DNA of 64,000 bases from positions 1 to 64,000 of the forward strand of contig JAOAIJ010000012.1 in NCBI GenBank assembly GCA_026414765.1. The letters are read 5' to 3'. Position 1 is the first letter of the stretch. Each line of letters begins with the position of its first letter. The notes beneath the pieces were generated by a model that had not been told where the DNA came from, ran no database searches, and worked only from the letters and a program-made list of their open reading frames with translations. Source of the stretch: Clostridia bacterium. Lineage in GTDB: Bacteria; Bacillota; Clostridia; Acetivibrionales; DSM-27016. Positions 1 to 64,000 of this stretch are shown here, piece after piece. The translations under genes and the position numbers were made by a program.

Positions 1-227
1 ATTTAAAGAGGATAGCAAGCCTACTACCCTCTCGTTTTAACGTTATTTATTACTGTATGGTAAAAATTTCGAATATTTCTGTTAAAGGTAAAATTTACTG
101 GCTAAAAGTTACATGAAAATGGCACTTTTTCAGTGGTTTCGAACCGTCCCTGTGCTTTGGTATTATTGAAACTAACGGAGAGATAGGAACTATATTTCCC
201 GATGCATCAACACAACCTAAAAAGTAA
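1..227 (+). pseudogene. possible broken 3' end of a gene entering from the left
   Basis: The frame is open from the left edge, hits TGA at 114-116, and continues open in the same frame to TAA at 225-227. The second part reads like a real protein end (GIIETNGEIGTIFPDAST). It ends 14 bases before the next gene. It could be a gene interrupted by a nonsense mutation, or chance open frame. I recognise no family. Confidence 0.25.
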
Positions 228-241
228 AGGCGGTGTTAATT

Positions 242-550
242 TTGCTATATAATAAAGTAAGAAAAGTTCTTTGTGAAAGGGAAAAACTTCATATAGAAAA
301 TGATTTTGCATTAGAAAAATGTTGGGAACAGTTAATTGAGATACTGAGTATCAGTGAAGAAGAAACAATAAATTGTCTAGAAGCATGTCACAAATATGAA
401 ATACTGTGGATTAGTGAGGTGTTTGAAGAAGTAGCGTATAATTTACAAAGTCAAAAGTATATTGATTGTTTGAAAAGGTTAGACAAAAAATACCCTGAAC
501 TAAATATCACTAGATCAGTAGAAGTTGCTCAAAGCTATATATTAGGATAA
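242..550 (+). CDS. small hypothetical protein
   Basis: Encodes about 102 residues, acidic, Cys-containing and predicted helical, with no signal peptide or membrane segment. I do not recognise the family. I prefer the TTG at 242 because AAAGG at 226-230 is at normal distance; a GTG at 233 is in frame and possible. It follows the broken ORF end at 227 by 14 bases. A short acidic gene directly behind the end of a larger gene is a layout often seen for immunity proteins of polymorphic toxins, but that is inference from position only. Confidence 0.6.
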   Translation: MLYNKVRKVLCEREKLHIENDFALEKCWEQLIEILSISEEETINCLEACHKYEILWISEVFEEVAYNLQSQKYIDCLKRLDKKYPELNITRSVEVAQSYILG

Positions 551-1362
551 TAAGGGGTGCTGAAAAAATAATTCTTAGGAAATAAGACGGTTTGCTTGCT
601 TCCCTATCTTGAAAGCAAATGAAATAAACAGTTTTATGCCTTAGCTGGGGTATCTCACGCTAGGGCTATTTCTTTTAAATACAGAAAAACAATGTGTAAA
701 TCTATAAATAGTTAGGCAGCGCCATTCTACAGCCATAAGTGTCAGATTGCAGTTGAAAGTGTACAAATAGGGTTGAGCGAAAGACTAAAATCCAGTTGCT
801 GATTGTTAAACAAATTGACCATTTTTTAAAGGAAACAAGGGGGAAGAACTGTCGTTTCACTCCCTCCAACTCCACTAATCACAACCACTAAAAGTCCCAA
901 TCAGAGAAAAAACTCCACTGGTTTTTTTACCTAGAATAAAGTCTACTCCAATACAGCCACGGCATAAAAAAAGTATTTAGCATACTTCTAAAACAATCCG
1001 GGGGATAAGCCCTCCAGCGAAGTTTTTTCTTCCGGAGCCCACCCCTTCCTTGCTGTGTCATCTGAACCCGTCACCAGTATTCAAGCTGAGTAGAAAGCAA
1101 CATATTCCAGGACGGGCTTCAAATAGGCAGCTTAAGAAGGACTCTTCGGAGCAAGGTTTTATTGCCCTATATAAAACCGAGTGATGAGGCCAACGGATGC
1201 CGTGAGGATTTATGGGGGAGGGGATGCAAAGGGGAACAAGGGCTAGTTCCCCTTCGGAGAAGAATTTTATAAAAGATACTTTGAATTCATATAATACTCA
1301 CCCCTTAATGAATAATTGTAAATTAATGTAAAATATGCTATATTATATCTGTTGCAGTCGAC
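551..1362. other. 0.8-kb non-coding region, possibly a structured RNA or element remnant
   Basis: No convincing ORF on either strand. The segment is bounded by an exact 18-bp direct repeat (569-586 and 1363-1380). The part from about 990 to 1260 is clearly richer in GC than its surroundings and has many short complementary segments, e.g. TCCGG at 997-1001 with CCGGA at 1032-1036, and a perfect GGGGAAC/GTTCCCC hairpin at 1231-1252. A TATAAT at 1290-1295 could belong to a promoter of the next gene. I could not match it to a known RNA family. Confidence 0.4.
569..586 (+). repeat. 18-bp direct repeat, copy 1
   Basis: TAATTCTTAGGAAATAAG is repeated exactly at 1363-1380. The copies bracket the 0.8-kb non-coding stretch. 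They may be recombination or insertion boundaries, or a duplicated leader segment, since copy 2 sits just before the ribosome site of the next gene. Confidence 0.7.
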
Positions 1363-1380
1363 TAATTCTTAGGAAATAAG
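1363..1380 (+). repeat. 18-bp direct repeat, copy 2
   Basis: Exact copy of 569-586. It abuts the AAGGGGGG ribosome site (1378-1385) of the nitrilase-like gene. Confidence 0.7.
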
Positions 1381-1392
1381 GGGGGATGTTTT

Positions 1393-3168
1393 TTGAAAAC
1401 ATTCAAAAGAATATCTTTTAGCATTGTTATTATAGCCATAATATTAACTACTTTAAGCTCTAGTGCATTTGGCTTTTCACTAAGCGACAGCGAGCTTACC
1501 GCTGAAGGGAAAGTTGCACTACTACATTTTAACCCTGCTCTTGGAGATGTAAATGCCAACCTGACCGCACTCGGTAATTTAGTGAACGAGGCATTCGGTA
1601 ATGGTGCGAATATTGTTGTAACTCCGGAGTTATCAACAACGGGGTATTGTATTACAAGGCAGCAGGTCATTGATGGTTTGGGTTTCTCGTCCCCGTACCC
1701 TCAGCTAAATACTATACGAGATCTTGCAATTAAGTATAAAGGATATGTTGTTATAGCCTTTGCGGAGGTAACTCCTGAAAACGAGGTGTTCAATGTTGCT
1801 GCAGTATTTGGGCCGGAGGGTTTTATAAGAACGCAGCAGAAGCGTACTCTCCCGCTATGGCATAATAGTGGCGAAAATCCATTTGATGTAATACCGACAC
1901 CTTACGGAGATTTGGGTGTTTTGGTCTGTGCAGATTCTTATTTGCCGGATTTTTCACGCATACTTACTTTAAAGGGTGCAGATATTATAGTGACTCCAGC
2001 CAACTGGTGGGGACTTTATGACCAGGAGCAAACATGGCAAATCAGGGCGAAAGAAAATGGTGTATGGTTTTTGGTGGCTAACCGGTGGGGATATGAAGTG
2101 GATAGCACATACGGCTATGTCTGTGATATGAAAGATGCTCCATCAGTAGCAATAAGCCCTTCAGGTGAGATACTCCAGCTGTATAGAGCTATGGATACTG
2201 CTGAGCCTAAGGACAAAATACTATATCAGACAACAAAGGTACCTAAATACAGGATTGGTACGAGCATAAATCTAAACTACTCAGTTATAAAACGTTCTCC
2301 AGGTTCATATGGAGCATTAGCCAATGATTATTACCGGCGTGATCACTCTTATCAACCCGTACCAGGGCTTCCCACCCCAGGGGCTATCAGGGTGGCAAGT
2401 CTTGCATACAAACCTTCTCCGTATTCCATAGAGAATATTGAGAAGATATACAGCTTATGGGAAAATCAGGAGTGCAGTGCTGATATAGTTGTTGCGCCAG
2501 GTCTGGGAATTACTCAAGAGCTGGTAAGATCAAAAAATACAAATTGGAGTGAATCACCAAATCTGATCGGTATACAGAATTTTGTTAATGAAAAAGGGAT
2601 TTCTCTTTTTGTTACTACAGTAAATGAGCTTTCAGATAATGGAATCCATCAGTCCTTGCTTCTGGTCCAACCAGGGAAAAGACCTGAGTTGATTCAACAA
2701 TTACATGATGGAATTTTGAAGAAAGGCAGTGGAAAACCCCCGTATACCATAGACCTGCTTGGAGCACGAATCGGGATACTGACAGGACATGATGCCTTGT
2801 TTCCGGAATCTGTGACAAGCCTGGCAAAATCAGGTACAGACCTGTTATTGATTTCATCAACAGCAGGCACGGAATTTGAGACAAATGATATACTAAGCAT
2901 GAATTATTATTGGAATATCAAATATTTAAAGACCTTGTGGAAAGTCAGAACAAATGAAGGATTGCATTTAGCTGCATCAGATTGGACTGGAAACGGAATG
3001 ATTATTAAAAACAGCGGTTTCTCCATTGAGGAATTGGCAGAGGTGAATAAAGTGAACCAGATTGCCACTCTTACACTAAATACAGCCAATGTACGCAGCA
3101 AATACCTAAATAATTATTTTATCTTTGATTTAGATACACTGATTTCCCCATGTAATATTCTTAATTGA
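1393..3168 (+). CDS. secreted protein with two nitrilase-fold (carbon-nitrogen hydrolase) domains
   Basis: 591 residues starting at TTG, set by AAGGGGGG seven bases upstream. A signal peptide covers about 1-27. The first domain (about 40-290) carries the Glu-Lys-Cys triad of the nitrilase superfamily: E79 in VVTPELSTTGY, K150 in QQKRTLP and C179 in GVLVCAD. Family members hydrolyse amides or nitriles. A second domain (about 330-575) has the same general pattern (VRVASLAYK, IVVAPGLGI) but its Cys and Lys positions are not preserved, so it is probably inactive. Most family members are single-domain cytosolic enzymes, so both secretion and duplication are notable. Substrate unknown. A terminator follows; it appears monocistronic. 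Confidence 0.85.
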   Translation: MKTFKRISFSIVIIAIILTTLSSSAFGFSLSDSELTAEGKVALLHFNPALGDVNANLTALGNLVNEAFGNGANIVVTPELSTTGYCITRQQVIDGLGFSSPYPQLNTIRDLAIKYKGYVVIAFAEVTPENEVFNVAAVFGPEGFIRTQQKRTLPLWHNSGENPFDVIPTPYGDLGVLVCADSYLPDFSRILTLKGADIIVTPANWWGLYDQEQTWQIRAKENGVWFLVANRWGYEVDSTYGYVCDMKDAPSVAISPSGEILQLYRAMDTAEPKDKILYQTTKVPKYRIGTSINLNYSVIKRSPGSYGALANDYYRRDHSYQPVPGLPTPGAIRVASLAYKPSPYSIENIEKIYSLWENQECSADIVVAPGLGITQELVRSKNTNWSESPNLIGIQNFVNEKGISLFVTTVNELSDNGIHQSLLLVQPGKRPELIQQLHDGILKKGSGKPPYTIDLLGARIGILTGHDALFPESVTSLAKSGTDLLLISSTAGTEFETNDILSMNYYWNIKYLKTLWKVRTNEGLHLAASDWTGNGMIIKNSGFSIEELAEVNKVNQIATLTLNTANVRSKYLNNYFIFDLDTLISPCNILN

Positions 3169-3225
3169 AAATGAAATAAAAAGAGAAATCTGGTATTAAG
3201 TAAAGTAAATAAAAATAGTAAAAAG

Positions 3226-3261
3226 TAACTGATGCATGGCTGCGGCATCAGTTATCTTTTT
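3226..3261 (+). terminator. intrinsic terminator
   Basis: Stem TAACTGATGC/GCATCAGTTA (3226-3235 with 3245-3254) followed by TCTTTTT. Confidence 0.8.
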
Positions 3262-3396
3262 GCGTGAAGCTACTTGTTGGTTCATAGCTACTTGTTAAAA
3301 CATAGTAAAAAATTATTAAATATATGATGAAAATATTGTAAAAATGATATAATTTATGTGTGTAATACAAAAAATAGTAAAAATGGGAGGATTGTT

Positions 3397-4986
3397 ATGA
3401 AAATACAAATCAAAAGAATACTGGCATTAGCAATTACTGCAGGAGTACTGTGGGGGTGTGCAGTTGGTATTCAGGCTACTTATGCAAAACCGCACCATAC
3501 TGCAGAAAACGTAATTATGCTGATTCCTGATGGTTCCAGTATAGCTTCCACCACACTTGCAAGATTGTATCAGGATGGAAAGCCTCTGGCGATGGATGAA
3601 ATAGCAGCGGGCTTATCAAAGACATACTGGTCGGATGGTCCAATTACTGATTCTGCACCGGGGGGGACTGCGCTGGCAACCGGACATAAAACATACAATG
3701 CTTATGTTGGGGTTCTCCCTAAAAAGGATGGAGAAAAACCGGTTGCATCTGTGCTGGAAGCAGCAAAGCTTGAAGGTAAAGCTACTGGTCTTGTTGTTAC
3801 CTCAAATATACAACATGCAACTCCAGCTGATTTTTCTGCTCATTATCCGGATAGGGGCAGGTATGATATCTTAGGAGAACAGCAGGTATATAACAGATTG
3901 GATGTAGTGCTGGGCGCGGGTTCTCAATACCTGGAAAAGGATAAGAGAAGAGATAAGGAGGACTTAGTTCGCGTATTGAAGGATAAGGGGTACGAATACA
4001 TAACAACCCCTCAAGAAATGCAAAGCTCTAAAGCAAATAAACTTTGGGGCATGTTTGACCCGGACAGGCTGCGTCGTGATTTTGACAGAGATCCCAAAAA
4101 AGAACCAAGTCTTGCTGAAATGACGGCAAAGGCTCTGGAAGTATTATCCAAAGATAAAGATGGTTTTTTCCTGATGGTTGAAGGAAGCCAGATAGACTGG
4201 TCTGCTCATGCAAAAGATCCGGTTGGTGTTATCAGCGATGTTCTGGCATTTGACAAAGCAGTAGGAGTGGCACTGGATTTTGCAAAAAAGGATGGAAATA
4301 CCGTAGTCGTAGCTGTATCGGACCATGGCACAGGAGGTATTACTATAGGGGATGCCGGTGTGGATGGAGACTACTATAAAATACCATTTTCACGTATCCT
4401 TGATACGCTGAAAAAAGCTAAATTAACTTCAGAAGGCACTGTTTCAAAATTTAGTCCGGACAGGTCCAATGTAAGAGAAGTGGTTGCGGAGTATTATGGT
4501 ATAGCAGACCTTACGGCAGAGGAAGAAAAGGCAATCAAAGAAGCAAGGGATCCTAATGTGCCGCTGGTTGCAGCAATGAGGGCAAGATGTCATATAGGAT
4601 GGACAACCATAGGCCACACAGGTGAAGATGTACCCATGTATGTATATGCCCCAAAGACTGTAGAACGCCTTACGGGTGTTGTCGAAAATACAGATATTGC
4701 AAAATACGTTGCAAAAGTGATGGGGGTAGATCTGGATAAGACAACCGAAAGATTATTTGTATCTGCAAAACCTGCATACGAAAGTAAAGGTGCAACAGCA
4801 GAGCTGGATGTCACAGATGAGCAAAATCCTGTTTTTGTAGTGACGAAAGGCTCATATGTGTTAAAACTGTCTGTCAATAAAAACATTGCCGAACTGAATG
4901 GCAAAATCATTGAATTACCGGGAGTAACGGTATACAACGGTACAGATGTATATGTATCAAAAGATGCAATAAATCTTATTAAGTAG
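3397..4986 (+). CDS. secreted alkaline phosphatase
   Basis: 529 residues. The ATG at 3397 is preferred because GGAGG lies just upstream; an upstream in-frame GTG (3358) lacks one. The N-terminus is a signal peptide ending near ATYA-KP, with a possible lipobox (LWGC, C21). The alkaline phosphatase core has the metal ligand D45 in IPDG, the phosphorylated Ser S86 in DSAPGGTALATG, and later ligands in DWSAHAKDP, SDHGTGG and IGHTGED. It hydrolyses phosphomonoesters outside the membrane. After about residue 450 there is a short module resembling the copper amine oxidase N-terminal-like stalk domain (ELNGKIIELPG), common in clostridial surface proteins. A TATAAT at 3348-3353 may be its -10 box. Flanked by terminators on both sides. 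Confidence 0.92.
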   Translation: MKIQIKRILALAITAGVLWGCAVGIQATYAKPHHTAENVIMLIPDGSSIASTTLARLYQDGKPLAMDEIAAGLSKTYWSDGPITDSAPGGTALATGHKTYNAYVGVLPKKDGEKPVASVLEAAKLEGKATGLVVTSNIQHATPADFSAHYPDRGRYDILGEQQVYNRLDVVLGAGSQYLEKDKRRDKEDLVRVLKDKGYEYITTPQEMQSSKANKLWGMFDPDRLRRDFDRDPKKEPSLAEMTAKALEVLSKDKDGFFLMVEGSQIDWSAHAKDPVGVISDVLAFDKAVGVALDFAKKDGNTVVVAVSDHGTGGITIGDAGVDGDYYKIPFSRILDTLKKAKLTSEGTVSKFSPDRSNVREVVAEYYGIADLTAEEEKAIKEARDPNVPLVAAMRARCHIGWTTIGHTGEDVPMYVYAPKTVERLTGVVENTDIAKYVAKVMGVDLDKTTERLFVSAKPAYESKGATAELDVTDEQNPVFVVTKGSYVLKLSVNKNIAELNGKIIELPGVTVYNGTDVYVSKDAINLIK

Positions 4987-4994
4987 CTGTATGT

Positions 4995-5037
4995 AAAAAC
5001 CCCTCCGGATGGAAATAATGATCCGGAGGGGTTTTTT
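4995..5037 (+). terminator. strong intrinsic terminator
   Basis: ACCCCTCCGGAT pairs with ATCCGGAGGGGT across a nine-base loop, followed by TTTTTT. Confidence 0.95.
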
Positions 5038-5108
5038 ATGTATCGACAATTTTTTATCCTGGGCTTAAGGGATGTATTAATAAAGCCACTGTAGCATAAA
5101 TAATTCTT

Positions 5109-5137
5109 GTTGACACAGATACATAATATGGATATAA
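5109..5137 (+). promoter_or_regulatory. consensus sigma-A-type promoter of the amylase gene
   Basis: TTGACA (5109-5114), 17-base spacer, TATAAT (5132-5137): perfect vegetative boxes. A start near 5144 would give an untranslated leader of about 300 bases before the amylase start at 5450. Confidence 0.75.
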
Positions 5138-5395
5138 TGTTAATACTAGTCTGGTTTGTTTATATATGCAAATAGCATTTCAATGTGATTATATTATTTT
5201 TATCAAATCTTATTGAATTTTTCCATGCAATTTTCTTAATTACTTTTCCGAAAATTAACACTTTTGTATTTGCACAGTTCATACACTACCCTTTTTATTC
5301 GGTCTCCAATGACGTGACGTAATATATTTACTCTTATACCGTCAGGGGGTGATTTTTGTGTACAATTCTTCCTAGAGAGGAAAAACCACTCCACC

Positions 5396-5415
5396 TATGT
5401 GTGGGAACACACATA
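5396..5415 (+). promoter_or_regulatory. leader hairpin with GGAA tetraloop before the amylase start
   Basis: Perfect TATGTGTG/CACACATA stem closed by GGAA, 20 bases upstream of the ribosome site. It could stabilise the mRNA, bind a protein or be a DNA operator. A second small stem (TTCC...GGAA) lies at 5369-5382. Confidence 0.6.
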
Positions 5416-5449
5416 TACAAAAATTTGAATTATTTAAGGAGTGATTGTT

Positions 5450-8400
5450 TTGAAAAACAAAATGGTAAGGAAGTTTTTAGTACGTATTTTGGCACTTGTT
5501 TTTATTATCAGCCTGGTTGGACAAACTAATATGGTTTTTGCGGCCAATGTAAGCTATAAAGTTACATATGCCAATCCTACAGCTACTGCTGTTACTCTGC
5601 ACTGGGGCATCAACGGTTGGACAGGCACAACAGATACAGTTATGACAGCTAACGGTGGTGGGAATTTTTCTGTAATATTAAGTATTGCACAAGGTTCTAC
5701 CCTTAATTACTGCTATCATGTAACTTCTCCGACAGATTATTGGGATAACAATTCAGGCAGCAACTGGAGCGTTGTGGTGAATGCGAGCAATGTTGATACG
5801 GTTGCACCTACCATCAGCTTGACAGCACCTGCTGCCGGAGCAACTGTAAGCGGTACTTCAGTACCGATAGATGCAGTTGCCAGCGATAATGTAGGTGTTG
5901 CTAAAGTTGAATTCTATGCCGGTACAACAAAGCTTGGGGTTGATGTAACATCTCCTCCTTTCAGCATGACATGGGATACAACCAATGTTTTGAATGGTAC
6001 TTACAGCTTGACTGCAAAAGCTTATGATGCTGCAGGCAATGTAACAACTTCAGCTGCAAGAAGTGTCACTGTAAATAATCCGACATCACTGATAAATTAT
6101 GCAATAAGATGTACTAAAACTAACGTTTCTTCCATCAATCTGCACTGGGGTGTAAATGGCTGGACAAATGTAGTTGACAGCCCTATGACAAACAAAGGCA
6201 GCGGAGTATTCGAATATATTGTAACCGTACCAAAAGGAACGGTAGTCAACTACTGCTTCCACATACTTGCGCCTTCCGATTACTGGGACAACAACTCCGG
6301 CAGCAACTGGAGTGTGACAGTTACAGCAACCAACATTGAGAACGTAGTCCCTACTACTTCGATTACCTCTCCTACAACAGGCTCCACGCTCTCAAATACT
6401 GTAACTGTAAGTGCCAATGCAAGCGATGGCACGGGAGGAGTTACAAAGGTTGAATTCTACGTAGGAACCATTCAGATCGGGGAAGATACTACTTCACCAT
6501 ATAGTGTTTCCTGGAATACAAGAACTCAGGCAAACGGAACATGTAGTCTGACATCAAAAGCTTACGATGCTGCCGGAAATATAGGAACGTCTGCTCCCGT
6601 ATCTGTTACAGTCAATAACACCGTCGATACTCTTGCTCCTACGGTAAGCATCAGTGCACCTGCTGCAGGCGCTACTGTAAGCGGAACTACAACCATCAGC
6701 GCAAATGCAAACGATAATGTAGCGGTCGCAAAAGTAGAATTCTACGCTGGAAATGCACTTGTCGGAGAAGATACAACCTCCCCCTACAGCGTGCCATGGT
6801 ATACAAATACTGAGAATAACGGGACATTTGTTCTCACTGCAAAGGCCTATGACACCTCCGGCAATGTAGGAACATCAGGTACAGTAAGTGTAACTGTCAA
6901 CAATACGGTTACAAGCAGTGACTTCAGATCCGAGTCAATTTACTTCTTACTTACAACCAGATTTTATGACGGAGATTCAAACAACAATTATTACAACCGC
7001 GACAGGATAAAGAACGGGGATCCCCAATGGCGCGGAGATTTTAAAGGTCTCATAGAAAAGCTTGACTACCTTAAGGATTTAGGCTTTACAGCAATATGGA
7101 TTACTCCTCCTGTAGAAAACAGAAGTGGACTTGACTACCATGGTTATCACGCTTACGACTGGACAAAGATTGATCCGAGGCTTGAGTCTACAGGGGCAAC
7201 CTATCAGGATCTTATAAATGCCGCTCACGCAAAAGGAATGAAAATAATCCAGGATGTAGTTATCAACCACTCCAGCAATTATGGTATACGTGGCAAGGTA
7301 TGGATCGACCGTCTTCCCATTAAGTATTACAGGAAAAGCGGCATGACTGTCACTCCACCTTATACAAATCACTTAGGGGATTACAAGAGTACTTACCGTG
7401 AAGATAATGACAATACAGTGGCTCCTGATTGGTTCAGAGCAAGACAGATAACCGATGCATTGGGTGTTACACCGCTGGTAGATCCGAAAACAGGTACTAC
7501 CGTGCCATTGAACGATTATGATTCAAACAGGTTTTTTGGAACGGATAATGCTACGCTGAATACTACCTGGTACCATACTGCCGGTTTTATTGCCGGTGGA
7601 GACTGGGAAAGCCCGATACCGTTACAGACCAAGCATATGGCAGGAGATTGTATTGACCTTAATACGGAAAATTCAGTTGTTCTGAATTATATAAACAGTG
7701 CAGTAACAAAATATCTTGATATGGGTGTTGACGCTATAAGAGTAGATACTGCAAAACATGTAGAACGCAGCAACCTTTTACAGTATGTAAATGCATGGAA
7801 GGCACACAAGCCTAATCTGTTTGTATTCGGAGAAGTACTGGTAAAAGGAACCGGATGGGGTAATATCGACGGCAGTGATAACGGGCCTTCCGACATCAGG
7901 CCTTGGTGGTATACAAGGCTGGGAACTGACAAAACAAATCCTAACTCCGGTGGTGACTCAGGTTTTTCAGTCCTTGACTTCTCATTATTCTCAACCTTCC
8001 GTGACAATTTGAGTAAAGGCAGCTTCGGCGGTATAGGAACAATACTTTCCAGAGACTGGGTGTATGGGGATGCCACCAAGCTGGTGACCTTCCTGCAGAA
8101 CCATGACGTAGGACCGGATAACGATTTCAAATACCGCTTCAAGGGAGATCAGTATATGGCTGCAAATGCTTACAACCTGCTGTGGACCATACGCGGTATC
8201 CCATGCCTCTACTACGGTGAAGAAATAGAATTCCAGAAAGGTTTGCCTCAGGATATCAGCGGCAACAGCGATACTCTTGATATGACAGGCAGAGCTTATT
8301 ACGGAGATAACATAACATCCGCAAACATAGCTGCGACTCAGGCCAAGCCTTTATACAAGCATATACAGAGACTGAACCTCATAAGGAAGACTATACCTGC

Positions 8401-8689
8401 TCTTCAAAAGGCAAACATGAGCAACGTAAATGAATGGGGCAACGGCATGAGCTTCACAAGGGATTATAACAATGGTCAAAGCTATGTAGCCGTCGGGCTG
8501 TCAATTGGAGGAGATCAGAGCATAACCATAAATAATGTCCGTAACGGAACTTATAAGGATGCAGTAACAGGGAATACAATTACTGTATCCAATGGATCAA
8601 TCACCTTTACTGTAAAAGGTAATTCTGCAGGCATATATGTACTTAACGGCCCGGGTAAAATAGGGACAGACGGTACATACTTAAGATAA
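5450..8689 (+). CDS. secreted multidomain GH13 alpha-amylase with starch-binding and Ig-like modules
   Basis: About 1080 residues starting at TTG (AAGGAG at 5436-5441 excludes the GTG at 5441). A signal peptide ends near VFAA. Module order: CBM25/26-like starch-binding domain (about 33-115, HWGINGWTG and DYWDNNSGSNWS), Ig-like domain (118-215), second starch-binding domain (217-297), two more Ig-like domains (about 300-490), then a GH13 (beta/alpha)8 catalytic domain and a C-terminal beta domain. Catalytic residues: nucleophile D766 (DAIRVDTAKH), acid/base E795 (FGEVL), transition-state Asp D886 (NHDVG). It cleaves alpha-1,4-glucans outside the cell. It has its own promoter, leader and terminator. 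The modules are near-repeats, so internal recombination is plausible. Confidence 0.95.
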   Translation: MKNKMVRKFLVRILALVFIISLVGQTNMVFAANVSYKVTYANPTATAVTLHWGINGWTGTTDTVMTANGGGNFSVILSIAQGSTLNYCYHVTSPTDYWDNNSGSNWSVVVNASNVDTVAPTISLTAPAAGATVSGTSVPIDAVASDNVGVAKVEFYAGTTKLGVDVTSPPFSMTWDTTNVLNGTYSLTAKAYDAAGNVTTSAARSVTVNNPTSLINYAIRCTKTNVSSINLHWGVNGWTNVVDSPMTNKGSGVFEYIVTVPKGTVVNYCFHILAPSDYWDNNSGSNWSVTVTATNIENVVPTTSITSPTTGSTLSNTVTVSANASDGTGGVTKVEFYVGTIQIGEDTTSPYSVSWNTRTQANGTCSLTSKAYDAAGNIGTSAPVSVTVNNTVDTLAPTVSISAPAAGATVSGTTTISANANDNVAVAKVEFYAGNALVGEDTTSPYSVPWYTNTENNGTFVLTAKAYDTSGNVGTSGTVSVTVNNTVTSSDFRSESIYFLLTTRFYDGDSNNNYYNRDRIKNGDPQWRGDFKGLIEKLDYLKDLGFTAIWITPPVENRSGLDYHGYHAYDWTKIDPRLESTGATYQDLINAAHAKGMKIIQDVVINHSSNYGIRGKVWIDRLPIKYYRKSGMTVTPPYTNHLGDYKSTYREDNDNTVAPDWFRARQITDALGVTPLVDPKTGTTVPLNDYDSNRFFGTDNATLNTTWYHTAGFIAGGDWESPIPLQTKHMAGDCIDLNTENSVVLNYINSAVTKYLDMGVDAIRVDTAKHVERSNLLQYVNAWKAHKPNLFVFGEVLVKGTGWGNIDGSDNGPSDIRPWWYTRLGTDKTNPNSGGDSGFSVLDFSLFSTFRDNLSKGSFGGIGTILSRDWVYGDATKLVTFLQNHDVGPDNDFKYRFKGDQYMAANAYNLLWTIRGIPCLYYGEEIEFQKGLPQDISGNSDTLDMTGRAYYGDNITSANIAATQAKPLYKHIQRLNLIRKTIPALQKANMSNVNEWGNGMSFTRDYNNGQSYVAVGLSIGGDQSITINNVRNGTYKDAVTGNTITVSNGSITFTVKGNSAGIYVLNGPGKIGTDGTYLR

Positions 8690-8740
8690 CAGGGAAAACC
8701 GGCAGAAGCGATTATCTTACTCATATCTTGCTTGAATAGC

Positions 8741-8781
8741 AAAACAACCGTCTCTCTTGAAATGGAGACGGTTGTTTTATC
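8741..8781. terminator. intrinsic terminator, probably bidirectional
   Basis: AAAACAACCGTCTC pairs with GAGACGGTTGTTTT between the convergent amylase and GGDEF genes; both sides have A or T runs. Confidence 0.9.
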
Positions 8782-8914
8782 GCTTATTTACGCCTCTTGG
8801 TATCTTCAACTGTTTTTTCAGAGGTAGGAGTGGCGGCAGTGCTTGGCACATATACTCACATGTTGTCTTTGTGAAGGGCTTAAACCTTGTTGCATACTTT
8901 GCATAAAGAACCCC

Positions 8915-9955
8915 CTAATTCAGGAATTTGTCATCTCCCCGGTTGGATTTGTGCATAGCATCTAATGGGGGACTTTGCTCACTCTTTTTCTCCTTTTTTT
9001 CCTCAAAAACTTCAATCCTGTTCCGGCCGTTTGTTTTAGCCCGGAATAAAGCTTTGTCGGCTTCTTCGATGAGCTTGTTCATAGCTTTTTCTGTATCTGT
9101 GGGAGCATTAAAAACAGAACACTTCACACCAAAGCTGATTGTAATGTGTATTTCTTTTCCGCTATAGAAGAAGTTGTGGCTGGCTATACCTTTTCTGACT
9201 CTTTCTGCAACTAATACCGCACCATGTCTTTCAGTATTCGGGCAAATGATCAGAAATTCTTCTCCACCATAGCGGGCAACTATATCAACTTCACGTACTG
9301 ACTTTCTAATAATGGATGCAGCATCTTTTAGGATCAAATCCCCTACTTGATGACCGTACCTGTCATTTATTCTTTTAAAATGGTCAATATCTGCAATGAT
9401 AAAAGATATAGGTTCCTTATATCGGATTGAATGAGCAATATCGGTATGCAGTTTGCTCAGTATGTATCTCTTGTTATACAAGCCTGTTAATGCATCAGTG
9501 ATTGCAAGCTTCTGCAAAAGTGCATTACTTTCAGTAAGTTCCCTGTTCTTTTGCTCAAGTTCTCTTTGGATACTGACAATTTTTAGCTGGGTATTGATCC
9601 TTGCCAATACTTCCGCAAAACTAAACGGTTTGACTATATAATCACTTGCTCCTGAAAGAAAACTATACACCTTTGTATTTACATCAACATCGGATGAAAG
9701 GATTATTATAGGTATTTTATCAGATACAGCCTTAGTTTTGATCTTTAAAAAAATATCATTTCCACTGCTGTCCTTCATATGTATATCAATCAGTATAATA
9801 TCCGGCTTTGAGACTAAAAAAAGTTTGTATGCCATATCAGCATTTGTTGCTGAAAGCACACCAAATCCTACACTGTTTAAACGGTCTGAAAGCTTTTTAG
9901 TTAATACATGGTCGGAATCTATTATCAGTATAGTATTTTTCTTGTTATTCAACAT
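8915..9955 (-). CDS. REC-GGDEF response regulator, probable diguanylate cyclase
   Basis: 346 residues. The N-terminal receiver domain has the phospho-acceptor D57 (IILIDIHM) and the KPF motif. A short coiled coil (about 130-150, with QRELEQKNREL) leads to a GGDEF domain with the active-site signature YGGEEF and an intact inhibitory RxxD site (REVD) five residues before it. This is the PleD/WspR-like layout; phosphorylation should drive dimerisation and c-di-GMP synthesis, with product inhibition. The C-terminus is a charged tail. The upstream ribosome site is weak (AGCAGG). No kinase is adjacent. The product may feed the c-di-GMP riboswitch and HD-GYP protein near 44 kb. Confidence 0.92.
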   Translation of the reverse strand: MLNNKKNTILIIDSDHVLTKKLSDRLNSVGFGVLSATNADMAYKLFLVSKPDIILIDIHMKDSSGNDIFLKIKTKAVSDKIPIIILSSDVDVNTKVYSFLSGASDYIVKPFSFAEVLARINTQLKIVSIQRELEQKNRELTESNALLQKLAITDALTGLYNKRYILSKLHTDIAHSIRYKEPISFIIADIDHFKRINDRYGHQVGDLILKDAASIIRKSVREVDIVARYGGEEFLIICPNTERHGAVLVAERVRKGIASHNFFYSGKEIHITISFGVKCSVFNAPTDTEKAMNKLIEEADKALFRAKTNGRNRIEVFEEKKEKKSEQSPPLDAMHKSNRGDDKFLN

Positions 9956-10388
9956 GTTAATACCTGCTTCTATTTAATTTATCCGGCATGATTATTCCGG
10001 TTGGAGTTTTCTGCCATAATTATTACTTTTGCTGTCCTCATCAGACTAATATAATACTTTATGTATTAATTCAATATAAGGAGGCATTCTGGGCATGGTG
10101 GTATATAATGCCACTACTATAATATGCCTGTCCCTTGCTAATTATGAGTATCTCATGTAATATAAATGTTAACCATAAATGTGATAAAATAACAAATATA
10201 TTATGAGGTTTATTTGTCTATAGTTATGGAGAAGTTGAAATAAGCGGGTTACGGAATTTTTGGCATGTTCAAAAAAGGACAAGTATTTCCCATTCAGGCA
10301 TACACTGGTATAATAAATAGGGCATGAGAATACAGGATATTATATAGAAGTCTTAAATATTAATATTGAGCTACTTTGGAGGTTAAGG
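9956..10388. other. intergenic region between divergent genes
   Basis: Carries the leaders of the minus-strand GGDEF gene and of tex. A nested inverted repeat (GGCAT..GTGG..CCAC..ATGCC, 10092-10128) is the only structure I see. Nothing coding. Confidence 0.5.
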
Positions 10389-12542
10389 ATGGCAGATATA
10401 GTTTCACAATTGATACAGGAATTCAGACTGAAGCCTTTTCAGGTACAGAATACAGTAAGGCTTATAGATGAGGGTAATACCATACCTTTTATAGCCAGAT
10501 ACAGGAAGGAAGCCACAGGTGAGCTGAACGACCAGGTTTTGAGAGAACTGCATGACAGGTTGGTTTATCTGAGAAATCTTGAGGAAAGAAGAGAGGATGT
10601 AAGGAGGCTCATAGGAGAACAGGGCAAGCTGACTCAGGAAATAGAAACTGCGCTGGATAGAGCTGTCGCTGTTCAGGAAATTGAAGATATCTACAGGCCT
10701 TTCAAACCAAAACGGAGAACCAGGGCGACGATTGCGAAGGACAAGGGACTTGAACCTCTGGCAGAGATAATCTATGCACAGGACATAATGAAGGGAAGCA
10801 TTGATGAATTGGTACTGCCGTACCTAAATCACGAGAAAGATGTAAACACGGTAGAGGATGCTCTGAAAGGGGCTATGGATATTATTGCAGAGAATATATC
10901 CGATAATGCGGAATATCGAAAAGGTATAAGGGAAATGTATTTCAGCTGCGGTATAGTAATTTCACAGGCTAAAAAAGAGGAAGATTCAGTATATAGGATG
11001 TATTATGACTTTAAGGAACCCGTCTCTAAAATTGCAAGACATAGGATTCTCGCAATAAACAGAGGTGAAAAGGAAGAGTTTTTAAGTGTAAAAATCGATG
11101 TTCCTCAAGAAAGGGTTGTAAGCTTCTTAAAGGAGAAAACCGTAAAAAGAAACCGATCTCTTACATCCGGCTATGTTGAGCAGGCAGTAGAGGATTCTTA
11201 TGAACGGTTGATTGCACCTTCCATAGAGAGGGAGGTAAGAAATGAACTGACAGAGCTGGCAGAAGAACAGGCAATGAAAGTATTTGCGGTTAATTTACGA
11301 AATCTGCTGCTTCAGCCTCCTGTTAAAGGAAGGATAGTTTTGGGACTTGATCCGGCTTATAGGACGGGATGCAAAATTGCAGTTGTCGATGACATAGGAA
11401 AGGTTCTTGAAACTACTGTGATCTATCCTACGCCGCCTCAGAACAAAACAGAAGAGGCAAAGAAGACACTAAAACAGCTTATTGCAAAGCACAATGTTGA
11501 CTTGATATCCATAGGTAACGGTACAGCATCCAAAGAATCAGAAATATTCGTTGCTGATTTGCTAAAGGAAATAGACAGGGAAATATATTATATGGTAGTC
11601 AGTGAAGCCGGTGCATCTGTTTATTCTGCCTCCAAATTAGGTGCGGAAGAATTCCCGGATTTTGATGTGGCTTTGAGAAGTGCAGTTTCTATTGCAAGAA
11701 GACTGCAGGATCCTTTGGCTGAGCTGGTAAAAATTGATCCCAAAGCGATTGGTGTGGGACAATATCAGCATGATATGAATCAAAAAAGACTTGGAGAATC
11801 TCTGGGAAATGTTGTTGAGGATTGTGTAAACAGTGTAGGTGTTGATTTGAATACCGCATCACCGTCTTTACTTTCGTATGTATCAGGGATAAACTCCGCT
11901 ATTGCAAAAAATATAGTAGAATACAGGGAAGAAAACGGCAAGTTTACTTCAAGAAGTGAGATTAAGAAGGTCAAGAAACTTGGGGAAAAGGCATTTGAGC
12001 AGTGTGCAGGCTTCCTGAAGATAACTGATGGTAAGAATATACTTGATAATACCTCTGTTCATCCTGAGTCTTATGCAGCCGCAAAAATGCTTCTTCAAAA
12101 CATGGGATACGATTTGAAGGATGTAAAGGAAAGAAAGCTTAACAATCTTAGGAAGGACGTGGAAAACAAGGGTATTGACAATGTCGCTGAAGAAATCGGG
12201 GTAGGTATACCGACCCTTCAGGATATAATAAATGAACTTCTTAAGCCGGGACGTGACCCGAGGGATGAGCTCCCAAAGCCGATACTGCTTTCGGATGTGT
12301 TACATATAGAGGATTTGAAGCCGGGAATGATAGTGACCGGTACGGTGAGAAATGTTGCCGATTTTGGGGCGTTTGTGGATATTGGAGTACATCAGGACGG
12401 CCTGGTTCATATATCAGAGTTGTGCGACAGGTTTATAAAAAACCCAATGGAGGTAGTATCTGTAGGGGATATAGTAAAAGTGAAAATCCTTGATGTGGAT
12501 GTGCAAAGAAAGAGAATATCATTGAGTATGAAAGGATTGTAG
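10389..12542 (+). CDS. tex: Tex-family RNA-binding transcription accessory protein
   Basis: 717 residues, the usual Tex length. Visible parts: N-terminal helical region (PFIARYRKEATGELNDQ is a Tex hallmark), YqgF-like RNase H fold (LGLDPAYRTGCKIAVVD), tandem helix-hairpin-helix segment (LNTASPSLLSYVSGINSAIA), and a C-terminal S1 RNA-binding domain (about 645-715, GTVRNVADFGAFVDIGVHQDGLVHIS). Tex binds nucleic acids, associates with transcription and was first linked to toxin gene expression. GGAGG lies immediately upstream of the ATG and a terminator follows, so it is probably monocistronic. Confidence 0.97.
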   Translation: MADIVSQLIQEFRLKPFQVQNTVRLIDEGNTIPFIARYRKEATGELNDQVLRELHDRLVYLRNLEERREDVRRLIGEQGKLTQEIETALDRAVAVQEIEDIYRPFKPKRRTRATIAKDKGLEPLAEIIYAQDIMKGSIDELVLPYLNHEKDVNTVEDALKGAMDIIAENISDNAEYRKGIREMYFSCGIVISQAKKEEDSVYRMYYDFKEPVSKIARHRILAINRGEKEEFLSVKIDVPQERVVSFLKEKTVKRNRSLTSGYVEQAVEDSYERLIAPSIEREVRNELTELAEEQAMKVFAVNLRNLLLQPPVKGRIVLGLDPAYRTGCKIAVVDDIGKVLETTVIYPTPPQNKTEEAKKTLKQLIAKHNVDLISIGNGTASKESEIFVADLLKEIDREIYYMVVSEAGASVYSASKLGAEEFPDFDVALRSAVSIARRLQDPLAELVKIDPKAIGVGQYQHDMNQKRLGESLGNVVEDCVNSVGVDLNTASPSLLSYVSGINSAIAKNIVEYREENGKFTSRSEIKKVKKLGEKAFEQCAGFLKITDGKNILDNTSVHPESYAAAKMLLQNMGYDLKDVKERKLNNLRKDVENKGIDNVAEEIGVGIPTLQDIINELLKPGRDPRDELPKPILLSDVLHIEDLKPGMIVTGTVRNVADFGAFVDIGVHQDGLVHISELCDRFIKNPMEVVSVGDIVKVKILDVDVQRKRISLSMKGL

Positions 12543-12619
12543 GCCGGATGTACAAGGCGACTGTTTAACTAAATATTTATTATCTAGCGTATTATATTTT
12601 AATATATTCAGCTAAATTT

Positions 12620-12649
12620 AAAAAAGCCCTGCATATCGGGGCTTTTTTT
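12620..12649 (+). terminator. intrinsic terminator after tex
   Basis: AAAAAGCCC pairs with GGGGCTTTTT, followed by a T run. Confidence 0.92.
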
Positions 12650-12770
12650 GTGGTAATAGGATTTGCTGCTTGATTCCACATTGAAATATTTCTATGCTAT
12701 ATTTCGCAATATCTAAAAAAATATGGTAAAATATATAAAATGTGTAAAAATATAAGAAAAGGAGGCATGC

Positions 12771-14567
12771 ATGGGAAGAGTAGTTGATTTGCGTTCTATA
12801 CTCCTTATTATTGGTGCATTGTTGTCATTATCAATAATAATCTACATATTGTTAAAGGGTAAAAAGAACTCCCTATTATACAGCTTTATTTCCTACCAGA
12901 CTTTGATTTTCATGCTTGGGGTATGCGGATTGGCAGAAAGGTTTAAGGTTAAACCGGAAAGCTTAGCATACCGTATATTTGAAAATATTCCTTTGTGCTT
13001 CTTAGGTACAAGTTTTCTGGTTTTCTGCCTGTTTTACACAAACAGCAAAATAAATGATAATTATTGGGTATTGCTGCTAGTATTTACACCGCCGGCAATA
13101 TGCTACTTTATATCAGTCACGAATGATTTTCATCATTTGTTCTATTATAGAAATCTGGATGGGAGTTCAGCCAGAGGCGTGTTTTACTGGTTTAACACCA
13201 CTCAGTTATATTCCAACATAACTACAGGGATAGTTATATTCATTTGGCATTGCATAAAACATAAAAAATCTTCCTTAATACTGTTGCTTTCCTCGGCAAT
13301 TATACTTATGATTAATGTTCTTTGCATAATATTAAGTTTTATTAATGAAAATGTCTCAAGTATTTTTACTATAATATCCACTATAATATGTGCATCAGTG
13401 ACATCGGTTTTTTTTAGCATTACTGTTCTAAAATACAGGTTTCTGAGTGAAGTAACAGCGTTAAAGCGCATAATTGACAGTGTGGGAGAGCCTATTTTTT
13501 TTGCAGATAACAGTAATAAGATAATTTATTATAACAATTCACTCGTCAATATTTTTTTTAGAGGCAGGATGAACAAAGATGGGAATAGCATAGGCAGTAT
13601 CGTTGAGCAGTTGCGGTCCGGGGCTGAGTACTCAAAAGAAGCAAATGAAATCATTAAGGCTATTGAAAATGGAACTATGAGAAGTGTCAAGGGTGAATTG
13701 AATTTAAAATACAGCATGGATAAGATATTTACTGTAGAGATTTATCCCATATTATGCAGTCCTGATGAAGCCCTTGGAAGGGTAGTATCATTTAAAGATG
13801 TATCGGTATATAAGAAGTTAGTTAATGATTTATCTGATAAAAACGAAGAGATTGTGGACATGAATGAAGAACTGACAGCCATGAATGAAGAACTGACAGC
13901 TATGAATGAAGAGTTGATTGCGGCAAATGATCAGTTGAAAAACTATGCGTCTACAGTTGAGGAATTAACTATTGCAAAGGAACGCAACAGATTTGCAAGG
14001 GATGCGCATGATACTGTCGGGCATAATATGTCCAAGATTATTACACTATTGGAAGTATGCAATATTATCTGTGAAAGCGACCCTGTAAAGACCAGGCAAA
14101 AACTTGGTGAAGCAGTGAGATTTTCAAGGGAATGCCTGCACGAGATCAGGCGGTCTATTTCCGGCATGGTTCCCCAGGAACTTGAGTTCAACAGCCTTAC
14201 CCATGTACTGAAAAAACTATTTGCAGATTTTTCTACCTCAGGGATAAATATAGATTTTACTGTGGATGGTATGTATGCCCGCAGCAGTCTCTTACACCAT
14301 GATATAGTATACAGAGTTTGTCAGGAAGCACTGACAAATTCTCTACGCCATGGTAAAGCGAAAAACATCACGGTAGTTCTGAGATTCGAGGAAGAAAAGC
14401 TGAAGCTATATATTTTTGATGATGGTTTCGGATGTAAATACCTAAACAAGGGGTTGGGGCTGTCGGGTATGGAACAGAGGGTTAAAAGTGCAAAGGGTAT
14501 CATAGAATACGGGTCTGATGGTGAAAAGGGTTTTAACATATACGTGGAATTACCTGTGGGAGGTTAA
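12771..14567 (+). CDS. membrane sensor histidine kinase (7TM, PAS, HisKA_3-type)
   Basis: 598 residues with AAAGGAGG before the ATG. Six to seven N-terminal membrane helices (about 5-225) resemble the histidine-kinase 7TM sensor domain. A PAS-like domain follows (about 230-345), then a coiled coil built of a repeated heptad (about 360-390), a NarL/DegS-type dimerisation domain with phospho-acceptor H413 (ARDAHDTVGHNMS), and an HATPase domain (CQEALTNSLRHGKAKNI, GFGCKYLNKGLGLSGM). The cognate regulator starts six bases downstream, so the pair is one operon. Signal unknown. Confidence 0.95.
   Translation: MGRVVDLRSILLIIGALLSLSIIIYILLKGKKNSLLYSFISYQTLIFMLGVCGLAERFKVKPESLAYRIFENIPLCFLGTSFLVFCLFYTNSKINDNYWVLLLVFTPPAICYFISVTNDFHHLFYYRNLDGSSARGVFYWFNTTQLYSNITTGIVIFIWHCIKHKKSSLILLLSSAIILMINVLCIILSFINENVSSIFTIISTIICASVTSVFFSITVLKYRFLSEVTALKRIIDSVGEPIFFADNSNKIIYYNNSLVNIFFRGRMNKDGNSIGSIVEQLRSGAEYSKEANEIIKAIENGTMRSVKGELNLKYSMDKIFTVEIYPILCSPDEALGRVVSFKDVSVYKKLVNDLSDKNEEIVDMNEELTAMNEELTAMNEELIAANDQLKNYASTVEELTIAKERNRFARDAHDTVGHNMSKIITLLEVCNIICESDPVKTRQKLGEAVRFSRECLHEIRRSISGMVPQELEFNSLTHVLKKLFADFSTSGINIDFTVDGMYARSSLLHHDIVYRVCQEALTNSLRHGKAKNITVVLRFEEEKLKLYIFDDGFGCKYLNKGLGLSGMEQRVKSAKGIIEYGSDGEKGFNIYVELPVGG
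13860..13922 (+). repeat. three tandem 21-bp repeats coding one heptad each
   Basis: Copies at 13860-13880, 13881-13901 and 13902-13922. The first two differ at one base; the third has diverged. Each encodes seven residues (MNEELTA, MNEELTA, MNEELIA) in the linker coiled coil of the sensor kinase. Confidence 0.9.
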
Positions 14568-14573
14568 TAGAGG

Positions 14574-15221
14574 ATGATTAATGTGGTAATAGCAGATGAT
14601 CAGGAAGTTATCAGAGAAGGTATAAAGTTGATTATTGAGCAGGACCCCGATATAAGGGTGGTAGGATGCGCTGCAGACGGAAGAGAGGCTTTCGAACTGT
14701 GTAACAGGCTGAATCCCGATCTGGTGCTGATGGATATAATAATGCCCGGCTGCGATGGGGTTGAGGGGACAAGGTTGATCAAATCAGGGTATAGTTCAAT
14801 AAAGGTTGTGATATTAACAACTTTCAGTGATATGGATAAAATTTCAAAAGCATTAAAAAACGGTGCTGACGGCTATGTGCTGAAAGATATTACCCCTGGT
14901 GATCTGAAACAATTGATTAAATCGACAGTTAACGGTTTAAATGTTATGCACCAAAATGTTTTTAATGCATTAATAAGACAGTTCAGCGATAATGACGGGG
15001 AGGAAAACGTTAGTACCGAAAACAAGGAAAATGTATTGACAGACAGGGAAAAGGATGTGGTGCGTTTGATTATATTCGGGAAAAACAACAGGGAAATAGC
15101 TTCAAACATTCATCTCAGTGAAGGAAGGATAAAAAACATAATTACAGGAATACTGTATAAGCTTCAACTGAAGGACAGGACGCAGTTGGCCGTATATGCC
15201 ATAAAAAACAAATTGCTCTAA
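14574..15221 (+). CDS. NarL/LuxR-family response regulator
   Basis: 215 residues. The receiver domain has the acidic pair DD8-9, phospho-acceptor D54 (LVLMDIIMPG), the T in ILTTF and K in VLKDI. The C-terminal LuxR-type helix-turn-helix (about 150-212) has LTDREKDVVRLI and NREIASNIHLSEGRIKN. Partner of the kinase directly upstream. Target genes may include the secreted protein at 15401, whose promoter region has a perfect palindrome; this is inference. Confidence 0.95.
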   Translation: MINVVIADDQEVIREGIKLIIEQDPDIRVVGCAADGREAFELCNRLNPDLVLMDIIMPGCDGVEGTRLIKSGYSSIKVVILTTFSDMDKISKALKNGADGYVLKDITPGDLKQLIKSTVNGLNVMHQNVFNALIRQFSDNDGEENVSTENKENVLTDREKDVVRLIIFGKNNREIASNIHLSEGRIKNIITGILYKLQLKDRTQLAVYAIKNKLL

Positions 15222-15354
15222 CTCGTTGCGCTAGTTGATTTAGTTTGTATTTATATATGTGTGACTTTAGCCACGCAAAAAAGTGATTTCATATAGCAAA
15301 TTCGTGACCTGGGTTACCTTACATATACTGGGGAAAAAGTATAGTATTGTAATT

Positions 15355-15366
15355 GTGATTAATCAC
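15355..15366. promoter_or_regulatory. 12-bp perfect palindrome, candidate operator
   Basis: GTGATTAATCAC, about 35 bases upstream of the next start. Possible site for the NarL-type regulator encoded next door or for another repressor. Confidence 0.4.
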
Positions 15367-15400
15367 TAACGAATAATAAATAAAAGGAGAGGATTTCTTT

Positions 15401-16417
15401 ATGAAAAGTAAACTGACTTCATTCATTTTGGTGTTCATTTTATCAATGGCGGTAATTTTCAGTTCTGCAGGAACTGCACAGGTCATGGCTGCCGAAACAG
15501 AGACAACGGACACAGTACTTCAGTCAGAGGACATACAGCAGGCTTCGGAACCTGTTATTATCCAATTCCCGGACGGTATTCCGGAAACATTCAAGCACAT
15601 GGATACACAGGCATTCAATGATTATATTGAGCGTTTGGTTATGAAAAATGAAGCGGCTATAAAGGCTAAGGTAGTAGGTAAATATAAAGATGTTAAGATA
15701 AAGGATTTTAAAATCAAGGGTGTCAGCTTTGATATTTTAACCGGTAATTTGGATGTTAAAATTTGGGTGAAATTTGAATACAAGTACTGGATTATTACTG
15801 TCAAGTCGGAAGGAAAAGGTATTCTAAAGTGCGAATTGAGGACAAATGAGGACTATTCCAAAATAGGTATTTACTGCCATAAGCTTGACAATTTCAGTAT
15901 GGATAAAGTACCCGGTACAATAGCAAGGTGGATTGGCGGAGAAATCAACAATAAAATAGGAGACAGGATGGTAGACAATTCTCCTGTACTTGAAAAAGCA
16001 TTCAACAATGTATGCCTTACAGACTTTGCAAACAAGACTTTAAGCTCCAAGCTGGCAGCCGACCAATTCATAGGCTTTGAAGCCAAGCTCCCAGGAGGAG
16101 CAGCTAAAGTATCATTCAAAGATATTGAATTCAACACATTCGACATAGGGACTGGAAAAGCAAGTATCAGTGCGTCTATGAGTGCAGAAGCGATATTGGA
16201 CAGTGGCGAGTCAATAAAGATGGATAATATAGCAAGTCTTAATGTGGACATTGATTTATATATAGACTCAAAGGATGACAGCTTGTGGGTAAGGATAAGC
16301 ACTATCACCCTAACTGTAAATGATTTGGATGAGACCATAAATGCAGCTTTGAATGCAGAAATAAAGAAAGAGCTAGAAAAGAGGAATCCATGTGTACAGA
16401 TTAGTTTTAACTTTTAG
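15401..16417 (+). CDS. secreted protein of unknown function
   Basis: 338 residues. A typical signal peptide ends near VMAA-ET. The mature part has two segments rich in alternating beta-strand pattern (about 95-160 and 220-300), each opening with VSF (GVSFDILTGNLDV, KVSFKDIEFNTFD), suggesting a duplicated beta domain around a more helical middle. AAAGGAGAGG precedes the ATG. It follows the two-component operon and has its own terminator. I do not recognise the family. Confidence 0.85.
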   Translation: MKSKLTSFILVFILSMAVIFSSAGTAQVMAAETETTDTVLQSEDIQQASEPVIIQFPDGIPETFKHMDTQAFNDYIERLVMKNEAAIKAKVVGKYKDVKIKDFKIKGVSFDILTGNLDVKIWVKFEYKYWIITVKSEGKGILKCELRTNEDYSKIGIYCHKLDNFSMDKVPGTIARWIGGEINNKIGDRMVDNSPVLEKAFNNVCLTDFANKTLSSKLAADQFIGFEAKLPGGAAKVSFKDIEFNTFDIGTGKASISASMSAEAILDSGESIKMDNIASLNVDIDLYIDSKDDSLWVRISTITLTVNDLDETINAALNAEIKKELEKRNPCVQISFNF

Positions 16418-16474
16418 GAAATGTGGTTAATAGCTGATGCGTAATCATAAAATAATGCAGCCAGCAACTTGGTG

Positions 16475-16508
16475 AGGGGTGGGCCGGCTAAGCCAACCCC
16501 TTTGTTTT
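16475..16508 (+). terminator. intrinsic terminator
   Basis: AGGGGTGGGC pairs with GCCAACCCCT with one mismatch, followed by TTGTTTT. Confidence 0.75.
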
Positions 16509-16562
16509 ACAAATATCGGATTGGCATTTTTTTGCAGATGCTAAAAATAAATTGCAAGCGAA

Positions 16563-16629
16563 ATAATTGAATTTTATCCCATTGAGAATCTCATAAAGGG
16601 TTTTGCTTGTGCAAGCTAAATTCAATTAT
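16563..16629 (+). promoter_or_regulatory. leader inverted repeat before a secreted-protein gene
   Basis: ATAATTGAATTT (16563-16574) is the exact reverse complement of AAATTCAATTAT (16618-16629), which ends about 13 bases before the ribosome site. The loop contains a smaller stem (TTGCTTGTGCAAG). It could fold in the mRNA leader near the translation start. Confidence 0.45.
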
Positions 16630-16652
16630 CCTGCGCTGGAATGGAGATAAAT

Positions 16653-18116
16653 ATGAGACGTTTGACGAAAATAGCAGTAGCTTCTTTTATTTTATTATCT
16701 AGTATTATGCCGGCTACCGGGGTACAGCCTGTCCAGGTTTCTGCTTCAGATGCTTATGGATGTGCCAGTACCTTGAGCCGTCCTGAAGATCCTGTAATAC
16801 TGACTGGTGCAGACGTGCCTTCCTTAAAAGGCATAAAGCCAGAAGAACTGGTTGCATGGAAGTATTCTAACGGCTGGGAACAGATTCCTGTACAGGTAGA
16901 TGAGAAAGATATTCTTGAATTTAAGAAAATTTACAATGCTAACAAATATCTCGATGTATTGTTCAGGCTTGCCGGAAGAAAGAGTGTTTCCATGCTTTCC
17001 TATACTGACTCCAACACGTTTGCCGGAGCAGACAAGAACCCTTTGGTAGATGATAATGATGAGATAGTATTCATGGCAAAGGATACGGGAGGAGTACCGG
17101 ACGCATTTGCCGAACCTGCCGGAGTAATCAAGGATACGGGAGTTCGTATCAGAATAACCGATCCCAACGACAGTAAGGCAGAGGGGTATGTGTATTTGTT
17201 CAAACAAGACGGTACTCTGTCTCAAAGTGCAGGGGAAAAGTATGTTGATTATTCCTTCAAACTATTGTCCGGAGACTATATGAAAACCTATAAGACAGCA
17301 GGTGGACCAAACCCTGAAGATAGTAAGATTTCCACCCCGTATTATTCCCGTCATTTTTCAGACAGGTGGATTGATGATGAGCTCCATATATATGCAGGCA
17401 CTGCTACAGGGGTGGATATACTTGACCGGCATAAAGCCTTGTTTACACCGGGTAACCCCGCGCGAAGCGAGGACACTTTCAGTAAGGGGGCAAAGGATGG
17501 ATTTCCGGGCGAAGGTTGCTTTGTGGTTAATAAATCCGGACCGGTAAGGGCTATACGCTCATATTTGGGAGCCAATAGCGGATTTTTTACACAGAGGGAG
17601 CATGTTTTTTATGAAAGCAGGCAGGATATAACTACCTTTGTCAGAGTTCATGCAATAATCGGTGTTTTGGACTTTTTCGACTACAGCCCTGAAGCTGGTG
17701 GTATGACATATTATAATGACTTGAACAAATCCGGTGTGATAATTGACGGAGTTGAGGACAATGTTGTAAAAGGCAAAATAAAATGGGAGATGGTTAACGG
17801 CTCTCAGGGAGCACTTTCCATTACCCATAAGATTAATACCGATATACCGGAGTTAACCCATACCTCATATTATCTGGACAGTATAACGCCTGTAGATATG
17901 CAGTGTACGGGAGATGCATATGCTTACGGTTCCAGCGGTATACGGATCGCCCGGAAAATTCCTAATACAGACCCGAGTATGGATGAGGCAAAAATGCTGG
18001 AAATAAAAAAATACTTATATTACAAGGCCCCTGGACTTACGGTGAAAGACGCTGAAAAACTCAGCAGCAACGCAGTTGCTCCCCTTGAGTACAAGGTTGA
18101 AAGCGCGGGGTCATGA
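16653..18116 (+). CDS. secreted protein of unknown function
   Basis: 487 residues. The ATG at 16653 is chosen because TGGAGAT lies just upstream; the ATG at 16641 is itself part of that site. A signal peptide ends near VSASDA. The mature protein is rich in Tyr, Asp and Gly and in beta-strand patterns, with no membrane segment and no motif I can assign (conspicuous stretches: GWEQIPVQVDEKDI, FSDRWIDDELHIYAG). It looks like a large extracellular beta-rich protein. Its position with other secreted genes gives no specific role. Confidence 0.85.
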   Translation: MRRLTKIAVASFILLSSIMPATGVQPVQVSASDAYGCASTLSRPEDPVILTGADVPSLKGIKPEELVAWKYSNGWEQIPVQVDEKDILEFKKIYNANKYLDVLFRLAGRKSVSMLSYTDSNTFAGADKNPLVDDNDEIVFMAKDTGGVPDAFAEPAGVIKDTGVRIRITDPNDSKAEGYVYLFKQDGTLSQSAGEKYVDYSFKLLSGDYMKTYKTAGGPNPEDSKISTPYYSRHFSDRWIDDELHIYAGTATGVDILDRHKALFTPGNPARSEDTFSKGAKDGFPGEGCFVVNKSGPVRAIRSYLGANSGFFTQREHVFYESRQDITTFVRVHAIIGVLDFFDYSPEAGGMTYYNDLNKSGVIIDGVEDNVVKGKIKWEMVNGSQGALSITHKINTDIPELTHTSYYLDSITPVDMQCTGDAYAYGSSGIRIARKIPNTDPSMDEAKMLEIKKYLYYKAPGLTVKDAEKLSSNAVAPLEYKVESAGS

Positions 18117-18141
18117 TATTTTTAATACTAAAAACACAAGC

Positions 18142-18181
18142 AACAGAGCTGGAAATCCTTAAATTTCCGGCTCTGTTTTTT
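18142..18181 (+). terminator. intrinsic terminator
   Basis: AACAGAGCTGGAAAT pairs with ATTTCCGGCTCTGTT, then a T run. Confidence 0.93.
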
Positions 18182-18350
18182 ATTGAGTTGGCTGTACTTG
18201 CTAATGGAATGTTGGCAAATCTGTTGTTTGAACGATGGCGGGTTTTGTTTTGCCGGAGTCGGATTTAACAGTTTTAAGTCTTGAAACATAAGCAGTTGGT
18301 ACGGCTTGGGTAATGATGGAATATACGTCCGGAGGGGTCTGCTGTTATTA

Positions 18351-18379
18351 TTTACACTCTTGGAACTCTATGTTATAAT
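18351..18379 (+). promoter_or_regulatory. sigma-A-type promoter
   Basis: TTTACA (18351-18356), 17-base spacer, TATAAT (18374-18379), upstream of the membrane protein gene at 18465. Confidence 0.7.
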
Positions 18380-18464
18380 TACCTCTGTACGTAAAATGAT
18401 GGTAAAATACTTAAGATAGATCTAGTTTACATAAAGAAATATTAATAAGAAAGAGGGTGGTTTT

Positions 18465-19322
18465 ACGAAAGCATTCGGGAAAACCATACGTGTTATTTTT
18501 AAGAGGCCGTTTATTATTGTTTTTTTTAGTATTATAGCACTTATTTACAGTATGATAGATTATTTGAACCCTACAGGAGTATTTCTGAAGTTCAGCACTA
18601 TCAGCAGTGGGGACATTTTTGGAAGTATAGTTTTTCTCCTTCAGTTCATACTCAAGCTTGTAATATCGACTAAAGGAATAGTGTTTATAGCAGTATTACT
18701 GCTTGCTGCTTCCCTCATAATAGGTCTTGTGTTTTCCGGTTACTTCGGAATGGTTAATAACGTGCTTGAAGGCAGACCAAAAATAAAAGGTGAATTCTCA
18801 GCAGGATTCAGAAAGTATTTCGGACGGGTTTTTTTAATGTCCTTTATACTTTTACTGTTTAGTATTCTATTTGTTTTGTTTATGCTGATAGCTTCAGTAC
18901 CTGCGCTAGTAATTACGAAAGCGGCTTTTGCCGGGAAACCGGGCTTATATGTTACTACAGTTTTAGTAGATTTGATCACTGTAAGTGTTTTGTTCTTCGG
19001 ATTTATGTTTTTCAGGATATACATGTCCTTCTGGTATCCAGCAACTATCAGTTATGGAAAAAGAGCCTTTACGATAGGGAAACGGACTGCGGACGCGTTT
19101 TTCTGGGGATTGGTCAGACGTTTTCTGGCAATAGACATAGTTTTCATTCTTTCACAGGTTATATTTATCAACATCGGAGGTTCATTGGCTGTATTTGCCG
19201 TAAAGTGGGCATTTTATACGATTTTCTTTACATTCCTGGTTACATACGTGTTTGCGCTTTTTAGCTCTATAACCGCTTTGAATAATAAGAAAAACAGGGT
19301 AAAAGAGGACGATGATGAATAA
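18465..19322 (+). CDS. polytopic membrane protein, apparent ACG start
   Basis: The frame is plainly coding upstream of the first ATG (18552): it reads KAFGKTIRVIFKRPF directly after ACG at 18465-18467, which lies four bases after AAGAGGGTGG. No ATG, GTG or TTG occurs in frame between the upstream stop (18432) and 18552, so either ACG is used, an ATG has mutated, or the base is a sequencing error. The product is about 285 residues with five to six hydrophobic segments and a charged C-terminus. It resembles in layout the membrane protein at 51681-52538 (positively charged N-terminus, then long membrane spans, internal amphipathic region). Function unknown. Confidence 0.75.
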   Translation, partial: TKAFGKTIRVIFKRPFIIVFFSIIALIYSMIDYLNPTGVFLKFSTISSGDIFGSIVFLLQFILKLVISTKGIVFIAVLLLAASLIIGLVFSGYFGMVNNVLEGRPKIKGEFSAGFRKYFGRVFLMSFILLLFSILFVLFMLIASVPALVITKAAFAGKPGLYVTTVLVDLITVSVLFFGFMFFRIYMSFWYPATISYGKRAFTIGKRTADAFFWGLVRRFLAIDIVFILSQVIFINIGGSLAVFAVKWAFYTIFFTFLVTYVFALFSSITALNNKKNRVKEDDDE

Positions 19323-19334
19323 TCATCCGTCCTC
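19305..19334 (-). terminator. intrinsic terminator for sleB
   Basis: GAGGACGATGAT/ATCATCCGTCCTC hairpin between convergent genes; on the minus strand it is followed by TTTT. It overlaps the 3' end of the plus-strand membrane protein gene. Confidence 0.7.
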
Positions 19335-19351
19335 TTGATGTTGTCATCGGT

Positions 19352-20053
19352 TTACTTTGCAAAATTGTGTTTGCCTATCTTGACTATAATTTTTCTGGAC
19401 CATATCCAATTGCTGGTTGCAGTATCCGGATTATAATAATATATACAGCCGTATGTAGGGTCCCAGCCGCTTATAGCATCTCTTGCAGCTTTGTATGCAT
19501 TACTGTCCGGTTCAAGATTTATCTGTCCGTCTTTTACAGCATCAAAAGCACCCGGTTGATATATTACTCCCGCTATGGTCTTCGGGAACTTTCCATCCCT
19601 TATTCTGTTCATTATGACTGCACCTACTGCTACTTGTCCCAGATAAGGTTCGCCACGTGCTTCACCGTGTATCAGGTGAGCAAGAAGGTTGATGTCTTTA
19701 TTTGCAGTGGAAACATTCTGCGCAACGGGAGTACCTGTTGCAAGACCAAGTGCTGATAGGGTTTCGGGGCCTGCTACTCCATCTACCTTGAGCCTGTTTT
19801 TGTACTGAAAGGACTTTACAGCTGTATAGGTTCCATATCCATATACACCATCAATGCCTCCATTATAATAGCCCCATTTTTTTAGCTGGTATTGAATGTT
19901 TTTTACTTCCTGTCCTGTTGAGCCATAATAGGAAATTGCTGCCCTGCTGTATCCGAATAGATTCGAAATATTTTCACTGTAAACTAAAGATGTGCAAATA
20001 ACTATAGTGAATAATAGGGTCAAAAAATACGATAATAACTTATTCTTGCGCAA
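19352..20053 (-). CDS. sleB: spore cortex-lytic enzyme SleB family
   Basis: About 233 residues. I take the TTG at 20053 because AAGGAG lies eight bases before it; the in-frame ATG at 20059 is too close. An N-terminal membrane or signal segment (about 8-28) is followed by a peptidoglycan-binding domain (GSTGQEVKNIQYQLKKWGYY) and a Hydrolase_2 domain with the catalytic-Glu region LIHGEARGEP and FPKTIAGVIYQPGAF. SleB is a lytic transglycosylase that degrades spore cortex during germination. The usual partner YpeB is not adjacent. Neighbouring small genes on the same strand may also be spore-related. Confidence 0.92.
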   Translation of the reverse strand: MRKNKLLSYFLTLLFTIVICTSLVYSENISNLFGYSRAAISYYGSTGQEVKNIQYQLKKWGYYNGGIDGVYGYGTYTAVKSFQYKNRLKVDGVAGPETLSALGLATGTPVAQNVSTANKDINLLAHLIHGEARGEPYLGQVAVGAVIMNRIRDGKFPKTIAGVIYQPGAFDAVKDGQINLEPDSNAYKAARDAISGWDPTYGCIYYYNPDTATSNWIWSRKIIVKIGKHNFAK

Positions 20054-20249
20054 ACTCATTCTCCTTTGTAAAAAATACTGGTAGGCTAAACACAAATAAA
20101 ATATAGCAATTACGGTATCAAGAATAACCCGGAAACCAACATACGAATTTCTTGAATTATTTTTTGTAATAAATCCTAAAATATTCATTGCTTAGTTGAG
20201 CAGTAATTTTGAGAAAAATAAGAAATGCAGGTATGAATTGTGAACAAGG

Positions 20250-20280
20250 AAAAAAATAGAAGCCATCGGCCTCTATTTTA
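20250..20280 (-). terminator. intrinsic terminator of the small-gene cluster
   Basis: On the minus strand AAAATAGAGGCC pairs with GGCTTCTATTTT (one bulge) followed by T; it overlaps the stop of the gene at 20278. Confidence 0.8.
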
Positions 20281-20607
20281 TGCTAAGAGTAAATAGACAA
20301 GTATGATTAACAGGAACTCATCCTCAATACCCGTTATACCTTCATCAAGAAGGATTATAATAAGTCCGATCAGGATAATCTCTTCAAAATGTATCCGGGT
20401 TTTGAAAAAATTTATAATACTTGAATTGCGCATACTCCCGGCATACGATGAAAATTCCGGGGGGGTTTCTATTTCATTTGGCAGAGGTATATCTTCAATT
20501 TTTCTTATAGCTTCAGCCGCTCCTGTATTTGAATTAACGCTCTGGTATGCAGTAGGGGTTTGGTATCCATATCTTCTCTGTCTTTGGCCAATCCTTCTGT
20601 ACATCAT
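20278..20607 (-). CDS. small protein with C-terminal hydrophobic EEIILIGL-type tail
   Basis: 109 residues. The N-terminus is Arg/Tyr/Gln-rich (YRRIGQRQRRYGYQT), the middle Pro/Glu-rich, and the last 40 residues hold two hydrophobic stretches each led by acidic residues (FEEIILIGLIIILLDE and DEFLLIILVYLLLA). The same acidic-hydrophobic signature occurs in the two short genes at 21634 and 21878. AAGGGGG precedes the start. It lies 15 bases behind the gene at 20623, so they share an operon. Spore association is inferred from sleB next door and from general likeness to short hydrophobic spore peptides. No family assigned. Confidence 0.75.
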   Translation of the reverse strand: MMYRRIGQRQRRYGYQTPTAYQSVNSNTGAAEAIRKIEDIPLPNEIETPPEFSSYAGSMRNSSIINFFKTRIHFEEIILIGLIIILLDEGITGIEDEFLLIILVYLLLA

Positions 20608-20622
20608 TCTTCCATTCCCCCT

Positions 20623-21012
20623 TTAGAAAATCCCCTTATCCTGGTCATCCACCAGCTTAGTCAGGCTTGACATTTGCAGCATTTTAATGCAATTACCCAG
20701 TTTTTTCTGCCTTTTGCTGTTAAGAAAGGGCTTTATTGCTGTCAGAAGATTTACCCTGGGATCGTTGTTTATATTCAGTTTATCCATGACCTTCCTGACT
20801 TTTCTGATCATTTCCATATTTTCATCGAGCTCACTTCTCTCACTTTTTTCTTCCCTGGGTGAAGGGGGCTCGGTTACTTTTGGACTGACAGATTCCTCTT
20901 TGTTGTTTGGATTTGTCAGAAGGCTCAGTAACCCTTTTACATTATCCGGCATATTGTCCTGCCCGAGTATATCAGTAATTTGTTTTAACTTCTTATTCAG
21001 ATCATCACTCAT
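20623..21012 (-). CDS. small hydrophilic protein, unknown
   Basis: 129 residues, highly charged, with a Pro/Ser/Glu linker in the middle (about 50-70) and helical ends. It starts MSDDLNKKLKQ, similar to the product of the next upstream gene (MSESLNKKIAE). CGGAGGCG sits at ideal distance from the ATG. Same operon as 20278-20607. No recognised domain. Confidence 0.8.
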   Translation of the reverse strand: MSDDLNKKLKQITDILGQDNMPDNVKGLLSLLTNPNNKEESVSPKVTEPPSPREEKSERSELDENMEMIRKVRKVMDKLNINNDPRVNLLTAIKPFLNSKRQKKLGNCIKMLQMSSLTKLVDDQDKGIF

Positions 21013-21103
21013 CAGAAACGCCTCCGTTTATTCCCCTTATGACTGATAAGGAATAAATAGTAAGAATAATCCTGTGCAGGATACATGGTATAAGTATATT
21101 TTA

Positions 21104-21427
21104 TTAAGTGTTCAAAAATGCCTTTATTTTCTTGACAATTTCGTCTCCATTTTCCCCGATTAACTGTGACAGCTTTTCAAGGTCAGCATTTGAAACTTTT
21201 TTCTGAATTTCACTTTTATTGATATTAAGTTCTTTAAGCTTGGATTCATCAAGCTCATCTACTTTCTTAAGCAGCTCATCCTTATCAACTTTGTTTATTT
21301 TCTTTGCCAGCTCGTCTGTATTGCCTTTTTTTAGCATATCAAGCGCTGCATTCAGCTTTGCCTGCATTACTTTTTCATCCATTTTCCCCAGCATTTCTGC
21401 GATTTTCTTATTTAGTGATTCACTCAT
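21104..21427 (-). CDS. small charged helical protein, unknown
   Basis: 107 residues. The ATG at 21427 follows GAAAGGA; an upstream start would add a hydrophobic segment without a ribosome site. The sequence is almost entirely Lys/Glu/Asp/Leu, with repeating DELLKKVDELDESKLKEL-type helices, so a coiled coil or helical bundle is likely. The N-terminal MSxxLNKK resembles the gene at 20623-21012, suggesting an old duplication. No signal peptide. Function unknown. Confidence 0.75.
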   Translation of the reverse strand: MSESLNKKIAEMLGKMDEKVMQAKLNAALDMLKKGNTDELAKKINKVDKDELLKKVDELDESKLKELNINKSEIQKKVSNADLEKLSQLIGENGDEIVKKIKAFLNT

Positions 21428-21514
21428 CAAATCAATCCTTTCATTTAAATATAAAGCATATAGAAGTATAAGAATAAGCAATCCATATGTTATGTACACT
21501 TTGCCCCGTTAAAC

Positions 21515-21552
21515 ATATTTCGCACTGCAAATAACTATGCAGTGCGAAATAT
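21515..21552 (-). terminator. 15-bp perfect inverted repeat, likely terminator or processing hairpin
   Basis: ATATTTCGCACTGCA (21515-21529) is the exact reverse complement of 21538-21552, with an eight-base loop. It lies just beyond the stop of the 38-residue gene. No T run, so termination is not certain. Confidence 0.6.
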
Positions 21553-21633
21553 ATAACCGGATAGCGATAAGTTGTTTATTGCTGAAAAATATGGCAAGTA
21601 CATTGATTTCATAGTATGTAAGAGGTAAGTATA

Positions 21634-21750
21634 CTATTCTTTATAGTCGTAACCATAATTTCTGTTGTTGAAAAACAGTAGTAGGAATACTAAAATGAAA
21701 AACAATATTTCGTCATTATCTCCTTTGAAGATGTTGCCGATAAAGCCCAT
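21634..21750 (-). CDS. 38-residue protein with DEILFFILVFLLLFF motif
   Basis: A short ORF supported by an excellent ribosome site (AGGAGGT, six bases before the ATG). The product has an amphipathic N-terminus (MGFIGNIFKGDN), the core DEILFFILVFLLLFF and a Tyr/Asn-rich tail (NRNYGYDYKE). The core is shared with genes at 21878 and 20278. Likely a tiny membrane-associated or spore-coat-type peptide; inference only. Confidence 0.75.
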   Translation of the reverse strand: MGFIGNIFKGDNDEILFFILVFLLLFFNNRNYGYDYKE

Positions 21751-21825
21751 TACACTACCTCCTGCAATATATTTCACTTATATATTATGAGCGTCACTGC
21801 AAATGTGTTACAATCGTTAATAAAA

Positions 21826-21884
21826 TTACTAGAAATAAATAAAGAAAGTGGGTGCTACCCACTTTCTTTATTTATTTCTAGTAA
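21826..21884 (-). terminator. 28-bp perfect inverted repeat at the end of a small gene
   Basis: 21826-21853 and 21857-21884 are exact reverse complements with a three-base loop; on the minus strand TAATTTTATT follows. It includes the last codons and stop of the gene at 21878. Confidence 0.85.
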
Positions 21885-22060
21885 AAAAGTAAAAGGAAAA
21901 TCAATATGAAAAACAATATGGAGCTGTCATTTGTTTTGCAATTACCCAGAGAGATTCTTCTTCGTATATCTAAATAGCTATCGTCATAAAACAGCAGCAA
22001 AAAAATAATAATAAAGAAAAGTAATTCAGAGTTGTTGGAATACTTGTTTGTTGCAGGCAT
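21878..22060 (-). CDS. 60-residue protein with duplicated LLFFI-FLLLF motif
   Basis: Two copies of the acidic/Ser-hydrophobic block occur in one short protein: SELLFFIIIFLLLFY (about 11-25) and SSILFFILIFLLLFY at the very C-terminus, separated by a basic linker (RRRISLGN). AGGGGG precedes the ATG. Related by motif to 21634-21750 and 20278-20607. The stop codon lies in the stem of a 28-bp inverted repeat. Unknown function, possibly spore-associated. Confidence 0.7.
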   Translation of the reverse strand: MPATNKYSNNSELLFFIIIFLLLFYDDSYLDIRRRISLGNCKTNDSSILFFILIFLLLFY

Positions 22061-22362
22061 ATTGCATTCCCCCTAAAACATTACTGTATACAAAAAGCTG
22101 GTATCAGCCCGGCAGATACTGGAGATTATAAAAGGATGCCAGACTTCCTACGGCTATATGAATACTCCTATTCACATAATATTCCGGAAAAAAATATTTG
22201 TTACAAAATAACGCTGTTTACTATATATAAGATTGGGGTTTTGTGCTAAAATAATTTTAATATACGGGAGGGGGGTATATCTAAAGGTGAAACTAATTTC
22301 TTGAATTATTTATATCAAGAAGTGGTATATAGGTAATAGCTGATTTTTGAAAGGAGGGTGAT
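22061..22362. other. divergent promoter region
   Basis: Separates the minus-strand small genes from the ccdA operon. I see no ORF. The plus-strand side has AT-rich -10-like sequence (TAAAAT) near 22250 and the strong AAAGGAGGGTGA site at 22350-22361. Confidence 0.4.
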
Positions 22363-23070
22363 TTGTTGAACACTTTTACGCTAGTACTGACTTTTGTTGA
22401 GGGAATTCTAACTTTTATCTCACCATGTATATTACCGCTTCTGCCGGTTTATTTCTTTTATCTGGCCGGAATATCCTCCGGTGAAGAACGGGAAGAGGGA
22501 GTCAGAAACAATGTTTTAGCAATAAATTCAATAGGCTTTGTCCTGGGCTTTACTGTAGTATTTGTAGCATTGGGAGCTGCCGCTACTTCTTTTGGACATT
22601 TTCTCAAGGGACACAGTGAGTTGTTAAGGGTAACCAGCGGTATAATAATGATGGTTTTTGGAGCTAATTTTTTGCTTATGGGAATACTAAAAAGAAGTTT
22701 TTTAAACTTTGAAAAAAGGTTTGAATATAAATTTAACCGGCTGAAATTTGCGAATTCGATAGTTTTCGGAATAGTTTTCGGATTTGGCTGGACTCCGTGT
22801 CTGGGTGCTTTCCTCGGTTCAGCACTTGCTTTAGCTGCAAATGCTGCTACTGTTTTTCAGGGGATAACACTTCTGTTGGCTTATTCTGTAGGCTTAGGCA
22901 TACCTTTTATTTTGTTTTCCATATTGTTTGAAAGGCTCAAGCAGCAGTTGAAAGAGATACAAAAACACGGAAGGATAATAAATATTATTTCGGGAATCGT
23001 ATTATTAGCGGCTGGAATTCTTGTATGTGCGGATAAGGTAAAATATCTCGGGAGCCTTACATGGTGGTGA
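22363..23070 (+). CDS. ccdA: CcdA/DsbD-type transmembrane thiol-electron carrier
   Basis: 235 residues with six predicted membrane helices. The two conserved redox cysteines are visible: C22 in ISPCILPLLP and the one in GWTPCLGAF (about residue 146). CcdA passes electrons from cytosolic thioredoxin to extracytoplasmic thiol proteins. TTG at 22363 or 22366; the ribosome site fits both. First gene of a redox operon: a TlpA-like thioredoxin (14 bases away), a Trx-TrxR fusion and a second TrxR-like protein follow, exactly the partners expected for it. Confidence 0.94.
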   Translation: MLNTFTLVLTFVEGILTFISPCILPLLPVYFFYLAGISSGEEREEGVRNNVLAINSIGFVLGFTVVFVALGAAATSFGHFLKGHSELLRVTSGIIMMVFGANFLLMGILKRSFLNFEKRFEYKFNRLKFANSIVFGIVFGFGWTPCLGAFLGSALALAANAATVFQGITLLLAYSVGLGIPFILFSILFERLKQQLKEIQKHGRIINIISGIVLLAAGILVCADKVKYLGSLTWW

Positions 23071-23083
23071 AGGGGGATACATT

Positions 23084-23656
23084 ATGAAAAAAGCCGGCAA
23101 TGTAATATTTTGGGCAGTAGTTGTGGGGACAGTACTTACCGCTTTATATACATTTTATAATAAAAGCAAACAGGATACAGAGGCAAAACAAGCTCCCAGA
23201 ATGCAGCAGACCAGGACTGTACAAGAACCGCATCAGGAAGGGCCCCAGGTGCCTGACTTTGAGCTTAAAGATATTAACGGTGATTCTGTAAAACTTTCCG
23301 ATTATAGAGGAAAAGTAGTAGTGATTAACTTCTGGACCACCTGGTGCAGATATTGTATTGAAGAAATGCCTGATTTTAATGAATTGGGCGGTGAGTTTGA
23401 GAAGGCGGGAGATGCAGTTGTTTTGGCTGTAAATGTACAGGAAGGTGCAGATGTAGTAAAAAGCTTTCTTAAGAAGAAAGAATTGCCGTTTTTAAAGATT
23501 TTGTTGGACGAAACCGGTGAAGTAGCTGTATCATATGGTGTCTCAGGGTATCCTAATACATATATCGTCGATAAAAACGGAAAATTATATAAATACATAC
23601 CGGGCAAGACAAATAAAAAAACAGTTTTGGATTTTGTCAATGAAATACGGAGATAA
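23084..23656 (+). CDS. membrane-anchored TlpA/ResA-like thioredoxin-fold protein
   Basis: 190 residues. One N-terminal membrane anchor (about 7-25), a Gln/Glu-rich linker, then a thioredoxin fold (about 60-190) with active site C88-R-Y-C91 in WTTWCRYCIEEMP and the AhpC/TSA-like PDFELKDINGDSVKLSDYRGK opening typical of ResA/TlpA. It reduces disulfides of extracytoplasmic proteins and would receive electrons from CcdA encoded just upstream. Operon with the neighbouring genes. Confidence 0.93.
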   Translation: MKKAGNVIFWAVVVGTVLTALYTFYNKSKQDTEAKQAPRMQQTRTVQEPHQEGPQVPDFELKDINGDSVKLSDYRGKVVVINFWTTWCRYCIEEMPDFNELGGEFEKAGDAVVLAVNVQEGADVVKSFLKKKELPFLKILLDETGEVAVSYGVSGYPNTYIVDKNGKLYKYIPGKTNKKTVLDFVNEIRR

Positions 23657-23668
23657 TTGGAGGAGTTT

Positions 23669-24946
23669 ATGGGTAACAAGGTTGTTCTAACCGACAGCCA
23701 AAGTTTTGATAGCGATGTGTTGAAAGGCAGTTTGCCTGTTGCAGTTTATTTCTACTCAGAGGATTGTGCTCCTTGCACAGCGTTTTCCCCTATATTTGAC
23801 AGGTTTGCGGAAAAATATGAAGGGCATATGAAGTTTGTCAGAATATTCCGCCAGCAGAATAGACCGCTTGCAGAAAAATATAGTGTGAAAAGCAGTCCTG
23901 CCGTCCTTTTTTACAGGGATGGGGAGGAAGTATGTGCACGGCTGACGGGCTACATAACGGGTGCAGAGTTCAGAAAGTCTATAGAAGGTGTAATACAGGG
24001 AGCTTGTATAAAAAAAGAAAGGGAAAAGATTTACTGTGATGTTCTTGTTATGGGAGGAGGCCCTGCGGGTTTATCGTCAGCTATATATGCTGCACGGGCC
24101 AAGCTGTTTACAGTAGTAGTTGATGAAGGATTGATAGGGGGGCAGGTGGCCACAACCTTCCATGTTGCCAACTATCCGGGCACTAATGGTGTCATTCGTG
24201 GGACGGATCTGATGGAGAATATGAAAAAGCAGGCCCTGGATTTTGGAGTACAGATAGATGATCTGAAAGAAATAATTGAGGTAAATCTTAGTGCAGACTG
24301 CAGATGCATTAAAACCGAAGATACAGACTATTATCCAAAAAGTGTAATCATAGCTACTGGGGCACAGCCGAGAAAGCTTCCGGCAGAAGGCGAAAAAGAA
24401 TTCAGAGGCAGGGGTATACATTACTGTGCGACCTGTGACGGAGCATTATATCAGGATGCCGATGTGCTGGTAGTGGGTGGTGGCAACTCGGCAGTTGAAG
24501 AGGCAGTGTTTCTTACCAGATATGCCAAATATGTGACAATAATACATCAGTTTGAAAATTTCCAGGCAAGCAAGGCTGCACAGGATGAAGTCTTTAAGAA
24601 TCCCGGAATCAGAATAATATGGAACTCTGAAATCAGAAAGGTGAGTGGAGAGAATTTTATAAAAAGTGTAACAGTTGAAAACATAAAAACAAAGGAGTTA
24701 AGTGAAATACCGGCTGAGGGTGTATTTGTATATATAGGAATGGAGCCTAAAACAGATATGTTTAAAGAGAAAGTAAGCATGGATGAATCGGGATACATTA
24801 TATCGGATGAGGATATGAAAACAGGCATACCCGGAATATTCGTAGCTGGAGATGTAAGGGTCAAAAAAATACGGCAGATTGCAACCGCTACCAGCGATGG
24901 AGTAATTGCCGGCATAATGGCTGAGAGATATATAAACGGAAAGTAG
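23669..24946 (+). CDS. thioredoxin-thioredoxin reductase fusion protein
   Basis: 425 residues; ATG at 23669 follows TTGGAGGAG, which is itself an alternative upstream TTG frame. The N-terminal thioredoxin-like domain (1-108) has C33-A-P-C36 in SEDCAPCTAF. A full thioredoxin-reductase-like flavoprotein (about 118-425) has the FAD motif GGGPAG, the redox pair C253-A-T-C256, and a second nucleotide site VVGGGNSAVEEA. The usual NADPH 2'-phosphate motif HRRxxxR is absent (IIHQFENFQASK), so the donor may not be NADPH. The order Trx then TrxR is opposite to the known Mycobacterium leprae fusion. Likely reduces CcdA-linked thiols in the cytosol. Confidence 0.9.
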   Translation: MGNKVVLTDSQSFDSDVLKGSLPVAVYFYSEDCAPCTAFSPIFDRFAEKYEGHMKFVRIFRQQNRPLAEKYSVKSSPAVLFYRDGEEVCARLTGYITGAEFRKSIEGVIQGACIKKEREKIYCDVLVMGGGPAGLSSAIYAARAKLFTVVVDEGLIGGQVATTFHVANYPGTNGVIRGTDLMENMKKQALDFGVQIDDLKEIIEVNLSADCRCIKTEDTDYYPKSVIIATGAQPRKLPAEGEKEFRGRGIHYCATCDGALYQDADVLVVGGGNSAVEEAVFLTRYAKYVTIIHQFENFQASKAAQDEVFKNPGIRIIWNSEIRKVSGENFIKSVTVENIKTKELSEIPAEGVFVYIGMEPKTDMFKEKVSMDESGYIISDEDMKTGIPGIFVAGDVRVKKIRQIATATSDGVIAGIMAERYINGK

Positions 24947-24974
24947 TATAAACAATAAACGGGGGTATGGAACA

Positions 24975-25850
24975 ATGATGTACGATGTTATCATAATAGG
25001 AAGAGGCCCTGCAGGTATATCTGCTTCACTTTACACTGTCCGGGCAAACCTGAAGACTCTGGTTTTAGGTAAGCAGGACAGTGCACTGACAAAGGCCGGC
25101 AAAATAGAGAATTATTATGGCTTTTCAGATGCGGTAAGTGGACAGGAGCTCCTTGTGCAGGGTGAAAAACAGGCTCTGAGGCTTGGTGTGAAACTTATGG
25201 ATGAAGAGGTTATTGCTATTGAGAAAAATGACTTTTTTGAGATATCAACTACAAGCACCAACTATACCGGTAAGGCGGTATTGATAGCGACCGGACAGCC
25301 GCAAAAGAAAATAAGGATAGAAAATCTTGAAAAATTTGAAGGAAAAGGTGTAAGCTACTGTTCTACTTGTGATGGCTTCTTTTATAACAACTTGAAAGTA
25401 GGAGTGCTTGGAGCAAGGGATTATGCCGTACATGAGGCTATTGAGCTTGAAACCTTCTCTAAAGATATAACTATATATACAAATGGAGCAGAGCTGGTGC
25501 TTTCAGACAAATTCAAAGACGAAGGCAAAAAATTCAGGGTGAATACAAAGCCTGTCACAAAAATAGACGGAACAGAATTCTTACAGAGGATATACTTTGA
25601 AGATGGGACAAGCGAGGAGTTGGAGGGTATTTTCGTAGCAAATGAAACTGCTTCCAGTGTAGATTTTGCAAGAAAGATGGGGGTCATTGCCGACGGCAAC
25701 TCTATAGTTGTGGACAGGAACCAGCAAACCAATCTTGACGGATTGTTTGCTGCAGGTGATTGCACCGGCGGATTCAAGCAGATTTCCACAGCTGTAGGGC
25801 AGGGTGCAATGGCAGGAAGAAGAATGATCGAATATGTAAGGAGTTTGTAA
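24975..25850 (+). CDS. thioredoxin reductase-like flavoprotein with altered NAD(P) site
   Basis: 291 residues. FAD motif GRGPAGISA at the N-terminus, redox pair C129-S-T-C132 (YCSTCDGFF), C-terminal GLFAAGDCTGG. The second nucleotide-binding motif, normally GGGxSA, reads LGARDYAVHEA, and HRRxxxR is missing. This matches what is known of clostridial ferredoxin-dependent flavin thioredoxin reductases (FFTR-type), which lost NADPH binding; assignment is inference. It follows the Trx-TrxR fusion by 28 bases in the same operon. Confidence 0.88.
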   Translation: MMYDVIIIGRGPAGISASLYTVRANLKTLVLGKQDSALTKAGKIENYYGFSDAVSGQELLVQGEKQALRLGVKLMDEEVIAIEKNDFFEISTTSTNYTGKAVLIATGQPQKKIRIENLEKFEGKGVSYCSTCDGFFYNNLKVGVLGARDYAVHEAIELETFSKDITIYTNGAELVLSDKFKDEGKKFRVNTKPVTKIDGTEFLQRIYFEDGTSEELEGIFVANETASSVDFARKMGVIADGNSIVVDRNQQTNLDGLFAAGDCTGGFKQISTAVGQGAMAGRRMIEYVRSL

Positions 25851-25941
25851 GAACTGCCTAAAGTTTATAGTTTAAGGATTGATAAAAGTGAAAAACTAAT
25901 TATGAGGATAATTAAGCAAACTATAAACAAGGAGGCTCCAT

Positions 25942-26169
25942 ATGACAGTTAAGGTTTATACCACACCGACATGTCCATATTGTACTATGGCCAAAAAATA
26001 TCTGGAATCTAAAGAAGTGAAATATGAAAGCGTAGATGTTTCTACTAACAGGGATGCTGCAACGGAAATGATAAATAAGTCGGGTCAGAGAGGTGTTCCG
26101 GTTTTAGATATCGACGGTAACATAATCGTAGGATTTGATAAGGACAGGATAGACAGTCTGCTGTTTTGA
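25942..26169 (+). CDS. glutaredoxin-like (NrdH/YruB-type) protein
   Basis: 75 residues, the usual size. Active site C11-P-Y-C14 in TPTCPYCTMAK and the cis-Pro segment RGVPVLDIDG. Small cytosolic dithiol reductase; lacks glutathione-binding features, so it is probably reduced by a thioredoxin reductase, and two candidates lie directly upstream. AAGGAGG precedes the ATG. Confidence 0.93.
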   Translation: MTVKVYTTPTCPYCTMAKKYLESKEVKYESVDVSTNRDAATEMINKSGQRGVPVLDIDGNIIVGFDKDRIDSLLF

Positions 26170-26179
26170 ATAATTTTTG

Positions 26180-26211
26180 TAAGCCCTATGGCCTAAGGTC
26201 GTAGGGCTTAC
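26180..26211 (+). terminator. hairpin after the redox operon
   Basis: GTAAGCCCTA pairs with TAGGGCTTAC, with inner pairing; no strong T run, so a weak terminator. Confidence 0.6.
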
Positions 26212-26287
26212 TTGTGCATCAGGCAGACATATATATTTTTACCCGGATTACTAAGTAAGATATGCAGCTACTCATGTCAATAGTGCA

Positions 26288-26316
26288 TTGACAAATATGA
26301 TTACATATCGTAAAAT
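26288..26316 (+). promoter_or_regulatory. sigma-A-type promoter of the sulfur-redox operon
   Basis: TTGACA (26288-26293), 17-base spacer, TAAAAT (26311-26316). Confidence 0.75.
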
Positions 26317-26320
26317 CGTA

Positions 26321-26334
26321 ATATATGGATATAT
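26321..26334. promoter_or_regulatory. candidate ArsR-type operator
   Basis: ATATAT-GG-ATATAT lies directly behind the -10 box, over the expected transcription start. ArsR-family repressors often bind such AT-rich dyads, and an ArsR gene closes this operon. Confidence 0.5.
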
Positions 26335-26506
26335 AGAATTACAAAAATTACTTGAGTTGCCATGCCGGCTAAATAAATGCAAGTCCTACAACAAGAGTGT
26401 ATAAATTTGTTTTCGGGCAAATTTAATCCGCGCGGGATAAATATAAATTTTTTTATGTTTGCCATACCGGTGGTAAATAAATATAAAAGGAAGAGGGGGT
26501 TTTTAT

Positions 26507-28975
26507 ATGGCTTTAAAGGTTCTTATAGTGGGTGGAGTAGCGGGGGGAGCAAGTGCGGCAGCCCGCTTGAGGAGAATAAATGAAGATGCAGAGATTATTA
26601 TGTTTGAAAAAGGAGAATACATTTCTTTTGCGAATTGTGGTCTGCCATACTATATAGGTGAGGTGATTTCTGAAAAAGACAAACTGGTTGTGCAGACACC
26701 GGAAAAAATGCGGGAGCGTTTTAGTATAGATGTAAGGGTAAATAGTGAAGTGACTAAGATTGATGCTGAAAAGAAACTGGTTGAAGTATTTGACAGCGTG
26801 GAAAAAAGGACATATACGGAAAACTATGACAAGCTTATTCTTTCTCCAGGTGCAGAGCCAGTCAGGCCAAACCTGCCCGGGGTTGACTGTCCCAGGGTTT
26901 TTACACTCAGGAATATCCCGGACACCTACAGAATAAAGGACTTTGTCGATATGGCTAAGCCTAAACATGCAGTTGTGGTAGGTGCAGGCTTTATAGGCTT
27001 GGAGGTAGCGGAAAACCTTCATATGAGGGGGGTACAAGTTACTGTAGTTGAACTTGCGGATCATGTTATAGGGCCATTGGATTATGAGATGGCTGCCATA
27101 GTACACCAGCACATGAAATCAAAAAATGTAGAGCTTTATTTAAAAGACGCAGTTAAGGCATTCAGACATGCAAATTCATATACTGAGGTTGACCTTGCCA
27201 GTGGAAAGACAATAAAGACAGATATGGTAGTGCTCGGCATAGGTGTTAAACCCGAAACAAGGCTTGCTTCGGATGCCGGGCTTACTGTCGGCAAAACAGG
27301 GGGAATTTTGGTAGACGAATATATGAAGACTTCAGATCCGGATATTTACGCTGTAGGAGATGCCGTTGAGGTGAAGGATTTTGTCAGCGGTGGAGCAGCG
27401 CTTATACCTCTGGCAGGTCCCGCAAACAAACAGGGCAGGATTGCAGCAAACAATATATGCGGCTTTGAAGAAAGATTTAACGGTACACAAGGAACCTCCA
27501 TAGTAAAAGTGTTTGATATAACAGTGGCTATAAGTGGAAACAATGAGAGGATTTTGGCAAAGAACGGGATAGATTATGAAAAATCATTTACTCATTCCGC
27601 ATCACATGCCGGATATTATCCGGGGGCTATCCCAATGTCAATAAAACTGCTGTTTGCAAAGAAGGATGGGAAAATACTCGGCGCACAAATAGTGGGTTAT
27701 GAAGGTGTTGATAAAAGGATAGATATTATTGCTACTGCAATACGTGCCGGAATGACAGTATATGATCTGGAACAATTGGAACTCGCTTACGCTCCTCCAT
27801 ACTCATCGGCAAAAGATCCTGTAAACATTGCGGGTTTTACCGCTTCAAACATATTGAAACACGATTGCAGAGTTTTCCATTGGAACCAGGTTGACAGTAT
27901 AGATAGAAACAATGCTGTATTACTTGATGTAAGAACTCCGATGGAGTATAATCTCGGGACAATCGAAGGCTCCGTAAACGTGCCTCTCGATGAGTTGAGG
28001 CAAAGAATGGATGAGATTCCCCGCGACAAGGACATTTATATTTTCTGTCAGGTAGGATTAAGAGGGTATTTGGCGTATAGAGTGCTTGCACAGAAAGGTT
28101 ATGACAGAATAAACAATTTAAGCGGCGGGTACAAGACATACCATTTGGCAGTACAGAAGCAGTCAAATGAGGACATATACAAGTATGATAAAATTACAAA
28201 GGACGATGAAATAAGACCTGTAGATTGTACCGGGGGGGATTGCAGGGCGGATGCCGACATAAAGGTCGACGCATGCGGATTGCAATGTCCTGGGCCTATA
28301 ATGCAGGTGTTCAGCACTATAAAATCCATGAATTGTGGAGAAATTCTGCAAGTAAGGGCTACAGACCCTGCTTTTCAGGAAGATATAAAAACATGGTGTG
28401 ACAGGACGGGCAACAAGCTCCTGGGTGTTAAATATGAGAATAATGCTTTCTGTGCAATGATAAAGAAGGAGAAACAAGAGACGGTGGCAGCGGCTGGAGT
28501 TAAAAAACATGATAAAACCATACTAGTGTTCAGCAATGACCTGGATAAGGCTATAGCCTCATTTATTATAGCTAATGGTGCAGCAGCGATGGGAAGAGAT
28601 GTAACCATGTTTTTTACATTCTGGGGCTTGAACATTTTGCGTAAATCTGATAATGTTAGGGTGAAAAAGGATTTGTTTGGCAAGATGTTCGGATTTATGA
28701 TGCCCAGGGGGTCAAGGAAACTTTCACTTTCCAAAATGAATATGGGTGGAATCGGTGCCGGAATGATCAGGTTTCTTATGAGAAGAAAGAATGTTTCTTC
28801 GCTTGAGGAGTTGATATACCAGGCTAAAGCTAATGGTGTAAGGTTTATGGCATGTAATATGTCTATGGATATAATGGGTATAAAAAAAGAAGAATTAATG
28901 GATGAAGTGGAAATCGGTGGTGTGGCATCATTCCTTGGAGCTATGGAGGACTCGGATATGGGTTTGTTCATATAG
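26507..28975 (+). CDS. four-module sulfur-transfer flavoprotein: CoA-disulfide reductase, rhodanese, TusA, DsrE
   Basis: 822 residues; GAGGGGG before ATG. Residues 1-445 are a CoA-disulfide/persulfide reductase-type flavoprotein with FAD motif GGVAGGASAA, redox C44 in FANCGLPYYIG and the second nucleotide motif VVGAGFIGLEVAENL. Residues 455-550 are a rhodanese domain with catalytic C514 (FCQVGLRG). Residues 585-655 are a TusA domain with the CPxP Cys C594 (ACGLQCPGPIMQ). Residues 665-822 are a DsrE2-like domain (FSNDLDKAIASFIIANGAA; late Cys in MACNMSMD). Each module can carry or reduce sulfane sulfur, so the chain could move a persulfide within one polypeptide. Related multi-domain fusions are known in Firmicutes. 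Followed by its likely ArsR regulator. Confidence 0.93.
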   Translation: MALKVLIVGGVAGGASAAARLRRINEDAEIIMFEKGEYISFANCGLPYYIGEVISEKDKLVVQTPEKMRERFSIDVRVNSEVTKIDAEKKLVEVFDSVEKRTYTENYDKLILSPGAEPVRPNLPGVDCPRVFTLRNIPDTYRIKDFVDMAKPKHAVVVGAGFIGLEVAENLHMRGVQVTVVELADHVIGPLDYEMAAIVHQHMKSKNVELYLKDAVKAFRHANSYTEVDLASGKTIKTDMVVLGIGVKPETRLASDAGLTVGKTGGILVDEYMKTSDPDIYAVGDAVEVKDFVSGGAALIPLAGPANKQGRIAANNICGFEERFNGTQGTSIVKVFDITVAISGNNERILAKNGIDYEKSFTHSASHAGYYPGAIPMSIKLLFAKKDGKILGAQIVGYEGVDKRIDIIATAIRAGMTVYDLEQLELAYAPPYSSAKDPVNIAGFTASNILKHDCRVFHWNQVDSIDRNNAVLLDVRTPMEYNLGTIEGSVNVPLDELRQRMDEIPRDKDIYIFCQVGLRGYLAYRVLAQKGYDRINNLSGGYKTYHLAVQKQSNEDIYKYDKITKDDEIRPVDCTGGDCRADADIKVDACGLQCPGPIMQVFSTIKSMNCGEILQVRATDPAFQEDIKTWCDRTGNKLLGVKYENNAFCAMIKKEKQETVAAAGVKKHDKTILVFSNDLDKAIASFIIANGAAAMGRDVTMFFTFWGLNILRKSDNVRVKKDLFGKMFGFMMPRGSRKLSLSKMNMGGIGAGMIRFLMRRKNVSSLEELIYQAKANGVRFMACNMSMDIMGIKKEELMDEVEIGGVASFLGAMEDSDMGLFI

Positions 28976-29027
28976 GGGCAAAACCGGCAGCTCTGAGGAT
29001 TACTCATTTATTTGGAGGTTGCATTCA

Positions 29028-29303
29028 GTGGAGAACATTAAAAAATATGAAGAAAAAGCAGAATTACTAAAAGCACTGTCTCATCCTCACAGGCTTTGTA
29101 TTATAAAAGGACTTTTGGAAAGCAAATGTAATGTTACCAAGATACAGGAGTGTTTGGGATTGCCTCAGTCTACCGTATCCCAACACCTGTCCAAGTTGAA
29201 AGCAGCCGGCATAATAGATGGAGAAAGAAACGGCCTCGAGGTATGCTATAGCGTAGTGAGTGATGATGCGGTGAATTTGATCAGAATACTTTTTAATGAA
29301 TAA
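29028..29303 (+). CDS. ArsR/SmtB-family transcriptional regulator
   Basis: 91 residues from GTG at 29028, set by TTTGGAGG nine bases upstream. Winged helix-turn-helix with LLKALSHPHRLCIIKGLL, the recognition region LGLPQSTVSQHLSKLKAAGII and wing EVCYSV. Four cysteines are present, including one in helix 2 (HRLC) and one near the wing. Persulfide sensors of this family (SqrR/BigR) use a Cys pair, so a sulfane-sulfur or thiol signal is plausible given the operon; metal sensing is the alternative. It probably represses its own operon through the dyad at 26321. Confidence 0.9.
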   Translation: MENIKKYEEKAELLKALSHPHRLCIIKGLLESKCNVTKIQECLGLPQSTVSQHLSKLKAAGIIDGERNGLEVCYSVVSDDAVNLIRILFNE

Positions 29304-29305
29304 AG

Positions 29306-29365
29306 AGCAAGAAACAGAAGAAGGCATGTACTAAACCAAGTACATGCCTTCTTCTGTTTCTTGCT
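29306..29365 (+). terminator. 27-bp perfect inverted repeat terminator
   Basis: 29306-29332 and 29339-29365 are exact reverse complements with a six-base loop. It can act on both strands. Confidence 0.85.
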
Positions 29366-29467
29366 TATGTTCCAGTACAGCTTAAGGCCTGTTTATACAA
29401 AACTTGAGCTGTATCATTGCCAGAGAAAAATCGGTATTTCAATAAAATTTCATGAAATGGCTGATAT

Positions 29468-29683
29468 CTATATTTCTATATATTCTTCATAGTTAAGGCC
29501 GTTTGATTTACAAAAGCGAATTGTTGCGCCTACTATTTTCTTTCCGCCTCCTATACCACTGTTGATGAAACGATGTAAGTGAGAAGGGTCAACGTCCAGT
29601 TCACGAGCAAATCTATTATAGTTTCCTGAGAAATATGTTTCCATCAATTCTGCAAGCTTTTGTCTTTTAACTACCACTTTCAT
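29468..29683 (-). CDS. small helix-turn-helix DNA-binding protein
   Basis: 71 residues, one Cro/XRE-like helix-turn-helix (NRFARELDVDPSHLHRFINSG). The ATG at 29683 is very close to its GAGGCGGG; the GTG four codons on gives better spacing. Phage-repressor-like size but no phage genes nearby. It lies 64 bases behind the gene at 29748 on the same strand. Confidence 0.8.
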   Translation of the reverse strand: MKVVVKRQKLAELMETYFSGNYNRFARELDVDPSHLHRFINSGIGGGKKIVGATIRFCKSNGLNYEEYIEI

Positions 29684-29747
29684 CCCGCCTCTCTAAAGAT
29701 CTGATTATGTATTTTGAATAAACGTATTGGTATCGGATTTTATTGAA

Positions 29748-30125
29748 TTAAGCTGTTTTCATCTTGAGGGCTATGCTCTTACCGGGTCTGAACTCTTCGC
29801 AGCATTTGCATTTTATCTTATAATTAGTACCGAAAGTTGACGGTTCCAATATAAGAGATATGTTGCTTTCGAATTTGTGTCCATCATTGCCGTATTGTTC
29901 GAAAACCATGCTTACAAGCCCGTTTTCGATTATTTCATCATTGGTATAACTATTAAGGATTATTCGTGTCTGATTGTTTTCAGAATACTCGCATTCATGA
30001 TTTCTCATCCAGTCAAGAAATGAACGAATCTCATACTCATGGATGGAAAAAACCATAGGATATGCCTTGAGCATGTCCACGTTATTACTTTTGCCTAAAG
30101 CGCCTATTAACCATCTTATAAACAT
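29748..30125 (-). CDS. hypothetical protein
   Basis: 125 residues, soluble, with a C-terminal CKCCEEFRPG cysteine cluster that could bind a metal. AAGGAAGG lies nine bases before the ATG. Probably cotranscribed with the small regulator at 29468. No family recognised. Confidence 0.75.
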   Translation of the reverse strand: MFIRWLIGALGKSNNVDMLKAYPMVFSIHEYEIRSFLDWMRNHECEYSENNQTRIILNSYTNDEIIENGLVSMVFEQYGNDGHKFESNISLILEPSTFGTNYKIKCKCCEEFRPGKSIALKMKTA

Positions 30126-30476
30126 TTCTATCCAACCTTCCTTATAACCGGATTAGCTTTATTATGAACACTTGAGCGACACTTGATTACGCTGCGTAAA
30201 CCATGATATACACCAAAATAAAATACTATCAAAGTTCGTATATGGTACAATAAAAATCAAGATATGTGGTATATCAAAGAGAATTTTCTACATAACTAAA
30301 TGTCTTTGAAAATTTATAGTATAATGATAACGTACATGTTAATATTACCATTTTGTAACAATAGTGTCAATCATAAATTACAAATTAATTAATTTTGTTC
30401 TACAAAATATACAAATTTATCAAAAACTACTATGAAATATTTTCTAAACTTGATATAATATGACGGGGGGGATGAA
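30126..30476. other. AT-rich divergent promoter region
   Basis: Holds the starts of the minus-strand pair and of the XRE regulator. A clear TATAAT at 30454-30459 sits 18 bases before the XRE start, giving a very short leader. No ORF. Confidence 0.45.
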
Positions 30477-31130
30477 ATGACTAGGTTGGGTGAGTTAATA
30501 AAAAGCAAAAGGGAAAGTAGTGGTCTCTCACTTAGGGACTTTTCCGAGAGATGTACATTAAGCCATTCATATATTAAGAACCTCGAGGATGGAGACCCTA
30601 GGACGGGTAAAAACATAATACCTACCATTGATTCCCTTGAAAAGATTGCTCCTGCTTTGGAAATGTCCTTGGAGGAACTGCTAAAAAGAATAGGATATAT
30701 CAGTGACAGTCCGGGTAAGTTTGAACGATCAAACCTTAAGCTCATTAGAGGAAGCAAATCCTTTGAAGAAATATGCAAGGAGATAGCTTCAAAAACTGGA
30801 AGCAAGATAAACTCTTCCATATATGAGGCAATAGAAGGAGGAAAGGATAAAAATCCCTCACTTCTTTTCATAGATACTCTTGCAAAGTATGCAGGGGTTG
30901 ACCGTTCATTCTTCTATAGGGAAAATACTGAAAAAGCATACGAGGAAGCCAAAGAACGCAGCCCATACTATTCCCAAAACGAGAAAAGCTCGTTATCCCA
31001 TATCAAGGATAAGGATCTTCTGAACTTTATTAACAGCCCCGAGAGTGCAGAATACTTGCAGTTGGCTAAAGACCTGTATGAAAGAAAGATAAAAGTCAAG
31101 TTTATAAGAAGTACATTCTTTCAAGAATAA
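30477..31130 (+). CDS. XRE-family regulator with two helix-turn-helix-like regions
   Basis: 217 residues. The first XRE domain (1-70) reads LGELIKSKRESSGLSLRDFS and SHSYIKNLEDG. A second, degenerate one spans about 85-150 (EEICKEIASKTG, FIDTLAKYAGVDRSFFY). The remainder is charged and helical with no effector domain that I recognise. GGGGGGG precedes the ATG; a terminator-like hairpin follows. Duplicated XRE domains of this type occur in clostridial stress or sporulation regulators, but no target can be named. Confidence 0.85.
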   Translation: MTRLGELIKSKRESSGLSLRDFSERCTLSHSYIKNLEDGDPRTGKNIIPTIDSLEKIAPALEMSLEELLKRIGYISDSPGKFERSNLKLIRGSKSFEEICKEIASKTGSKINSSIYEAIEGGKDKNPSLLFIDTLAKYAGVDRSFFYRENTEKAYEEAKERSPYYSQNEKSSLSHIKDKDLLNFINSPESAEYLQLAKDLYERKIKVKFIRSTFFQE

Positions 31131-31148
31131 AAAGATAGTAAAGTTATG

Positions 31149-31186
31149 AACAAGCTGGTGTCATCATATGACAGCAGCTTGTTTTG
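31149..31186 (+). terminator. intrinsic terminator after the XRE gene
   Basis: AACAAGCTGGTGTCAT pairs with ATGACAGCAGCTTGTT (one mismatch), then TTG. Confidence 0.75.
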
Positions 31187-31844
31187 TGCCTTGACATAAT
31201 TGAAATAATAAAAATAATTCTTTAATTGTAAGTGAGCCGGGCAGTGTACCGGAGTTGCAGCAACGATGGCTTTTTACCTGTGAATACCTGCTGAACAGGC
31301 AGTCAACAGACAAAATAGCAGTCATAGTTAATAGCGGCCAGCAGGTTTGCGTCTCCATGCAAGCATAAGATCCGCATTAACAATGCCGCCGGTATTTGGA
31401 CACTGGCAACTATTAACTACGATGAACATCCCGTAAAAAAGTTGTAATAAGAGAAATCATAGGGATGATTAATGTTATAAATTTTGAATCCCGTATTGTT
31501 ATAATACTTAATATTACATTAGGGAGGTCTGAACGTTTTTGCGAATGGTTCGACAGAAAAGAAAGATGGCTTTCCTGCTATGTATGGCCGTTCTTAACTG
31601 CTTCTAAACGCTATTTTGCATCTCCATCTATGAATTCCATTACTAGGTAAATTTAGCTTTGTTCATCTAAAAAACTCTTGAAAATTCAACATAAATAATT
31701 CCTCTTTAAAATATAATCTACTCTTATGCTGTGCCATTTATATAGTGGTACAGCAAGGGATATATAAATTTTAAAATCTTTTCCAGTTACGCAGATTTGC
31801 TTCTTTATGGTACTGTCGGGACTGACGGGGCTACCGTTTGTTTA
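31187..31844. other. gene-poor stretch with probable decayed coding remnants
   Basis: No complete gene. Open frames without starts carry protein-like sequence, e.g. plus strand near 31230-31370 (VPELQQRWLFTCEYLLNRQ) ending at TAA, and 31750-31929 (SYADLLLYGTVGTDGATV) ending at TAG. Such headless frames suggest degraded genes at the left edge of the AT-rich island. I cannot name their origin. Confidence 0.35.
31539..31607 (+). CDS. possible 22-residue signal-peptide-like ORF or truncated gene start
   Basis: TTG start after GGGAGG, reading MVRQKRKMAFLLCMAVLNC then Phe and stop: a basic N-terminus plus hydrophobic core like a signal or lipoprotein leader without a mature part. Probably the head of a gene lost by decay; a functional micropeptide is possible. 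Confidence 0.3.
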   Translation: MRMVRQKRKMAFLLCMAVLNCF

Positions 31845-31873
31845 TTGACAAGCTATCTTATCGGATGTAAAAT
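31845..31873 (+). promoter_or_regulatory. sigma-A-type promoter upstream of the neopullulanase gene
   Basis: TTGACA (31845-31850), 17-base spacer, TAAAAT (31868-31873), 190 bases before the TTG start at 32062. Confidence 0.6.
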
Positions 31874-32061
31874 AAAAGGAGAACATGTAAAATTATCCAA
31901 TATTGGCTATGAATTTACTATAATGTAGTTGCGACACAGTAGTTCAAATAACGGCATTAAAATTATAACTGAGCACGCGAGCTTTGCGAAAGAATTCAAT
32001 TGGATTCACAAAGAAATATGAAAAATTGTTTTTTATGATTATGTAAAGGGAGGAATTATAC

Positions 32062-33810
32062 TTGAACAAGCATGCAGTATACCACAGAGCAAATAGTAAT
32101 TACGCTTTTGCAATTGATGAAAAAACATTGGCCATTAGGCTTAGAACAGCTAGTAAGGATATTGACGAAGTTAAAATGCATTATGGGAAATGTTGGGCAA
32201 ATGTTGATGGCAGATGGGTATGGAGAAAGGAAAAAATAGATTTAAAGATTGAGTACGAAACTGATTTATATACTTATTGGAGAATAGATATTAGTCCAAA
32301 AAATTACACACTAAAATATGGCTTTGAGTTAATAAAAGGCCAAGAGAGGTTAATGTACTTAGAAAGAGGATTTTTTAGTGTGGATGATGTATCTATTGAA
32401 AATGATATAAACAGCTATTTTAATTTTGCGTATATTAACAATGCAGATGTCTTTAGATCGCCCTCCTGGGTAGAAGATACTGTTTGGTACCAGATTTTTG
32501 TAGATAGATTTTGCAATGGAGATAAGAGTAATGATCCTGAAAATGTGCATGAATGGGAAGAAAAAATATTAGGACCTTATGAATTCTACGGTGGAGATTT
32601 GGCGGGAATAATACAAAAGTTGGATCACCTAAAAGATTTGGGAATTACCGGTTTATATTTATCACCTATATTCCAGTCACCTTCAAGCCACAAATATGAT
32701 ACTACGGATTACTTTGAAATTGATCCCCACTATGGAACTAAAGAAGAGTTTAGGACTTTAGTTAAAGAAGCCCATTCAAGAAATATTAAAATTATGTTAG
32801 ATGCTGTTTTCAACCACATTGGTGCAAGTTCTATACAATTTAAGGATGTTATTGAAAAGGGAGAGAATTCAGCATACTATAATTGGTTTTATATTAATAA
32901 ATGGCCTGTAACTGATGACCAAGGTAATCTTATAGGTGAGAATTATAGGAACTTCTGTGCAGAAATGCCTAAATTAAATACCGAAAATGAAGAAGTAATA
33001 CAGCACATGCTTAAAGTATCTAGGTATTGGATTGAAGAATTTGATATTGATGGTTGGAGGTTAGATGCTGCTAATGAGGTTGACCATGAGTTTTGGAGAA
33101 AATTTAGAAACACTGTAAAAGCATGTAAAAAAGATATATATATATTAGCAGAAATATGGTATGATGCTTATAATTGGCTGCAAGGAGATCAATTTGATGC
33201 AACTACCAATTATCCACAAACAAAGCCTATTTTAGAATGGGTAGCCTGCCGAAGTATTAATGCTCTGGATTTTCAGAGAACATATATAGAGGCACTGTTA
33301 AGATATAGCGATAATGTGAATAAAACTATGTTTAACTTATTAGATAGCCACGACACTGCCAGATTATTCACTTTTGCAAAGGAAAATATTAATTTATTAG
33401 AAATTTGCTATGTACTTTTATATACACTACCTGGAACACCTTGTATTTTTTATGGTTCCGAGTACGCAATTGCAGGAGAACATGACCCATACTGCAGAGT
33501 ACCAATGCCTTGGGAAAACGAAAAACCAGAATTTTTTGAAACACTGAAAAAGCTCATAAGCTTAAGAAAAGAATATAAAGCCTTAGGTGGAAAAACCGAA
33601 TTTATTATGGTGAAAGAGGAAGAGATTATTATGAAAAAAGTAAGAGCTGCAGAAGAGATATATTTAATAATCAATCTATCAAATTCAGAGAAGAGCTACG
33701 ATCTTTCGCCTTATTTTAAGGCTACTGAAACGTTTAAGTTGATGGATGGAAAGAGTGTTAATGTAACTAATATCTCTGTAAAATCAGAAGGTTTTGTACT
33801 TTTAAAATAA
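32062..33810 (+). CDS. GH13 neopullulanase/cyclomaltodextrinase-type alpha-glucosidic hydrolase
   Basis: 582 residues from TTG (GGGAGGAA eight bases upstream). No signal peptide, so cytosolic. The N-terminal CBM34-like domain (1-120) is typical of maltogenic amylase, neopullulanase and cyclomaltodextrinase. Catalytic barrel: nucleophile D335 (DGWRLDAANEV), acid/base E364 (ILAEIWYDA), D431 (DSHDTARL). It hydrolyses imported maltodextrins, cyclodextrins or pullulan; the subtype cannot be fixed by eye. The codon use is markedly more AT-rich than for the amylase at 5450, and the gene opens the AT-rich island, suggesting separate ancestry. The next gene starts 87 bases downstream. Confidence 0.92.
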   Translation: MNKHAVYHRANSNYAFAIDEKTLAIRLRTASKDIDEVKMHYGKCWANVDGRWVWRKEKIDLKIEYETDLYTYWRIDISPKNYTLKYGFELIKGQERLMYLERGFFSVDDVSIENDINSYFNFAYINNADVFRSPSWVEDTVWYQIFVDRFCNGDKSNDPENVHEWEEKILGPYEFYGGDLAGIIQKLDHLKDLGITGLYLSPIFQSPSSHKYDTTDYFEIDPHYGTKEEFRTLVKEAHSRNIKIMLDAVFNHIGASSIQFKDVIEKGENSAYYNWFYINKWPVTDDQGNLIGENYRNFCAEMPKLNTENEEVIQHMLKVSRYWIEEFDIDGWRLDAANEVDHEFWRKFRNTVKACKKDIYILAEIWYDAYNWLQGDQFDATTNYPQTKPILEWVACRSINALDFQRTYIEALLRYSDNVNKTMFNLLDSHDTARLFTFAKENINLLEICYVLLYTLPGTPCIFYGSEYAIAGEHDPYCRVPMPWENEKPEFFETLKKLISLRKEYKALGGKTEFIMVKEEEIIMKKVRAAEEIYLIINLSNSEKSYDLSPYFKATETFKLMDGKSVNVTNISVKSEGFVLLK

Positions 33811-33897
33811 TGAGCAGTGTAAAAACACTAAAAAATTCTTGATCTCTTTCATTTTGCTATTAGGTAAGCATAATTAATTAGAAAGGAACAGTGAAAT

Positions 33898-35448
33898 ATG
33901 TATAAAAACATAATTGATTTACATACACAGGAATTAGTTAATAAAATTAGAGATGACATCTATAGCTTCAAATCAAAAGATATTAATAATTTTATTTACT
34001 TTAAAATTGAAAACAAAAGCTTTTTATTGGATTCGTTTCATAGACTTGCTGTAAAAATTCCTCAAGAGATGGAGCTTCTTTTGCCTCAATATTTCAGCCA
34101 TGAAGATACTGACTCATCAGACTTAGATTCAGTGATATGTGAAATTCTAAATAAAACTAATGAAAAAGAACTTCTGTCATTGTGTGAGAATTTTAAGCAT
34201 TCTAGAGATGTTGTTCACAAGAAAATAACCTCGCTAAAAGAAAATCTAAATAATTCTACTTCTTTAGAAGCTAGTGAGACAATTGTTTCGTTTTTAGGCA
34301 AACGTCAATGTAACCTTAGGTGCAGATATTGCTTTGTTGAAAAAGATAAGGAAAACAATATTGATATTCAGGATGGTGATCTATCTGAAGAAATTATTAA
34401 AACTGCATTAGATTTTACATTGGAAAACAGCAAAAACACTCTTTTTATAAGAATCGACTATTCTCTTGGCGGGGAAGTCTTACTAGACTTTGAAAATTTT
34501 AAAAAGATACTTCCAATTTTAAATTCATACAAGAATGATATTGAAGACCAGAAAGACGTAGTAATAGGATTCCTTACAAACGGTACACTTCTTAATGATG
34601 AAATAATTGAATGGTTAAATAAAAACCATAATCAAATTGGATTTAGCTTAGATGGCTGCAAGGAAGTTAATGATAGCATGCGAAAATTTGAGGATGGAAA
34701 AGGTTCATACGATGAAGCCATAGGTAATATTAAAAAAATTATAAATCTTAATTGGAGATTTGCACCCGGAGTTAGTTCGGTTTTAACTGCAAAAAATCCC
34801 GACATTTTAAAAAACTTCCTTGATCTTTGGGATATAGGATTTAGAGTTATTATAACCAAGCCGGTTAGATCTAGTGAAGATAATGATTTTTCTATATCAA
34901 ATAACATGGATAAAATAAAAGCTTCATATACCAACTTTGCAAACTTTTTAATTGAAAACTGTAAAAAAGGTAATTTTGAATACTTAAAGGCAATTTTATA
35001 TCCCATTGATTTCTTCGGCAGGTTCTTAATCAGGATATTTATAAGAGATAAAATATTTATCAAAAGATGTGCAGCTGGCAAAAAAATATTTAGCATTAGA
35101 AATAATGGTGACATTTACCCTTGTGACAGTTTTAATGGCATGGGAATGCATTTGCTTGGCAATATAAACAACAGATCTATCGATGACACAACATTCAGGA
35201 TTCCATTTGTAGATGAAATTGAAAAGTGTTCTAATTGCTGGGCCAGGTACTTATGTGGTGGACCATGTGCATATACCCAAACAATCAACGGTGGAGACAG
35301 AATTATAGAGTCTGAATGTGAACTTACAAAATTTATATTAATGTTATCTTGCTATCTGTGGAGTGAAGTCAAATCAGTTTCCTCAGAAGAAGAACTGAAG
35401 GACTTAAATGATTTTATATCACTTGTAACCCATGCAACTAGTTGGTAA
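33898..35448 (+). CDS. radical SAM/SPASM peptide-maturase-like protein
   Basis: 516 residues. An unusual N-terminal region (1-130) could include a precursor-recognition module. The radical SAM cluster motif is C138-x3-C142-x2-C145 (CNLRCRYC). The SPASM domain is complete: C391-x12-G-x4-C409, then C444-x2-C447-x5-C453-x3-C457 and C474, the canonical seven-Cys pattern that binds two auxiliary iron-sulfur clusters. Relatives install thioether, C-C or other links in peptides, or mature sulfatases. A 26-codon gene follows 35 bases downstream and an MFS exporter next, with no sulfatase in the window, which favours peptide (RiPP) modification. Very AT-rich. Confidence 0.9.
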   Translation: MYKNIIDLHTQELVNKIRDDIYSFKSKDINNFIYFKIENKSFLLDSFHRLAVKIPQEMELLLPQYFSHEDTDSSDLDSVICEILNKTNEKELLSLCENFKHSRDVVHKKITSLKENLNNSTSLEASETIVSFLGKRQCNLRCRYCFVEKDKENNIDIQDGDLSEEIIKTALDFTLENSKNTLFIRIDYSLGGEVLLDFENFKKILPILNSYKNDIEDQKDVVIGFLTNGTLLNDEIIEWLNKNHNQIGFSLDGCKEVNDSMRKFEDGKGSYDEAIGNIKKIINLNWRFAPGVSSVLTAKNPDILKNFLDLWDIGFRVIITKPVRSSEDNDFSISNNMDKIKASYTNFANFLIENCKKGNFEYLKAILYPIDFFGRFLIRIFIRDKIFIKRCAAGKKIFSIRNNGDIYPCDSFNGMGMHLLGNINNRSIDDTTFRIPFVDEIEKCSNCWARYLCGGPCAYTQTINGGDRIIESECELTKFILMLSCYLWSEVKSVSSEEELKDLNDFISLVTHATSW

Positions 35449-35483
35449 TTTCCCTAAATATCATTTGAAAGGATGTGAATAGA

Positions 35484-35564
35484 ATGTCAAATATCGTTAC
35501 ATTTAGTGAATACCTTTGTCTACTAAATGAGGAAGAAGACATATTAGCAATCGCAGTGTGCTAA
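35484..35564 (+). CDS. 26-residue peptide, candidate RiPP precursor
   Basis: ATG preceded by GAAAGGATGTG at correct distance, 35 bases after the SPASM maturase. The product begins MSNIVTFSEYLCLL, has an acidic middle (NEEED) and ends AIAVC, with Cys at 12 and as the last residue (26). Length, acidic leader-like part and terminal Cys fit a substrate of the maturase. A 15-bp hairpin follows, which would favour high expression of the short gene over the transporter. It matches no precursor family that I can recall. Alternatives: a signalling peptide or a chance ORF. Confidence 0.65.
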   Translation: MSNIVTFSEYLCLLNEEEDILAIAVC

Positions 35565-35581
35565 TTATCCGGTAATTGTTG

Positions 35582-35616
35582 TTGAAGAAGCTTGACACAA
35601 AGTCAAGCTTCTTCAA
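35582..35616 (+). terminator. 15-bp perfect hairpin between precursor and exporter
   Basis: TTGAAGAAGCTTGAC (35582-35596) is the reverse complement of 35602-35616, five-base loop. No T run follows, so partial terminator or mRNA-end stabiliser. Confidence 0.7.
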
Positions 35617-35622
35617 AGGTTA

Positions 35623-35651
35623 TTGACAATTTGTCAAAAATGACTTATGTT
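35623..35651 (+). promoter_or_regulatory. promoter with overlapping dyad before the MFS gene
   Basis: TTGACA (35623-35628), 17-base spacer, TATGTT (35646-35651). The -35 box is half of the inverted repeat TTGACA-ATT-TGTCAA (35623-35637), a candidate operator, suggesting the exporter is regulated separately. Confidence 0.55.
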
Positions 35652-35691
35652 ATGTGGCACCATCTAAAATTTCAGTAGAGGAGAGTTTTAT

Positions 35692-36894
35692 TTGAAGAGA
35701 TTAAGAAATACTAAAATCATTTTTTTTATATGTTTATTTTTAAACCTAAATTTAATCATGTCTGTTCAAGCTGTATATTTGAAGACTTTAGGAATCTCCG
35801 CATCATTTATATCTATGCTATACGTTATTTCTCCAATATTCGGCGCAGCTCTTGAAGTACCTACAGGAGTTTTAGGTGATTACATTGGACGAAAAAAAAC
35901 TCTTATTTTATGTGGATTTTGTTTTAGTGCATCAGCTTTACTATACCTTTTAGGAAAATCGCCCATTCATTTCCTAATGGTGGTTTTTCTGGAAGCATTG
36001 GGATGGAGCTTGTTTTCTGGCAATACAGAGGCTATTGTTGTGGAGGATTCACTAGCTAAAAAAACAGATATAAGCAAACAAATTGCTTTTTTTTATACTG
36101 GTCTCCCTTTAGGTGCAGCAATAGCAGGCTTCTTAAATACAGGGGTATCAATATATCTAGGTAATATTAACTTTAAAGTAATAATTCTATTATCTGTAGT
36201 AACAAAACTTATTGCATTAGCCTTAACTTTTTTTGTTAATGTTACTCCTTCTCAAATAGAGAAATCTAATAAATCCAACCCGTTTAAAGTTCTTGCAGAT
36301 AGTATTTCATTAATAAGACGTGACTTTTTTTCATTGACTATGATAGTATATGAAGCTTCTGGAAGACTAGTCTTTTACTTGCCAATAATTATACAAATGC
36401 TCTTGCTGAAAAATGATGTGGATCTTAAATACTTTGGATTTCTCATAGCAACTACCCTGGTAATATCCACAGTGTTTCAAAACTTTTCTCATATAATAAT
36501 TGAAAAGCTTAGTATTGAATTTATACTCAAAATTTCCCCTTTTGGTTTTGCAATTGGCCTGGCAATACTTTTAATCCCCAATCCAGTTGCAACTATCGCT
36601 GGTATGATTATGGTAGAAATAATCTCGCCACTTAGAGGACAATGTTTGGGAATACAGAGAAATAGAGTTGTCGAAAATAGCTATAGGGCTACGTATATAT
36701 CTTGTTTATCCTTGCTGGTATCATTAGTTAACACCGTGTTTCTTATGATTGCAGGATTCTTTCTAGAATACTCTATTCAATTAGCTGTTGGTTTTCTTTT
36801 ATTAATTTGCTTAATTGGCGGTCTTTCTACTGTAAGATTTATTACAAATATACCAAATGAAGTTAAGAATGAAGAACAAAAACAGGTTGTGTAG
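35692..36894 (+). CDS. MFS transporter, probable exporter
   Basis: 400 residues with about 12 membrane helices and the MFS loop 2-3 motif (GDYIGRKKTL). TTG start after GAGGAGAG. Closest in style to drug-efflux-type MFS proteins. Position behind a maturase and short peptide suggests export of, or self-protection from, the peptide product; sugar export linked to the GH13 gene is less likely. Same AT-rich composition as the three genes before it. Confidence 0.88.
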   Translation: MKRLRNTKIIFFICLFLNLNLIMSVQAVYLKTLGISASFISMLYVISPIFGAALEVPTGVLGDYIGRKKTLILCGFCFSASALLYLLGKSPIHFLMVVFLEALGWSLFSGNTEAIVVEDSLAKKTDISKQIAFFYTGLPLGAAIAGFLNTGVSIYLGNINFKVIILLSVVTKLIALALTFFVNVTPSQIEKSNKSNPFKVLADSISLIRRDFFSLTMIVYEASGRLVFYLPIIIQMLLLKNDVDLKYFGFLIATTLVISTVFQNFSHIIIEKLSIEFILKISPFGFAIGLAILLIPNPVATIAGMIMVEIISPLRGQCLGIQRNRVVENSYRATYISCLSLLVSLVNTVFLMIAGFFLEYSIQLAVGFLLLICLIGGLSTVRFITNIPNEVKNEEQKQVV

Positions 36895-37032
36895 TAAAAT
36901 TGGGAATGGCCATAGTACTTACCTGTGGTCATCCCTATGATCCTGCCTGTATCCTCCTGAAATAATCTTGTATTAACCACTTCAAGCAATATTTAGCAAT
37001 GCAAGTACTACACTTAATTTAGTATACATAGA

Positions 37033-37060
37033 AAAAGAACACGGTACATACCGTGTTCTT
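37033..37060 (-). terminator. intrinsic terminator of the AgrD-like operon
   Basis: AAGAACACGGTA/TACCGTGTTCTT hairpin; on the minus strand TTTTTC follows. Confidence 0.88.
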
Positions 37061-37074
37061 CAATCGGGCGGGGA

Positions 37075-37197
37075 TTAAGGCTTCAAACATTTGGGTTCCT
37101 TAGGTTGATACCAAAAGAAGTAAGATGCGCTAGAAGCAGCTAACATAGCACATATAGCTGCTAAACCTGCTAAGAGTCTGAGAATTTTTTGCTTCAT
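37075..37197 (-). CDS. agrD: AgrD-like cyclic autoinducer peptide precursor
   Basis: 40 residues. GGGGGATG lies nine bases before the ATG. Architecture of AgrD: an amphipathic, hydrophobic leader (MKQKILRLLAGLAAI), a core near 22-29 (SSASYFFW), and the conserved acidic-Pro tail YQPKEPKCLKP. Clostridial AgrD proteins have the same tail (xQPxEPKxL). By alignment the ring residue is S25 instead of Cys, predicting a five-residue lactone S-Y-F-F-W rather than a thiolactone; Ser-type lactones are known in a few staphylococci. The product should be a secreted quorum signal after processing by AgrB, which is not encoded in the window. Second gene of an operon with a membrane protein 36 bases upstream. 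Confidence 0.82.
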   Translation of the reverse strand: MKQKILRLLAGLAAICAMLAASSASYFFWYQPKEPKCLKP

Positions 37198-37233
37198 TGT
37201 AAACATCCCCCTACCTAAATATATTAAGTTTTT

Positions 37234-38052
37234 CTATTGGTGCTCATCATCATAATAGCCTCGTTCTCGTAAAGTTATGTCTATTAATTCTGCTGCGTAA
37301 TCAGCATTGCCGTCTATAATTAGTTGTTTTAAATGATGTAACTCTATATCATGAATATTTTCTTTCATAGAAATTTTCTGTCTGAGGTTGAAAATATAAC
37401 TTATAAGCCAGAAAGAAAAGCTAATAAGTAAAACTGCATTTACGGCAATTAATAATATTGAAGATGCAGAAAAATCTCTAACATATGTTCCTTTTTCATC
37501 AATTAAGAGTATATTTCCTGTAATTATTATTAGATAAACAATCATTATTATTAAGTCTGGCAAGAATAATTTATTCTCTCTTACATTTACCTTTTTTACT
37601 TTCAAAACAATTACTATAGAGGCGATTTGAAATATTCTATCTGGTAAGGAAAAAATAAATTTATAAAGAACATGATTGTAAACATCGTTATATGTAAAAC
37701 CACTTAATTTTATAAGGATTGGATAAAACAAGAACTCACTTGCCATTACAACTAAGGATGATAGAAAAAAGCCAAAAAATAATGAAAAAGGTTTTTGTTT
37801 AAATACTAGTGTCATTATTACATAAAATAATAATGTATTAAGTATAAAACGGAAGGAAAATGTAAAGAAAACATTTACAGTTAACGACGAAATAACCATT
37901 AATATGGCGCATAAAAAAATTCTAAGTATATTGTTCCTATTCTTAAAACTCAATAAGTCCTTATTTCCTGATACTATTAAAGTAGTAATTACTGTTAAGA
38001 GTTCCTCTGGAAAACTTACAAACAGTGCAGAAGTAACTAGTGTTTGAAGCAT
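37234..38052 (-). CDS. polytopic membrane protein, AgrC-sensor-like without kinase
   Basis: 272 residues from ATG at 38052 (GAGGAAGG upstream; a longer in-frame start lacks a ribosome site). Six to seven membrane helices, then a short cytosolic tail with helical segments (KENIHDIELHHLKQLIIDG, ELIDITLRERGYY). Size and topology match the sensor half of AgrC-type kinases, but there is no phospho-acceptor HDxxN motif and no ATPase domain, and only 36 bases separate it from the AgrD-like gene, so nothing is hidden by a frameshift. It also lacks the AgrB His/Cys protease motif. Possible roles: signal receptor acting through a partner, or a new processing/immunity component. AT-rich. Confidence 0.75.
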   Translation of the reverse strand: MLQTLVTSALFVSFPEELLTVITTLIVSGNKDLLSFKNRNNILRIFLCAILMVISSLTVNVFFTFSFRFILNTLLFYVIMTLVFKQKPFSLFFGFFLSSLVVMASEFLFYPILIKLSGFTYNDVYNHVLYKFIFSLPDRIFQIASIVIVLKVKKVNVRENKLFLPDLIIMIVYLIIITGNILLIDEKGTYVRDFSASSILLIAVNAVLLISFSFWLISYIFNLRQKISMKENIHDIELHHLKQLIIDGNADYAAELIDITLRERGYYDDEHQ

Positions 38053-38121
38053 TGTATCCACACCTTCCTCACATAAAATACAATCATTCCGCAACAGAAT
38101 GTTGCTTGTCTATAAATGAAT

Positions 38122-38150
38122 AAAACTGCTCTGGACAAAGCAGTTTTTAT
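38122..38150 (-). promoter_or_regulatory. terminator-like leader hairpin, candidate attenuator
   Basis: AAAACTGCT/AGCAGTTTT with an eight-base loop and T run on both strands, inside the predicted leader of the AgrD-like operon (start near 38168, gene at 38052). No gene ends nearby, so it is not an ordinary 3' terminator. Confidence 0.5.
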
Positions 38151-38174
38151 ATAGTAATTTTTTTCCTTATACTT

Positions 38175-38203
38175 ATATTACAATAAAATTACAAAAATGT
38201 AAA
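38175..38203 (-). promoter_or_regulatory. sigma-A-type promoter of the AgrD-like operon
   Basis: On the minus strand TTTACA (38203-38198), 17-base spacer, TAATAT (38180-38175). Confidence 0.6.
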
Positions 38204-38329
38204 CACGTATTCCGAGAATTTCCCATAAATATATAATATTATACAAAAAACTGTCCGCTATTATATGATATAATCTATAAATAGTTTTGGAGATATCTTA
38301 TTTTTCATATATTCTAAGGGGAGCGAAAC

Positions 38330-39193
38330 ATGAGAAAAGGGAGTTTTAGCAGAATAATGCTTTGTTTATTTATCATATCGGCACTGTCTGCTGGCTGCGG
38401 AAGTGAAAGGCAGGTAGAAAACCGTAAAAACGTGCTTGTGAATAAAACGGGAAATAATAGTGTGGACGCGGCTTCTCAGGGTAATGCAAAAAAAAACGGC
38501 ACAACGCACGCCGGGGATAAAAAGAATAGTGCCGGATCAGAGATTAAGGCTAAAAGCCTGCTTGCGGGCAGGACCATTTGCATAGATCCCGGGCACCAGT
38601 TGAAGGGGAACAGCGGGCAAGAACCGATTGCGCCAGGCAGCAATATTATGAAGGACAAAACAACTTCCGGAACATCCGGGGTTGTGACAAAAATTCCCGA
38701 ATACGAGCTGAATCTGCATATTTCACTGCTGATAAAGAAGAAGCTGGAGGAGCATGGGGCAAGGGTCATAATGACCCGCGAAACAAATAATGTAAATATC
38801 AGCAATATAAACAGGGCGAAGATGGCAAACAAGAGCAATGCCGGACTGGCCGTAAGGATTCACGCAGACGGGGCTGCTGACAGTAAAATAAGAGGGGCAT
38901 CGGTGCTCTATCCCGGGGGAAAGTATATTAAGGACGGCGACATGCTGAAAAAGAGCAAGATCGCTGCGAAAAAAGTAACCGAGAGCATTAGGAAGAATTC
39001 GGCTGCAGTATCTGTGAAATCGGTGGAGAGGAATGATCTGACGGGATTTAACTGGTCTGAGGTTCCTGTTATACTGGTTGAAGTCGGGTTTATGTCAAAC
39101 CCTGCTGAAGACAGGTTGATGAAAACAAAGAAATACCGTGAGAATATGGCAGAGGCAGTGGTACTCGGTATTGTAGAATATTTTAAGAGTTGA
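38330..39193 (+). CDS. N-acetylmuramoyl-L-alanine amidase lipoprotein (Amidase_3)
   Basis: 287 residues. Lipoprotein signal with lipobox LSAGC (C23), a Lys/Asn-rich linker to about residue 75, then an Amidase_3 zinc domain: first His in CIDPGHQ, Glu in PEYELNLHI, second His in VRIHADG and catalytic Glu in VEVGFMSNPAED. It cleaves the amide between MurNAc and the stem peptide. AGGGGAGCG precedes the ATG. A GerMN lipoprotein follows 126 bases later; both could act on the spore or cell envelope. Confidence 0.93.
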   Translation: MRKGSFSRIMLCLFIISALSAGCGSERQVENRKNVLVNKTGNNSVDAASQGNAKKNGTTHAGDKKNSAGSEIKAKSLLAGRTICIDPGHQLKGNSGQEPIAPGSNIMKDKTTSGTSGVVTKIPEYELNLHISLLIKKKLEEHGARVIMTRETNNVNISNINRAKMANKSNAGLAVRIHADGAADSKIRGASVLYPGGKYIKDGDMLKKSKIAAKKVTESIRKNSAAVSVKSVERNDLTGFNWSEVPVILVEVGFMSNPAEDRLMKTKKYRENMAEAVVLGIVEYFKS

Positions 39194-39319
39194 CTTTCAT
39201 GATGTGATTATACAATACATGGTCACTATGGGACAAAAATTTATTTGACTTTAGAATACTGGAAGCGTTGCTGGCATAAGAATATCGTATAAAAGATTTT
39301 ATTGTGAGGTGGCCAGATA

Positions 39320-40141
39320 ATGCGAAAGGTTGTAAGTATTGCTGTTGTATGTTTTATGATAATTACTGTATTTTCAGGATGCGCTATACTACAAAAGCTC
39401 GGATTGCAGGAGAGCGATAATGATGAACTTCGCCCGGTAAGCAGTATTGCTATAGGCGAGGATGAAGCAAAAAAACTTAGTGATAATACTCAGATACGCC
39501 TTTACTTTGCCAATGCGGAAAATAAGAAGCTTAAGTTGGAAATAAGGTATATTCCAATGAGCGAAGCAAAGAAAAGTGTAAGCAACCTGGCAAACGTGAT
39601 AGTAACCGAGCTCATAAACGGACCAAGCAAGGATAGCGGACTGAAAGCCACAGTTCCGAAGGAAGCTAAGCTTGCTTCAAAGGTAAAGGTAGATACCGAA
39701 ACAGCAACAGCAACTGTTGATTTCAATAATGATTTTATTAGTAAGCATCCCGGAGGCAAAGATGCAGAAAGGCTTACTATTTATTCCATAGTTAATTCGC
39801 TTACCGAATTGAAGGAAATTCAAAAAGTAAGATTTACCATTAACGGAAAGAAAACAAAGGAGTTCAAGGGTAATTTCCAGTTCGACGTCCCGTTCCCAAG
39901 GACAGAATCTTTAATAAGCAGGGAAATAGCCACTCCAAGCTCTGTTACAACAACTGATGCGAAAGATATAAAAAAGGATGGTACAGAAAAAGACACAAAG
40001 AAAACAGATGAAAAGAAAAAGGATGACAAGAAGGATGGAACAAAAACCGGGGACAGTGAAGAAATGCTGGAGGATGACGCAAGCGGCGCTTTTGGGGATG
40101 AAGATGTTATAGAGCAGCTCGATGGCGAACCCCTTGAATAA
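39320..40141 (+). CDS. GerMN-domain lipoprotein
   Basis: 273 residues. Lipobox VFSGC (C21). A GerMN domain spans about 45-190 (IRLYFANAENKKL, IVTELINGPSKDSGLKATVP, TATVDFNNDF), as found in the sporulation/germination protein GerM. The C-terminal 70 residues are low-complexity Lys/Asp then acidic. Secreted, membrane-anchored; role in spore envelope assembly is inferred from the family. Terminator follows. Confidence 0.9.
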   Translation: MRKVVSIAVVCFMIITVFSGCAILQKLGLQESDNDELRPVSSIAIGEDEAKKLSDNTQIRLYFANAENKKLKLEIRYIPMSEAKKSVSNLANVIVTELINGPSKDSGLKATVPKEAKLASKVKVDTETATATVDFNNDFISKHPGGKDAERLTIYSIVNSLTELKEIQKVRFTINGKKTKEFKGNFQFDVPFPRTESLISREIATPSSVTTTDAKDIKKDGTEKDTKKTDEKKKDDKKDGTKTGDSEEMLEDDASGAFGDEDVIEQLDGEPLE

Positions 40142-40154
40142 AGATACTTTTTAG

Positions 40155-40181
40155 AATAAGCCTGACAGGCTTATTTTTTTT
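40155..40181 (+). terminator. intrinsic terminator
   Basis: AATAAGCCT pairs with AGGCTTATT, three-base loop, eight T. Confidence 0.93.
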
Positions 40182-40183
40182 GT

Positions 40184-40224
40184 ATCCAACCAGGGACCCT
40201 GCATGCAGCAAGCCCTGGTTGGAT
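40184..40224. repeat. 12-bp inverted repeat
   Basis: ATCCAACCAGGG and CCCTGGTTGGAT with a 17-base loop, between the terminator and the truncated acetyltransferase. Possibly a second terminator for the minus-strand operon. Confidence 0.6.
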
Positions 40225-40229
40225 GCTTG

Positions 40230-40373
40230 TTATAGATACAGAAACATCCCATATAATTCATAAGGCAGTACATTTTCAGGATATACTGAGAAGCTGTTTT
40301 CTACATAATGATTGAATATGCCCATTACTTCTTTACGGTATTCGGCTGTCATCCGTTCAAACCTGATATCCAT
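40230..40373 (-). pseudogene. truncated GNAT acetyltransferase (N-terminal 47 residues)
   Basis: Starts at ATG 40373 inside the last codons of the aminotransferase gene (17-base overlap) and ends at a TAA. It reads like the N-terminus of a GNAT acetyltransferase (MTAEYRKEVMGIFNHYVENS, VLPYEL), but the acetyl-CoA-binding part is missing and the DNA beyond is a repeat and terminator. Probably a gene cut by deletion, third in the minus-strand aminotransferase operon. Confidence 0.65.
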
Positions 40374-41595
40374 GTTTATTTATCTCCGTTGGAGTTGAAT
40401 TATGTGAATTATACATTTCTTCAATGCAGGAGCCCAATCGTCTGATGCCCTCTACGATTCTTTCCTCTGGCATGTTTGAATAGTTTATTCTCATAGTATT
40501 TTCTTTTGGGATGCATGGGAAGAAAGAACCACCGGGAACAAAAGCAACTCCCGTTATAAGACTTCTTTTAAGCAAGGCTCTGCTGTTTATGCACTCAGGA
40601 AGCTCAGCCCAGGTAAAGAGCCCTCCGCCGGGTCTGTTGAATTTCGCATAAGACGGAAAATATTTTTCCATAGCTTCAACTATTGTATCTCTGCGCAACT
40701 TATAAACCTCACGGAGCTTTAGAATCCGTTCATCCAGGTTGTATTCCTCCAAATACCGGTTTAGCTGTATCTGGCTTATGGTGGAGGTGTGGAGGTCGGC
40801 GCCCTGCTTTACCAGAGCAAGTTTTTCTATAATCCTTGCTTCGGCTGCTGCCCAGCCGATGCGCATTCCGGGGCAAAAGGTTTTTGAAAACGTACCTAGA
40901 TAGATGACCTTTCCGTTTTTATCCATTGATTTTACCGACGGTTGGATTTTGCCATCGAAGCTCAATTCGCCGTATGGATTATCCTCCACTACAATAACTT
41001 TGTGCTTTTCTGCCAGTACGGCAAGAGCTTCTCTTCTTTCTACAGACCATGTCCTTCCTGTAGGATTTTGGAAGTCGGGTATGACATAAATCAGTTTTTT
41101 ACACGGATTGGCAGACAGGGCTCTGTCAAGCTCTTCCGGCAGCATACCCTGACTGTCTGTGGGGACTTCTACAAATTTCGGGCCGTAAGCCCTGAATGCA
41201 TTCAAAGCACCCATGTAGGAGGGACTTTCACAAAAAATTGCATCTCCTTCATCGATGAAAGCCTTGCCTATCATATCAAGTGCTTGCTGAGAGCCATTGG
41301 TGATCAGGATCTCGTCTGAGCTGACAGAAGTTTTGAATATCCTGTTCATCCTGCCGGCGATTTTTTTCCTCAATGGGATATAACCCTCCGTAGTAGAGTA
41401 TTGAAGAGCTTTTTGGCCTTCTTCAAGTAGCACTTTTACAGATATTGCAGCCAGCTCTTCGGTAGGAAAAAGCTCCGGAGCCGGGAGGCCTCCGGCGAAG
41501 GATATGATCTCGGGATTTTCCGTTATTTTTAGAAGCTCTCTGATCTCAGATGCTCTGATGTTTTCCATACGTTTTGCAAAGTTAAAAGTTTTCAT
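40357..41595 (-). CDS. PLP-dependent aminotransferase (class I, LysN/ARO8-type)
   Basis: 412 residues. Fold-type I aminotransferase with the PLP Lys in GTFSKTFCPGMRIGWA, the cofactor-binding VVVEDNPYGEL and NPTGRTW. This subgroup includes 2-aminoadipate and aromatic/valine aminotransferases; substrate cannot be told by eye. The gene starts 36 bases after a MocR-type regulator whose catalytic domain is its paralogue, so the regulator probably controls it. Confidence 0.93.
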   Translation of the reverse strand: MKTFNFAKRMENIRASEIRELLKITENPEIISFAGGLPAPELFPTEELAAISVKVLLEEGQKALQYSTTEGYIPLRKKIAGRMNRIFKTSVSSDEILITNGSQQALDMIGKAFIDEGDAIFCESPSYMGALNAFRAYGPKFVEVPTDSQGMLPEELDRALSANPCKKLIYVIPDFQNPTGRTWSVERREALAVLAEKHKVIVVEDNPYGELSFDGKIQPSVKSMDKNGKVIYLGTFSKTFCPGMRIGWAAAEARIIEKLALVKQGADLHTSTISQIQLNRYLEEYNLDERILKLREVYKLRRDTIVEAMEKYFPSYAKFNRPGGGLFTWAELPECINSRALLKRSLITGVAFVPGGSFFPCIPKENTMRINYSNMPEERIVEGIRRLGSCIEEMYNSHNSTPTEINKHGYQV

Positions 41596-41631
41596 ATAGT
41601 TGTCCTGCCTTTCTTCAGACCGGTGATGCTT

Positions 41632-43146
41632 TTAAACAATAGGCCTGATTTCAATAAGTTTCAGTTTCTTTGAATTTGTTATGCCGGACAGGGTTTCAGT
41701 TATGGATTTGCATAATCGCTGTATACCCGGTCTGATACTATCCTTGTCCGGATAAGTATAGTTCAGCCTGATGTAGTTTCCTCCCCTTGCTCCTATGTAA
41801 AAGGTAGTACCTGGTACATATACGACTCCGTTTTCTGCTGCTTTTGCAAGAAGAGATGAGTGCGGTATTTCCTCCGGCAGCCTGCACCAAAGATAAAATC
41901 CTCCGAGGGGCTTGTTCCATACAAGCTCCTCCTGTGGATATTCGAGAAGAGCGTCGATCATTATGTCTCTTTTCTCGCGATACTCGCAGCAGATTTTTTT
42001 CAGGTGGGGTTCGAGCAGACCGCTTCGTATAAACCTGTCTACAAGCCATTGCGATATGCTGTTGGCATGAAGGTCGGACATCTGCTTCACCATTGAAAAT
42101 TGACTGATTACAGGCTTTGGAGCTACCATCCATCCAATCCTTATACCGGGGAACAAAATCTTGGAAAAAGTACTCAAATATATTATATATCCATATTTAT
42201 CCAATTCCTTCAGTGTCGGAATTCTGCCTCCTTCAAACCGGAGTTCTCCGTAGGGATCATCCTCCAGAATAAGAGTTTTTTTTCTATATGCCAGCTCGAT
42301 GAGTGCTTTCCTTCTTTCCAGACTCATGCTTACGCCTGATGGATTCTGGTAAGTGGGCATGGTATAGATGAATTTGGGGCGATATCTTTGAAGAGCCTGC
42401 TCCAGAAGGTCTACTCTCATTCCGTTATAGTCAACAGGAATACCGATAACTCTTGCGCCGACTGCCTGGAAGATCTGAAGCGCGCAGAAGAAGGAAGGCT
42501 CTTCGACAATGACTACATCGCCGGGGTCGATAAATACTCTTGCCGCCAGATCTATGCCTTGCTGGGAACCGGAGAGAACAAGCACTTCTTCAGCGGTACA
42601 TCCTATACCCTTTTTTTGCATAAGCCCGGCTATACTTTCCCTTAAGCCCGAAAACCCCTCTGTGGGCGTGTGTTTGAGTGCGAAATGTCCGGGTTGCTCT
42701 GAAAGCTCTGCTTCAATACCTCTGAGGGCTTCTACCGGGTCTGTTTCATAAGATGAAATGCCTGCTGCAAAAGAAATAACATCATCTCTGTTTGCAGCCT
42801 CCAGAAGTTCTCTTAAAAGCGGCCCGCCTGACCGTTCTGCCATCTGGCTGAAAAACTGCCGCCATACCGGAGGTTCGTAGACCCCATATTCATTGGAAAC
42901 TTGTGACAGATGTGAGAGTACAATAGTACCCTTTCCTACATGTGAGTCTACAAGGCCATCGGCTTTAAGCTCCCTGTAAGCATTTAGTACAGTGCTTCTG
43001 TTTATTCCCATACTGTCTGCCAGCTTTCTTTCTGGAGGCAATATACAGCCTGCGGTAAGACTGTTATCCAGAATCATGGATCTTATTTGGTCTCTTATTT
43101 GGATATATACCGGTATCTTAGAATCTCTGTCAATTTTAATATTCAT
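41632..43146 (-). CDS. MocR/PdxR-type regulator: GntR DNA-binding domain plus aminotransferase-like domain
   Basis: 504 residues. N-terminal winged helix of the GntR family (IYIQIRDQIRSMILDNS, LADSMGINRSTVLNAYREL) joined to a full fold-type I aminotransferase domain (ILEDDPYGELRF, PLP Lys in STFSKILFPGIRIGWM). MocR proteins use PLP or its adduct as effector and bind direct repeats near their own promoter. Three exact ATCCAATT repeats lie just upstream (43179-43250). Operon with the aminotransferase and truncated acetyltransferase. Confidence 0.94.
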   Translation of the reverse strand: MNIKIDRDSKIPVYIQIRDQIRSMILDNSLTAGCILPPERKLADSMGINRSTVLNAYRELKADGLVDSHVGKGTIVLSHLSQVSNEYGVYEPPVWRQFFSQMAERSGGPLLRELLEAANRDDVISFAAGISSYETDPVEALRGIEAELSEQPGHFALKHTPTEGFSGLRESIAGLMQKKGIGCTAEEVLVLSGSQQGIDLAARVFIDPGDVVIVEEPSFFCALQIFQAVGARVIGIPVDYNGMRVDLLEQALQRYRPKFIYTMPTYQNPSGVSMSLERRKALIELAYRKKTLILEDDPYGELRFEGGRIPTLKELDKYGYIIYLSTFSKILFPGIRIGWMVAPKPVISQFSMVKQMSDLHANSISQWLVDRFIRSGLLEPHLKKICCEYREKRDIMIDALLEYPQEELVWNKPLGGFYLWCRLPEEIPHSSLLAKAAENGVVYVPGTTFYIGARGGNYIRLNYTYPDKDSIRPGIQRLCKSITETLSGITNSKKLKLIEIRPIV

Positions 43147-43178
43147 AGGTACACCACTCTTTTTTTGTATTTGGACTA

Positions 43179-43250
43179 ATCCAATTATATTTTACAACAT
43201 TATACTATTAAAATAAACATCCAATTGGTACTTTTTTTAACCATCCAATT
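43179..43250. promoter_or_regulatory. three direct repeats ATCCAATT, probable MocR operator
   Basis: Copies at 43179-43186, 43219-43226 and 43243-43250, flanking a minus-strand TATAAT (near 43206-43201). Direct-repeat operators suit MocR regulators. Confidence 0.6.
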
Positions 43251-43347
43251 TTGTGGTTTTTGCAAAAAAAAACAAGATATTGGTTATATTTCATGCCATA
43301 TACCTTGTCTAAAATTTTTCTTCGATTTCCTTTATTGTGCTAAAGAA

Positions 43348-44400
43348 TCAGCAGTCTATAAAATAGGCTATTTCCAGATTCTTTTCTTTTGCGAGATCAA
43401 GGAATGTATCACGTATTCTGATGATTGGCTTGCATATATTGTTCGGAGGAATAAATGCTACTTCTCCGATGTTGCCTGAACTGAGCATAACCTTACTTCC
43501 TGTGTAGTATGATGCAAGGTTGTTCAGAAACGTATTGACTATACTTAAGTTAAAGCTGTTTACACACTCATCCCGGAATATTTTGAAAGCTTCAAAAGGT
43601 GTAGCCCTCTTTTTGTATACCCTGTCGGATGTAACTGCATCATACACATCCGAAACAGCGATTATTTTCGAATAGATACTGATTTTGTCGGCTGTCAGCC
43701 TTAAAGGGTACCCTGAACCGTCTTCGCGCTCGTGATGCTGAAGAACGGCTAAAGCTATATCCTGATCAAGCAGCCGTATATTTTTCAGCATATCATAACC
43801 ATATAGGGAGTGTTTCTTCATTATGTCAAACTCTTCAGGAAGCAGTCTCCCTGGCTTGTTGAGGATTTCAGATGGGACTTGGGTTTTACCCACGTCGTGA
43901 AGCAGTCCTGCAGAAATCAGCTTTTTTATTTCATGCTGCGGGAGCTTTAGCCATTTTCCGATGAGCATAGAGTAAAGCGATACATTCATACAGTGTGTAT
44001 ATGTATATTCATCAGTACTTTTTACTTTATCAAGAAGGGATATTATTGTATGCGTCTCATTAATGTTACTGATTATCGAACTGGAAATATTGTTCAGCTT
44101 TTCTTCATCCAGCTTCCGCCCTTCAGCTATGCTGCAAACCAGCTCTTTTATTTCCCTGACGCTGCACCTGTATGCCGATTCCATTCTGGCAAGTTTTTCT
44201 TCAGGGCTGTCTGTATCTGAGGCTACATGCATTCCATAAACGTATATGTACTTTACATCCCAGAGCTTCAGCCTATCGATAATATATTTATTTAGGACAG
44301 TATCCTTTGATACAATCACAGTTCCCTGCTGATTGAAGATATCCTTTGCGAGTATGTCACCTTCAATGCAGTCTGAAACCGAAACATATCTCCTGTTCAT
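43348..44400 (-). CDS. HD-GYP domain c-di-GMP phosphodiesterase
   Basis: 350 residues from ATG at 44400 (ACGGAGG seven bases before). The N-terminal region (1-120) looks like the DUF3391-type domain often found ahead of HD-GYP. The HD-GYP domain (about 130-310) has HCMNVSLYS, LLHDVGKTQVP, the HH pair in VLQHHEREDGSGYP and VSDVYDAVTSDR. The complete motif predicts hydrolysis of c-di-GMP to GMP. Transcription passes through a c-di-GMP-I riboswitch and terminator, giving feedback by its substrate. Confidence 0.94.
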   Translation of the reverse strand: MNRRYVSVSDCIEGDILAKDIFNQQGTVIVSKDTVLNKYIIDRLKLWDVKYIYVYGMHVASDTDSPEEKLARMESAYRCSVREIKELVCSIAEGRKLDEEKLNNISSSIISNINETHTIISLLDKVKSTDEYTYTHCMNVSLYSMLIGKWLKLPQHEIKKLISAGLLHDVGKTQVPSEILNKPGRLLPEEFDIMKKHSLYGYDMLKNIRLLDQDIALAVLQHHEREDGSGYPLRLTADKISIYSKIIAVSDVYDAVTSDRVYKKRATPFEAFKIFRDECVNSFNLSIVNTFLNNLASYYTGSKVMLSSGNIGEVAFIPPNNICKPIIRIRDTFLDLAKEKNLEIAYFIDC

Positions 44401-44463
44401 CAAAAATCCTCCGTTATATGAGTTTTTCATTTGTGAGGCTAAAGAGAAAAATAATGGGTTATG

Positions 44464-44494
44464 AAAAAATAAAACCGCAGCCAGGCTGCGGTTA
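44464..44494 (-). terminator. riboswitch expression-platform terminator
   Basis: On the minus strand AACCGCAGCC pairs with GGCTGCGGTT, followed by TTATTTTTT, between the aptamer and the HD-GYP start. Confidence 0.88.
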
Positions 44495-44504
44495 GGTATT
44501 TCTC

Positions 44505-44592
44505 CTGTCGCTTGGCAACCCGGCTGTCATAGTATATACTTTAGACCCGTGGCTTTGTGTCCTTATTTTTCAATAAGTTTACTCTTTACACA
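44505..44592 (-). ncRNA. c-di-GMP-I (GEMM) riboswitch aptamer
   Basis: Read on the minus strand: stem CTTATT-GAAA-AATAAG (P2 with GNRA tetraloop), the conserved GGACACAAAGCCACGGG (consensus GACGCAAAGCC) and, after a short P3 stem, ATGACAGCCGGGTTGCC, the conserved 3' side. Order and sequences match the GEMM-I family. The riboswitch precedes an HD-GYP gene, and a terminator lies about 10 bases beyond it. Confidence 0.88.
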
Positions 44593-44856
44593 GCAAGTAT
44601 TGATTTTTCATAGATTTTATCAAAAACAACAGAATACGACTTAATAATACAATATTTTCAGTAGACTATCAAGGGTTATTTCTGGTGCCTACACTGTAAA
44701 AGTGTGGTATTTTTCTTTATCTTATGATGTTAGTGTTATCATTCCAAAAGGTGTTATTTTCTTCACTGAAAAACTCCTAAATATATGAAAAAGCCGGATT
44801 CACTATGATATAATCTATTATAAAGCCAGTAATCATATTAGAAATGGATATCAGCT

Positions 44857-46998
44857 ATGGAATTTTTGTCAGGTATGGTAGAGAGAATTACATTTGAAAA
44901 TGAGGAAAACGGATTTACCGTTATTAAAATAAAGTCCAGGGGCTTTCAGGACCTTGTTACTGTTGTGGGCAATATGGCTGCTGTCAATATCGGCTCTGTA
45001 GTAAAGCTGCAGGGTGATTGGAAATGTGACAGCAAATACGGCAAGCAGTTTAATGTGCATTCCTATACTGAAATGGTACCTGCCACTGTGGCTGGTATTG
45101 AGAAATACCTTGGCAGCGGCCTGATTAAAGGCATCGGATCGGTTAATGCAAAAAGGATTGTGAAAAGGTTCAAGGAAGATACTATACGGATTATTGAAGA
45201 AGAAACAGATAGACTTATAGAGGTAGAAGGAATTGGATACAAAAGAGTTGAGATGGTCAAAAAAGCCTGGCAGGAACAGAAGGAAATCAAGAATGTCATG
45301 ATATTTCTGCAAAGCTATGGTGTATCAACCTCCTACGCTGTAAAGATATATAAGACGTATGGCAATGACAGTATAAAAATAGTTAAAGAAAATCCCTTCA
45401 AACTTGCAGATGATATCTGGGGAATCGGATTTAAAACCGCAGATAAAATAGCTCAAAAGCTTGGATTTGACGCTAATTCATACGAGCGCTGCCGTGCAGG
45501 GCTCATTTATGTTTTAAATGAGCTGTCCAATGACGGTCATTGCTTTGCTACCAGGGAGCAGCTTATTTCCGAAACGGTAAAAATGCTGGAGCTCACGAAA
45601 GAAAACATCAGCTCAACAATAGAAAAAATGATTATTGAAAAATCAGTTATACTTGACTATGAAAATTCAATCTACCTTCCAACCTTCTATTTCAGTGAAG
45701 CAGGGGTTGCAAAAAGAATAAAAGAAATAACAAGTTTGAGAAGCGATTCGGCCAATCTGAATATCGACGGAATAATCTCTCAAACCCAGGAAGAACAGTC
45801 AATAGCTTATGACGATGTACAGATAGAAGCAATAAAGAAAGCTGCCGACTCAAAATTTATGGTGCTTACAGGTGGTCCGGGAACTGGAAAAACAACAACA
45901 ACGCTTGCAATAATCAAGGTATTTGAGAAAATGGGGCTTAAGGTCTTACTAGCTGCCCCCACAGGCAGGGCAGCAAAGCGCATGTCCGAAGCTACAGGGA
46001 TGGAAGCAAAGACTATACACCGTCTTTTGGAGTACAAGCCCCCGGAAGGTTATAACAAAAATGCGGATAACCCGCTGGAAGGCGATGTACTCATCGTAGA
46101 CGAATCATCAATGATTGACATCATCCTGATGTATAACCTGCTTAAAGCCATATCAAACGGTACTATAGTATTGCTTGTAGGAGACGTAGACCAGCTTCCG
46201 TCTGTCGGGGCCGGTAACGTGCTGAAGGATATAATAGACTCGGGAGTTGCAAGTGTGGTAAGGCTTACAAGGATATTCCGCCAGGCTCAGGACAGTATGA
46301 TCATAACTAACGCCCATAGGATAAACAAAGGGGAATTCCCGAATCTGAGGGGCGGAAAACAAAGTGATTTCTTCTATGTAGAAGCTGAACCGGAGAAAAT
46401 AGTATCACAAATAAAAGAGCTGTGCCTTAAAAGGCTGCCTAATTACTTCAAGGTGAATCCGATAAAGGATATCCAGGTTCTTTGCCCCATGCAAAGAGGA
46501 GAATCGGGAGCATATAACTTGAATCAAGTGCTGCAGGAAGCTCTTAACAAGTCCAGTGAAAGCATTAAATACGGTGGAATCAGCTTCAAGCTAAACGACA
46601 AGGTGATGCAAATAAAAAACAACTATGATAAAAACGTGTTCAACGGTGACTTGGGAAAGATAACAAAAATAGATACAGAAGAAAAGTCGGTAACAATACT
46701 GTTTGACGATAATGAGGTTGAATACGATATAGCCGAGATGGACGAGGTTGTCCTGGCTTATGCAACAACCATACACAAAAGCCAGGGCTCAGAATACAGG
46801 ATAGTTGTCGCTCCCTTTACGATGCAGCATTTCATGATGCTGCAAAGGAATCTTCTATATACATGTGTAACCAGGGCTAAAAAAGCAGTAGTTCTTGTGG
46901 GCACAAAAAAAGCTGTTGCATATGCGATCAAAAACAACAAGAACATCCTCAGGAACACTATGTTGTCAAAACGCTTATCTGATTTGCAGGCACCTTAA
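44857..46998 (+). CDS. recD2: RecD2-type ATP-dependent DNA helicase
   Basis: 713 residues, RecD2 length. N-terminal OB-like region (VERITFENEENGFTVIKI), helix-hairpin-helix segment, then superfamily 1B helicase motors: Walker A LTGGPGTGKTTTT (about residue 335), Walker B VDESSM, GDVDQLPSVGAGNVL, and C-terminal YATTIHKSQGSEY. 5'-3' helicase in DNA repair, not part of RecBCD. A TATAAT (44810-44815) lies upstream. Its stop overlaps the stop of the convergent gene at 46995. Confidence 0.96.
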   Translation: MEFLSGMVERITFENEENGFTVIKIKSRGFQDLVTVVGNMAAVNIGSVVKLQGDWKCDSKYGKQFNVHSYTEMVPATVAGIEKYLGSGLIKGIGSVNAKRIVKRFKEDTIRIIEEETDRLIEVEGIGYKRVEMVKKAWQEQKEIKNVMIFLQSYGVSTSYAVKIYKTYGNDSIKIVKENPFKLADDIWGIGFKTADKIAQKLGFDANSYERCRAGLIYVLNELSNDGHCFATREQLISETVKMLELTKENISSTIEKMIIEKSVILDYENSIYLPTFYFSEAGVAKRIKEITSLRSDSANLNIDGIISQTQEEQSIAYDDVQIEAIKKAADSKFMVLTGGPGTGKTTTTLAIIKVFEKMGLKVLLAAPTGRAAKRMSEATGMEAKTIHRLLEYKPPEGYNKNADNPLEGDVLIVDESSMIDIILMYNLLKAISNGTIVLLVGDVDQLPSVGAGNVLKDIIDSGVASVVRLTRIFRQAQDSMIITNAHRINKGEFPNLRGGKQSDFFYVEAEPEKIVSQIKELCLKRLPNYFKVNPIKDIQVLCPMQRGESGAYNLNQVLQEALNKSSESIKYGGISFKLNDKVMQIKNNYDKNVFNGDLGKITKIDTEEKSVTILFDDNEVEYDIAEMDEVVLAYATTIHKSQGSEYRIVVAPFTMQHFMMLQRNLLYTCVTRAKKAVVLVGTKKAVAYAIKNNKNILRNTMLSKRLSDLQAP

Positions 46999-47720
46999 TT
47001 CGCAATATACTCAAACTCACCTCTGCTCCCATTATATTTTACGGTTTTCTGTGTCTGGTTGCTGCTGAAGGCTATCTTAAAGGCCTTGCTCTGAGCTCTG
47101 CTTACGTATGAGTTACTGGTTCTGCCCATCGAAGATTGCCATTGGTAAATCTTTATTACACTGCCGTTTTCCACCTGACTGGACAGCAGGATGCACAAAT
47201 ACTCAACCGGTTTAAACAGGGAATATTGGCTGTAGGGCAAATATACTCCTGTGGTCGGACATTGGGAATACAACTGCTGGTTTGCACGCGCACTCTGGGC
47301 AAGGCCGAAAACCATTCCTTTTGGCTCCCTCTGGTTATTGGTAATCATATATTCTTCCTGGTCAAGCCCCTCTTGTGAAACTGGATTTTCAAACATGTTG
47401 TCTGCGAATTTATAGTTTTTTCCGGGTATTGAAGGAGCTATTGAATTGACTCTGATCACACTCCCTTCTTCAATATCGTTCAGGGAGCAAAAAACACTGT
47501 ATTCAGGACTCCACTCAAATACATTGTTCTGAAAAGGTTTTACTGCTACCCATACAATATGCTTTGTATATGGAGTGGGGTCTGCATACAGTTTTACGAA
47601 GACCAGCTTTTCTTCAGCCTTATTGATTATGCTAAGATCTTCCGGGTTAAAAGTCACGGTGAGCGTATATGTCCCCACAGTTTCTTCTCCCTTCCAGGAT
47701 AATTTGATACTGCTCTTCAA
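46995..47720 (-). CDS. soluble protein of unknown function, paralogue of 48415-49053
   Basis: 241 residues, no signal peptide or membrane segment, beta-rich and aromatic. It shares ordered motifs with the product of 48415-49053: IVWVAVKPF with VAWVSFKPF, FGLAQ with FGMAQ, LPYSQYSLFKPVEYL with IPYNQYGIFTPLEKI, and a similar aromatic C-terminus (GEFEYIAN, GMFVYA). The start overlaps the stop of the caspase-like gene by four bases (ATGA-type), so the two are translationally coupled. I recognise no named family; a two-fold beta protein such as a lectin or pore-former is a guess from pattern only. Confidence 0.85.
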   Translation of the reverse strand: MKSSIKLSWKGEETVGTYTLTVTFNPEDLSIINKAEEKLVFVKLYADPTPYTKHIVWVAVKPFQNNVFEWSPEYSVFCSLNDIEEGSVIRVNSIAPSIPGKNYKFADNMFENPVSQEGLDQEEYMITNNQREPKGMVFGLAQSARANQQLYSQCPTTGVYLPYSQYSLFKPVEYLCILLSSQVENGSVIKIYQWQSSMGRTSNSYVSRAQSKAFKIAFSSNQTQKTVKYNGSRGEFEYIAN

Positions 47721-48301
47721 ATAGTATAACTCGGGATATCAATTTCCAGCTCGTTAGGACGGTGTATGTTTAGTTGAACTACATCCAGTCTATCGTGGTT
47801 AAGGCGCAAAACGCTTCCAATTGTTGTGGCAGCTGGCCTGTCGGGATAGAGGAATACGGTGTCTGTACAGGCATATATGAAGTGTACACGCGGTCCATCT
47901 CCGTAGTAAGACAGATCTTCCATGAATATCGACCTGTCCCCGTCTGACGCTACCTGGCAGGCGAGGATGATGAGGGAGGAGTTCGGCAGAATATATGGAT
48001 TTATTGCATTTATAAAAGCTCTCGGCGGTATGTCTCCGGCACCATATCCTACTCGGACAACGGGATCTCTTCCGTTATCGGAAGAGATCTGGAAAGAATT
48101 TGCTGTTCCGTGGGTAGCGATAATCACCTGCGAAAATTCATTTCCTCGCCGCTGGTAACGTGCTATTTGCGTTGTGATATCATCCAACCCATTTGCCTGG
48201 ATATTTACGCAGCTGGCACTCCGTTCGCATAATGCTGCTGCATATTTCTGACCTGTAGTATGATTATGATTATCATTCCAAATAATCAATCGGGTTTTCA
48301 T
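47717..48301 (-). CDS. caspase-fold-like protein with candidate His/Cys dyad
   Basis: 194 residues. The pattern strand-ATHG (H64, VIIATHGTANSF) followed about 50 residues later by strand-LACQVA (C115, LIILACQVASDGD) is the hallmark of clan CD cysteine peptidases (caspase, CHAT, DUF4347-like). The domain is small, with the N-terminal Rossmann-like opening MKTRLIIWNDN. GGAGG precedes the ATG. It is coupled to the gene downstream and flanked by two paralogues, suggesting they are its partners or substrates. Protease activity is inferred; a C-terminal domain after about 150 is unassigned. Confidence 0.75.
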   Translation of the reverse strand: MKTRLIIWNDNHNHTTGQKYAAALCERSASCVNIQANGLDDITTQIARYQRRGNEFSQVIIATHGTANSFQISSDNGRDPVVRVGYGAGDIPPRAFINAINPYILPNSSLIILACQVASDGDRSIFMEDLSYYGDGPRVHFIYACTDTVFLYPDRPAATTIGSVLRLNHDRLDVVQLNIHRPNELEIDIPSYTI

Positions 48302-48349
48302 TTATATGTCCTCCACATGAAATAATTGTCTGGCCTGTGAACAAAGGGC

Positions 48350-48380
48350 ATCACCGGAGGGCTTGTAAAACTCCGGTGAT
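48350..48380 (-). promoter_or_regulatory. hairpin in the intergenic gap of the caspase-like operon
   Basis: ATCACCGGAG/CTCCGGTGAT with an 11-base loop, between 48415 and the 48301 start; no T run on the minus strand. Could set relative expression of the genes. Confidence 0.55.
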
Positions 48381-48414
48381 ACTTCGGTTTTAGGGCAAAG
48401 TTGTCGAAAGCGGC

Positions 48415-49053
48415 TCAGGCATATACGAACATACCTTTCTTTTGGTCATATACGATATTTTTTTCTATGTCACTGCCTGAATATGTTATATCCAGAGTTT
48501 TACTTCCGACCTGGCTGATTACCATATCGTTCTGCGTATTTGCAAGCATTACGACACTTATTTTTTCAAGAGGTGTGAAAATACCGTACTGATTGTAAGG
48601 TATTACGGCTGCATTTAGGGTGTTTACTTTATAGTTCGTGTTGTTTACAATGACATCCTGTGCCATACCAAAGGTCAGACTATTATAAGCCGAGTCTTTA
48701 TTGAGAACCATGAACTGACCGCCGGTGAGAGGCTTTTCCGGTGGAGGTTCTGTCCTTTTCTGGAATATGGCCTTCTCAAACGGATAGCATTTCTGGTCAA
48801 CTACATCGTTCTCGTGGGACATCTTATTTATCACCGTTCCGTCGTCCAGTTCTACCTTATTGGAACAATATAAGGCATAGTTTTCCTCCCACGTAACCGT
48901 ATTACTCATAAATGGCTTAAAGCTTACCCATGCAACATTTTTGCTGCCTATCCCGTTTGTTTTAACCTGTTTGAATATGGTAATATTTTCACCGGCTTCG
49001 TACAGAGCGGCAAGATCTTCCTTCTTAAAATTGATATTGAGGTTGTATTGCAT
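48415..49053 (-). CDS. soluble protein of unknown function, paralogue of 46995-47720
   Basis: 212 residues, cytosolic by sequence. Motifs shared with its paralogue: VAWVSFKPF, LTFGMAQDV, AAVIPYNQYGIFTPLEKI, and a Gly-aromatic C-terminus. AGGAGG precedes the ATG. First of three genes in an operon with the caspase-like protein, downstream of a LytTR regulator on the same strand. Family not recognised. Confidence 0.85.
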   Translation of the reverse strand: MQYNLNINFKKEDLAALYEAGENITIFKQVKTNGIGSKNVAWVSFKPFMSNTVTWEENYALYCSNKVELDDGTVINKMSHENDVVDQKCYPFEKAIFQKRTEPPPEKPLTGGQFMVLNKDSAYNSLTFGMAQDVIVNNTNYKVNTLNAAVIPYNQYGIFTPLEKISVVMLANTQNDMVISQVGSKTLDITYSGSDIEKNIVYDQKKGMFVYA

Positions 49054-49084
49054 TATATTTTCCTCCTAATTCAGATTGTTTTGA

Positions 49085-49136
49085 ATAGTTAACTATCGCA
49101 GTATTATTATGATGAGAATTGATAAGATTATCTTAT
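49085..49136. promoter_or_regulatory. two palindromes upstream of the caspase-like operon
   Basis: ATAGTTAACTAT (49085-49096, perfect) and ATAAGAT-T-ATCTTAT (49122-49136, perfect), 30-85 bases before the first gene. Candidate operators, perhaps for the LytTR regulator next door. Confidence 0.5.
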
Positions 49137-49197
49137 TTTCATGCTGAGATGCAAATAGCAGGGATAATGTTCAAATATAGCATGCAAAATGCATATC

Positions 49198-49575
49198 CTA
49201 CCAGCCTATAATCTGCTTGAACTCCTTTATATATTTCCTGCTGACGGGGACAGTACCTTCCCATGACTCCAGTTTCAGCATGAGCGTGCTGTTAAACCAT
49301 GGTGTTACCTCCAGAACCTTGTCCAGGTTGATCAGATAGTTTTTGTGGCACCTGAAGAACCTGTCCGACAGGTGTTTTTCTAAATATGACAACGAGTGCC
49401 TGTTTTCAAAAGAGGATGCTTTATTAATAATGCTGAACACCCTGCCGGTTTCTGCCTGGAAGAAACAAATATCCTTTTCATTTTTTAGCAATATGCGTTT
49501 TTCATACATGACTGCAACCCTGCCTGTATGAGAAGACTTGCGGCCAGTTCCTTGTGCCTGGTATTTTTTTTGCAC
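49198..49575 (-). CDS. LytTR DNA-binding half of a frameshifted response regulator
   Basis: Up to 125 residues. A LytTR domain occupies most of it (KNEKDICFFQAETGRVFSII, FFRCHKNYLINLDKV, VPVSRKYIKEFKQIIG). LytTR proteins bind DNA direct repeats. The reading frame overlaps the receiver-domain ORF upstream by 74 bases and differs by one base, and its only start (GTG near 49575) has no obvious ribosome site, so it is best seen as the second half of one gene. Confidence 0.8.
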   Translation of the reverse strand: MQKKYQAQGTGRKSSHTGRVAVMYEKRILLKNEKDICFFQAETGRVFSIINKASSFENRHSLSYLEKHLSDRFFRCHKNYLINLDKVLEVTPWFNSTLMLKLESWEGTVPVSRKYIKEFKQIIGW

Positions 49576-49933
49576 ATCCCGGGTTTTTTTTATTAAGGTT
49601 GTTTATGGTCTCCTCCAACTGCACGGCAGACAGTGGTTTTGATAAAAAAAATATGGACTCCAGCTTGCATATGTCTATGAGGGTAGGGTTGCTTTCAAAC
49701 ATAAATACTATTTCCGTTTCCCTTTTTTCTCCCTGTATCTTCTTTGCGGCTTTTATCCCTGAGGGTATATCCATATCAATAAATGCCGCATCAGCTTCCA
49801 GCTTGCTTATTTCTCCGGCAAACAGGGACGGAGCAGACACCATCAAAAGGCTTGAAATCTGGGGGAGCTTGTTCAGCTCGCTCTCCAGCTTTGCCAAAAA
49901 AGATTGATTATCCCCTATAAGTACGACTCTCAT
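49502..49933 (-). CDS. receiver half of a frameshifted LytTR response regulator
   Basis: 143 residues in this frame; GAGGAGG precedes the ATG. Receiver-like domain (1-117) with the expected phospho-acceptor in AFIDMDIPSG and a KP motif (LSKPLS); the first acidic pair is reduced to GD (VLIGDNQ). The C-terminal 25 residues are out of frame with the LytTR domain. Two T8 runs (A8 on the coding strand) at 49584-49591 and 49564-49571 lie at the junction; losing one A restores a single REC-LytTR protein of about 245 residues. Real mutation, sequencing error, phase variation or transcriptional slippage are all possible. Confidence 0.8.
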   Translation of the reverse strand: MRVVLIGDNQSFLAKLESELNKLPQISSLLMVSAPSLFAGEISKLEADAAFIDMDIPSGIKAAKKIQGEKRETEIVFMFESNPTLIDICKLESIFFLSKPLSAVQLEETINNLNKKNPGCAKKIPGTRNWPQVFSYRQGCSHV

Positions 49934-50130
49934 TTAAATTCCTCCTCGTTCTCGTTCTGATTGATACACTATAGATTATTGACAACAATCTGCAGAGGTT
50001 TTAGCTGAGTACCAGCGCAAGAGCATATGGGTGGTGTTTACGTATTTACCATAAAATAACATATTGAAAATAATCACTTAACATAGTTTGGTTATTATAT
50101 TGTTAAACTAAATTTAAGGAGGAAAGAAGA

Positions 50131-51234
50131 ATGTCAAAAAGCAAATCAACCGTTAATCACTTGAAGCCGTCTATTACTGCTTTGCTGACTGTGGTAATGC
50201 TTGTAGTAACGTTTACTGTTTTGGCAAGTGCTGAATATGTCTCAAATGCTGCCTCTGTCAACTATAACGTTTACTACGGATCACTGCACAATCATTCAAA
50301 TGTGTCGGACGGCACAGGAACACCTGCACAGGCATATGCATATGCAAGAGACACTGCAGGCCTTGATTTTTTTGCCCTTGCCGACCATGCTGAAAGCATA
50401 TCTTCGACAGAATGGACGTCCATAAAAAATGCTGCTGATACTTATAACCAGGATGGTACATTTGTTGCATTACATGGATTTGAGTGGTCTCATTCAACCT
50501 ATGGACATGTTGCAGTCATCAACACAACAGACTACTGTAAGAGTACCAGTCTGGCCACAAATACTTTCAGTGAGCTGATAACATGGTTATCATCAAGAAA
50601 TTGCGTCGCATTCTTTAATCACCCCGGACGCCAGGATTCTATAGGAAGTGAGTTTAACCACTTTTCAACAACGCCAAGCAGCAAATTTGTCGGAATGGAG
50701 TTGTGGAATAAAAACGATCCATTCACTACCTATTACTACAATGACGGCTATTATCCAAACGACGGGAGCAAAGGGTATTTCGATGAAGCCAACACCCGCA
50801 GGTGGAAAGTAGGAGCAGCAGGTGCACATGATAACCACAGCGGCACATGGGGGACTGAAAACGACTACCGCCTTGCAATACTGGCAACTGCCAAAACAAG
50901 AGCTTCCATATATGAAGCCCTGCAAAACAGAAGATTTTTTACCACGCTGGATAAGAACATTACCTTGTCACTTGAAATAAGCGGATCCCAGATGGGTTCA
51001 ACCATAAGTGCAGGAACATACGATGCAGTTATAAAAGCAGGAGACGGGAACTCTGAAGTATTTTCTGAAGTGAAGCTGTTCAAAAACGGGACAGCAATAT
51101 ATACATGGACTCCAAACAGCACGAATCCTGTTATTACACAAAGTCTTACTACCTCCACTGGTGATTATTACTATATTAAAGTAAAACAGGCAGACGGCAA
51201 TGAGGCAATTTCCTCTCCTGTGTATATACAATGA
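50131..51234 (+). CDS. secreted PHP-domain metallohydrolase (CehA/McbA-like)
   Basis: 367 residues. Signal peptide ends near LASA. The PHP domain (about 45-270) has the metal-binding HNHSNVSDG, DFFALADHAE, ALHGFEWSH, FNHPGR and AGAHDNHSG. A C-terminal beta domain (about 285-367) resembles an immunoglobulin-type module. PHP enzymes hydrolyse phosphoesters with a di- or tri-metal site; the substrate of secreted forms is not known. AAGGAGG precedes the ATG. Apparently monocistronic. Confidence 0.9.
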   Translation: MSKSKSTVNHLKPSITALLTVVMLVVTFTVLASAEYVSNAASVNYNVYYGSLHNHSNVSDGTGTPAQAYAYARDTAGLDFFALADHAESISSTEWTSIKNAADTYNQDGTFVALHGFEWSHSTYGHVAVINTTDYCKSTSLATNTFSELITWLSSRNCVAFFNHPGRQDSIGSEFNHFSTTPSSKFVGMELWNKNDPFTTYYYNDGYYPNDGSKGYFDEANTRRWKVGAAGAHDNHSGTWGTENDYRLAILATAKTRASIYEALQNRRFFTTLDKNITLSLEISGSQMGSTISAGTYDAVIKAGDGNSEVFSEVKLFKNGTAIYTWTPNSTNPVITQSLTTSTGDYYYIKVKQADGNEAISSPVYIQ

Positions 51235-51375
51235 GGAACTCTTTGCTTTGGCATAAAGATGGGCAAAAGGACTTAACTTATACAAATTGTTGTAAAAATC
51301 GGAAAATCACTTATTCAAATAATTCTTATAAAGCTCTGGCTGATTACTATAAAGGTGCGAGAAACAGTAAATTCA

Positions 51376-51399
51376 GGGACCGCCGTTCGTGGCGGTCTC
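51376..51399. terminator. hairpin between convergent genes
   Basis: GACCGCC/GGCGGTC with a six-base loop, between the PHP gene and the convergent zinc-ribbon gene. Confidence 0.7.
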
Positions 51400-51409
51400 A
51401 GATCTTTAC

Positions 51410-51625
51410 TCAATGTCCGCAGCAGCCTCCGCACTTGTGTATATTCGGGCATTCTCCACCCCCGGACTTCCTTGACTGAACTATATTCACACTCTTAAAC
51501 ACGGTTTCAAGCTCATCGCAGCCACATTTCGGGCATTTTATAGTCTTATTGTCCCTGTCACTCATCTTTGCCATTATGTTAAACTCTTCTCCGCAGTTTT
51601 TGCATTTCAAATCATAAAAGGGCAT
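51410..51625 (-). CDS. FmdB-type zinc-ribbon protein
   Basis: 71 residues from ATG at 51625 (TGGAGG upstream). The N-terminal MPFYDLKCKNCGEEF and the later CPKCGCDELE form the two CxxC halves of a zinc ribbon of the FmdB putative-regulator family. The C-terminus adds a second Cys/His cluster (ECPNIHKCGGCCGH). Role unknown; a metal- or nucleic-acid-binding protein. Confidence 0.9.
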   Translation of the reverse strand: MPFYDLKCKNCGEEFNIMAKMSDRDNKTIKCPKCGCDELETVFKSVNIVQSRKSGGGECPNIHKCGGCCGH

Positions 51626-51680
51626 TTTTATAACCTCCATTATGCGATTTTATAAAATTATAGCATATGATTTGCGTGTT

Positions 51681-52538
51681 TCAAACCCTTATGTCAAAAC
51701 TGCCGCTATCCTCCGGACGGGTTTCTGTTTCCGGAACAGACCTTTCTCCTGCATACATAACCATAATGCCTGCTATCAGGTAACAGGCACATACATTATA
51801 CAGTATTGAAGCCGGAAAAACGCTGATTCGGGAAAGCGGGATTACCACCAGTGAGAGAAGTCCCAGCAGAAATGCCAGATATATCATATATCCCAGGCTG
51901 TTGCCTAATCTGGAAGTGAATCTCGAAACAGCTCTGGTAAAAGCTTCAAAAACAGATACATCATCCCATACGAGTGCATAGGACAAATAAAAAATCAAAA
52001 GCGCGACAAAAAAGTAAACAAAAATTACAGGTAAGAAAGCTATACCAAATGCTATGGCAAGGTATCCGATTACTCTTAATCCGAGGAAACGGTTCCAGTA
52101 GTGACAGCCAAAATGTATAAAATCTTTTATAGACGACTTTTCGTCCTTTCTGTATGTGTTTGCTATACAGCCCAGGAAGCCGCCCTCAAGGAATGCTGTA
52201 AAAATCGAAAAGAGCAGGACACTGCAAACTATATATAGGCTGCTCCACGGTGCCGGTATAGTAGTATATGGCGACAGTATGGAGTTTTGGAAGCCGGTAT
52301 TTGTACTAAAGCTGATAAGGTCTGGAAAAGCATCTACTATATTCTTCAGGCTGGGCAATGACGAAGGCAGAGTAAATTTCAACTGGAATGAGGGAATTTT
52401 CGATATATTTATAAATACCCCTGACGACAGGTAATTCAGCAGTAGAACTACTGAATCACTTACTACTGGTATAAGTAAAAGCCATAAATTCTTTCTTATT
52501 ATTTTCGCTCCCCTGTTTGCTGCATCAGTATATGTCAA
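51681..52538 (-). CDS. polytopic membrane protein of unknown function
   Basis: 285 residues from TTG at 52538, the only start well placed behind GAGGGAGG. Six or so membrane segments. The N-terminus (YTDAANRGAKIIRKNLWLLLI) and overall layout resemble the protein at 18465-19322 (TKAFGKTIRVIFKRPFI), so they may be distant paralogues. C-terminal tail charged. Function unknown. Confidence 0.82.
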   Translation of the reverse strand: MTYTDAANRGAKIIRKNLWLLLIPVVSDSVVLLLNYLSSGVFINISKIPSFQLKFTLPSSLPSLKNIVDAFPDLISFSTNTGFQNSILSPYTTIPAPWSSLYIVCSVLLFSIFTAFLEGGFLGCIANTYRKDEKSSIKDFIHFGCHYWNRFLGLRVIGYLAIAFGIAFLPVIFVYFFVALLIFYLSYALVWDDVSVFEAFTRAVSRFTSRLGNSLGYMIYLAFLLGLLSLVVIPLSRISVFPASILYNVCACYLIAGIMVMYAGERSVPETETRPEDSGSFDIRV

Positions 52539-52616
52539 AGGACTGCCTCCCTCTTCCATTTTATGTTTTATAGTGCTAAAATTACTATACCACATATGAA
52601 GGGTTTGGTAAAATAT

Positions 52617-53906
52617 ATGAGAGTAAAAACCCGGCTTTCGGCGGTTGCAATATCTGCAGCAGCTGTTGTTTGTACAGTACTGATACTTTGCATCAGTATT
52701 GCTTTCGGATTTTATTTTGGCCCGGAAAAGGATAGGCCGAAATCACCGGCTTTGATCATCAAAAATGAAAACTCATACTATAATACTTTGCCTGAATGGG
52801 TTCACGTTGGTAAGGGCGGGTATAAGCTTGTATTTGCGGTTAACGCTCCGGAACCCGGTGAAGACTACTCGAGAGAGGAGAACCCCTCAGCCGGCAGAAC
52901 ACCGATGGTATTCGCAGTATTGGACCCCTTAAAAAAAGAAATATGCCAGGTTGAGAACAATATATATAGGGATAATGTGGACGATGAAAGTAGCAAAGTT
53001 TCGCTTACGCCGGGCAAAAGATACGGTACGATAATGCTTGGAAACGGGATGTTTGCTTATGAAGATGATGGGCAATATATAGACTATGGTGTATATTTTA
53101 CTTTCAACGATAAGGCCGAGCCTGTACTGTCTTCCTACGGCGGTTCCCATCTGGCCTATATCAGTCAGGGAGGACTGTTCGGAAGGCCGTTTATAAATTT
53201 ATATTCCCTGGCAGGAGGTATGTTCTCAGGCGGAGGTTTTATACAAGGACAGCCTGAGCAAAAGAAGGAGATTTCCATAGCTGCAGGGAGCCTTGTAGGA
53301 TGGGTGGGTAATTATGAATTACTTTTTTCAACTTCAAGATTGAACAGAAAATTCCAGTATGTTGACATGCATGATCTGTGGCGTGTACCGGCACAAGGGG
53401 GCAAGCCACGGAAAATACGCGATAATGTACATAATCCATTATTTTATTCTGATGACGCTGTAATAGTTTTTGCTGAAAGGGAAGAAAACAACTCTTACAG
53501 TGTACAAAAAATGCAGCTTGATGGACATGTTGAGAAAATGGTGCGGTTCAGGTACACTCCAAAAACTGATGAAATGCCTGCATTGAGTATTACCAACAGG
53601 AAGCAGAATCAAAACTTTGATATTTGCTATACAGCTGATGCAGAGGGTGGGAAAAAGTCGATTATGGCAGTAAATTCACAAAGCAGGGATGTCAGAACTC
53701 TGGTAAAGGGACAGGATATCATAGGGCCTGTTATTTCATCATACAAAATCGATGGGGGAGAAGGTAAATATATGCTATATTTTTCAGAAGAAGAAGGAAG
53801 TACAAAAGCTTACGTCATTGATAATATGGGAAATGTACAGTCTGAGATATACGGAATGCTTGCATCAGCCCCTTCAGAATCTTACAGGAAAGCAGAAAGT
53901 GAGTAG
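52617..53906 (+). CDS. membrane-anchored protein with beta-propeller-like repeats
   Basis: About 429 residues; start uncertain (ATG 52617 or 52596, neither with a good ribosome site). One N-terminal membrane anchor (about 8-32). The rest is extracytoplasmic, with repeating blocks such as DLWRVPAQGGKPRKI, YSVQKMQLDGHVEKMV and GEGKYMLYFSEEEG that recall TolB/WD40-like propellers. Divergent from the membrane protein at 52538. Function unknown. Confidence 0.8.
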   Translation: MRVKTRLSAVAISAAAVVCTVLILCISIAFGFYFGPEKDRPKSPALIIKNENSYYNTLPEWVHVGKGGYKLVFAVNAPEPGEDYSREENPSAGRTPMVFAVLDPLKKEICQVENNIYRDNVDDESSKVSLTPGKRYGTIMLGNGMFAYEDDGQYIDYGVYFTFNDKAEPVLSSYGGSHLAYISQGGLFGRPFINLYSLAGGMFSGGGFIQGQPEQKKEISIAAGSLVGWVGNYELLFSTSRLNRKFQYVDMHDLWRVPAQGGKPRKIRDNVHNPLFYSDDAVIVFAEREENNSYSVQKMQLDGHVEKMVRFRYTPKTDEMPALSITNRKQNQNFDICYTADAEGGKKSIMAVNSQSRDVRTLVKGQDIIGPVISSYKIDGGEGKYMLYFSEEEGSTKAYVIDNMGNVQSEIYGMLASAPSESYRKAESE

Positions 53907-54073
53907 TATGAATATATTCCCACTGTTTTAAGAACTCTTATTTTCCCAAAAAACTTGAAGTTGCCGTACTGAAATAGTAAAATTAAAAATATATATTAAT
54001 AAGCGGCATATTATTAATATATGCTGATAAAGTTGTGTGTAATAGCGGCAATAAGGTAAAACCTGTTAAGATC

Positions 54074-54131
54074 AAGACTGAGATATAAAGGCTGATACAG
54101 CTTTGAACAAAGTACTATCTGAGTCTTTTTT
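54074..54131 (+). terminator. terminator in the gap before ddl
   Basis: AAGACTGAGATA pairs with TATCTGAGTCTT (one mismatch) followed by TTTTTT. It lies 168 bases after the previous gene and 57 before ddl, so it may end the upstream transcript or attenuate ddl. Confidence 0.6.
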
Positions 54132-54187
54132 CAAGTCTTTTTCCTGTTTGGGTACAAGTCTAATTTTTTTGTTGAAGGAGAGTATAT

Positions 54188-55294
54188 ATGTCTGACAAAA
54201 AAAGGGTAGCGGTTATTTTCGGTGGGCAGTCTTCAGAACATGAAGTATCCAGAGTTTCAGCCGAATCTGTTATAAAAAACATAAATAGGGATAAGTATGA
54301 TGTAGTAATGATAGGTATTACTAAGGATGGTAAGTGGCTTACATATAGCGGCCCTGTAGAGAAACTGAGCAGTGGGGAATGGGAAAAGGAAGCTGAAGAT
54401 AATGTGAAAAAGGGAATACAATTACCCTGCGGCAATTCTGCCAGATATATATTTGCAGCTGCCGGAGCAGAAGAGATGGACAAAAAAATCGATGTGGTTT
54501 TTCCCGTACTTCACGGCTGCAATGGAGAAGACGGTACAATACAAGGACTTTTTGAACTAGCAGCTATGCCTTATGTAGGTTGCGGGGTTTTGGGGGCAGC
54601 TTTGGGTATGGATAAGGCCTATTCGAAGATTATATTTGAAAAAGCAGGTATACCCCAGGGCAAATATCTTGTTTTCAGCAGAAAGCAAGTAGAAAATGAT
54701 ATGGAAGCAATAATAGGAAAAGTTGAAAGCGAACTGGAATATCCTTGTTTTGTAAAGCCTTCAAATGCAGGCTCTTCAGTAGGTGTCGGTAAGGCTCACA
54801 ATAAGGCTGAGCTGATTAAGACTTTGGAAAAAGCAGTGAAGTATGACAGAAAAGTATTGGTTGAGGAGTTTATCAACGGCAGGGAGGTAGAATGCGCTGT
54901 TCTTGGAAATGACGAGCCTGTTGCCTCCACAGTCGGTGAGATAATACCGTGTAATGAGTTTTATGACTATCAGGCAAAATATGTGGCTAATGATTCAAAA
55001 TGTGTTATTCCTGCAAACCTTGATGATGAAACAGTGCAAAAAATCAGGAATTACGCTGTAAAGGCTTTTAAATCCCTTGATTGTGCCGGACTCTCAAGAG
55101 TTGATTTTTTTGTTCACAAGGAAACCGGAAAAGTATACATTAATGAAATTAATACACTTCCTGGCTTTACCAGTATAAGCATGTATCCAAAACTGTGGGA
55201 AGCGTCGGGAATACCGTACGACGAGCTCATAGACAGGCTAATAGGCCTTGCACTGGAAAGGTTTGAGGACAACAGGAAGGCAATTGATGCTTGA
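54188..55294 (+). CDS. ddl: D-alanine--D-alanine ligase
   Basis: 368 residues, normal for Ddl. ATP-grasp enzyme joining two D-Ala for peptidoglycan. Visible: FGGQSSEHEVS, VFPVLHGCNGEDGTIQG, KPSNAGSSVGVGK, ω-loop YDYQAKY, and EINTLPGFT with metal-binding Glu/Asn. The Tyr in YDYQAKY is typical of D-Ala-D-Ala rather than D-Ala-D-Lac (vancomycin-resistance) ligases. GAAGGAG precedes the ATG. murI follows, a sensible pairing in cell-wall precursor synthesis. Confidence 0.97.
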   Translation: MSDKKRVAVIFGGQSSEHEVSRVSAESVIKNINRDKYDVVMIGITKDGKWLTYSGPVEKLSSGEWEKEAEDNVKKGIQLPCGNSARYIFAAAGAEEMDKKIDVVFPVLHGCNGEDGTIQGLFELAAMPYVGCGVLGAALGMDKAYSKIIFEKAGIPQGKYLVFSRKQVENDMEAIIGKVESELEYPCFVKPSNAGSSVGVGKAHNKAELIKTLEKAVKYDRKVLVEEFINGREVECAVLGNDEPVASTVGEIIPCNEFYDYQAKYVANDSKCVIPANLDDETVQKIRNYAVKAFKSLDCAGLSRVDFFVHKETGKVYINEINTLPGFTSISMYPKLWEASGIPYDELIDRLIGLALERFEDNRKAIDA

Positions 55295-55473
55295 TAATAA
55301 TAAACAGTGAAGGTATACTGCCGAAGAATGAGAGCATAACTACTGAAAAATGAATTATTTCATATAGGAAATTATTTTGATAAGTTTAAAAGCAGCATAA
55401 TTAACAAAAGAAAAATTTCTATTATCAATTGTCAATGTACGTTGCCAATTGTATTTTGTTGGGGGTAAAATAA

Positions 55474-56280
55474 ATGGACAACAGACCTATAGGCGTATTT
55501 GATTCGGGTCTAGGCGGCCTTACGGTTTTGAAGGAAATAATGGAGCTTTTACCGTCAGAGAGTCTTGTTTATTTCGGTGACAGCGGAAGAGCTCCTTATG
55601 GTACAAAATCCAGGGAGACTATTATAAAATACACCTTTCAGGATATAAGATTCCTGCTCAACCAGGATATTAAGATGATCGTTATCGGATGTAATACTGC
55701 AAGTGCATACAGTTATGAGCAGGTCAGGAGCTGTTTTGATATTCCGGTAATTGAAGTGGTCCGACCAGGGGCAGCAGCTGCTGTAAGGGAGACTGCAAAC
55801 AAAAAGGTAGGGGTAATAGGAACACCGGGAACCATTGGAAGCGGTGTTTATGAAAAGGCTATAAATGGTATTGATAATTCCATCAAAATATTTTCCAAAG
55901 CATGCCCGCTTTTTGTACCTCTTGCAGAAGAGGGATGGTGGGATAATGACATTGCATTAAGAACAGCTGAAGAATACCTTATCCCTTTAAAAAATGAAGG
56001 TATCGATACTCTCGTTTTGGGGTGCACACATTATCCGCTTTTGATCAAAACCATATCCCAAGTAATGGGGGATGGCGTAAAGCTTGTGAGTTCAGGCCTG
56101 GAGGTAGCAAAAGTGGTAAAAGATATTGTAATGTCTGACAGCTTGCAGCGTGACGGCCATATAAGTCCGGTATACAGGTATTATACAAGTGACAGTGTGG
56201 AAAAATTTGAAGCATTGGGCAACTCATTTTTGCAAAGGAATGTGTGCTCGGCAGAAAAGGTAGATATAGAAAAATATTAG
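55474..56280 (+). CDS. murI: glutamate racemase
   Basis: 268 residues. Makes D-Glu for peptidoglycan. N-terminal IGVFDSGLGGLTVLK, catalytic C73 in VIGCNTASA and the second catalytic Cys in VLGCTHYPLL (about 186). GGGGG lies upstream of the ATG. 180 bases after ddl; may be a separate transcript. Confidence 0.97.
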   Translation: MDNRPIGVFDSGLGGLTVLKEIMELLPSESLVYFGDSGRAPYGTKSRETIIKYTFQDIRFLLNQDIKMIVIGCNTASAYSYEQVRSCFDIPVIEVVRPGAAAAVRETANKKVGVIGTPGTIGSGVYEKAINGIDNSIKIFSKACPLFVPLAEEGWWDNDIALRTAEEYLIPLKNEGIDTLVLGCTHYPLLIKTISQVMGDGVKLVSSGLEVAKVVKDIVMSDSLQRDGHISPVYRYYTSDSVEKFEALGNSFLQRNVCSAEKVDIEKY

Positions 56281-56319
56281 TACAGGATAAACTCTTTATT
56301 AATGAGAGGTGCGTGTTTA

Positions 56320-56799
56320 GTGGAGACTTCCTTGAATAAAAACGTTATTATTTCAGTAAAAGGCACTCAGACTTCCGTAAACCAGGATGTCAGCGAGCTG
56401 GAGCTTTTAACCGAAGGTAAATACTACAAAAAGGGCAGCAGCTATTTTGTGACATATAAGGAAAGTGAAGTAACCGGTATGGAAGGTACTACCACTACGT
56501 TGAAAATCTCCGAGGGTAGAGTAACGCTCATGAGATTTGGCGCTGTAAATACACAATTCATTTTTGAGCGCGGGCAAAAACATGTATCATATTATGATAC
56601 TGTGCATGGTGCATTTACTATTGGGGTTTTTGCAAATGAAGTCAATGTTGATATAAATGATAACGGCGGTGAAATAAAAGTAGATTATGAAATAGAGATT
56701 GATAATAATAAATCAGGGATAAATGACTTTCACATGTTGATAAGAGAGGCTGGTACCAGGGGGGAAAAACATCCTGCAAAAAATGCGGGGGGAAATTGA
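56320..56799 (+). CDS. DUF1934/YwiB-like beta-barrel protein
   Basis: 159 residues from GTG at 56320, preferred because GAGAGGTGC is at the right distance; the ATG at 56302 overlaps that site. Cytosolic, beta-rich; MEGTTTTLKI, VTLMRFGAVNTQFIFE and YDTVHGAFTIGVFA fit the DUF1934 family, which has a calycin-like fold and no known activity. It follows murI by 40 bases and probably shares its transcript. Terminator follows. Confidence 0.85.
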   Translation: METSLNKNVIISVKGTQTSVNQDVSELELLTEGKYYKKGSSYFVTYKESEVTGMEGTTTTLKISEGRVTLMRFGAVNTQFIFERGQKHVSYYDTVHGAFTIGVFANEVNVDINDNGGEIKVDYEIEIDNNKSGINDFHMLIREAGTRGEKHPAKNAGGN

Positions 56800-56814
56800 A
56801 TTATTTTGATACAT

Positions 56815-56854
56815 AACGTTAGGGGCGCAATCAAAGGCTTCCTGACGTTTTTTT
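56815..56854 (+). terminator. intrinsic terminator
   Basis: AACGTTAGG pairs with CCTGACGTT (one wobble), followed by seven T. Confidence 0.85.
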
Positions 56855-57025
56855 ATTCGGAGAATTAGTTTTGATATACATTAATGGATATTTATGGTAT
56901 AATTATATTGAAAATTATCTATGAAGACACTTGATTTTCCTATCACTTAAACTTTTCGCAAGTAAGAGCTATATCCTTTCAGAAGTACCGGTATAAAAAA
57001 GTATCATATGTGAGGTGTATGATCT

Positions 57026-58156
57026 GTGAATAAGATATTTATTAGTCATTCATCCTATGATAAAAGCTATGTGGGCTATTTGATAAGACTATTGGAGGAC
57101 ATGGAAGTGCCATCAGGAAAGATATTCTGCTCCTCCTTTGAAGGCTATGGAATTCCTCTTGGTGAATATTTTATCGAGAGACTGAAAGAAGAATTGAATG
57201 AAAATGTTCTGGTTTTATTCCTCCTTTCAAACAACTTTTACAGAAGCCCGATATGTCTCTGTGAGATGGGTGCAACCTGGATAAAGACCAATATGCATAT
57301 TCCCATATTAATACCTCCTTTTGGCTTTGATGATATGAAGGGTGTGGTTTCCAATACCCAAAGCATGGCTATAAATGATAGGCCCAAGTTGAATTCACTG
57401 TACAATCAGGTCAGGAAGTTTTTTAGTATCAACGAATTTGATATAAACAGATGGGAGCGCAGAAGAGATACTTTTATTTTTGAGGTTAACAAGCTGATAA
57501 AAGGTGTACAAAATATCCATGGAAATACGGATATCGTGAAACCAGTCATGCATGGGAATAACAGTGAATATCAAAAATTACTCAGGCAGAGAGAGGAAGA
57601 AGTATCAAGGCTGAGGATGGGGATAAATGAACTGAAAAATCTTAGTGAAAATAGCTTTACAGTAAAGTACGGAGGGGTTGAGAGACTGAACGGCACAGTT
57701 TTGCGGGAAAACCCGGAAAGATCTATAGATGCCGGAAGTACTGACAAAAGTGAAAGTGAACAGGCTGATTGGGGAGAATGCCCGGTTGAATATGAAAAAT
57801 TTCAGCAGCTTATGGTGGGTGTAAAGGATAAGCTGGACAAGCTGCCCTTTATTGTGAGAAAAGCCCTGTTTTACTTTTGTGCAGAAAAAGAGTTCATACT
57901 CAACAATTCGGAGGATACAAAAGAATTTGAGTCAATTCTAGAGGCTGTTGAAGATGATTATCTGCTGCTTGAGGGAAGAACCGTTATTATCAATATCAAG
58001 GACCCGAAAATCAGAAAAACTGTTGAAGCATTGAATGGGCTGGCATGCTTCTTGAAGAATGTGGATTCTGCGTTTTGCAGCTGGTTTGAGGCAAAATATG
58101 AAATATGTGCAAAGATTGAATCAAGGAAGTTTTGGACTACTATGGGGATGTTTTGA
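57026..58156 (+). CDS. TIR-domain protein
   Basis: 376 residues from GTG (GAGGTG upstream). The N-terminal TIR domain (1-140) opens KIFISHSSYDKSYV, contains GIPLGEYF, and has the candidate catalytic Glu E80 in PICLCEMGATW, the position used by NAD+-cleaving TIRs. A linker with a coiled-coil-like stretch (about 180-215) leads to an unassigned helical C-terminal domain (about 255-376, LPFIVRKALFYFCAEKEFIL). Many bacterial TIR proteins are antiphage effectors. No partner gene is adjacent and the flanking genes are envelope proteins. Confidence 0.88.
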   Translation: MNKIFISHSSYDKSYVGYLIRLLEDMEVPSGKIFCSSFEGYGIPLGEYFIERLKEELNENVLVLFLLSNNFYRSPICLCEMGATWIKTNMHIPILIPPFGFDDMKGVVSNTQSMAINDRPKLNSLYNQVRKFFSINEFDINRWERRRDTFIFEVNKLIKGVQNIHGNTDIVKPVMHGNNSEYQKLLRQREEEVSRLRMGINELKNLSENSFTVKYGGVERLNGTVLRENPERSIDAGSTDKSESEQADWGECPVEYEKFQQLMVGVKDKLDKLPFIVRKALFYFCAEKEFILNNSEDTKEFESILEAVEDDYLLLEGRTVIINIKDPKIRKTVEALNGLACFLKNVDSAFCSWFEAKYEICAKIESRKFWTTMGMF

Positions 58157-58381
58157 ACACAGGGCGCATTGCTGTAACAAAAAAGTAAACATTTAGTAAT
58201 ACAGGAAAGGTAAACTTTATACCCGGTATAACCGATAAATATATTGCAGTTACATTTACATAAACTTATACCAATTAATTAGTACAAGCATACGAATATT
58301 TATTACAGTCAGATAATAAGCAATACATATGTATATTTCGAAACAAACAAAAAGTATGAAGATTTGGAGCCGGGGTATAGT

Positions 58382-61300
58382 ATGAAGAAAAAAAGCGGAA
58401 GAAATAAAATAACTATAAATAGGATTTTAGCTGCAGTTCTTGCGGTTTTCCTTACTTTTGTATGTACGGGTGTCGATGCTGCACCCTCCGAGGAAATAGC
58501 GGAGTTTGCTTATACAGGAATCGGCAATGCTGACGTAATACTGAACAATCTAGGCTATACAGACATAAGGAATGCTTCGGAATGGAATAAAGAAGCAATA
58601 TATGAGACTGGTGCGTTGGGACTTGTAAAAAGTAATGGCAGTAAGAGATTCGGACTTTCTTCAATTGTATCGAAGGAAGATGCTATCATATATATATATA
58701 CAGCTCTTGGGCGTGAAGAGGAAGCTAAGATTCTGGCAGAAAATCTTGATAATGCGAGGGATGATGAGGAAAAGAAAAAAAATCCTTTGAGCATGTGGGC
58801 TGACGGGTTTCTACAGCTGGCTTCCAATGACGGCTTGATAAGCCAGAAGGATTATGAGGACGCAATGGAGGAGGATCAGTCTTCCCTTGAACAGGACAGC
58901 TTCCGCAGAAGTGCGGCAGCTCAGCGGCAGGAAGTCGCATTCTGGATGGCTAAAGCACTTAAACTCCAGCCTGTATATGCACAACAAAAGGTGTTTAACA
59001 GCTTCAGAGATTGGAAAAATGCAGATCCGGCCAAAATTCCGTACATAGAAGCAGTCCTTCAGAACGACATAATGAGCAGTGACGGGAATGGGAATTTCAG
59101 ACCCGCAAGTTCTGCTACCAGAGAGAATATGGTTCAGATAATCAGGAATTCGGAAGATCTGATACTGCCTTCCTCCGGAATTGAGAGAAAGACCGGTACA
59201 GTAGAAGATATAGCAGAAACAGGAGACTTTTCTGAAAAGAACATAATAAGGAAAACTTATAACATAAGAAACAGCAATGGCATGCTGCATACAGTAGATA
59301 TTGAATATCTGTCAGGTCTGGGTATTTCAAACAGGAATGAGAATACAGGAAGTGTATTGGAAAACGGACAGAAAGAGCTGATAGTACTTAAAAACAATAT
59401 TGTCGGTAAGAGTAATTTATTAGCTGCAGGGGACAGGATAGAGTACCTTGTAGCGCCTGATAATACTGTAAGGTTTGTCAAAGTCCTTTCCAGCGTCTAT
59501 GATACAAAATATTATGTTGCTAAGATCAACAGAATTGATAATGCCAAGCGTTCAATAAATGCTTCGGTTTTCATCAGGTTGAATTATCCTGATGTTGACC
59601 TTTCGAAAATGAACATATCCTTTGATATGGGATCAGAGAATGCAATCGTGAATTATACATACAGCAATAACGTGTCTGTTCTTCAGAATAAAAAAAGAGG
59701 AGATATAAAATCTATAACACCCGAGACATATGTCATCCTTACAGTAAAAAACAATATAGTTACGGGCATTAAAACATTGGAACTGGGCAAAGATGGAGAG
59801 ACCAACGTTGTAAAGGGTATAGTTGAAGAAAACAATCCCCAGCTTGGTTATATTACTCTGTACAATGAAAACGGAACCGGTGTGGGAAAGGATTTGAAGA
59901 AGGATTTATATGTGTTGCGTACATACAACTATGGAAATCAGAATGACCTGGAAGTATTCAAAAATCATAAAAGATCAAAGATAGGCGAAATCGAAGCCGG
60001 AGACACGGTATTCCTGAAGCTTGACTCAAAGGGCAATGTGGTGTCTCTGAGTGCGGCAGACAACTACACCGTAAAATACGGTAAAATCGTTTCAAAGAAC
60101 GGCTCGACCATTGGTGTACGCTATGATAACGGCATACAGCAGATTCTGAGCGTAGATAAAAATGTTTTGGTTTTATCGGATAAAAAGATAACGGACTATA
60201 GCAAGCTGAAAAACGGAGATAAGGTAAGGCTGCTTCTTAACATAACCAATAAGGCTACAACAGTAAAGGAAATAGCTATAGAAGGTGATGAGAGCTTTAT
60301 TTCAAACATATATAAGGGGACTGTAAACAGAATAGACAAAACCTCAGGCAAGCTTATTGTTCAGAATCTGCAGCTGTTTTACAACGGGCAGTGGTCAAGA
60401 ACTGATAAAAAGGGTCTTATAGGACTACGTTTGGGTGAAGAATATAAAATGTATTTTGGGAATAAAGAAATTGATTTGGACAGAGTAGGCAAGTATCTTA
60501 GTGAAAATGAAGCTTATATAGCAGTACAAAAGGATTATGGAGGGGAAGAACGTGCTGTATTCATCTCCTTTAGAAACGGAGCTGATACCGAGGATGAGCC
60601 TTATACCGACAGTGTCTCCTACGCGCTTCCCGGGGCTGGGGAGTTCAGTATTAGCAAAAAACAGGAAAAGATTAAAAACGGTGAAGGAACGATAGTAGTA
60701 AAGGATGGCAGGCTTGTTTCCGCCAACAGTATTTCTGCGGGTGATAATGCGTATGTGGTGGCAAACAGGAGTTATGACAACGGAGATTATCAGGCAGGGG
60801 TAGTACAGATCAGGAGCGACTCCGATATAGAATCCGTTCAGCTGTACCGCGCAAGAATAAAACAGATTAATGAAACAAAAAACTTTACGGTTGAATCCTT
60901 TTCGCAGCTCAAGGGTTTGAATTGGGAATACTCGAATACTCCTAAGACGTTTAATATCACACACAACACCCGTATAGTAGGTGACGGGGGTATAGTAAAC
61001 CAAAGGGATTTCATGGATTATGGCGGTGATAGTTATGGAAACCGCACAGTATATATAGTTGCAGACGGTATTAATGCACTGCTTGTTACTACGGCACCAT
61101 ATGGAACTGTCAACGCAAAGGGAGAGGTATATGACATAACCGGGGCCACTATCGGCGAAGAAGGTACACTGATATCGGAACCTACAGGGCTTAAACTTAC
61201 AGGTGCAAAAATATACGATGCAAGCCAGCATATGTGGATTGACAGCAAGGATATGACACTTAATATTCTTACAAATACTGTTGTATTAAAGGAAGGGAAG

Positions 61301-61399
61301 ATTGTCAAGCCATCCGATATAAGGAAAGCGGACAAGGTGAGGATAATCAAGAAAGACAGTACAGAGACAGGAGACGCATATATTATCGTTATAGAATAA
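58382..61399 (+). CDS. large secreted S-layer homology protein
   Basis: About 1005 residues; ATG at 58382 follows TTGGAGCCGGGG. Signal peptide ends near VDAA-PS. The first 260 residues contain S-layer-homology-like motifs (NDIMSSDGNGNFRPASSATREN), which bind cell-wall polysaccharide. The remaining 700 residues consist of repeated beta modules of about 70-90 residues (YYVAKINRIDNAKRSI, VVKGIVEENNPQLGYITLY, TVKYGKIVSKNGSTIGV, YKGTVNRIDKTSGKLIV). Structural or adhesive cell-surface role. The next S-layer homology gene is 34 bases downstream. Confidence 0.9.
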   Translation: MKKKSGRNKITINRILAAVLAVFLTFVCTGVDAAPSEEIAEFAYTGIGNADVILNNLGYTDIRNASEWNKEAIYETGALGLVKSNGSKRFGLSSIVSKEDAIIYIYTALGREEEAKILAENLDNARDDEEKKKNPLSMWADGFLQLASNDGLISQKDYEDAMEEDQSSLEQDSFRRSAAAQRQEVAFWMAKALKLQPVYAQQKVFNSFRDWKNADPAKIPYIEAVLQNDIMSSDGNGNFRPASSATRENMVQIIRNSEDLILPSSGIERKTGTVEDIAETGDFSEKNIIRKTYNIRNSNGMLHTVDIEYLSGLGISNRNENTGSVLENGQKELIVLKNNIVGKSNLLAAGDRIEYLVAPDNTVRFVKVLSSVYDTKYYVAKINRIDNAKRSINASVFIRLNYPDVDLSKMNISFDMGSENAIVNYTYSNNVSVLQNKKRGDIKSITPETYVILTVKNNIVTGIKTLELGKDGETNVVKGIVEENNPQLGYITLYNENGTGVGKDLKKDLYVLRTYNYGNQNDLEVFKNHKRSKIGEIEAGDTVFLKLDSKGNVVSLSAADNYTVKYGKIVSKNGSTIGVRYDNGIQQILSVDKNVLVLSDKKITDYSKLKNGDKVRLLLNITNKATTVKEIAIEGDESFISNIYKGTVNRIDKTSGKLIVQNLQLFYNGQWSRTDKKGLIGLRLGEEYKMYFGNKEIDLDRVGKYLSENEAYIAVQKDYGGEERAVFISFRNGADTEDEPYTDSVSYALPGAGEFSISKKQEKIKNGEGTIVVKDGRLVSANSISAGDNAYVVANRSYDNGDYQAGVVQIRSDSDIESVQLYRARIKQINETKNFTVESFSQLKGLNWEYSNTPKTFNITHNTRIVGDGGIVNQRDFMDYGGDSYGNRTVYIVADGINALLVTTAPYGTVNAKGEVYDITGATIGEEGTLISEPTGLKLTGAKIYDASQHMWIDSKDMTLNILTNTVVLKEGKIVKPSDIRKADKVRIIKKDSTETGDAYIIVIE

Positions 61400-61433
61400 G
61401 CGGAACAGATAAAGAAACAATGGGGGTATTTAA

Positions 61434-62984
61434 ATGTCTGTCAAAATAAGAATTGTTTTATGCATTATCATATGCTTCAGTATGATTGTTCCTTCTTCCG
61501 TTTCTGCGAGAATGGGTGACAGTGGCTATGAGGGGGGGATTTCGTCGGGGGAAGCTCCCAATAAGGCTCTGTTTGACTATCAAGAGGTATGTTTTATCAG
61601 TGGTGAACCTATTGTCTTAAAGGGAACCGTCTTAATAAAAAAATCCTTGAAGCAGGATAATAAGAGTACAGCAAAGCAGGAAGTCCTGACTACAACCTAT
61701 ACTTATAACCTGAAAAATACCGATAAAGCAGCGACACTAACAAGAGTAATGATTTTGAGCACAAAGCTGCTGAAAAAGGAAAACGGGCAGACTGTGGAAG
61801 AAACAAGCTTAGCCAGAATTCCTTCCGAGACAATTAAAATCAAAAACGCTACTTATACTTTGAAAAATTATGATTTTTCGCGAACCAACCTTATCGATCC
61901 CAAGCCTGCCATAAATTATTACGCAGGTAACCTGTGGGGGAGGAAAACCTATCAAATGGGTACAGGCACCGCATCGGGAAGCGGAAAGGTGATTGTAGAG
62001 GAAACAGGTGAATTTTATGGTTATGACCAGTATTGGGGGACTACTGAAGCCCAGATAATTGATTATACTATTCTGAATGAGCAGAAAAAGGGAGATATAA
62101 ATGATGTCTGGGGAGGGACTGCCAGCATCAAGTTGTCCTCCACAACAACAAAAGAGGTGGAGTTCGTTGAGAGTATACCTAATCAGATAAGCTTTAAGGG
62201 CGGGTATATACAGAAACAGCATAATGAAGGCATAATGGAATACAGCTGCAAGCTTCCCGAGTTTGATCAGAATGGGGTTTCTACAGATACAATGATAGAC
62301 ACGGATAACAGTCTAAAGATCGAATCATTTCCGGTTCAGACAAGATTGGGAATTCCTAATGTCAATCACCTCAGAGGACACTGGGCAGAAAATTATGTCA
62401 AATTGCTGTACAGCCTTGAAGTGTTCAGGGGAAACGACAGCACCTTTAAACCGGAACAGTATATATCAAGAGCAGAATTTGCTGCTGCAATAACGGAAGC
62501 GGCTAAGGAAGTACCTGTGGATCCTGCCATGGTAAGTAAAACAGCAAAGAAAACGGATAAAAACAAAAAAATTGAGTCACCCTTCAATGATGTTTCGGTG
62601 GACAATTTATATTTCAATCAGATAGATAGCGCATATAAGAGAGGATTGATGGGTGGAGTCGGTAATAATAATTTTTCTCCAAACGGATACTTAACGGTTT
62701 CAGATGCAGTTACAATCTTAATCAGAGCCTTGGGGCTGGAAAGTATGGCGCCTAATCCCGAACCTGTAACTACATTCAAGGATAATGATAAAATACCTTC
62801 CCATGCAAAAAAAGCTATCTATGTAGCGGAGAAGATAGGATTGGTGGAAGCGGATACAAGAGGCTATCTGAATCCTTCACAGAAGCTGACAAAAGCAAAG
62901 GTTTCCATAATGTTCACAAAGTTTATCGAGTACATGCAGAATGGTATAAAAAAAGATTACCGGGAGCGTATAGTGAATTACTAA
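61434..62984 (+). CDS. secreted protein with three C-terminal S-layer homology domains
   Basis: 516 residues. Signal peptide ends near VSA-RM. Unassigned N-terminal domain (30-310, beta-rich, with NYYAGNLWGRKTYQMG). Three SLH repeats: about 313-365 (LRGHWAENYVKLLYSLEVF), 384-440 (FNDVSVDNLYFNQIDSAYK) and 445-505 (FKDNDKIPSHAKKAIYVAEK). Wall-anchored. GGGGG precedes the ATG; operon with the larger protein upstream. Confidence 0.93.
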   Translation: MSVKIRIVLCIIICFSMIVPSSVSARMGDSGYEGGISSGEAPNKALFDYQEVCFISGEPIVLKGTVLIKKSLKQDNKSTAKQEVLTTTYTYNLKNTDKAATLTRVMILSTKLLKKENGQTVEETSLARIPSETIKIKNATYTLKNYDFSRTNLIDPKPAINYYAGNLWGRKTYQMGTGTASGSGKVIVEETGEFYGYDQYWGTTEAQIIDYTILNEQKKGDINDVWGGTASIKLSSTTTKEVEFVESIPNQISFKGGYIQKQHNEGIMEYSCKLPEFDQNGVSTDTMIDTDNSLKIESFPVQTRLGIPNVNHLRGHWAENYVKLLYSLEVFRGNDSTFKPEQYISRAEFAAAITEAAKEVPVDPAMVSKTAKKTDKNKKIESPFNDVSVDNLYFNQIDSAYKRGLMGGVGNNNFSPNGYLTVSDAVTILIRALGLESMAPNPEPVTTFKDNDKIPSHAKKAIYVAEKIGLVEADTRGYLNPSQKLTKAKVSIMFTKFIEYMQNGIKKDYRERIVNY

Positions 62985-63071
62985 CTTAACATGTGACTAG
63001 TCGGTTCTTATTGCCGGTTTTGTTCCAAGAGTACATAAACTCGCTTTACTCAAGCACAAGGGGTGATATAT

Positions 63072-63419
63072 TTGTTATTTATTATAATTGCTGGTGTAAT
63101 ACTTATTGGATATGCTTTTCTGATTTTTAGGAGGTCACAGGAGCCAAAGGAATATTCAAAAATTGTTCTAATCGGCTTAATTATTTCAGTAATATCAACT
63201 ATTGCTCTATCCAATAATTACATTGTGAACTTAATAACGCCACCTGTAAATGATGGAATTGCTATTACAAATAATCTTGCATACTGGATTATTGGGGAAG
63301 GCAATTGGACGAAAGACTTATTCAAAAAGGCTTATGATACTTCTACTGCAATTTCATTTGTACTACTTGTATTATACGCAGTAATGCTATTCCTAGAAAA
63401 GAAGAAGATTGTTAAGTAA
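63072..63419 (+). CDS. small membrane protein of unknown function
   Basis: 115 residues from TTG 63072 (AAGGGG upstream); a GTG at 63063 overlaps the ribosome site. Two or three membrane helices (start, about 30-50, and 90-110), Lys-rich C-terminus. No family recognised. It lies between the S-layer gene and a secreted peptidase. Confidence 0.75.
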   Translation: MLFIIIAGVILIGYAFLIFRRSQEPKEYSKIVLIGLIISVISTIALSNNYIVNLITPPVNDGIAITNNLAYWIIGEGNWTKDLFKKAYDTSTAISFVLLVLYAVMLFLEKKKIVK

Positions 63420-63436
63420 AAATTATTAGTACTATA

Positions 63437-63495
63437 GGGCTGTTACAAAACTAAACTCACACAGTTGATTTTGCAGCAGCCCCTTAATTTTGTAA
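63437..63495. terminator. interlocking inverted repeats after the small membrane gene
   Basis: GGGCTG (63437) pairs with CAGCCC (63477), and TTACAAAA (63443) pairs with TTTTGTAA (63488). The two stems are mutually exclusive or form a pseudoknot. Probable terminator; similar ends occur in small repeat elements. Confidence 0.45.
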
Positions 63496-63590
63496 CATAT
63501 TTTTAAAGGTACAGATAACATTATGTGTTAGAATTATTGTATGTTTGCTAAAATTTTGATAATTATCTGATATCCAAAGGGGATCATTTT

Positions 63591-64000
63591 ATGAAAAACA
63601 AGTTCAGAAGGTCGTTTATAGCAGTATTCATCATTATATGCATATTATTGTCACAGTCGGTTTTCGCAGAAAGCGACTCATCGTCTGCCACTGATAGAGA
63701 TGTGGAGTATCTGAAAAGTATTATGGATATGATTAAAGAGAAATACAGGGGGGAAATAACTGATGATCAACTGATAGAGGGTGCATTGAAGGGAATGTTT
63801 GGCACCATGGACCAGTATACCCAGTATATGACCAATGATGAAGCGGAAAGCTTTTATACAGGTCTGGAAGGCAGCTTTTTCGGATTAGGTATAGTGATGA
63901 AAGTCAGTGGCAAGTATATAATGGTTGAAAAGGTTTTTCCTGGTTCTCCGGCGGAAAAGGCAGGAATCTTTCCGGGGGACAGGATTGTATCCGTGAATGG
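63591..64000 (+). CDS. carboxy-terminal processing peptidase (S41, PDZ), partial
   Basis: First 136 residues only; the frame is open at the right edge. Signal peptide ends near SVFAES. Then the CtpA/S41 N-terminal helices (IEGALKGMFGTMDQYTQYM) and the start of a PDZ domain (FFGLGIVM, VEKVFPGSPAEKAGIFPGDRI). The catalytic Ser/Lys part lies outside the window. Extracytoplasmic serine protease; relatives act in sporulation signalling or envelope turnover. AAAGGGG precedes the ATG. Confidence 0.93.
   Translation, partial: MKNKFRRSFIAVFIIICILLSQSVFAESDSSSATDRDVEYLKSIMDMIKEKYRGEITDDQLIEGALKGMFGTMDQYTQYMTNDEAESFYTGLEGSFFGLGIVMKVSGKYIMVEKVFPGSPAEKAGIFPGDRIVSVN

Follow-up and report, generated by a model that had tools for sequence, protein, structure and literature searches.

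The window, that is the whole stretch of DNA analysed, comprises 64,000 nucleotides of contig JAOAIJ010000012.1. Two adjacent open reading frames were found on the minus strand at the place given by the original prediction; the first encodes the 272-residue membrane protein P0002 (37237-38052, stop codon 37234-37236), a kinase-less AgrC-type receptor candidate whose receptor function is inferred, and the second, separated from it by the claimed 36 bases to the peptide ATG, encodes the 40-residue AgrD-family precursor peptide P0001 (37078-37197, stop codon 37075-37077). On the same strand a promoter-like site, TTTACA-17-TAATAT (38175-38203, a consensus match only), and two hairpins within the putative leader of the receptor gene (38085-38147) were identified, as was a terminator-like hairpin 3' of the peptide gene (37034-37061). 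As the last hairpin comes after the peptide gene, a two-gene operon is plausible from the sequence, there being no transcription data. Hairpins similar to those of the leader occur in the related genomes G022 and G030; the first is terminator-like and, by eye, at least one paired base change is preserved as a pair. A search of positions 29500-39500 against Rfam gave no match at E≤0.5.

Farther to the left lies the gene of a 217-residue XRE-family regulator with a SinR-like HTH (30477-31130, plus strand), our proposed output partner, separated from the receptor-agrD pair by amylase-like (by eye), radical SAM/SPASM and MFS genes (32062-36894, plus strand), a block not found at that place in the three relatives G012, G022 and G030. 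Two synteny markers delimit the region: a 125-residue ORF on the left (29748-30125, minus strand), a homologue of which adjoins the XRE gene in G022 and G030, and a 273-residue ORF on the right (39320-40141, plus strand), a homologue of which lies past the receptor gene in G012 and G022. The radical SAM/SPASM protein (33898-35448, plus strand), whose gene is followed by the MFS gene, resembles SCIFF-type peptide maturases at 193.9 bits, under the cut-off of 425.

P0001 matched the NCBIfam AgrD model TIGR04223 (E 1.5e-11, 44.1 bits, curated cut-off 19) and by this profile it is a member of the AgrD family, as had been proposed. The residue at the ring position is S25, encoded by the TCT codon at 37125-37123, followed by the Y-F-F-W core and by YQPKEPK, so that the predicted Ser, SYFFW core and QPKEPK tail were all recovered and the AgrD pattern (Cys/Ser ring, four core residues, Y/H-Q-P-x-x-P tail) is met as S25-YFFW-YQPKEP. 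The predicted mature core, S25-Y-F-F-W29 (37111-37125, minus strand; numbered as in the published C. thermocellum AIP), presupposes a maturation that is inferred. For the predicted product, a lactone from Ser25 O to Trp29 C=O, the calculated cyclic [M+H]+ is 731.319; a Ser ring is chemically plausible and formation of the lactone in the source organism is inferred.

A Ser-lactone AIP is already known from C. thermocellum. According to PMC5322536, Clo1313_2818 yields an AgrD-type cyclic pentapeptide with a Ser25-F29 lactone, verified by LC-MS/MS comparison with a synthetic peptide; its leader is cut at A24/S25, Y30 and P35 are also numbered, and growth was slowed by the cyclic form and unaffected by the linear one. 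The paper found no AgrB, AgrC or AgrA candidate, and the gene lies in no apparent agr operon (PMC5322536). As far as the residues numbered there allow comparison, A24, S25, Y30 and P35 are common to both peptides and residue 29 is Trp in P0001; P0001 (core SYFFW) adjoins a kinase-less receptor, whereas for Clo1313_2818 the paper reports no AgrB, AgrC or AgrA candidate.

P0002 is composed of a membrane domain and, after it, a short tail on the cytoplasmic side that resembles a DHp hairpin. Alignment of a family profile of residues 1-269 with seven fused AgrC-type kinases by hhalign gave a probability of 99.6% (E 5e-24), and the membrane part by itself gave 99.5%, while the controls yielded 1.1% for AgrB and at most 0.2% for five column shuffles; the DHp hairpin of the family by itself was a weak match (35.5%). 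Of the 97 receptors described below, 75 are contained in alignment A3, and the AgrB control alignment comprises 44 of 45 sequences. N232 occupies the phosphoacceptor His column, in which none of the 75 aligned receptors has a His (seven are gapped there). Pfam returned no match for P0002 at E≤1, including PF04647 (AgrB peptidase), and no HATPase domain is present, the protein ending at residue 272. The NCBIfam search gave only a weak match to staphylococcal AgrC (E 0.003), neither Pfam nor NCBIfam provided a confident model for P0002 or 24 relatives, and no PDB sequence matched the receptor profile below E 0.15.

On these profile comparisons P0002 is homologous along its length to the membrane sensor domain of the AgrC receptor histidine kinases, from which it differs in having neither the HATPase domain nor the phosphoacceptor His, and the sensor without kinase anticipated by the original prediction was thus supported. 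Judged by the absence of these two elements, P0002 is not AgrC as a kinase, though homologous to its sensor half, and cannot signal by phosphorylation. The possibility that it is an AgrB-type protease, which would have refuted the prediction, was rejected from the profile probabilities (1.1% against 99.6%) and the missing PF04647 match. A phage or plasmid origin was likewise set aside, the 272-residue sequence giving no tblastn match at E≤0.01 in phage and plasmid collections. A scan of named genomes found two loci in Clostridiaceae MAGs and no others.

Within the order, the receptor profile matched 44 of 58 genomes. Five rows were omitted before counting (three F5/8-FN3-like proteins and two fragments), nine ORFs of ≥400 aa and five of <200 aa were left out, and the remaining 97 kinase-less receptors were spread over 42 genomes. 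An AgrD-like ORF on the same strand was found just 3' of 91 of the 97, the span searched beginning 200 bp before the end of each profile match and stopping 400 bp past it; that of L194, about 630 bp past the match end, was not counted as paired. Among all small ORFs of the 97 loci, 96 matched the AgrD model at E≤1, 91 being the paired downstream ORFs; of the 22 peptides behind the model, 19 came out of the cassettes themselves. Sequence comparison shows a recurrent pair, and the pair in the window is no isolated case. It could still be conceived as a functionless, decayed remnant of an agr locus, in keeping with the absence of agrB, kinase and response regulator, but both ORFs are intact, five kinase-less receptors were among the matches listed for this genome alone, and each of the 42 receptor genomes carries at least one receptor paired with an AgrD-like ORF; we regard decay as hardly credible.

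All 89 motif-scored paired AgrD-like ORFs have Cys or Ser as ring residue (Cys in 52, Ser in 37, with two of the 91 unscored). Ser for Cys is common in these cassettes, and a sequencing error at S25 among homologues that all carry Cys, which would have undone the Ser claim, can be dismissed because 37 of the 91 have Ser. A parsimony count required 25 changes between Cys and Ser, of which well supported branches force 18-19; it used a single quick tree of 92 receptors, after the removal of five rows of the 97 as divergent or truncated and with the ring states of L184, L194 and L235 assigned by eye. When ring labels were shuffled the mean rose to 29.5-30.4. The cassettes form a natural data set of many Cys/Ser ring switches.

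The prediction had correctly noted that no agrB adjoins the peptide gene. PF04647 matched two AgrB proteins in the same genome, on contigs C17 and C47 and none on the contig of the window, so that agrB does exist elsewhere. The accompanying statement that agrB normally sits in this position did not hold for the order, where only 20 of the 97 receptors have agrB within 3 kb; agrB is usually located outside the receptor-AgrD cassette and a separate solo agrB exists. The C47 gene is an agrBD-type copy accompanied by a full AgrC and a LytTR-like ORF. The C17 AgrB (134.8 bits) has a nadA-like ORF on one side and, on the other, a 5S rRNA at the end of the contig. A nadA-like ORF is next to AgrB in 14 of the 16 loci inspected, and rRNA was present in four of five loci scanned. 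In L132, L135, L136 and L139, from different families of the order, the stand-alone agrB adjoins rRNA genes and in three of them the nadA-like ORF is also beside it. The sequences thus reveal a conserved solo AgrB, and among AgrB rows unlinked to a receptor, 23 of 26 had no AgrD-like ORF in the surrounding DNA examined.

The AgrB tree of 45 rows, which carries a long-branch warning, placed the C17 copy in a 36-row group (support 80/97) of 23 solo and 13 receptor-linked sequences, the other six of the 19 receptor-linked AgrBs falling outside, and the three agrBD-type rows including C47 formed a separate group (support 99/97). No AgrB was matched in the receptor genomes G014, G050 and G057, all of which are drafts. 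We consider the solo agrB, mostly adjoining the nadA-like ORF, the likely maturase of the AgrD peptides; that it acts in trans is inferred.

The usual absence of AgrB from the cassette also admits a different role for P0002, namely that it is no receptor and helps to make the signal by cleaving the leader of its own AgrD, exporting it or cyclising it. Its own AgrD is nearly always encoded alongside and some members have no cytoplasmic tail, both of which speak for this reading. The homology is to the sensor half of AgrC and not to AgrB, however; among the alignment columns filled in P0002 no conserved catalytic His or Cys was found (maxima His 15/75, Cys 10/75), so no protease site is visible, and 20 receptors do have agrB within 3 kb. 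We hold a role in signal production to be quite unlikely and retain P0002 as a putative receptor.

In a scan of 398 genomes of the phylum, the family profile matched 96, the ORFs concerned being mostly about 440-500 aa or 150-210 aa long. Outside the order a separate kinase gene of 280-304 aa often comes after the sensor domain. When a strict motif test was applied to 29 loci there, six were fused kinases, 11 were pairs of a short sensor and a separate kinase and 12 remained unclassified, the latter including L074 (fused by eye), several loci with an ORF of 280-304 aa at the kinase position, and L051, where a tandem pair of kinase-less receptors is accompanied by an AgrD-like ORF. From the split pairs it might be argued that P0002 signals through a histidine kinase encoded elsewhere, in a mixed dimer like the split AgrC pairs of other Firmicutes. 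The genome does contain an orphan 296-aa GHKL kinase on contig C24 with a response-regulator-like gene nearby, and the receptor neighbours include two clusters of five ORFs each (by eye), one of response-regulator-like proteins and one of HAMP-type membrane proteins. The C24 kinase, however, adjoins fibronectin-III-like proteins and no receptor, and the largest cluster of receptor-neighbour ORFs is XRE (68 ORFs, 36 genomes). A separate kinase is in our judgement unlikely, though not to be dismissed lightly, and we continue with the reading that the receptor acts without a kinase and through an XRE regulator.

Of the 97 receptors, 56 have an XRE ORF no more than 600 bp away, over 36 genomes, and matches were concentrated next to the receptors, with 29 in each of the nearest 500-bp bins and 0-5 in each farther bin. 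This linkage of kinase-less receptors to XRE genes is a new observation, of which the original prediction made no mention. It follows two main arrangements with several subtypes and, mapped on the receptor tree, appears or disappears 15 times; the XRE model was built out of ORFs surrounding receptors, and many linked loci share synteny and are not independent. The remaining 41 receptors have no XRE ORF within 600 bp, and within the genome of the window the C52 receptor is the only copy with an adjacent XRE. A whole clade of 18 receptors, including L238 of G045, has no nearby XRE, and our confidence in an XRE output is lowered for that reason. Alternatively, the XRE genes might only regulate the cassette.

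In the nearest relatives of the window receptor an XRE of 216-227 aa is convergent with the receptor gene. The corresponding search of the genome identified the window XRE (30477-31130) at E 5.4e-96, the second best being 3.8e-24, about 6 kb from the receptor-agrD pair. The window locus has both flanks in common with G022 and G012, the left gene being a different one in the case of G012, and the left flank in common with G030, which indicates that the amylase-like, radical SAM and MFS genes sit inside what is a single locus in these relatives. From this gene order the window XRE is the syntenic counterpart of the convergent XRE of the relatives.

The HTH of the window XRE was recognised by PF12844 (42.0 bits, cut-off 30.2) and PF01381 (32.6 bits, cut-off 23), meeting the HTH_3/HTH_19 criterion. 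Compared with PDB sequences, the XRE profile A5 came closest to the HTH region of SinR of Bacillus (1b0n, E 8.7e-8), from which the window XRE differs in its length of 217 aa, with a long C-terminal part outside the match. Many receptor-adjacent XREs have a C-terminal motif in common, which to us looks SinI-like; neither the window XRE nor any of six related XREs had a SinI match in Pfam, and a SinI-like C-terminus was left without support from that database.

Upstream of the XRE gene in L174, L177, L179 and L191 a palindrome, TGTAAA-N5-GTTTACA, occurs once each and is a possible autoregulatory operator. It was found in 19 of 292 loci, all from the four relatives G012, G022, G030 and G033. The palindrome is absent from the window, where its longer form had no match at ≤3 mismatches, and an operator common to the relatives and the window was rejected.

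The C-terminal tail module of P0002 (37255-37416, minus strand) is common to the paralogues on C18 and C43 and to three F5/8-FN3-like single-TM proteins. At E better than 1e-17 this tail was detected in eight of the 58 genomes, with G045 giving a further match at E 0.02, and the window type of XRE was detected at E below 1e-90 in the same eight, the next best being 3.2e-40. The co-occurrence is partly circular because both profiles drew seeds from five of the eight genomes; neither profile has a seed from G005 or G028, and the window XRE did not serve as one either. The tail is carried in G005, G019 and G028 by an F5/8-FN3-like protein of 554-560 aa whose gene is convergent with an XRE of the window type at gaps of 55, 121 and 280 bp, and the XRE so placed in G019 is 56% identical to that of the window. 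No AgrD-model match better than E 0.05 was found beside these three proteins. The occurrence of the tail on an unrelated ectodomain next to the same XRE type is the best hint, at the level of sequence, that tail and XRE may be a functional pair. The tail is absent from eight of the 75 aligned receptors, with an XRE nearby in five of these eight and in 40 of the 67 tailed ones; the tail therefore cannot be the XRE contact in every member.

P0002 could also be a silent decoy or insulator, which binds its own peptide or blocks a full AgrC through mixed dimers and has no output; the tail-less members and the many receptors without a nearby XRE speak for this. P0002 has no catalytic part, and its tail resembles the AgrC dimerisation hairpin, albeit weakly when that hairpin is compared alone. 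Such a role is nevertheless at odds with the recurrent XRE gene within 600 bp and with the presence of the tail on an unrelated ectodomain beside the same XRE type, both of which suggest an output; moreover, no full-length kinase with a P0002-type sensor domain was among the matches listed for the genome (E≤1e-6). A silent role is decidedly unlikely in our opinion.

The reading we prefer, with an output through the XRE regulator at 30477-31130, is that the pair represents a single module within a branched, kinase-free Agr network. The 40-residue AgrD would probably be exported, trimmed and cyclised to the five-residue lactone S-Y-F-F-W without a tail, the maturation step being performed by the stand-alone AgrB of contig C17. 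The lactone would be sensed by the neighbouring 272-residue AgrC-type membrane receptor, which would control the SinR-like XRE, the simplest mechanism being that it binds or releases this regulator at the membrane. Neither biochemical nor expression data are available for lactone formation, the action of AgrB in trans, ligand binding, the contact between receptor and XRE or the XRE targets, all of which are inferences, and we propose this scheme tentatively, as one that may prove wrong slightly sooner than right. The wider proposition, that AgrC-derived receptors without a phosphorelay pass a (thio)lactone signal to a dedicated SinR-like XRE by direct membrane contact and that the peptides of many scattered modules share one solo AgrB as their maturase, is put forward as a possibility about which we have considerable doubt. 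If the XRE part is true, a kinase-free output would join a textbook quorum-sensing family.

In the Rap-Phr modules of Bacillus, many peptide-receptor pairs per genome depend on common processing machinery, the Rap receptors being cytosolic and the Phr peptide re-imported. The receptor-AgrD cassettes are alike in the many pairs per genome and the proposed shared processing, and differ in that the proposed P0002 receptor is in the membrane. No kinase-less AgrC and no XRE partner of AgrD was indicated among the papers listed in the literature searches, most subscription journals lying outside them; AgrD and 'XRE family' co-occur as terms in two staphylococcal transcriptome papers.

In genome G045 an agrD gene lies about 0.1 kb after the kinase-less receptor L238, with no XRE within 600 bp, and its peptide (core SFFIF) agrees with Clo1313_2818 in all five residues numbered in the published account. 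The link between the two rests on these numbered residues alone, without the Clo1313_2818 sequence. We take G045 to be C. thermocellum. Similar cassettes in related bacteria may help to explain a known orphan peptide signal, and candidate receptor and maturase genes for the orphan AIP of this biofuel model organism (PMC5322536) make it a testable question.

Two further loci of the genome that holds the window were recorded. At G000:C24:48695-53186 (L133) the orphan GHKL kinase gene is followed by two fibronectin-III-like genes and a response-regulator-like gene. At G000:C19:28710-29294 (L044, L131) a 194-aa ORF consists of a truncated receptor-like start fused in frame to an AgrD-like tail (..SMLWLYQPKEPKSIRKFS), and it sits between XhlA-like and amidase-like ORFs (by eye), like a prophage lysis cassette.
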